IMG/VR virus record: IMGVR_UViG_3300031857_001617
Coordinates: 1-21,472 of that record
Strand: one strand, 5' to 3'
Source: a virus
Length of the DNA: 21,472 bases
The notes under the pieces were generated by a model, which did not search any database, had not been told where the DNA came from, and saw only the letters and a list, made by a program, of their open reading frames with translations. This document shows, piece by piece, positions 1-21,472 of this stretch (positions within the stretch are counted from its first letter, which is position 1; each line of letters starts with the position of its first letter). The translations under genes were made by a program, and so were the position numbers.

Positions 1-1
1 G

Positions 2-250
2 CAGGGAAGGACCATCAGCACATTGACCGCTTATATGGGAACAGGAGGATTGAATACGCCAATGGTGGCTAAAACTGAGGTGAGGAAACTTACGCCTCTA
101 GAGTGCGAAAGATTGCAAGGTTTCCCTGATGGCTGGACCATTAGCCAAAGCGACACCAATAGATATAAGCAGCTAGGAAACGCCGTCGCTGTGCCTGTCG
201 TTGAATGGCTCATCAGGGGTATATGTGATAGTGTTAGCGAACGCTGGTAG
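2..250 (+). CDS. C5-cytosine DNA methyltransferase, C-terminal part (runs off the left edge)
   Basis: The reading frame is open from the first bases of the window, so this is the 3' end of a longer gene; a TTG at 23 is only an internal codon. The 82 visible residues carry the C-terminal hallmarks of Dcm-type methyltransferases: motif IX (RKLTPLECERLQGFP) and motif X (QLGNAVAVPVV), which shape the target-recognition and AdoMet sites. The enzyme transfers a methyl group from S-adenosylmethionine to C5 of cytosine in a specific DNA sequence. The catalytic Pro-Cys motif IV lies outside the window. It is on the plus strand, convergent with the minus-strand early operon. In phages such enzymes usually protect against host restriction. 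Family assignment is firm; the target sequence cannot be read. Confidence 0.9.
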   Translation, partial: QGRTISTLTAYMGTGGLNTPMVAKTEVRKLTPLECERLQGFPDGWTISQSDTNRYKQLGNAVAVPVVEWLIRGICDSVSERW

Positions 251-280
251 CCCCTTCCGTTCCAGCCCCTCCTAGCAAGA

Positions 281-306
281 AGGCCCTCGTCGAAAGACGG
301 GGGCTT
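281..306 (+). terminator. GAAA-tetraloop hairpin terminator between convergent genes
   Basis: An 11-bp stem (281-291 with 296-306) closes on a GAAA loop. Two pairs are G-U wobbles in the plus-strand RNA (282/305 and 287/300), which become A/C mismatches in the minus-strand RNA, so the hairpin is stronger for transcripts of the methyltransferase. The following T-rich tract is weak. It sits 30 bases after the methyltransferase stop and overlaps the stop codon of the minus-strand FmdB-like gene, so it may also terminate the early operon. Confidence 0.65.
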
Positions 307-478
307 ACTTGTCTGTGGAATAGAAGCCAGAACCTCGGAACTGAATAGAGGGCGTGGTGTATACGCGCCACATCTCTACCTTGCACTCTGGGCAGGAGGG
401 AGAGGACGCTTCAGCGTGGATGGAGCGCTCGACATCAAACTCGATGCCGCACTGATTACACTTATAGGGGTAGCGCAT
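305..478 (-). CDS. FmdB-type small zinc-ribbon protein
   Basis: A 57-residue protein with the N-terminal pattern of the FmdB family: an aromatic start (MRYPYKC), CxxC at residues 7-10 and CPEC at 29-32, ending in IQFRGSGFYSTD, which closely matches the usual FmdB C-terminal 'F.GSGFY.TD'. The four cysteines very probably bind one zinc ion. FmdB proteins are named as putative regulators, but their biochemical role is poorly known. It is the last gene of the leftward operon; its ATG lies 17 bases inside the preceding gene and its TAA falls in the terminator stem. It is short but convincing because of the family match at both ends. Confidence 0.8.
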   Translation of the reverse strand: MRYPYKCNQCGIEFDVERSIHAEASSPSCPECKVEMWRVYTTPSIQFRGSGFYSTDK

Positions 479-845
479 AGTTCAGATTGAGGAAGCCGAC
501 GAGTTTGATCTTCTTAGATGTGTTAGCAAACTCTGTGGTAGTAGGCATCCATCGCTCTTCCCACGCCGGCTGTGGTACACGCGATAGGTCAAACGCAAAG
601 ACTCCGTTAGGTGTCGAGTTGATATACCAAGGGTCAAGGACTCGGAAACCTGCCTCGTCCACAAGACGGACATACTTGGACTGCTCAATGAGTAGGTCTG
701 GGTAGTGTGTGTGACGACACTTGAGTTCGATGTAGAACTTCTTGTCGTCGGAGATGCAGTCGAAACTGTCGTACATTCCCTCTGACTTGTATAGGTCAGG
801 AAAGTGTTTCTTCTTGAGGTACTCAAAGAGATCGGCCTCCTTCAT
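462..845 (-). CDS. Putative PD-(D/E)XK nuclease-like phage protein
   Basis: A 127-residue protein. Residues 25-43 read YDSFDCIS...FYIELKCR, giving D29 and E40-x-K42, the acidic pair plus lysine spacing of the PD-(D/E)XK nuclease core, with predicted beta strands around both. I start it at ATG 845 because this overlaps the upstream sigma-like gene's TGA as ATGA; a TTG at 851 would add two residues. It sits near the end of the replication operon with other nucleases. Function is inferred from the motif and fold pattern only; it could be a Holliday-junction-resolvase or restriction-like enzyme, or an inactive relative. Confidence 0.6.
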   Translation of the reverse strand: MKEADLFEYLKKKHFPDLYKSEGMYDSFDCISDDKKFYIELKCRHTHYPDLLIEQSKYVRLVDEAGFRVLDPWYINSTPNGVFAFDLSRVPQPAWEERWMPTTTEFANTSKKIKLVGFLNLNYALPL

Positions 846-1474
846 TGCCAAGGACTTTCACCGCCGAGGTTTGCAACTACCTTGCGGAGCGCATTGAGGA
901 TGCGCCGGTCAGCAGTGGAGATGGCACAGCCAAGGTAGGTTGCAATCATCTCTAGTGTGTAGTTCTCGTGGTATCGAAAGCGCAGTATCTCCTGCTCGTC
1001 CTTCTCTAACTTGACATAACTAGCCTTGATGTCTACCAAGATAGCGAGCAGGTTGCCACCCTCAGCAGGAGCAGAAGGTTTCTGTGGTCTGCCATCGTTG
1101 ATCATATTCTGTGCCTGCTCTAGGGCAGTGTCGTTGACTACCGAAGCAATCACATAGGGCAGGAGTTGGCTGACTGTGATGCGGTCATAATAGGACTCGT
1201 CTTGTATCTCATAGCCAGACTTGCTGGCTTTCTCCTTGCGAGCGTAGCGCTCTAGTGAGCGTTGCATCTGCCAGCCGATACGCCTCTCATTGTGCTTGCG
1301 TATCTGCTCGTCTTGCTCTTCCATCTGTTTGTTGAAGTCTCTAGCGCGAGAGGTCAGGAAGAGGTGTGCTTCCTGCATCAAGTCGGCTCGTTCAATATAC
1401 GCCCAGAACCTGCGGTGGACTGTGTGTACCACGCTAGGGATGAGGTCCTTGAGGATGGGATGTATCTCAGTCAT
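842..1474 (-). CDS. RNA polymerase sigma-factor-like protein
   Basis: A 210-residue protein with a sigma-70/ECF layout. Residues about 7-50 resemble region 2 (IERADLMQEAHLFL), which binds core polymerase and the -10 element. Residues about 152-205 resemble region 4 (EQEILRFRYHENYTLEMIATYLGC...STADRRILNALR), a helix-turn-helix for the -35 element. The linker of about 100 residues is charged and longer than in ECF factors. The start at ATG 1474 is chosen because it overlaps the upstream small gene's stop as ATGACTGA; ATG 1492 and GTG 1495 are alternatives. It could redirect host polymerase to phage late promoters. Region 2 is weaker than region 4, so a non-sigma helix-turn-helix protein is possible. 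Confidence 0.7.
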   Translation of the reverse strand: MTEIHPILKDLIPSVVHTVHRRFWAYIERADLMQEAHLFLTSRARDFNKQMEEQDEQIRKHNERRIGWQMQRSLERYARKEKASKSGYEIQDESYYDRITVSQLLPYVIASVVNDTALEQAQNMINDGRPQKPSAPAEGGNLLAILVDIKASYVKLEKDEQEILRFRYHENYTLEMIATYLGCAISTADRRILNALRKVVANLGGESPWQ

Positions 1475-1631
1475 TGACTTCTTTGCCACCATCACTACAG
1501 GTACATTGGTGCATCAGTTTTCCTTCTCGGTCTATGTAATTCCATCCGTAATGTGAAACAGTTATCTTCTTTCCATCTTCATAGATGAACTCTTCTGTAC
1601 ACGCAACAGCAGTTATATGTGTTTCAGTCAT
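1467..1631 (-). CDS. Small hypothetical protein (54 aa)
   Basis: This short frame runs from ATG 1631 to TGA 1467, filling what would otherwise be a gap in a fully packed operon. The protein starts MTETHITAVACTEEF and ends in a CTCSDGGKEVND tail; the CTC pair and C11 could bind a metal, but no family is recognised. It overlaps the upstream DUF1599-like fragment and the downstream sigma-like gene by the same eight-base string, ATGACTGA, which supports translational coupling on both sides. Composition (charged, with aromatic residues, no low complexity) looks like a genuine protein. Confidence 0.55.
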   Translation of the reverse strand: MTETHITAVACTEEFIYEDGKKITVSHYGWNYIDREGKLMHQCTCSDGGKEVND

Positions 1632-1767
1632 TAGGTAACTCAGGCCACTTTTTATCGAGGACCATAATGGCTATGGCACTGTAGTTGAGAAGATCTATGA
1701 AGGAGTCTCGGAGCGACTCGTTACTGGGAGAGACTCGGCTATCAAGTAGATTATTGATACGAGCCAC
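1624..1767 (-). CDS. Partial copy of the DUF1599 (Nmad1) C-terminal end
   Basis: The 47-residue product matches the last 43 residues (93-135) of the full-length DUF1599 protein at 2451-2858, with about 36 of 43 identical, including PSNESLRDSFIDLLNY and AIAIMVLD. DNA identity is clearly lower than protein identity, with many third-position changes. The N-terminal half of the domain is absent. A GTG at 1767 overlaps the TAG of the upstream zinc-ribbon gene (TAGTG) and is the likely start; the frame stays open to GTG 1881, but that stretch overlaps the zinc-ribbon gene and does not resemble DUF1599. It may be a functional small protein, a recombination remnant, or a decaying pseudogene. Confidence 0.6.
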   Translation of the reverse strand: MARINNLLDSRVSPSNESLRDSFIDLLNYSAIAIMVLDKKWPELPND

Positions 1768-1919
1768 TAACTGGGTCCCATCTCTAACGATGGACAGTTC
1801 AAGCAGTACACTTTTGGTCGCTCTCCTTGTGTCTTGTTCATATTTATTTTTGACGCACAAGAATAACAAACGAAAGCCCACATTGTGTGTTTGGACTCAT
1901 CAAAATTATCTTGTGTCAT
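1767..1919 (-). CDS. Small zinc-ribbon protein (50 aa)
   Basis: A 50-residue frame with two knuckles, CYSC at residues 18-21 and CLNC at 39-42, the spacing of a zinc ribbon. The ATG at 1919 overlaps the TGA of the upstream 40-residue gene (ATGA), and its TAG overlaps the next gene's GTG, so it fits exactly into the coupled chain. No family is recognised; such small zinc ribbons in phages often bind nucleic acid or host transcription proteins, but nothing here proves that. Confidence 0.6.
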   Translation of the reverse strand: MTQDNFDESKHTMWAFVCYSCASKINMNKTQGERPKVYCLNCPSLEMGPS

Positions 1920-2038
1920 TTTACAAATCCTTCGCGCAACATAATTGCTGCAAACTTTATATCCGTTGCAGTTAGTACAGGTTGCCAGCCACCATCTGGA
2001 CCTACATCAGATGCCTTGGGTGACTCTTTGTCTGTCAT
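1916..2038 (-). CDS. Very small hypothetical protein (40 aa)
   Basis: This frame encodes 40 residues, from MTDKESPKASDVGPDGGW through a likely helix (TATDIKFAAIMLREGFVK). It is supported mainly by context: its ATG overlaps the TGA of the HNH gene as ATGA, and its own TGA overlaps the next ATG the same way. The N-terminal half is probably disordered. No family or function can be named. Confidence 0.5.
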   Translation of the reverse strand: MTDKESPKASDVGPDGGWQPVLTATDIKFAAIMLREGFVK

Positions 2039-2466
2039 TTCCATACCTCCAAGTATTTTTCTACGTTGGCTAATGGTACATCACGTTTCTCAAAAGAACC
2101 CATAGCAGAGTTACATTTGAAACATAGAAGTCCTCTGACTTTACCTGTCTTGTGGCAGTGGTCAACCGCTAGGCGGTACTTCACTCCGTTACGTTCTTGA
2201 GTTTCAGGTTGCTTACAGATAGCACAGACTCCACCTTGCTGTACTTCCATAGCATTATATTGTTCAACAGTTATTCCATACTCACGCATCAAGTGGCGAG
2301 CGCGTTCAGAGTCAGGATTGTTTTCCCTGTATCTCTTAGACCAACCTCTAAACTTCTCAGGGTTTTCCTGGCGCAGTTCTTTGTGCTTGGCTAGAACTTT
2401 ATCCCGATGTCTTCGGTAATAACGTTGGGCTTTCGTAAGCCCATCTACACCTACTCTTGTGGCCAC
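2035..2466 (-). CDS. Recombination endonuclease VII-type HNH protein
   Basis: A 143-residue protein. The C-terminal half has the endonuclease VII/HNH pattern: CAIC at residues 81-84, LAVDHCHKTGKVRGLLC (D102, H103, H105) and CFKCNSAMG with C115 and C118. Two CxxC pairs hold a structural zinc, while the DH...H residues form the beta-beta-alpha-metal active site that cuts DNA. The basic N-terminal half (KAQRYYRRHRDKV) is likely helical and binds DNA. The start is a GTG at 2466, overlapping the preceding gene by 16 bases. T4 endonuclease VII resolves branched DNA, but free-standing relatives in phages are often homing endonucleases. A second family member is at 19233-19718. Confidence 0.88.
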   Translation of the reverse strand: MATRVGVDGLTKAQRYYRRHRDKVLAKHKELRQENPEKFRGWSKRYRENNPDSERARHLMREYGITVEQYNAMEVQQGGVCAICKQPETQERNGVKYRLAVDHCHKTGKVRGLLCFKCNSAMGSFEKRDVPLANVEKYLEVWK

Positions 2467-2858
2467 TTGTCATCCAATACCATAATCGCTATAGCGCAGT
2501 AGTTGAGTAGGTCAATGAAACTATCACGCAAAGACTCGTTAGAAGGTTGAACTCCATTGTCTAGAAGATTGTTTATCCTCGCTGTTTTGTCCCACATTCG
2601 CACTCGGAGGCCGTTGAGTGGTCCGCCTGGACTGTGAGCGATGTTCTTCGGGCCGTAATCGTGATGCTTGCGGATGAGCAGATTTCCTGCTGCATCGAGA
2701 ATAGTCCAGACGTCTCTGATGAACTCATCGTCTATGCCTTTGTGGGGATTGGACGGACTGTTATTGTTCCATCCTTGTAGTTCATCGACACTATAATCAT
2801 TCCCGTATCCATCAACAATTCTGCCACTTCCTGTAACTCCCGCTTGGTTGTCACTCAC
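2451..2858 (-). CDS. DUF1599 / nucleotide modification associated domain 1 (Nmad1) protein
   Basis: A 135-residue protein. After a variable, polar 40-residue N-terminus, residues about 45-133 match the DUF1599 pattern: a helix with KHHDYGPKNI, then GLRVRMWDKTARINNLL, then NESLRDSFIDLLNYCAIAIMVL. The family was named for its association with phage DNA-base modification genes; its reaction is not established. The E-S-L-R-D-x3-D-L helix recalls the metal-binding helix of MazG-type NTP pyrophosphatases, which is my inference. GTG 2858 overlaps the primase TGA (GTGA) and has GGAGGAG just upstream. A methyltransferase is encoded nearby on the other strand. A truncated second copy of its C-terminus lies at 1624-1767. 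Confidence 0.82.
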   Translation of the reverse strand: MSDNQAGVTGSGRIVDGYGNDYSVDELQGWNNNSPSNPHKGIDDEFIRDVWTILDAAGNLLIRKHHDYGPKNIAHSPGGPLNGLRVRMWDKTARINNLLDNGVQPSNESLRDSFIDLLNYCAIAIMVLDDKWPQE

Positions 2859-3499
2859 TTCGCTCCTCCAAATAGTTTCCGTAATTCTTCAGGCCCATTG
2901 GACAGGTAGTATTCATTGATGTCCGTATTGGGTGGTAATGTTACTATAGTCCCATTAGGTAGTTCGGATTGGACACGCCGAGCGAACTCTGCTCCTGGGT
3001 TTGTTCCATCTTCTTTCACATCGTTGTCGCCTACAACATAGACAACCTCATAGCCGGTGAATAACTTGGCAAAGTGCGGCTTCCACGCCTGCACTCCTGG
3101 GATTCCCACTGCTGGGATACCCACGATAGCCGAGAGAATCACTGCATCTAACTCACCCTCACAGATCACTGCGAAAGGTGACTGGATGAGGACATCTGAG
3201 ACATTGTAGGGATGTGCCTTCTGTCCTACCGGCTGACCATACTTCGGCTTGCCATCGTCGATGCGACGAAACTTCACCGCTACGCAATGGCCCATCGCTG
3301 TCAGGTAGGGAATGGATAGCCACCCCACATAATCTTGATGGCCCTCTGCTGGGTCAACAACTGTGCCAAGCGTCATCTGCTCGGCTACTTCCTTAGATAT
3401 ACCACGTCCTTCGAGATACGCCACGGTTGCTTCGTCGAGGCTTTGACTGTACCTCACCACCGTTTCCAGTAATGATTTCGTAAGCACGGCTGACTGCAT
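2855..3499 (-). CDS. DNA primase TOPRIM-domain protein (catalytic half of a split primase)
   Basis: A 214-residue protein. Residues 20-45 (LDEATVAYLEGRGISKEVAEQ) resemble the N-lobe of the DnaG core. Residues 109-165 form a TOPRIM fold with the catalytic glutamate E114 in CEGELDA and the DxD-type metal site D158-N-D160 in VVGDND. It would synthesise RNA primers for lagging-strand replication. It lacks the CHC2 zinc finger, which is encoded by the upstream gene in another frame; the two overlap by 107 bases, and the zinc-finger frame is +1 away. Expression may therefore be as two proteins or by frameshifting. ATG 3499 is the only good start in this frame before the conserved region. Confidence 0.88.
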   Translation of the reverse strand: MQSAVLTKSLLETVVRYSQSLDEATVAYLEGRGISKEVAEQMTLGTVVDPAEGHQDYVGWLSIPYLTAMGHCVAVKFRRIDDGKPKYGQPVGQKAHPYNVSDVLIQSPFAVICEGELDAVILSAIVGIPAVGIPGVQAWKPHFAKLFTGYEVVYVVGDNDVKEDGTNPGAEFARRVQSELPNGTIVTLPPNTDINEYYLSNGPEELRKLFGGAK

Positions 3500-3770
3500 C
3501 CTTATACCCTAACCCCTCTTTTTCCATAATCACATCTATTGCTGACCCACCTCTACCGCAGGTGTGGCAGAAGTACAGGTTGTCGTAGGTGTTGATCACC
3601 GCACTCCGTCTGGAGTCATCGTGGATACAACACTTGACACTAGCGGCTCGGCCCTGCTTGACCTCACCGCCATAGTGGGAAACGATAACTTCTATGGAGA
3701 TTGCGTTTGATGCAGACTTACCTTTTCGCCCTTTCGAACGAACCACCCTGTTCCAGTCTGATGTTGACAT
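3393..3770 (-). CDS. CHC2 zinc-finger primase protein (zinc-binding half of a split primase)
   Basis: A 125-residue protein with the DnaG-type CHC2 zinc finger: C47-x2-H50, then C68-x2-C71 in YFCHTCGRGGSAIDVIMEKEG, which is the signature of primase template recognition. It ends in a basic tail (KPRRSNRGVSRRTWYI) encoded within the start of the TOPRIM gene. ATG 3770 is preferred because GGGGGT lies just upstream; TTG 3782 and GTG 3776 are alternatives. In most phages and bacteria this domain is fused to TOPRIM; here a +1 frame difference separates them. It should act with the downstream protein at the replication fork next to the DnaB-like helicase. Confidence 0.87.
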   Translation of the reverse strand: MSTSDWNRVVRSKGRKGKSASNAISIEVIVSHYGGEVKQGRAASVKCCIHDDSRRSAVINTYDNLYFCHTCGRGGSAIDVIMEKEGLGYKDAVSRAYEIITGNGGEVQSKPRRSNRGVSRRTWYI

Positions 3771-3865
3771 TCGCACCCCCAACAGGCTCCGTGTTTATTC
3801 TTCGCTTCCTCGATCTTCTTCTGTTGATTCAGATCCCCCGCTGTCTGGCACGGTTGACAGATCAT
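3692..3865 (-). CDS. Small cysteine-rich zinc-binding protein (57 aa)
   Basis: The product begins MICQPCQTAGDLN and has C3, C6, C28, C31, C33 and H35, the last four in CWGCECQH, so a zinc site is very likely. Short proteins of this pattern are common in actinophage early operons, with no known function. The frame is open up to GTG 3916, but ATG 3865 has AGGAG seven bases upstream and starts exactly at the conserved cysteine motif. The 3' end overlaps the CHC2 gene by 79 bases. Confidence 0.65.
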   Translation of the reverse strand: MICQPCQTAGDLNQQKKIEEAKNKHGACWGCECQHQTGTGWFVRKGEKVSLHQTQSP

Positions 3866-3912
3866 CTTGACTCTCCTCTTCTGGTTGGCTCCATATTTCT
3901 GTTGTGGTGATT

Positions 3913-4272
3913 TCACCCTCTGGTGTCGGCATTACCTATCCAACTTTCTAGTGACTGAACTACCCAGGCTTTCTGGATAGGTGCGTTTCTACGTTTGACT
4001 ATGACGAAGGCAGGTGGGCTAGAGGCGAGTCCACGAGCCTTCGCATAGTTCTCGGCTTCCACCTGCGCTTCGCTCCAGAAGGCAGGCAGATCAATCTTCT
4101 TGCGGTTCTTTAGTTCCAGAACATAGGTCTGACCTGCGACGATGCACACCAAGTCACCCTCGTCGTTGGCCCCAGCCTTGGCGAGGCGCTCAACGAAGTG
4201 GCCTAGCGAGCGCAGATACTTCATAACATCCGTCTCAAACTTAGTTCCCTTGGTCTTGTTGTAGGTTGACAC
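3913..4272 (-). CDS. Holliday-junction-resolvase-like PD-(D/E)XK nuclease
   Basis: A 119-residue protein with the archaeal Hjc-like/VRR-type arrangement: KGTKFETDV (E13) in the first helix, NDEGDLV (D40) and YVLELKNRK (E53, K55), giving the E...D...ExK active site of metal-dependent nucleases. It is followed by a helix and an FVIVKRRN strand. Such small nucleases cut branched DNA intermediates formed during phage replication and recombination, or debranch DNA before packaging. GTG 4272 is preceded by AAGGAGG six bases upstream, one of the best ribosome sites in the window. It lies between the glycosyltransferase and the primase genes. Confidence 0.8.
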   Translation of the reverse strand: MSTYNKTKGTKFETDVMKYLRSLGHFVERLAKAGANDEGDLVCIVAGQTYVLELKNRKKIDLPAFWSEAQVEAENYAKARGLASSPPAFVIVKRRNAPIQKAWVVQSLESWIGNADTRG

Positions 4273-4942
4273 CTAACGCCTCCTTGACCCTAAGCACATC
4301 ATTGACATAGTGCTTCTTCATATACTTCTCAAAGGACTTGCGATCCTTCTCGTAGCGCTCCTTGGAGTTAGCCTCGATATAGATGATGTCCTTCTCGGCC
4401 TTCTTGTTGTAGAAGTGCAGGTGTTCCCAGTACACGCTTGGGAAGTAGTAGTAGGAACCTAAGCCTTTACCTAACGCCTGCCAGAAGTTGTCTGCGTAGA
4501 GATGCTTCTGCTGTGGCGGAGCCATAAAGCCAAGCGCCTTGACGATGTTGGTAGTAATCATTATAGATGTGGGCAACTTGTCCTCTTGAAGCATATCGTT
4601 ACCGTAGGCGATGCCGTATCCGTGCTTGGCTAGAGTGATAGACATAGCCACATCCCAGCCATCGGTAGTCACGATATTGTCGTCACCTAAGAATGTGAAG
4701 AAGAGGTAGTCATCGACATACTTCATCGCTATCTTATTGAGCGTAGCGATCATATATTCACGTGGACCTACCTCGTACATCACACCATCAAGCCTTGGAT
4801 AGTTATGCTCATCATCCTCATCAAGGCCCAGCACAATGTCAGAGACTTTGCTGTGTTCCTTGAGATACTTGACGGCCCGCTCTGCGTTCTCAGGCCTACC
4901 TCTAGTAGGTATGATGACGAGATTACTGTTGGCGATTTGCAT
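4241..4942 (-). CDS. GT-A-type glycosyltransferase in the replication operon
   Basis: A 233-residue protein starting with a Rossmann-like strand and loop (NLVIIPTRGRPENAERAV) typical of GT2-like enzymes. LDEDDEH at about 40-46 and FLGDDNIV at about 84-91 are candidate nucleotide-sugar and metal-binding acidic motifs. The C-terminal third is rich in aromatic residues and charge. It would transfer a sugar from a nucleotide-sugar donor to an unknown acceptor. ATG 4942 is chosen because AGGGA lies nine bases upstream; the frame extends to 5008 but only through the helicase gene's 3' end. Its position between helicase and resolvase, rather than with tail genes, makes DNA or a host surface molecule a possible acceptor. 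Confidence 0.75.
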   Translation of the reverse strand: MQIANSNLVIIPTRGRPENAERAVKYLKEHSKVSDIVLGLDEDDEHNYPRLDGVMYEVGPREYMIATLNKIAMKYVDDYLFFTFLGDDNIVTTDGWDVAMSITLAKHGYGIAYGNDMLQEDKLPTSIMITTNIVKALGFMAPPQQKHLYADNFWQALGKGLGSYYYFPSVYWEHLHFYNKKAEKDIIYIEANSKERYEKDRKSFEKYMKKHYVNDVLRVKEALGVNLQQDQGN

Positions 4943-5765
4943 ACTGCGCATCCCTGAAGTACATACGGCCCTCGTCGCTAGTAACTGACCTGATCTGACA
5001 CGCTGCAAAGTTTACCGACAGAGTGGCATACTCGCTGGCATTTGCTGAGTGTTTCCCAAAGCGATTCTTTACCGCAGATATCCGCAGTGAATTGGTCAGT
5101 GGGTCATAGCCCAAGGTGCAGATAATGGCTGGCAACTGAGAGACCTTGCCGTGAATAGCACGGCGTGGTGGTGGATACTCAGGTGAGCCATACTCCGTAG
5201 CCTCAGAGACGTGGTGCAAGACCATCACACAGGCCTCAGTCTTGCGAGCCATATCGTGGAACTCAGCCATAATAGCCCGAAGGCCTGCCCACTCATTGTC
5301 CGTCTCGGCAACGACGTTCATTAGGTTATCTATCACGATCAACTGTGGCATCTCACCGTAGAGTTCAAGGTACGCCTTGATTTCTAACTCGATATCATCA
5401 AGCGTTGGTGATGAGTCGAAGACCCACTGAATGTGGTCAGCGCTCGCCATAGCCTCGTCATAGTAATTGGCAGACCGTTGCAGGTTCTGCTCCACCGTCA
5501 ACTGGGTATGCCCAGAGATAGCAGCGGCAGTGCGTAGCATTACGGTAGAGGTATCAGTATCAGCCGAGAAGAACAGGGTGGGTATGCCAGCCTTGATCGC
5601 GTAGACCAAGGCCAACATAGACTTACCTGCGTTAGGCGCGGCTGCAACCATACACACTTGACCCCGACGGAATCGGATGTCAAACCTCGTAAGATCATTC
5701 CAGACTTCAGGAAGTGGCGTTGCTTTGGTTGTTACTGTCCCCCAAGCGCGGGATAGTTTTAGCAA
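4923..5765 (-). CDS. DnaB-like replicative helicase (RecA-fold ATPase)
   Basis: A 280-residue protein with Walker A AAPNAGKS (42-49), Walker B LIVIDN (D146), and a motif-3-like VMVLHHVSE around 205. It lacks the N-terminal domain of full DnaB and is about the size of the C-terminal ATPase alone, as in many phage helicases. A SADTDT segment (about 69-74) stands where DnaB usually has a catalytic glutamate in SLEM. It would form a ring that unwinds DNA ahead of the polymerase, together with the split primase. The start is TTG 5765, supported by GGAGG six bases upstream, overlapping the WhiB gene by 59 bases. Confidence 0.87.
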   Translation of the reverse strand: MLKLSRAWGTVTTKATPLPEVWNDLTRFDIRFRRGQVCMVAAAPNAGKSMLALVYAIKAGIPTLFFSADTDTSTVMLRTAAAISGHTQLTVEQNLQRSANYYDEAMASADHIQWVFDSSPTLDDIELEIKAYLELYGEMPQLIVIDNLMNVVAETDNEWAGLRAIMAEFHDMARKTEACVMVLHHVSEATEYGSPEYPPPRRAIHGKVSQLPAIICTLGYDPLTNSLRISAVKNRFGKHSANASEYATLSVNFAACQIRSVTSDEGRMYFRDAQYANRQQ

Positions 5766-6021
5766 TGAACACCTCCACTGGAAAAGAATCTACAATTATA
5801 TTCCTTTGTCTGCGAATGATGCGACGCTGATTCTCAGTAAGACCGCCCCATATCCCAAACTTCTCGTGCTTCAAGCCCCATTCAGCACACTCAACTTGAT
5901 GCTCACACCGGAAGCAAATCTCTTTGACGGACCGCGTAGGTGTGTGACCCTTCTCAGGGAAGAACGCTTCTGGGTCAGATTGAGCGCAGAGTGGGGCCTC
6001 GAAATCTCGTGGCCCCCTCAC
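5707..6021 (-). CDS. WhiB-family Fe-S transcriptional regulator
   Basis: A 104-residue protein with the four-cysteine WhiB cluster site: C12, then C36-x2-C39-x5-C45, followed by the G-[IV]-W-G-G turn (GIWGG at 56-60) and a basic helix NQRRIIRRQR. WhiB proteins hold a 4Fe-4S cluster and bind the main sigma factor and DNA; they are nearly exclusive to Actinobacteria and their phages, so this gene sets the host range. The start is GTG 6021, three bases after the upstream gene. The C-terminal 30 residues are an atypical tail overlapping the helicase start. Phage WhiB proteins can repress host whiB genes; that is known for mycobacteriophage examples and not shown here. Confidence 0.92.
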   Translation of the reverse strand: MRGPRDFEAPLCAQSDPEAFFPEKGHTPTRSVKEICFRCEHQVECAEWGLKHEKFGIWGGLTENQRRIIRRQRNIIVDSFPVEVFIAKTIPRLGDSNNQSNATS

Positions 6022-6024
6022 GGT

Positions 6025-6414
6025 TTACGCCCAGATTGTTTGACATTTGTCGCTTGCACCCTTTGGTGCAGCGCACATCCATCCTCTCCAAGGACCTCTT
6101 GCAGAAGTACCAGTGCGGAAGGTCATTGTGCCGTGCTTACAACTCGGTGACTGTCCTTCGACTACTGCTGGTGATTCAGTAGGTGCTGGTTCTCCCACTG
6201 GTGATGCGGGCTTTGGTGTGAAACTACGACGATATCCCCCAGTCTGCGGAGCGCTTCCCAAAGATTGACTCACACTGTGGATCAAAGTCGCCGTATCTTG
6301 AATCGTAGTCAGCGCGGTCTCTAGTTCAGCAGAGTCCTGCGCATAGATGTTGACCAATGTTCCATCAGCCAACTTGAAGTTCACTTGGAACTTCGTTGTA
6401 TCGGGTGCAGCCAT
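6025..6414 (-). CDS. Hypothetical protein with C-terminal Cys/His zinc site
   Basis: A 129-residue protein in three parts. Residues 7-50 look like an alpha/beta domain (FQVNFKLADGTLVNIYAQ, then a helix); 51-90 is a Pro/Ser/Glu-rich linker; 91-129 contains C92, H94, C114 and C124 within SCKHGTM...GWMCAAP...KCQTIW, a plausible zinc ribbon. ATG 6414 has GGAGGA seven bases upstream and overlaps nothing. A two-domain protein with a zinc ribbon placed between a recombination exonuclease and WhiB could be a single-stranded-DNA-binding or recombination helper, but I do not recognise the family. Confidence 0.7.
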   Translation of the reverse strand: MAAPDTTKFQVNFKLADGTLVNIYAQDSAELETALTTIQDTATLIHSVSQSLGSAPQTGGYRRSFTPKPASPVGEPAPTESPAVVEGQSPSCKHGTMTFRTGTSARGPWRGWMCAAPKGASDKCQTIWA

Positions 6415-6415
6415 T

Positions 6416-7360
6416 TTATATTCCTCCAGTAATTAGTTTGATTGAAAGCCTTGCGCTTTCCTTTCCTTGCTTTGTCGGCACGAAGCCTAGTGCTTTCTCC
6501 ACTGCTTCCTTGTCGACGGTATTATTTTGTACTGTACTCCATCGAATATCAATACCCGATTGAGTCAGACCTGTAAGCCCAGCGAATACATCTCTGAGCG
6601 CTTCCTTCTTAGCCACAAGCCTTGTGATCTCCTTATCGAGTTGAAGATACTCAAGCGCTCGTAGGTCCACTTCAGGATTATCTATGGGTGGTTGTTCAGT
6701 TTTTGTACGTCCTTTTTTTAGACCAACGCATCCCATCTCCCCAGAGGCGTCGTAGTACTTGCAATAGAACTTACAGTAAGACTCATCACGCTCTGGTTCT
6801 GGTGCAACGTCAGAGGCTTTGATGGCTTCTAACCACGACAAAGCCTCTAACGCTACTTTCTCGTCGTAGGCTTCTGAGTGGACTTTGATGTCACGCTCAT
6901 CACCATCACGAGGTATGGCTACAAGATTGACTCGACTGACCTTCCCCTTGCCAGACTTCTCAATCAAGTAACCATAGACCTGTACCTGCCAGCGTTGTTG
7001 CTGGCTAGGAAAGTACGAGAGGTTCCTATATTTAGTTGTCTTCCAGTCAACCACGTCGCCCGTTTCAGGTATGAAGAGATCGACGTGTGCCTTCATCCCA
7101 CCATACTCGACGGTGGTCTCTATCAGCAAATCGTCTCGCTTGCTAAGCGCCTCTTCAATCGCTCCGTGAATCGCTGTTCCCATAATAGCGGCAAGTTTTA
7201 GTTCTTGCTCGTTGGTCTCTGGCTGGTTGTTGAGCCGATACCAAACCCTACGACGGCAACCGCCTAACTCTGACGGTCCTATCTGGACCTGAGTACTGCG
7301 TGGCCTAGAGTTCTCCTTGTCGTGCAGTGCCTGCACTAAGAACGTTTTGATGTCTTCCAT
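6416..7360 (-). CDS. Cas4/RecB-like PD-(D/E)XK exonuclease with predicted Fe-S cluster
   Basis: A 314-residue protein (start ATG 7360, with GGAGGG upstream; ATG 7378 is possible). It shows the full RecB/Cas4 nuclease motif set: GTAIHGAIE (H65), KAHVDLF (D94), VVDWKTT (D105, K107) and QVQVYGY. C35 together with C196-x3-C200-x10-C211 gives the one-plus-three cysteine arrangement that holds a 4Fe-4S cluster in Cas4 and AddB. The C-terminal 100 residues add a predicted coiled coil and a further domain. It would degrade DNA ends to make single strands for recombination or genome replication. Cas4-like phage enzymes also occur without CRISPR; none is seen here. Confidence 0.88.
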   Translation of the reverse strand: MEDIKTFLVQALHDKENSRPRSTQVQIGPSELGGCRRRVWYRLNNQPETNEQELKLAAIMGTAIHGAIEEALSKRDDLLIETTVEYGGMKAHVDLFIPETGDVVDWKTTKYRNLSYFPSQQQRWQVQVYGYLIEKSGKGKVSRVNLVAIPRDGDERDIKVHSEAYDEKVALEALSWLEAIKASDVAPEPERDESYCKFYCKYYDASGEMGCVGLKKGRTKTEQPPIDNPEVDLRALEYLQLDKEITRLVAKKEALRDVFAGLTGLTQSGIDIRWSTVQNNTVDKEAVEKALGFVPTKQGKESARLSIKLITGGI

Positions 7361-7545
7361 ACTGCGTCTTCCCTCCATCGGGTAATTGTAATGTTGAAGA
7401 ATATAAAGTTCAAGGCTAGTGAGTCAGCCAATACGATGTAGCCATAGTCATCAAGTTCTTGGTATCTATCAAAACCAAGACCAAAGTTACGTAGGCTCGA
7501 CCTATTGATGTAGACGGTATATGGGTCCCTGTGCCAACCTGCCAT
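7336..7545 (-). CDS. Small hypothetical protein (69 aa)
   Basis: The product starts MAGWHRDPYTVYINRSS and is rich in aromatic residues, with a hydrophobic stretch (YIVLADSLALNFIFFNI) too broken by polar residues to be a clear membrane segment. ATG 7545 has AGGA seven bases upstream, and this codon lies just beside the HslV-like gene's TGA. It overlaps the exonuclease start by 25 bases. No family is recognised. Being immediately downstream of the protease gene, it is a candidate partner or adaptor, by position only. Confidence 0.6.
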   Translation of the reverse strand: MAGWHRDPYTVYINRSSLRNFGLGFDRYQELDDYGYIVLADSLALNFIFFNITITRWREDAVWKTSKRS

Positions 7546-7546
7546 A

Positions 7547-8116
7547 TCAATTCCTCTCCTGTACCACCAACTGTAAGGGCAGGCTTGTATTGACGTCAAG
7601 CACCGACGCGATTTCAATGGCGCGTTTCGCTATTTGCTCAGCCCGCGTGAAGGGTATGGCTCTGTCTTTGACCTGTGAGTAGAGGTAGCCCAGCGCGAAC
7701 TGCCCACCGGAGCCAATCGCGTAGGCTCCGTACTGAGACTGGAAGAACGATAGGTCACAGGCGATATGAAAGAGGTTGCCGTTGAAGGCCAATAGGTAAT
7801 CGAACCCAGAGTCCTTGTCCTTGAGTGCCTCGTTGTAGTCGTAGTTATGTTCCCTGAAAGTGTTGACTATGGAAGGAATGACCTTCCTGCCCATAAAGAT
7901 CACTGGATCATCACCATACTTTGGAGCAGGCGGTCTCCAGTTATAGGCCAAGATATCTCCAGGGCGTGTATCGCCCGTGATACCCAATAGATACTTGCCC
8001 ACCGCTACAATCTTGGGCGTGGACAATGCAATGGAGCGGAGATTATCTTCGGTAATCTGGCTATCAGCAGCCAGCGCTACACCTGTCGCTGTCTGTATCC
8101 CTACCAATGTGGTCAT
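7547..8116 (-). CDS. HslV-like / proteasome-beta-type Ntn protease
   Basis: The 189-residue product starts M-TTLVGIQT, matching the HslV start MTTIVSV; removing Met would expose Thr1, the catalytic nucleophile. D17 in LAADSQIT and a lysine at 34 in TPKI match the catalytic D17 and K33 within one residue. GITGDT and YAIGSGGQFA correspond to HslV's AGFAG and AIGSGG loops, and EQIAKRAIEIAS matches the following helix. Length (188 mature) is close to E. coli HslV (175). HslV forms a double ring that degrades proteins fed by the HslU ATPase; no HslU is in the window. GTG 8122 is better placed for the ribosome site AAGGTGG but would add Met-Pro before Met-Thr. It is the first gene of the early operon. 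Confidence 0.85.
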   Translation of the reverse strand: MTTLVGIQTATGVALAADSQITEDNLRSIALSTPKIVAVGKYLLGITGDTRPGDILAYNWRPPAPKYGDDPVIFMGRKVIPSIVNTFREHNYDYNEALKDKDSGFDYLLAFNGNLFHIACDLSFFQSQYGAYAIGSGGQFALGYLYSQVKDRAIPFTRAEQIAKRAIEIASVLDVNTSLPLQLVVQERN

Positions 8117-8144
8117 AGGCACATAATTTACACCACCTTACGGC

Positions 8145-8162
8145 GTGTCGCGCCAGCGACAC
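8145..8162. other. Perfect 7-bp hairpin, possible operator or attenuator
   Basis: GTGTCGC (8145-8151) and GCGACAC (8156-8162) flank a four-base loop. The element lies between the AT-rich core and the HslV-like start on the minus strand, so it would be in the leader of the early operon transcript, and it overlaps the possible -35 box of the plus-strand promoter. It is therefore placed to act as a protein-binding site or as an RNA stem. There is no T-tract, so it is not a simple terminator. Confidence 0.5.
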
Positions 8163-8183
8163 TCCCAATGGGATCACTATAAT
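8156..8183 (+). promoter_or_regulatory. Candidate sigma-70-type promoter for the rightward gene
   Basis: A perfect TATAAT at 8178-8183 is preceded by GCGACA (8156-8161), which matches four of six -35 positions at a spacing of 16. Transcription would start near 8190 and run through the 8206-8223 hairpin to the zinc-ribbon gene at 8282. The same AT-rich bases read TATTAT on the minus strand and could serve the early operon, but no -35 box is evident there. Confidence 0.5.
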
Positions 8184-8205
8184 ATGAGCGAAGCGAATAA
8201 CGGTA

Positions 8206-8223
8206 CGGCCCCTGACGGGGCCG
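8206..8223. other. Perfect GC-rich hairpin in the leader of the rightward gene
   Basis: CGGCCCC (8206-8212) and GGGGCCG (8217-8223) flank a TGAC loop. It lies about 60 bases before the rightward ATG, within its probable 5' untranslated region. No U-tract follows, so it is not a classical terminator. It may be an RNA structure or a protein site. Confidence 0.5.
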
Positions 8224-8281
8224 AGGCCGTGATCGGTAAGGCCGAGAGGCGACTGACCACAGGAAGGAGCCGTGCCGAGCA

Positions 8282-8512
8282 ATGTGGTTCCGTCTACTCC
8301 GGCTGCTGAAAAACAAAGACAGCCTACCACCCGTTCACGGCGCCGACCTACGAGACCTTGGTCCAGTCCACGTCTGCTCGTGTGGCTGTGAAGTATTCAA
8401 TGTGATGGCCTGCTTCGAAGACTATGAACTCGTCTGGTATTTCCTTGATGCCACCTGTGCATCCTGTGGCAACCTCGTCACGGTTCCCTGCCCAGTAGAC
8501 AAACAGGTTTAG
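8282..8512 (+). CDS. Small zinc-ribbon protein, lone rightward gene (76 aa)
   Basis: The protein has a basic N-terminus (MWFRLLRLLKNKD), a GADLRDLGPVHVC segment and two knuckles: C32-S-C34-G-C36 and C59-A-S-C62. Between them, FEDYELVWYFLDATC looks like two beta strands. This pattern resembles a conserved small actinophage protein of unknown function. A purine-rich AGGAAGGAG precedes the ATG by about 12 bases, a little far for a ribosome site; GTG 8272 closer to it is in another frame and runs into a proline/arginine-rich, unconvincing product. It is the only complete plus-strand gene, transcribed away from the early operon and towards the late one, so it probably has its own regulation. Confidence 0.8.
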   Translation: MWFRLLRLLKNKDSLPPVHGADLRDLGPVHVCSCGCEVFNVMACFEDYELVWYFLDATCASCGNLVTVPCPVDKQV

Positions 8513-8555
8513 AAAACAAAAAAGAGGCCCCCACCACCTTTCGGTGATGAGGGCC
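8513..8555 (-). terminator. Strong intrinsic terminator of the late operon
   Basis: A 13-bp stem (8526-8538 with 8543-8555) has a GAAA loop in the minus-strand RNA, where all pairs are Watson-Crick or G-U. It is followed on that strand by TCTTTTTTGTTTT (8525-8513), a textbook U-tract. On the plus strand two pairs become A/C mismatches and no U-tract follows, so it mainly stops late leftward transcription, 20 bases after the holin-like gene. Confidence 0.88.
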
Positions 8556-8575
8556 GTTTGCCTCGCAGTAAAGCG

Positions 8576-8770
8576 TTACTTCTTCTTGCGTCCAAACTCT
8601 GGAGCGGATGGATCAAGGTACTTCAGTGCTGGTCCAAGGAAGCCTGTCAGGGCTGCTAGTCCAAGCGTCTTGAGGTCAGTCTCTCCTGCTAGGAACAGAG
8701 CAATCGCTGCAGCAGCAGCGGCTCGGAACCAGGTCAGTGAGACCTGCTTGAGTTGTTCGTTTACCTTCAT
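8576..8770 (-). CDS. Holin-like small membrane protein
   Basis: A 64-residue protein starting MKVNEQLKQVSLTWF. It has one clear hydrophobic stretch (about 13-29, alanine-rich, WFRAAAAAAIALFLAG), a second amphipathic or membrane segment (about 35-50, TLGLAALTGFLGPALKYL), and a basic C-terminus (GRKKK). Size, topology and position right after the endolysin fit a holin that makes the membrane permeable to the lysin. ATG 8770 has GGAGG five bases upstream and overlaps the endolysin's TAA (TAATG); the longer frame to 8839 only runs through the endolysin gene. The holin call rests on topology and context. Confidence 0.72.
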   Translation of the reverse strand: MKVNEQLKQVSLTWFRAAAAAAIALFLAGETDLKTLGLAALTGFLGPALKYLDPSAPEFGRKKK

Positions 8771-9234
8771 TAGTCCTCCTTTGGACTGTTCTTTTTCTTG
8801 CGCTTTACTGGTATAAACTTCGACTTGATCTTGTTCCACCTCTTAGGCCCACCTACCCAGGGGAACCAGTCACGGGTGTCCTTGCCACAGTCCTCCTTGA
8901 TGGAGACGTGCAGGTGCTTCTCGTGCTTGTTCTTGCCGTTGTAGGTATCCTCACCATTGCGCTCTGACCAGATACGACCATTGAATATCAGGTACTTGAC
9001 CCGATCATCCTTCTTCAACTCTGAGTAGATAACCCTGCAGTCAATCCCGTTCTTGGGATCGTGGGTCAGGTCTACCGCGAAGCCTGAGTTATGGTCGCTA
9101 TTCGGACTCTGCTTGACGTGCGCAGCAGAAGGTAGAAGTCCATCGCTCGCCCGATTCCTTCTCGGAGCAAGAGCATTGGCCTGTCGCAACAGAGCGACGG
9201 CAGCAGGTTGCGGGAACTTCGCTAACGGAATCAT
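8770..9234 (-). CDS. Endolysin, M15-type peptidase
   Basis: A 154-residue protein with the metallopeptidase M15 (D-Ala-D-Ala carboxypeptidase-like) signature: SDHNSGFAVDLTHD, giving zinc ligands H48 and D55, and HEKHLHVSI, with H109 as the third ligand. It would cut the peptide part of peptidoglycan in the late infection stage. The C-terminal 30 residues are strongly basic (KSKFIPVKRKKK) and may bind the negatively charged cell wall instead of a separate binding domain. No signal peptide is seen, so a holin is needed. ATG 9234 has GAGGA five bases upstream; the adjacent gene's TGA overlaps the upstream ATGA. Confidence 0.87.
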   Translation of the reverse strand: MIPLAKFPQPAAVALLRQANALAPRRNRASDGLLPSAAHVKQSPNSDHNSGFAVDLTHDPKNGIDCRVIYSELKKDDRVKYLIFNGRIWSERNGEDTYNGKNKHEKHLHVSIKEDCGKDTRDWFPWVGGPKRWNKIKSKFIPVKRKKKNSPKED

Positions 9235-9438
9235 TCATTTCCTCAGTACTTCCTTGACTAGATCGGTCAGTAGGTCAACCTTCTCTTCCAACTTGTTGAC
9301 CTTATCCTTGATGCTGTTACCCCCATTGGGCTTGAGTTCATTGAGATAGTGTTTCACCATCCATCTAACAAAGGTCGCAAATCCTGCGATGATTGTGAAG
9401 ATAGAGACGGTGAGGCCCGCCCAATCCGTAGGGGTCAT
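9235..9438 (-). CDS. Membrane-anchored coiled-coil protein of the lysis cassette
   Basis: A 67-residue protein with one N-terminal transmembrane helix (about 7-27, WAGLTVSIFTIIAGFATFV) and a C-terminal heptad-like region (KDKVNKLEEKVDLLTDLVKEVL, about 44-66). ATG 9438 has AGGAG eight bases upstream. Lying directly before the endolysin, it may be a second holin, an antiholin, or a scaffolding membrane protein; single-pass proteins of this shape are common in actinophage lysis cassettes. The exact role cannot be read. Confidence 0.75.
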   Translation of the reverse strand: MTPTDWAGLTVSIFTIIAGFATFVRWMVKHYLNELKPNGGNSIKDKVNKLEEKVDLLTDLVKEVLRK

Positions 9439-9448
9439 AGTTCGGCTC

Positions 9449-11644
9449 CTAGATGGTTCTGACAGTGATGATAAGTTTTCCTCCGTAGCCAGAGAATCGC
9501 TTATCTGATGGGGTTTGATTGATGAAGTCCAACTCTTCTATCACACACGAGAACTCCTCGCCAGAGCGGAAGTCCTGGACTCTGATGGTATCGCCTTGGT
9601 TTTCTACTGCCTCTAGTTGTATGAGTCGGTCATAGGCGCTACCTTCGTAGCCGATCTCCACACCAAGGGAGTCGCTCTCGTGGTCATAGCAGAAGACTGG
9701 AAGTTGAATCAAACGCTGTCTAGGCACAGCAGGTAGGGACTTGAGTTGGTAGCCCGTGAAGAGTGGACCCTTGCTGGAATCGTCAGGGTCTCTGGCTATG
9801 ATGAACTTGAAGCCAAGGTATTCCTGCGGTGCTGATGGGTAGGCAATAGATACCTCTGGGACTACCGTTCCCTTGTTGAATGAACCAATGTTGAAGGTGG
9901 CTCCAGTAGATGAGACTGACTCAATATCAATGGCACCATTGCTGGAATCAAAGCGAGCCTGCAGGAACTTGAATATCTTTGCCTCGATAGTGTTGTATCG
10001 GACATAGCCAGTCTGCAGGTAGCCTTCTGCTACCAGCCTGCCATTGTTCTCTTCATCTGTTTCCATATAGATAGAGCCATTGCTGGCGGTCTTATTGGTT
10101 GTAAAGCAGAGTCTGTTGGTCCCATTGACAAAGGCACAGGCTGTGGTCTGGCGACCTGTTACACCGGAGGCGTAGGTATCCCAGGCGTACGGGAAGATGA
10201 GCGTCCCAATCTGGGTGCCAAGGTCGATGCGGGTAGTTCCCGCCTCGCCGTCAACACCTGTTGCACACCAGACGTAGCGGTCTCTGGCTGCGAAGTCATA
10301 GACAGGTTGTTCTGTTTCAAAGATGAGCGGGCCGTAGGCAATAGAGCCATCATCAGAAACGGCTGCCACTCGTACACCCTTTGAGGTGCCGATAAGCATA
10401 TAGCCAAGGTAGTAATAGATTCTAAAGATCTTCTCACCGCTTGGCATTTCAGCGGCTGTGATAGCGCTGGTCAGAGATGGCATCGTTCCATTAGAAGCCA
10501 GAGTGAACTTCTGGATATTGGACTGCCCACCTGAGTAGCCGGTGACATAGATGGCAACACCGCTAGATGTGATACTGGTATATGTGAAGTCATCTACCGG
10601 ATGGGTATAGACAGCCGATGGCAAAGCAGTAGCGTTGGTAGCAATCTCAAAGACCTTGTTGTTGATGCAGGCTACGATACGTTCCTTGGTAAACTCCATT
10701 ACTGCGTCGTTGACGACTATGGTTGAAGTCTTGAACATCTCGACAGCAGCGGCAGTGGAGTCAATAAGCCTCTTGTACATCACTGTCTTGTCAACACCAG
10801 AGTCAAGAATCTTGGTGATCCAGTAGACGTAGACGCCATCATCGCAGAAGGCGTAAACAGGGTAGTCAGTACCGCTGTTATAGTCTACGAAGTGTTCTAG
10901 TTCCGAGGTTGCCGTGCCGGTTGCAGCGGTTGATGTGACGTTAGAAGCAGTCTTGGCATAGGAGAATGTGGTACTAGTGACAGCCGTAATGGTATAGGTA
11001 CCGTTGAAGGTAGCATCTACCCCTGACACTTCTACCTCAAAGCCCACCGCAAACCCGTGAGCAGCACTGGTTGTTAGCGTTGCTACGTTAGAGGTCAGGG
11101 CCTTGTTGGTGATAGTAGCCGTAATAACTGGGAAAATCTTGTCGATGTCAAACTCGTCAAGCATAAGGACACCTTCATAGTCGTTCCCATTCCTGCTCCA
11201 CGCTGCTGATCGAAGGTATTGATTAGGCCTTTCGTTGGCGCGGATAGTCCCTGTTGTGACGTGGACACTATCAACATCATTGATAAGGGTTACTTGGCCC
11301 TTCTCCCAGACGTTACAACCCTTGCTCTCGGTATACTGAAAGCGAAGCGACTCGTCTTGGATAGGCTCAAAGTACTTGATGCCTTGTCCAAAGTGAAAGG
11401 ATGACTGCGACCTAAGCCACCAGCCAGTGAGCGTCTGCTCACCAGGCTCACGGGTCTGGTCAATCTGGGTCTTGCGGTACTGTGCTGTGACACGACGGTA
11501 GGGACTATCATCACTAGCAGCAAGGAAGAACGGTAGTCCCGCAACAGCCACGTCATACTGAACCGTGCTAAGTTGGTAGGTATCAGCAGATGATGGGTTG
11601 GATAGTGCGTAGGGAATACCCTCTGTAATGTCGAACGAAACCAC
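9449..11644 (-). CDS. Large tail/structural protein, probable beta-propeller
   Basis: A 731-residue protein, the largest in the window. The body holds repeated short beta units with turn motifs (DDGVYVYWIT, YLGYMLIGTSKGVRV, AARDRYVWCATGVDG) spaced in the way of propeller blades. Residues about 174-246 are an inserted beta module (TNKALTSNVATLTTSAAHGF... GVDATFNGTYTITAV) that recurs in phage tail proteins. The start is GTG 11644 with AAGGGT eight bases upstream. No signal peptide or membrane segment is seen. It is probably a minor tail or fibre component carried by the virion; I cannot tell its exact place. Gene order puts it just before the lysis cassette. Confidence 0.7.
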   Translation of the reverse strand: MVSFDITEGIPYALSNPSSADTYQLSTVQYDVAVAGLPFFLAASDDSPYRRVTAQYRKTQIDQTREPGEQTLTGWWLRSQSSFHFGQGIKYFEPIQDESLRFQYTESKGCNVWEKGQVTLINDVDSVHVTTGTIRANERPNQYLRSAAWSRNGNDYEGVLMLDEFDIDKIFPVITATITNKALTSNVATLTTSAAHGFAVGFEVEVSGVDATFNGTYTITAVTSTTFSYAKTASNVTSTAATGTATSELEHFVDYNSGTDYPVYAFCDDGVYVYWITKILDSGVDKTVMYKRLIDSTAAAVEMFKTSTIVVNDAVMEFTKERIVACINNKVFEIATNATALPSAVYTHPVDDFTYTSITSSGVAIYVTGYSGGQSNIQKFTLASNGTMPSLTSAITAAEMPSGEKIFRIYYYLGYMLIGTSKGVRVAAVSDDGSIAYGPLIFETEQPVYDFAARDRYVWCATGVDGEAGTTRIDLGTQIGTLIFPYAWDTYASGVTGRQTTACAFVNGTNRLCFTTNKTASNGSIYMETDEENNGRLVAEGYLQTGYVRYNTIEAKIFKFLQARFDSSNGAIDIESVSSTGATFNIGSFNKGTVVPEVSIAYPSAPQEYLGFKFIIARDPDDSSKGPLFTGYQLKSLPAVPRQRLIQLPVFCYDHESDSLGVEIGYEGSAYDRLIQLEAVENQGDTIRVQDFRSGEEFSCVIEELDFINQTPSDKRFSGYGGKLIITVRTI

Positions 11645-11662
11645 TATGAGACCCTTCGGGTA

Positions 11663-11899
11663 CTAGGAGAGTAGTGCTTTGAGATCTTCTGGCGTCAGGC
11701 CAAGGGCTGCAAGTTTTGCTTCAGCCTCTGTCTTCTTGTCCAATGCTTCCTGCTCTTGACGAGCAATCTCTGCATCGACCTCTGCTTGGGTAGGAGTAAC
11801 GACAGATGGGTCATTCCACTGGACTGTTGATAGGTCCTCGTCGTTGTAGGTAAACTCTTTGCCAGGTCGAAGAGCCTGCAGTGTCTTTGCTAGTTTCAT
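11663..11899 (-). CDS. Small tail-associated protein (XkdW/assembly-chaperone-like)
   Basis: A 78-residue protein. The N-terminal half (LQALRPGKEFTYNDEDLSTVQW) resembles small Gram-positive phage proteins of the XkdW type; the rest is a helical Ala/Glu/Gln-rich stretch ending KLAALGLTPEDLKALL. The same ending pattern (KLKALGLSDTEILAI) occurs in the gene at 15402-15638. ATG 11899 overlaps the TAA of the fibre gene (TAATG). It could be a tail-fibre assembly protein or a small structural subunit. The resemblance is weak, so the function stays open. Confidence 0.65.
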   Translation of the reverse strand: MKLAKTLQALRPGKEFTYNDEDLSTVQWNDPSVVTPTQAEVDAEIARQEQEALDKKTEAEAKLAALGLTPEDLKALLS

Positions 11900-12849
11900 T
11901 AGACGAGAACCTCCATCAAAGTAATAGTGCCATTGCTCGCACCGGAAGTGATTGCCGACCCGTTAGCCCTTACCTGCAGTTTGTAGGTGGTTGCAGATGT
12001 GGTGGCTGGCGAGTCTAAGAAGACCATTGCTCTTCCCTCTACCAAGGTTACGTCATTGCTTCCGAGTGAAGAGGAAAAGACACCAACCGATCCAGGTTCA
12101 TAGATGCTGGTAGACCCTCTCATAAATCGGTAGTAGGAAAAGGTCAAGGCGCCACCAGCGCTCGCTCCAAAAAGGCCACCTATGTAAGCGTTGAACTCGC
12201 ATATGACAAGAACCTTGCTGGTAGATAACGTCGGTGTTATTGTCGCGGTGAAGTTGGTAGCGTCTACAAATGTTGTAGAAGATGTGTTTGTGCTTGTTGC
12301 TGTGGCAACAGAAACAACTTGCCCAATCTTTGGTGCGCTAGATATGGTAGTCCAAGCAAGGCCTGTAGCGGTTGCTGAGTTAGCGGTAAGTACCTGTCCG
12401 TTGGTTCCAATAGCCAAACGCGCTGGGGTATCAGCAGCGGTTGCTGAGATAAGATCACCCTTAGCGTCAACTATTGACTTAGCAATAGCGGCGTCTGCAG
12501 TGGCTACGCCATTACGGAAGAAGTCAAGGTCGGACGAGGTTAGTACGTGACGCACTGTGGCACCGGCACTATGGGCGATACCAGAAACGCCAGCAGTTCC
12601 TGTCCCAGCCTGACCACGAGAGATGGTCAAGGTGTCACCACTGACGTCGGTGACGAATACAATCTCCTCGTTGACGGTATCTGGGTCAATGACCACAGTA
12701 AAGATATCGACGTTACCAGCAGCCAGTGTCTGTCCACCAAGCAAGGAGGTGGCAGCAGCCGAACTAGGAACCGTCATAGTAGTCTGGGTTGTATTGATCC
12801 CAGAAGCCAGCGTCGTCTCGACGCTGATAGATGAATACTTACGGGTCAT
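11899..12849 (-). CDS. Tail-fibre-like structural protein
   Basis: A 316-residue protein with three parts. Residues about 60-100 (EEIVFVTDVSGDTLTISRGQAGT...AHSAG) form a beta module with the R-G...G-T...H-A motif also found in the gene at 12859-13761. Residues 125-167 (AKGDLISATAADTPARLAIG...GQVL) are a segment that is widespread in otherwise unrelated phage fibres. Residues 175-316 are a beta-sandwich-like distal domain (TFVDATNFTATI, VDxxxITLMEVLV ending) similar in layout to cell-binding tips. ATG 12849 has AAGGAAGG upstream. Likely a receptor-binding fibre component. Confidence 0.75.
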   Translation of the reverse strand: MTRKYSSISVETTLASGINTTQTTMTVPSSAAATSLLGGQTLAAGNVDIFTVVIDPDTVNEEIVFVTDVSGDTLTISRGQAGTGTAGVSGIAHSAGATVRHVLTSSDLDFFRNGVATADAAIAKSIVDAKGDLISATAADTPARLAIGTNGQVLTANSATATGLAWTTISSAPKIGQVVSVATATSTNTSSTTFVDATNFTATITPTLSTSKVLVICEFNAYIGGLFGASAGGALTFSYYRFMRGSTSIYEPGSVGVFSSSLGSNDVTLVEGRAMVFLDSPATTSATTYKLQVRANGSAITSGASNGTITLMEVLV

Positions 12850-12858
12850 TGGCCTTCC

Positions 12859-13761
12859 TTATTTCGTGTAGTGGAGACGGATGGGGAACTTGTCGGAAAG
12901 TTTGAGTGCTTCGTCATTGAGCCTCTGTTGGAACAGGGCAAAGACGTAGCGAGATGCGCCAGCACCAGCGGTGCTTGGAATCTTGGAGTCAGCAAAGTCA
13001 GCCTCTGCGCTAGATAGGTTGATACGACCAGCATCAATGTAGGAGAGCAACTTGTAGGCAGCGCCTAGCGTTACTACGTCATAGGATGACTCTGGAAGTC
13101 CTGATACATCAGCGAAGTCGTCAGTACTGCTATCTAGGGTATTGGCTTCAACCGCGTAGTAGACCTGCACGGTGCGACCTGGCTGGATGTTCTCGTAGAT
13201 GTTGATGGTGTTGGTGCTGTTGAACGTAGCGATATTAGCCATTCCATCTGCTCGCCAACGGTTGACTGGTAGCCACTCTTGGCTGGAGCCAGTCGTTTGC
13301 CACGATACATAAAGGACATTCTCAACATCATCTGGCAGTGCATATGTCACCTGAGATGCGTTGTAGGTAAAGGTCGTTGATGCTACTCCCCACAACTTTG
13401 GGTAGAGTCCATTGATCGTATCGTTGATAGCCTTCTTGATGGTGATACGTGGAAACGTTGGAGCCAAGGTTACTTGAGCATACTGAGCGTGTGGTGCCGC
13501 TGTCGTCCCTTGGTACCCACGACCAAATCCTGGGATGACGTTGAGCGTATTGTTGGTCTTGTTGAAGGAATCAATCCAGATAAGTTCATCGTCAATCTCG
13601 ATGACACCTTTAGCGAGGTTATCTGCCGAGCCGACTTGGATGGATGCTGAGGTGGTAGTAAGGCCGCCTGCGTTGGCGACATAGGTGATGCGGTCCTGAC
13701 GCAAGGTGTAACCCTGAAGGTTACTTCTTACCTCGTCTATCATTTCGCTTAGTGTGGGCAT
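12859..13761 (-). CDS. Phage structural protein (adaptor or tail component)
   Basis: A 300-residue protein. The N-terminus (LSEMIDEVRSNLQGYTLRQDR) is helical; residues 54-100 carry a beta module (DDELIWIDSF...GRGYQGTTAAPHAQYAQV) shared with the preceding fibre gene; the middle starts RITIKKAINDTINGLYPKLWG, and the C-terminal half contains helices (VVTLGAAYKLLSYID, FALFQQRLNDEALKL). This helix-plus-beta mix with an R/K-rich central helix resembles head-tail adaptor or connector proteins, but its place among fibre genes argues for a tail role. ATG 13761 has AAGGAG eight bases upstream and lies within the end of the glycosyltransferase gene (41-base overlap). Confidence 0.65.
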   Translation of the reverse strand: MPTLSEMIDEVRSNLQGYTLRQDRITYVANAGGLTTTSASIQVGSADNLAKGVIEIDDELIWIDSFNKTNNTLNVIPGFGRGYQGTTAAPHAQYAQVTLAPTFPRITIKKAINDTINGLYPKLWGVASTTFTYNASQVTYALPDDVENVLYVSWQTTGSSQEWLPVNRWRADGMANIATFNSTNTINIYENIQPGRTVQVYYAVEANTLDSSTDDFADVSGLPESSYDVVTLGAAYKLLSYIDAGRINLSSAEADFADSKIPSTAGAGASRYVFALFQQRLNDEALKLSDKFPIRLHYTK

Positions 13762-14800
13762 TGAGTTTCTCCTTGTAAAAGGCTAGGTTGTTGACTAGCC
13801 TCTCATCGTCTGGACTTGTTTCTACCGCTTTCTTACCGTGCTTATAGGCTTCTTTCCAGTCACCTAACTGCCACGCAGAGACTGCTATCAGATCGTCTGC
13901 CATATGACCCCAGGCCCACTCTTCCGATAGGAAGCCAGTGACCCTCTCGGTCTTGGTCAATGCAATCTTTGCTACCGCATTACACTCTTTCCATTGCTTC
14001 TGCGTGTAGTAGTGATTCGCTAGGGCAAGTGTTGCTTCCCTCGTCTGGCAGGCTTCTGTGGCCTGCATTAGCCATTCCTCAGCCTTCTCTGGCTCGCACT
14101 TAGCGAGCATCCGTAGGGCAAAGGACTTCTCTGCTGGGAAGTTTGAGACCTTGATATATTCCTTGATGACCTTGGCGCAGTCCTCGTAGGCCTTGCGGAA
14201 GTACAACTCTCTGCCTAGGTAGTAAAGGTTCCTAGCATCTGGCTCTTCGTCTACTGCTCTGCGGAGCAGATCGAGATACTGCCCGCGAGACTTGGTAACA
14301 TCTGGCCTGTGGTGGACTTCAAAGTTGTAGCGCTTGCGTACATCCCCGCCTTCATAGGTCATTGGGACTTCGTGGATGGGATACTTCCACCTGACGCCTT
14401 GACGCCTGTGAATCCTGAACCCATCGAACTCGATGGCAGGCTCACCCTCTTTGGTCCAGTCAGTGATAAACCTATACTGCGGTCTGTCGGTGCCTTCCTC
14501 GAAGGCCCGCTCTAACTCTGCTCTCCATCCTGGCTGGAGTACTTCATCCATATCCAGTGCGATGCAATAGTCAGCATCTGCTGGGACTAGAGCAAGTGAT
14601 GCGTTACGAGCGTCATCAAACCTAAACGGTATGACGCTGATTTGGTAGACATCTATGCCAAGTTCCTTGGCTCTGGCTACCGTATCGTCGGTTGAGCCAG
14701 TATCTGCTATGAGGTGGTAGTCTGCTTCTTTAGAACAGTTGTACCAACGCTCGACAAACTGCTCTTCGTTCTTGGCTATGGTGTAGACGGCAACCTTCAT
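13721..14800 (-). CDS. GT2-family glycosyltransferase with C-terminal TPR-like helices
   Basis: A 359-residue protein. The N-terminal 160 residues are a GT-A fold of family 2: VAVYTIAKNEE at the start, IADTGSTDDTV (33-40) for nucleotide-sugar binding, and LDMDEVL (D83-M-D85) as the DxD metal motif, followed by RIHRRQGVRWKYPIHE. Residues about 185-350 are repeated helix pairs (ARNLYYLGRELYFRKAYEDCAKV, LALANHYYTQKQWKECNAVAK, VSAWQLGDWKEAYKHGKKAV), i.e. TPR-like, often protein-acceptor binding. It overlaps the GT25 gene by four bases (ATGA), so the two are probably co-translated. A tail protein is the likely acceptor, given the operon. Confidence 0.88.
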   Translation of the reverse strand: MKVAVYTIAKNEEQFVERWYNCSKEADYHLIADTGSTDDTVARAKELGIDVYQISVIPFRFDDARNASLALVPADADYCIALDMDEVLQPGWRAELERAFEEGTDRPQYRFITDWTKEGEPAIEFDGFRIHRRQGVRWKYPIHEVPMTYEGGDVRKRYNFEVHHRPDVTKSRGQYLDLLRRAVDEEPDARNLYYLGRELYFRKAYEDCAKVIKEYIKVSNFPAEKSFALRMLAKCEPEKAEEWLMQATEACQTREATLALANHYYTQKQWKECNAVAKIALTKTERVTGFLSEEWAWGHMADDLIAVSAWQLGDWKEAYKHGKKAVETSPDDERLVNNLAFYKEKLNAHTKRNDRRGKK

Positions 14801-15402
14801 ACATACTTGTCCCTTACATCCCTGTACACTTTGTCCAGGTCTGAGTATCCTGGGCGTTGATATACTAGCGCAGGTTTGGCGCAGTAGGTGTTTAGGAACG
14901 CGTTGATCTTTGATAGTTCTAGGTCAATATGTGTCTTGCCTTGAACGTGCTGGTGTATGTACTTCATCGCCTTGCGATTCATTCCGTAGGCGTGGGCCGA
15001 GTAACTGTCTATGGGGCTTATTAGGTTTTCTGAATAGGGCTTGTACTGGTGGAGCCAAAGGCCACCGTAGAACACATCCCAATTATCGGGCAGTTCTTTC
15101 CAAGTCCTCTCAAGTCTTTCATTGAAGCCCTCTTGGAAGTTGGCATCATCTTCAAAGATAAAGAGGCTCTCAACCCCATCATCTATTGCCTTGGCTAACA
15201 CCTCTAGGTGGCTCAGTGTGCAGGCTACGATGCCTCGCATTGGAAAGCCCTGTCCATCCGTCTTTCCTTCTGCGTCATAGGCTGAATGACGTTCATAGGT
15301 TAGACCTATCGACTTAGCCTGCTCGTCAAACTCTGCAAGCCGGTCAGTCCTGCGGTCTAAGTTGATGACTACGACCTTTTCAAAGAGATCGTTGAGTCCC
15401 AT
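14797..15402 (-). CDS. GT25-family glycosyltransferase
   Basis: A 201-residue protein with the GT25 pattern: VVVINLDRRTDRL at 10-22, ACTLSHLEVL at 60-69 with the conserved H65, and FIFEDDA at 81-87, the acidic metal-binding motif. GT25 includes bacterial LPS beta-galactosyltransferases and the collagen hydroxylysine galactosyltransferases of animals and giant viruses. It transfers a sugar, usually galactose or glucose, from a UDP donor. ATG 15402 overlaps the upstream TGA (TGATG). It is in the same operon as a collagen-like fibre (20044-20958) and two glycine-rich adhesins, which are candidate acceptors. The acceptor is inference. Confidence 0.87.
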   Translation of the reverse strand: MGLNDLFEKVVVINLDRRTDRLAEFDEQAKSIGLTYERHSAYDAEGKTDGQGFPMRGIVACTLSHLEVLAKAIDDGVESLFIFEDDANFQEGFNERLERTWKELPDNWDVFYGGLWLHQYKPYSENLISPIDSYSAHAYGMNRKAMKYIHQHVQGKTHIDLELSKINAFLNTYCAKPALVYQRPGYSDLDKVYRDVRDKYV

Positions 15403-15638
15403 CAGATACCTGTGATAGCAAGGATTTCTGTGTCAGATAAGCCGAGTGCCTTCAACTTCTCTTGAGCAGACTGCTTGGCTGCAGCCTTGGCTGCTTCCTC
15501 TGCCTCACGCAAAGCCTGTGCCTCAGCAGCGGCTGCCGCATCTTGGTCACGCTGGGCAATCTCGGCTGGGGTCAAAGGCAGGATGGTCTGCTTGCCGGTG
15601 GCGCAATCCACCACGATCTTTGTCAGGTTCTCACTCAT
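15402..15638 (-). CDS. Small Ala/Glu-rich helical tail-associated protein
   Basis: A 78-residue protein: a short beta-like N-terminus (KIVVDCATGKQTILPL), then PAEIAQRDQDAAAAAEAQAL and a long alanine-rich helix, ending KLKALGLSDTEILAITGI. The final LGL segment matches the end of the 11663-11899 product (KLAALGLTPEDLKALL), so the two are distant paralogues or share a module. Such small proteins next to fibre genes may be assembly chaperones or fibre-associated subunits. ATG 15638 overlaps the preceding gene by eight bases. No specific role can be assigned. Confidence 0.65.
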   Translation of the reverse strand: MSENLTKIVVDCATGKQTILPLTPAEIAQRDQDAAAAAEAQALREAEEAAKAAAKQSAQEKLKALGLSDTEILAITGI

Positions 15639-15972
15639 AAACTACTGCCTCCCAATCAAGAGTCTCTTCATTCCAGGAATACATCAAGCCATCTTCAGGC
15701 CTTGGCTTAGGCGGTTGCCAGTCGTGGTTCTCATCCTTGGTCCACGATGGGAATGGCTGAGGTGCTACGAATACATCTGCTGCTTCGTCGAAGGTGTAGC
15801 CAATCCCTGCGTACTGCTTGCGGATGTTGTGGTTGTAGCTCGTTTGAATCCAGCGTCCACCCAGTCCGAGGTCATTGGCGAGGAAATCCTCGCCTCGATG
15901 CTCTTGCTCATCAGGAACAACAAGCACCTGTGTTACTACATTGTTCTCATCTATCATTGCGAAGTGCGCCAT
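15631..15972 (-). CDS. Conserved phage structural protein of the 'MAHFA' type
   Basis: A 113-residue protein starting MAHFAMIDENNVVTQVLVV and containing WIQTSYNHNIRKQYAGIGYTFD, PFPSW and MYSWNEETLDWE. This matches my memory of a small protein common near fibre genes in marine and freshwater phages, including cyanophages. The aromatic-rich beta turns suggest a virion protein, possibly at the fibre base. ATG 15972 has AAGGAA upstream. Function is unproven in the family; identification is by pattern, without a search. Confidence 0.75.
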   Translation of the reverse strand: MAHFAMIDENNVVTQVLVVPDEQEHRGEDFLANDLGLGGRWIQTSYNHNIRKQYAGIGYTFDEAADVFVAPQPFPSWTKDENHDWQPPKPRPEDGLMYSWNEETLDWEAVVYE

Positions 15973-15982
15973 TTATGTTCCT

Positions 15983-17353
15983 TTACTTTGCATATCTAAC
16001 TATTACGATTCCAGAACCGCCCGCTCCGCCTGATGCAACATTGTAGCCAGAGCCACCACCGCCGCCGCCTGTATTAGCCGTACCAGCGACTCCGGTTCCG
16101 CTATTTGCAACCAAAGAACCTGCACCACCACCGCCGAGTCCACCAACTCCAGCGTATGCTCCGTTCCCGCCTCCGACAGTAGAGCCACCTCCACCACCGC
16201 CAGCATAATATCCGCTATTAGCGCCAGTACTAGTTGCTGATGACCAAGTTGATAGCAAAACGCCAACGCCGCCATCGGTGGCTGTTCCATTTGGACTGCT
16301 TGCGGCATTTGCAGCCGCTGCTCCAGCACCACCACCGCCAGGAGAACCACTATTGCTACCATTTCCTGCTCCGCCGTTGTATCCCTGATTGGCGGTGCCA
16401 GTTCCTGCATTTAGCCAAACTCCAGAACCGTTGCCAGAGCCAGCGCCACCGCCAGAACCTCCGCTACCACCTCCAGAGTTTGACTCGTAACTTCCACCAC
16501 GACCTCCGCCAGTAGAAGTTATGGTGTTGAACACAGAACTACTCCCTTGAGTTTGTGAGGCTCCTCCAGCGCCGACGGTTACGGTATAAGCGGTGCTTGC
16601 GGTAAGAGATAGAGCAGATTCAAGAGAACCTCCGCCGCCTGTTGCTCCTACGGTGGAACGAAGTCCACCTGCTCCGCCTCCACCGCCGTACCATCCACCA
16701 CCACCGCCACCACCTGCTACCACGAGGTAATCACAGGATAGGTTCTGCAACGGCGTAAAAGTACCGCTAGTTGTAAAGAGATGGTAGACATAACTGGCAT
16801 CGTCATACACCATTCCACCAGTCGCCTTGATCTGGGCAGTCGTGCGGGAGATGCCATACAAGGTGGCTGTGGAGTGTTGAGAGAGTGTTCCGCTTCCAGC
16901 CGCAATTCTAATAGAAGTGATTGCTGCAGTGTTTGACCACAAAAAAGCGTATAACTGGGTGAACGCAGTAGTAGCATTGTTTTCGGTAACAGCATCATAT
17001 GATGCGCTTTTGTTATTGCTCCCTGCATAGTTGGGGATGTATAACTGCCCATTGCCAAAAGTAGAGGCTGTTGCATTTGCGCCTACTCCGTCAGCAAAAA
17101 AATGATTACCAGAAAGAGAGTTAGAAACGGCTGTTGAACCATCGCCGTAAAGATTTCTCTGACTGTAACCTGTAGTTGAGCCATTGAAGGTTATTTGCAA
17201 CTGTTGAAAAACTTGTGCTTGTGTTCCTCTAATAGAGAATACAACCTGCAAGTCGGTATAGGTCTGCGGGATATTGGTGAACTCTATATTCGCAGCACCA
17301 CCACTACCCACAGTGACGGTCTGAATTGCAACCATTGTGCCATTGAGTGCCAT
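15983..17353 (-). CDS. Tail-fibre adhesin with beta module and poly-glycine domain
   Basis: A 456-residue protein. Residues about 20-170 are a beta-rich module (IEFTNIPQTYTDLQVVF... WSNTAAITSIRIAAGSG...LYGIS) also present in the next two upstream genes. After a short linker (YHLFTTSGTFTPLQNLSCDYLVVAGGG), residues 207-456 are extremely glycine-rich, with runs of seven G and a closing GGSGIVIVRYAK. That ending is typical of phage glycine-rich tail domains, which in T-even-like phages form poly-glycine II sandwiches that carry receptor-binding loops. ATG 17353 overlaps the TAA of the upstream paralogue (TAATG). Probable receptor-binding protein. Confidence 0.82.
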   Translation of the reverse strand: MALNGTMVAIQTVTVGSGGAANIEFTNIPQTYTDLQVVFSIRGTQAQVFQQLQITFNGSTTGYSQRNLYGDGSTAVSNSLSGNHFFADGVGANATASTFGNGQLYIPNYAGSNNKSASYDAVTENNATTAFTQLYAFLWSNTAAITSIRIAAGSGTLSQHSTATLYGISRTTAQIKATGGMVYDDASYVYHLFTTSGTFTPLQNLSCDYLVVAGGGGGGGWYGGGGGAGGLRSTVGATGGGGSLESALSLTASTAYTVTVGAGGASQTQGSSSVFNTITSTGGGRGGSYESNSGGGSGGSGGGAGSGNGSGVWLNAGTGTANQGYNGGAGNGSNSGSPGGGGAGAAAANAASSPNGTATDGGVGVLLSTWSSATSTGANSGYYAGGGGGGSTVGGGNGAYAGVGGLGGGGAGSLVANSGTGVAGTANTGGGGGGSGYNVASGGAGGSGIVIVRYAK

Positions 17354-18603
17354 TAGACTGCATACCTCACAATCACAGTTCCTGAACCGCCTGCACCTGC
17401 TGTTGACCTGCCACCGTTGCCACCATTACCAGTGTTCGCAGTTCCAGCACCGCCCGAATCTGATCCGTTACCACCAACTGCACGAGTTACGGATGTGCCT
17501 GTGATGGTGCTTGTAAGACCTGAGCCTCCTGTTTGTGTGACATAACTGGAACCTGCTGCACCAGCACCGCCACCACCGCCCATATTGCGGGAGTTGCCTT
17601 GTGCTCCTATTCCTGAACCACCGGCAAACCCTTCGTTCGCTGTTCCTGCTCCGCCAGCATAAGCATTATTGAAATCACCAGAACCACCACCAGAACCACC
17701 AGCGCGACCCTGACCTGTTGGCGATGCGTTGACAGCGCCACCACCGCCTCCTCCTGTAGTGGATACAGTAAAGAAGGAACTAGCACTTCCGTTTGTTCCT
17801 AGTGTGTAGTCAGATGCTGCACCGCTACCGCCACCGCCAACGACTATTGCGTAATTGGTGCCATTGATGAGTGAGAGTTTTGACTGCGCCGACGCGCCAC
17901 CACCTGATGCTCCAACAGATGTTCTATAACCACCTGCTCCACCGCCACCACCGTTGTTATTGACATCGCCACGACCTCCACCACCTCCACCTGCGACAAC
18001 AAGAAAATCGACATCAGTAAGGTTTTCCACTGGTGCAAAGATGCCAGAGGATCGGTAGGTGTGATACCAGTAGGTTCCATCTGTGCGTACTTCATCCCCA
18101 CCAAATGCCTTCGGTGAGCCAGCGCCGATGCCGTAGAGAGTGAAGGTGGAACCTGAAAGCCAACTTGCTGTTTCAGGATAAAGCCTAATTGATGTGATTG
18201 CCGCAGTATTTCTCCACAAGCCGACTGATGCCCAAACGGAATTAGCGGCGGCATTAGTTCTAGCCAAAACAGTTTTGTTCGTCGTTACATTTGAGTAGTT
18301 TTCAAACTGTAATATAAAATTTCCGTTTAGATTATTGAGAGCAGGAGCGCCCAAATACATTGCCGGATTGTTTGTATATCTTCCAGAACTAGCACTACTT
18401 CCATTTCCAAAAATATGTGTAGCGGAGTAACTGTTACTGCTATCTCCGTTTAGTTCTACCGATAAAGCGAATCCTGTCGTGGTATTCATACCACCATTCA
18501 TTACTAAAACTAAGTCGGTGTAAGTTTGTGGGATACCACTAAAGGTAATAGAAGCAGTGTTAGCGGAAAGCGTCTGGGTGCTTATCGGTGTGAGTGTTGA
18601 CAT
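17353..18603 (-). CDS. Paralogous tail-fibre adhesin with poly-glycine domain
   Basis: A 416-residue protein of the same architecture as the gene downstream: beta module at about 15-160 (ITFSGIPQTYTDLVLVM ... LWRNTAAITSIRL ... FTLYGIG) and a glycine-rich region at 198-416 beginning DFLVVAGGGGGG and ending GGSGTVIVRYAV. The modules are clearly related but the glycine-rich loops differ, as expected for diversified adhesins after tandem duplication. TAAATG links it directly to the previous gene. It probably binds the host surface, possibly a different receptor from its neighbour. Confidence 0.82.
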   Translation of the reverse strand: MSTLTPISTQTLSANTASITFSGIPQTYTDLVLVMNGGMNTTTGFALSVELNGDSSNSYSATHIFGNGSSASSGRYTNNPAMYLGAPALNNLNGNFILQFENYSNVTTNKTVLARTNAAANSVWASVGLWRNTAAITSIRLYPETASWLSGSTFTLYGIGAGSPKAFGGDEVRTDGTYWYHTYRSSGIFAPVENLTDVDFLVVAGGGGGGRGDVNNNGGGGGAGGYRTSVGASGGGASAQSKLSLINGTNYAIVVGGGGSGAASDYTLGTNGSASSFFTVSTTGGGGGGAVNASPTGQGRAGGSGGGSGDFNNAYAGGAGTANEGFAGGSGIGAQGNSRNMGGGGGAGAAGSSYVTQTGGSGLTSTITGTSVTRAVGGNGSDSGGAGTANTGNGGNGGRSTAGAGGSGTVIVRYAV

Positions 18604-19233
18604 TTAGAGTACCCCGTACAGTGCGAATTGACAGTTTGCTACAAGACTTCTTGCAAAGTCACCAGCACTGGCTATTCTTATGGATGTAATAGCGTTTGTG
18701 TTTCTCCATAAAGAAGAACTGAATCTGATGTGACCTGGTTCCGTGCCAGTTCCATTGGTGTCATTTCCGCCTAAAGACCTTACGGTCTTGAACTTGTTGG
18801 TATTCCTGTAATCCAAGAAATCTGCGACAAATGCAGAGAACATACCTGCCGTGTGTCCAGAAGAAGATTGCGCTCCAAGGATGCCACAGTTGAAATTTGT
18901 TCCTGCGCCGACAGCAACGCTTGCGCCATTACCTTGCAGATAATGCCAAGCATAGTTTGTTCCACTGTCACCATTCAACCGAAAAGCGAGTGAGTCTTGT
19001 CCGGATGTAACTTCAGAACTTCTTGTAAGCATACGGAGTTGAAGGTGTGTATATGTTTGAGGAATGTTGGTGAACTCAACAAATGATTGAGTGGCAGTAA
19101 GCGTGAACTCACCCAACGGAAACATTGCTCCGTTGTCCACATAGACAGGCGTCGTCGGGTTGCCAGCGAGGAAGTCGTTGTAGCGCTGGTATGTACCGAA
19201 TCCGCCTGCGTTGGAGAACCTGAAGATTGACAC
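18604..19233 (-). CDS. Fibre protein with the beta module only
   Basis: A 209-residue protein. Residues 41-209 carry the third copy of the fibre beta module (VEFTNIPQTYTHLQLRML ... SLWRNTNAITSIRIASAG... FALYGVL), without a glycine-rich extension. The N-terminus (FRFSNAGGFGTYQRYNDFLAGN) is a separate piece that may attach to the virion. The start is GTG 19233, overlapping the HNH gene's TAG (TAGTG). Likely a structural part of the same fibre complex as the two glycine-rich paralogues; glycines between the beta strands and lack of charge fit a virion protein. Confidence 0.78.
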   Translation of the reverse strand: MSIFRFSNAGGFGTYQRYNDFLAGNPTTPVYVDNGAMFPLGEFTLTATQSFVEFTNIPQTYTHLQLRMLTRSSEVTSGQDSLAFRLNGDSGTNYAWHYLQGNGASVAVGAGTNFNCGILGAQSSSGHTAGMFSAFVADFLDYRNTNKFKTVRSLGGNDTNGTGTEPGHIRFSSSLWRNTNAITSIRIASAGDFARSLVANCQFALYGVL

Positions 19234-19718
19234 TAGGACACCCTATCGCTTTCTGAGTGTTGCCTGAGATACTCGATTGCTTTGAGCATATTCTCTGGGT
19301 TCTCCTTTAGTAGTCCTAATGCCGTATTACAATTCTTGCACAGTAAGCCACGAATCTTTCCCGTATCGTGATTATGGTCTACTGCTAGATTGAATCCTGT
19401 CTTACACTTCATACCGCATATTGCGCATACGCCATTCTGCTCCTGAAGCATACGGTCGTATTCCTCTGCAGATAATCCGAACTTTCTTTTTATGTGCGCT
19501 ATCCTAGATTTTTCTCTTACAACTTCTAGGTTGCGCTCTCTCCAGCGCCTTGTTGTCTCTACAGCCTTCTTGCGTTCTTCAGCAGTTTTAGGAGGCAATG
19601 CTGCGTAATAAGCCCGCTGTCTTTTAGTCCTGCACTGTCTGCATTGATATCCCTGTGGAGCAAATTGATTTTTTGGCTTTATCTCTCCACAAACTTTACA
19701 GGTTCTATGTCCACTCAT
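19233..19718 (-). CDS. Endonuclease VII-type HNH protein inside the tail operon
   Basis: A 161-residue protein with two zinc parts. The N-terminus has C7-x2-C10 and C26-x2-C29, a zinc ribbon for DNA recognition. The C-terminal half carries CAIC (98-101), LAVDHNHDTGKIRGLLC (D114, H115, H117) and C127-x2-C130, the endonuclease VII/HNH active site. The middle is basic and helical (RRWRERNLEVVREK). It lies between fibre genes and has no structural role, so a free-standing homing endonuclease is most likely; its relative at 2035-2466 shares the core. ATG 19718 overlaps the next TAA (TAATG). Confidence 0.87.
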   Translation of the reverse strand: MSGHRTCKVCGEIKPKNQFAPQGYQCRQCRTKRQRAYYAALPPKTAEERKKAVETTRRWRERNLEVVREKSRIAHIKRKFGLSAEEYDRMLQEQNGVCAICGMKCKTGFNLAVDHNHDTGKIRGLLCKNCNTALGLLKENPENMLKAIEYLRQHSESDRVS

Positions 19719-20029
19719 TAGGCGGATATTTCTACCCCGCTGATATGAAAGTTGATGGTGGTTGCCGAAGCGCCACCTGCAATGGTCTGAGTCGCAGCAA
19801 TGACCTGCTTGAGTTGGATGACAGTGGAATCGTTCGCTGCAACAGTGACATTCTCTGCGATGCGTGTGCCAGCAAGCGACATCGTAAAGGTGCCAGCAGA
19901 GCCAGCAGTGTTGGTCACGACAATATCGGTGACCACTGTCGTTGTCGCAGACGGTACGGTGTAGAGCGTCGTCGTCAGTGTTGTAGTTGCGGCTCCTCGG
20001 AAGAGTGCCTTAGATGTATACGTTGGCAA
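19718..20029 (-). CDS. Small beta-rich structural protein
   Basis: A 103-residue protein of alternating Thr/Val/Ala-rich strands (TTTLYTVPSATTTVVTDIVVTNT, GTFTMSLAGTRIAENVTV, NFHISGVEIS), a typical jelly-roll or beta-sandwich virion protein, without cysteines. The start is TTG 20029; no ATG or GTG is in frame just upstream, and AGGAAAGG precedes it. Similar short proteins sit beside fibre genes in many aquatic phages. It is probably a fibre or decoration subunit. Confidence 0.65.
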   Translation of the reverse strand: MPTYTSKALFRGAATTTLTTTLYTVPSATTTVVTDIVVTNTAGSAGTFTMSLAGTRIAENVTVAANDSTVIQLKQVIAATQTIAGGASATTINFHISGVEISA

Positions 20030-20043
20030 TGAAGTGGCCTTTC

Positions 20044-21288
<1,245 letters not shown>

Positions 21289-21299
<11 letters not shown>

Positions 21300-21414
21300 G
21301 AGTTGACTCCTCGGAGAGCCGCCGCTGCAGGTAGTCCAGTAGTCCCAGCGATAACGTTACATACGCCAGAAAGATCAATCCAATTTTTAGGATCAGTAAT
21401 ACCAGCGATTTCAT
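21289..21414 (-). CDS. Doubtful overlapping ORF for a hydrophobic peptide (41 aa)
   Basis: In a third frame across the junction of the last two genes, ATG 21414 opens a 41-residue frame ending at TAA 21289, with AGGAG eight bases upstream. The product, MKSLVLLILKIGLIFLAYV followed by TLSLGLLDYLQRRLSEESTLER, has one predicted membrane helix and a charged tail. It overlaps the partial structural gene almost completely, and the AGGAG there is also coding. It may be chance; it is listed because its start signal is good and its composition is unlike a shadow frame. Confidence 0.25.
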
Positions 21415-21472
21415 TGAGAACTCCTACGGTGTCTGATGCGGTAGGTGTGACTGAGCGAGCAGCAGCCCAAGC
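21296..21472 (-). CDS. C-terminal end of a phage structural protein (runs off the right edge)
   Basis: The frame is open from the right edge to TGA 21296. The 58 visible residues include VGVLNEIAGITDPKNWIDL and SGVCNVIAGTTGLPAAAALRGV, a helix-and-turn pattern ('D-L.GV.N.IAGTTGL...AL') seen at the C-termini of phage tail and virion proteins. The start lies outside the window. It is the first visible gene of the late operon and is coupled to the next gene by TTGA. The exact identity cannot be read from the fragment. Confidence 0.7.

Follow-up and report, generated by a model that had tools for sequence, protein, structure and literature searches.

A proteasome-like N-terminal-nucleophile hydrolase is a single-copy core gene of a freshwater actinophage family and occupies one of two genome positions

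We analyzed a viral contig of 21,472 bases (hereafter, the window), which contains an open reading frame (ORF) that almost certainly encodes a proteasome-like (T1-type, "group I") N-terminal-nucleophile (Ntn) hydrolase, surrounded by the genes and features listed in Table 1. The initial annotation had given this ORF the span 7547-8122. The ORF is real and lies on the minus strand, but its upper end had been misplaced: relatives with 95% identity read GCA-CCT-ATG, keeping the ATG and not the GTG at 8122 (followed by CCT in the window), so we assigned the start to the ATG at 8116. The N terminus of the protein is Met-Thr-Thr-Leu, and residues are numbered here from the Thr that follows the Met (Thr1).

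Table 1. Genes and sequence features of the window
Feature	Coordinates	Strand	Remarks
Sigma-70-like factor	842..1495	minus	profile matches
Split DNA primase	2855..3782	minus	zinc-finger part 3393-3782, Toprim part 2855-3499
DnaB-like helicase domain	4923..5765	minus	profile matches
WhiB-like regulator	5707..6021	minus	actinophage marker
Cas4/RecB-like exonuclease	6416..7378	minus	next conserved operon gene; profile matches
69-aa ORF	7336..7545	minus	after the Ntn gene
Proteasome-like Ntn hydrolase gene	7547..8116	minus	189 aa, ATG start, M-Thr-Thr
TANNNT box (-10 type)	8125..8130	minus	9-14 nt before the Ntn ATG
Inverted repeat GTGTCGC-GCCA-GCGACAC	8145..8162		in the gap that separates the Ntn gene from the divergent cysteine-rich gene
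Cysteine-rich protein	8282..8512	plus	76 aa, zinc-ribbon-like by eye; divergent from the Ntn gene
Two glycine-rich tail-region proteins	15983-18603		
Collagen-like Gly-Pro-Thr repeat protein	20044-20958	minus	

The cysteine-rich gene adjoins the Ntn gene in 132/132 relatives of the window's branch; family searches with its product gave no match, and the gene is absent from LanE43AprE7 (E7) and F5, two cultured phages that lyse "Ca. Planktophila" (PMC10202952). On the other side, the Cas4-like nuclease lies downstream of the Ntn gene in 115 of 126 relatives of this branch. A homolog of the 69-aa ORF was detectable behind the Ntn gene in only 32 of 139 relatives, which leaves unsupported the earlier suggestion that this small gene may encode an adaptor; it is no conserved one. 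The expectation that the Ntn gene comes first in its operon was borne out by the 139 relatives of the branch and by 82 upstream sequences, which point to a promoter of its own at the start of the replication-side operon.

In these 82 unique upstream sequences from the window's branch, a TANNNT box was found at positions -14 to -10 in 70 cases, mostly at -12 or -13; 48 of the 82 have it at -12, against an average of about 2.6 per position. The 70 sequences that bear the box all start with ATG or GTG and lack a Shine-Dalgarno sequence; in the ten that start with ATT or ATC, the box is missing and a Shine-Dalgarno sequence is present; the other two (ATG start) have neither. At the sequence level, this distribution strongly indicates that the Ntn gene of the window's branch has a promoter of its own, which is leaderless in most cases. 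The ATT/ATC-start sub-branch includes L015, L016, L018, L019, L023, L027, L028, L030, L034, L036, L039, L040, L045, and L074, and 10 of 17 Ntn loci with such a start have no in-frame upstream ATG, GTG, or TTG. The inverted repeat is exact (GTGTCG...CGACAC) in 61 of the 82 sequences, occurs in one copy per genome, and is a probable operator. The spacing of its half-sites ranges from 5 to 9 nt, which is odd for a simple operator. We rejected the repeat as a genome-wide regulator site, as it is present once per genome, with one unrelated exact match in one genome.

We then analyzed the sequence of the Ntn protein. Thr1, Asp17, and Lys34 were invariant in an alignment of 83 non-redundant sequences with identities down to ∼21%, so that the loss of these positions among homologs, named at the outset as grounds for dismissing the assignment, was not seen. 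In the same alignment, Gly47 (oxyanion) was conserved in at least 90% of the sequences, and Arg50 and the GxGG loop were nearly invariant. All the elements first noted in the window protein are present, namely the Thr-Thr N terminus, D17, a lysine at 34, the GSGG loop, and a helix (EQIAKRAIEIA), and the one-residue insertion before the lysine was also seen, with Lys34 corresponding to K33 of the proteasome and HslV. A dN/dS of ∼0.08 to 0.17 between relatives indicates purifying selection on the gene.

The protein matches the Pfam Proteasome family (PF00227; E = 1.8e-8, 34.7 bits versus a gathering cutoff of 22.4) and PHROG 1040, "peptidase HslV family" (E = 1e-22), and a PDB sequence search placed BPH and HslV at the top. 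An AlphaFold2 model computed on a deep alignment (pLDDT 90.0, pTM 0.87) has the expected order of strands and helices and the alpha-beta-beta-alpha fold, with Z scores of ∼20 to BPH, 20S beta subunits, and HslV; a model on an alignment of 19 close relatives only reached a pLDDT of 51 and was discarded. BPH ranked first in both Foldseek (2.3e-12) and VIA-align (5ovt, Z 20.5; 5ovs, Z 20.1; 173 residues, rmsd 2.8), in a tie within 1 Z unit with 20S beta subunits and HslV (Z ∼19.5 to 20). Residue 2 of the model, which is Thr1, superposes on residue 1 of the solved BPH chain. Among viral predicted structures, 39 match the model at an E value of 0.001 or below, several of them already named HslV or proteasome. 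The fold, with its superposition on HslV (Z ∼19.5), and the family matches uphold the initial assignment to the proteasome-family Ntn threonine hydrolases. The narrower reading as HslV sensu stricto failed: the protein scored 26.3 bits against a cutoff of 157.75 for the HslV equivalog TIGR03692 and 29.3 against 137 for PRK05456, and its nearest solved structure is BPH. With 32.2 bits against 224 for the 20S/archaeal beta equivalog TIGR03634 as well, scores are about fivefold or more under the cutoffs, which rules out HslV proper as well as a 20S beta subunit.

The window protein shares with HslV (ClpQ) the Thr-Thr start, D17, the K33 equivalent, the GSGG loop, and a similar length; it differs in its equivalog score, in the extra residue before the lysine, and in having no HslU. 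BPH resembles it over the full length, is likewise a group I protein, and has no unfoldase, but it comes from cells, is known to form a double ring of heptamers, and has only 23 to 27% identity to the window protein. The PHROG 1040 member of the Actinomycetia phage DSL-LC01, an "ATP-dependent protease subunit" so annotated by similarity only, has 34% identity to the window protein; it is followed by whiB, and its context and position differ from those in the window.

Close relatives of the Ntn protein are encoded on at least 589 IMG/VR stretches, and a second branch is found on at least 199. E7 and F5 carry a homolog (OX376640/OX376641) with 31% identity to the window protein and a shortened H3-H4 region, a feature of their branch, which is sister to the window's. 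These phages share terL, portal, and capsid genes with the window's phage, their WhiB, sigma factor, split primase, and helicase genes match those of the window, and ∼15 window genes have F5 homologs with 30 to 64% identity. The main text of the report on E7 and F5 leaves the Ntn gene unnamed and mentions genes for degrading host proteins (PMC10202952).

To avoid selection on the Ntn gene, contigs for a core-gene test were picked by terminase. The gene was single-copy in 22/22 terminase-selected records of 33 kb or more: exactly one copy was present in 15/15 records of at least 34 kb in the E7/F5-type set and in 7/7 records of at least 33 kb in the window-type set, in the latter away from the portal gene. 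The Ntn gene is a single-copy core gene in this ∼40-kb freshwater actinophage family, with two alternative locations. In the E7/F5-type terminase set, it lies directly behind the portal gene in 43 of the 48 loci with room and, allowing for ORF overlap, in a 44th (L313); the remaining exceptions (L295, L296, L305, and L317) are contig fragments that lack the early module. When E7/F5-type loci were instead gathered through the Ntn gene, the portal gene was immediately upstream in 73/74, with 13 to 18 nt from portal stop to Ntn start, and the gene order in E7, F5, and relatives is terL-portal-Ntn-...-scaffold-like-major capsid, the scaffold-like protein being a separate one. In contrast, none of the 30 window-type terminase loci has the Ntn gene behind the portal gene; window-branch (clade A) loci collected by the Ntn gene have it at the head of the replication module, and one terminase-selected locus (G038) has it between holin-like and helicase-like genes.

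In our tree, the window's branch stands beside one post-portal lineage (97/89) and inside a wider post-portal set, with weak deep branches. Since it sits within this wider set, the post-portal position is probably the older one. In the window's branch, the post-portal slot left empty by the Ntn gene contains no remnant of it that we could find; a conserved basic ORF of ∼43 aa (MKKGGREKAP...) fills the slot, e.g., in L350 (13747-13907). Between the portal and capsid genes, we also observed proteins of 1600 to 1700 aa without a Pfam match (11087-16222 in L260, which is F5, and 8226-12989 in L088).

Homologs also occur in large unrelated phages, among nucleotide-metabolism or PhoH genes and outside the head genes. 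A PhoH-like gene is adjacent to the proteasome-like gene or a few genes away in L194, L444, L446, and L447, and L446 (Aeromonas phage 2L372X) has two tandem genes annotated "peptidase HslV family." The homolog from Microbacterium phage Pumpernickel (gp135), a laboratory actinophage, gave no matches as a single-protein query in the viral scan. The only bacterial matches in the genome-contig scan were two divergent Mycobacterium loci (26 to 27% identity), and a full-length chromosomal homolog was found in 19 of 247 sampled Actinomycetes genomes, all of at least 5 Mb (E values of 1e-40 to 1e-44). These chromosomal proteins start Thr-Cys, and the tree separates them from the Thr-Thr branches of phages, although its deep nodes are weakly supported. 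Neighbors such as an aldo-keto-reductase-like gene recur among the chromosomal loci that we read, which suggests a resident gene and no prophage.

Phage-borne proteasome homologs have been described as PPH, AAH, and CPH in a survey (Fuchs, Alva & Lupas 2021, PMC8665760). That survey detected no AAA+ partners co-occurring with them, reported AAH from no phage specific to Actinobacteria, and saw no informative gene context. The proteasome-like protein type is thus already known in phages: like the window protein, these are group I proteasome-like Ntn hydrolases with Thr, Asp, and Lys and without propeptide or AAA+ partner. The difference is that here the homolog is a core gene in two fixed contexts on hundreds of actinophage contigs. 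The Actinomycetes chromosomal homologs are probably the published AAH group, and the published view that AAH is absent from Actinobacteria-specific phages should be re-examined. To our knowledge, there is no earlier description of the strict retention in single copy, of the two alternative positions, of the pattern of leaderless and ATT starts, or of the link to cultured phages.

The conserved residues and the modeled fold make it likely that the Ntn protein is an active peptidase. Host methionine aminopeptidase would remove the Met and expose Thr1, no propeptide being present, and Thr1, with Lys34 and Asp17, would cleave peptide bonds. The subunits may assemble, perhaps into a ring as in BPH or HslV, and the enzyme may accept small or unfolded proteins with no ATPase of its own, a mode of action proposed for BPH and the uncapped proteasome. 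Made in the window's branch from the start of replication-module expression, it would remove or recycle proteins of the host or the phage during infection. We favor such an unfoldase-independent peptidase because the homologs of large phages adjoin nucleotide-metabolism or PhoH genes and because the window's branch would express the protein ahead of the replication genes; that this cytoplasmic action is its main role has, in our estimate, an even chance. In the E7/F5 branch, the gene is probably expressed together with the head genes, as it lies directly behind the portal gene, and this placement in the sister phages makes an exclusively "early" role doubtful.

The same placement raises the possibility of a head-morphogenesis or virion protease, which would process the scaffold, the portal, or the ∼1700-aa virion-type protein, or would be packaged and injected, the gene of the window's branch having merely moved to another operon. 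Many phages keep their prohead protease in the slot that the E7/F5 Ntn gene occupies so closely behind the portal, and several divergent Ntn lineages share this slot, with the window's branch nested among them. We also found no Peptidase_S78, S49, or ClpP-type protease in 26 to 28 relatives. The major capsid protein, however, is of the N4-gp56 type and begins where mature HK97 capsids begin, which leaves no delta-like domain for cleavage, and phages with such a capsid often need no protease. A head role also fits poorly with the window's branch, where the gene is never beside the portal and would have its own promoter before the replication genes, and with the large phages, whose homologs are outside the head modules. 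We consider this role rather unlikely.

The peptidase could instead borrow a host AAA+ ATPase (Mpa/ARC, ClpX, or ClpC) in the manner of HslV or the 20S proteasome. Its fold is related to HslV and beta subunits, and the phages encode no recognized unfoldase: an HslU/Clp-type ATPase (AAA_2, PF07724) was found in none of 13 plus 21 relatives, most of them near 40 kb, and the sole AAA-type match in F5 is the DnaB-like helicase, which we rejected as an unfoldase. The initial remark that neither HslU nor a classical prohead protease lies nearby thus extends to tens of near-complete relatives. Given that we identified no docking feature in the Ntn sequence, that the protein falls far short of the HslV and archaeal-beta equivalog cutoffs, and that the published survey saw no AAA+ partners (PMC8665760), we regard host-ATPase borrowing as distinctly improbable. 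Least probable, in our view, is a narrow-specificity processing enzyme, a connectase-like transpeptidase/ligase, or a non-proteolytic amidohydrolase. The proteasome family does include the monomeric ligase connectase, which lacks H1/H2 and has an S3/S4 insertion (PMC8665760), and the shortened H3-H4 of the sister branch could disfavor double rings; in the window model, however, residues 50-59 and 71-89 form helices that occupy the H1/H2 position, and there is no S3/S4 insertion.

For none of the phage proteasome-like proteins catalogued so far is a role known, and actinophages were thought to lack them. Here, phages of the most abundant lake bacteria strictly keep one as a single copy. It is unlikely that this threonine protease serves head assembly or scaffold clearing, or is injected with the virion, in a major freshwater actinophage family, and that one branch has since moved its gene out of the head operon to the front of the replication operon; if so, it would fill a role that elsewhere falls to serine proteases with other folds. 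Since the gene is also present in E7/F5, which are in culture together with their host "Ca. Planktophila" LanE-43, the question of why phages carry proteasome subunits can now be answered by expression timing, virion proteomics, and enzymology.
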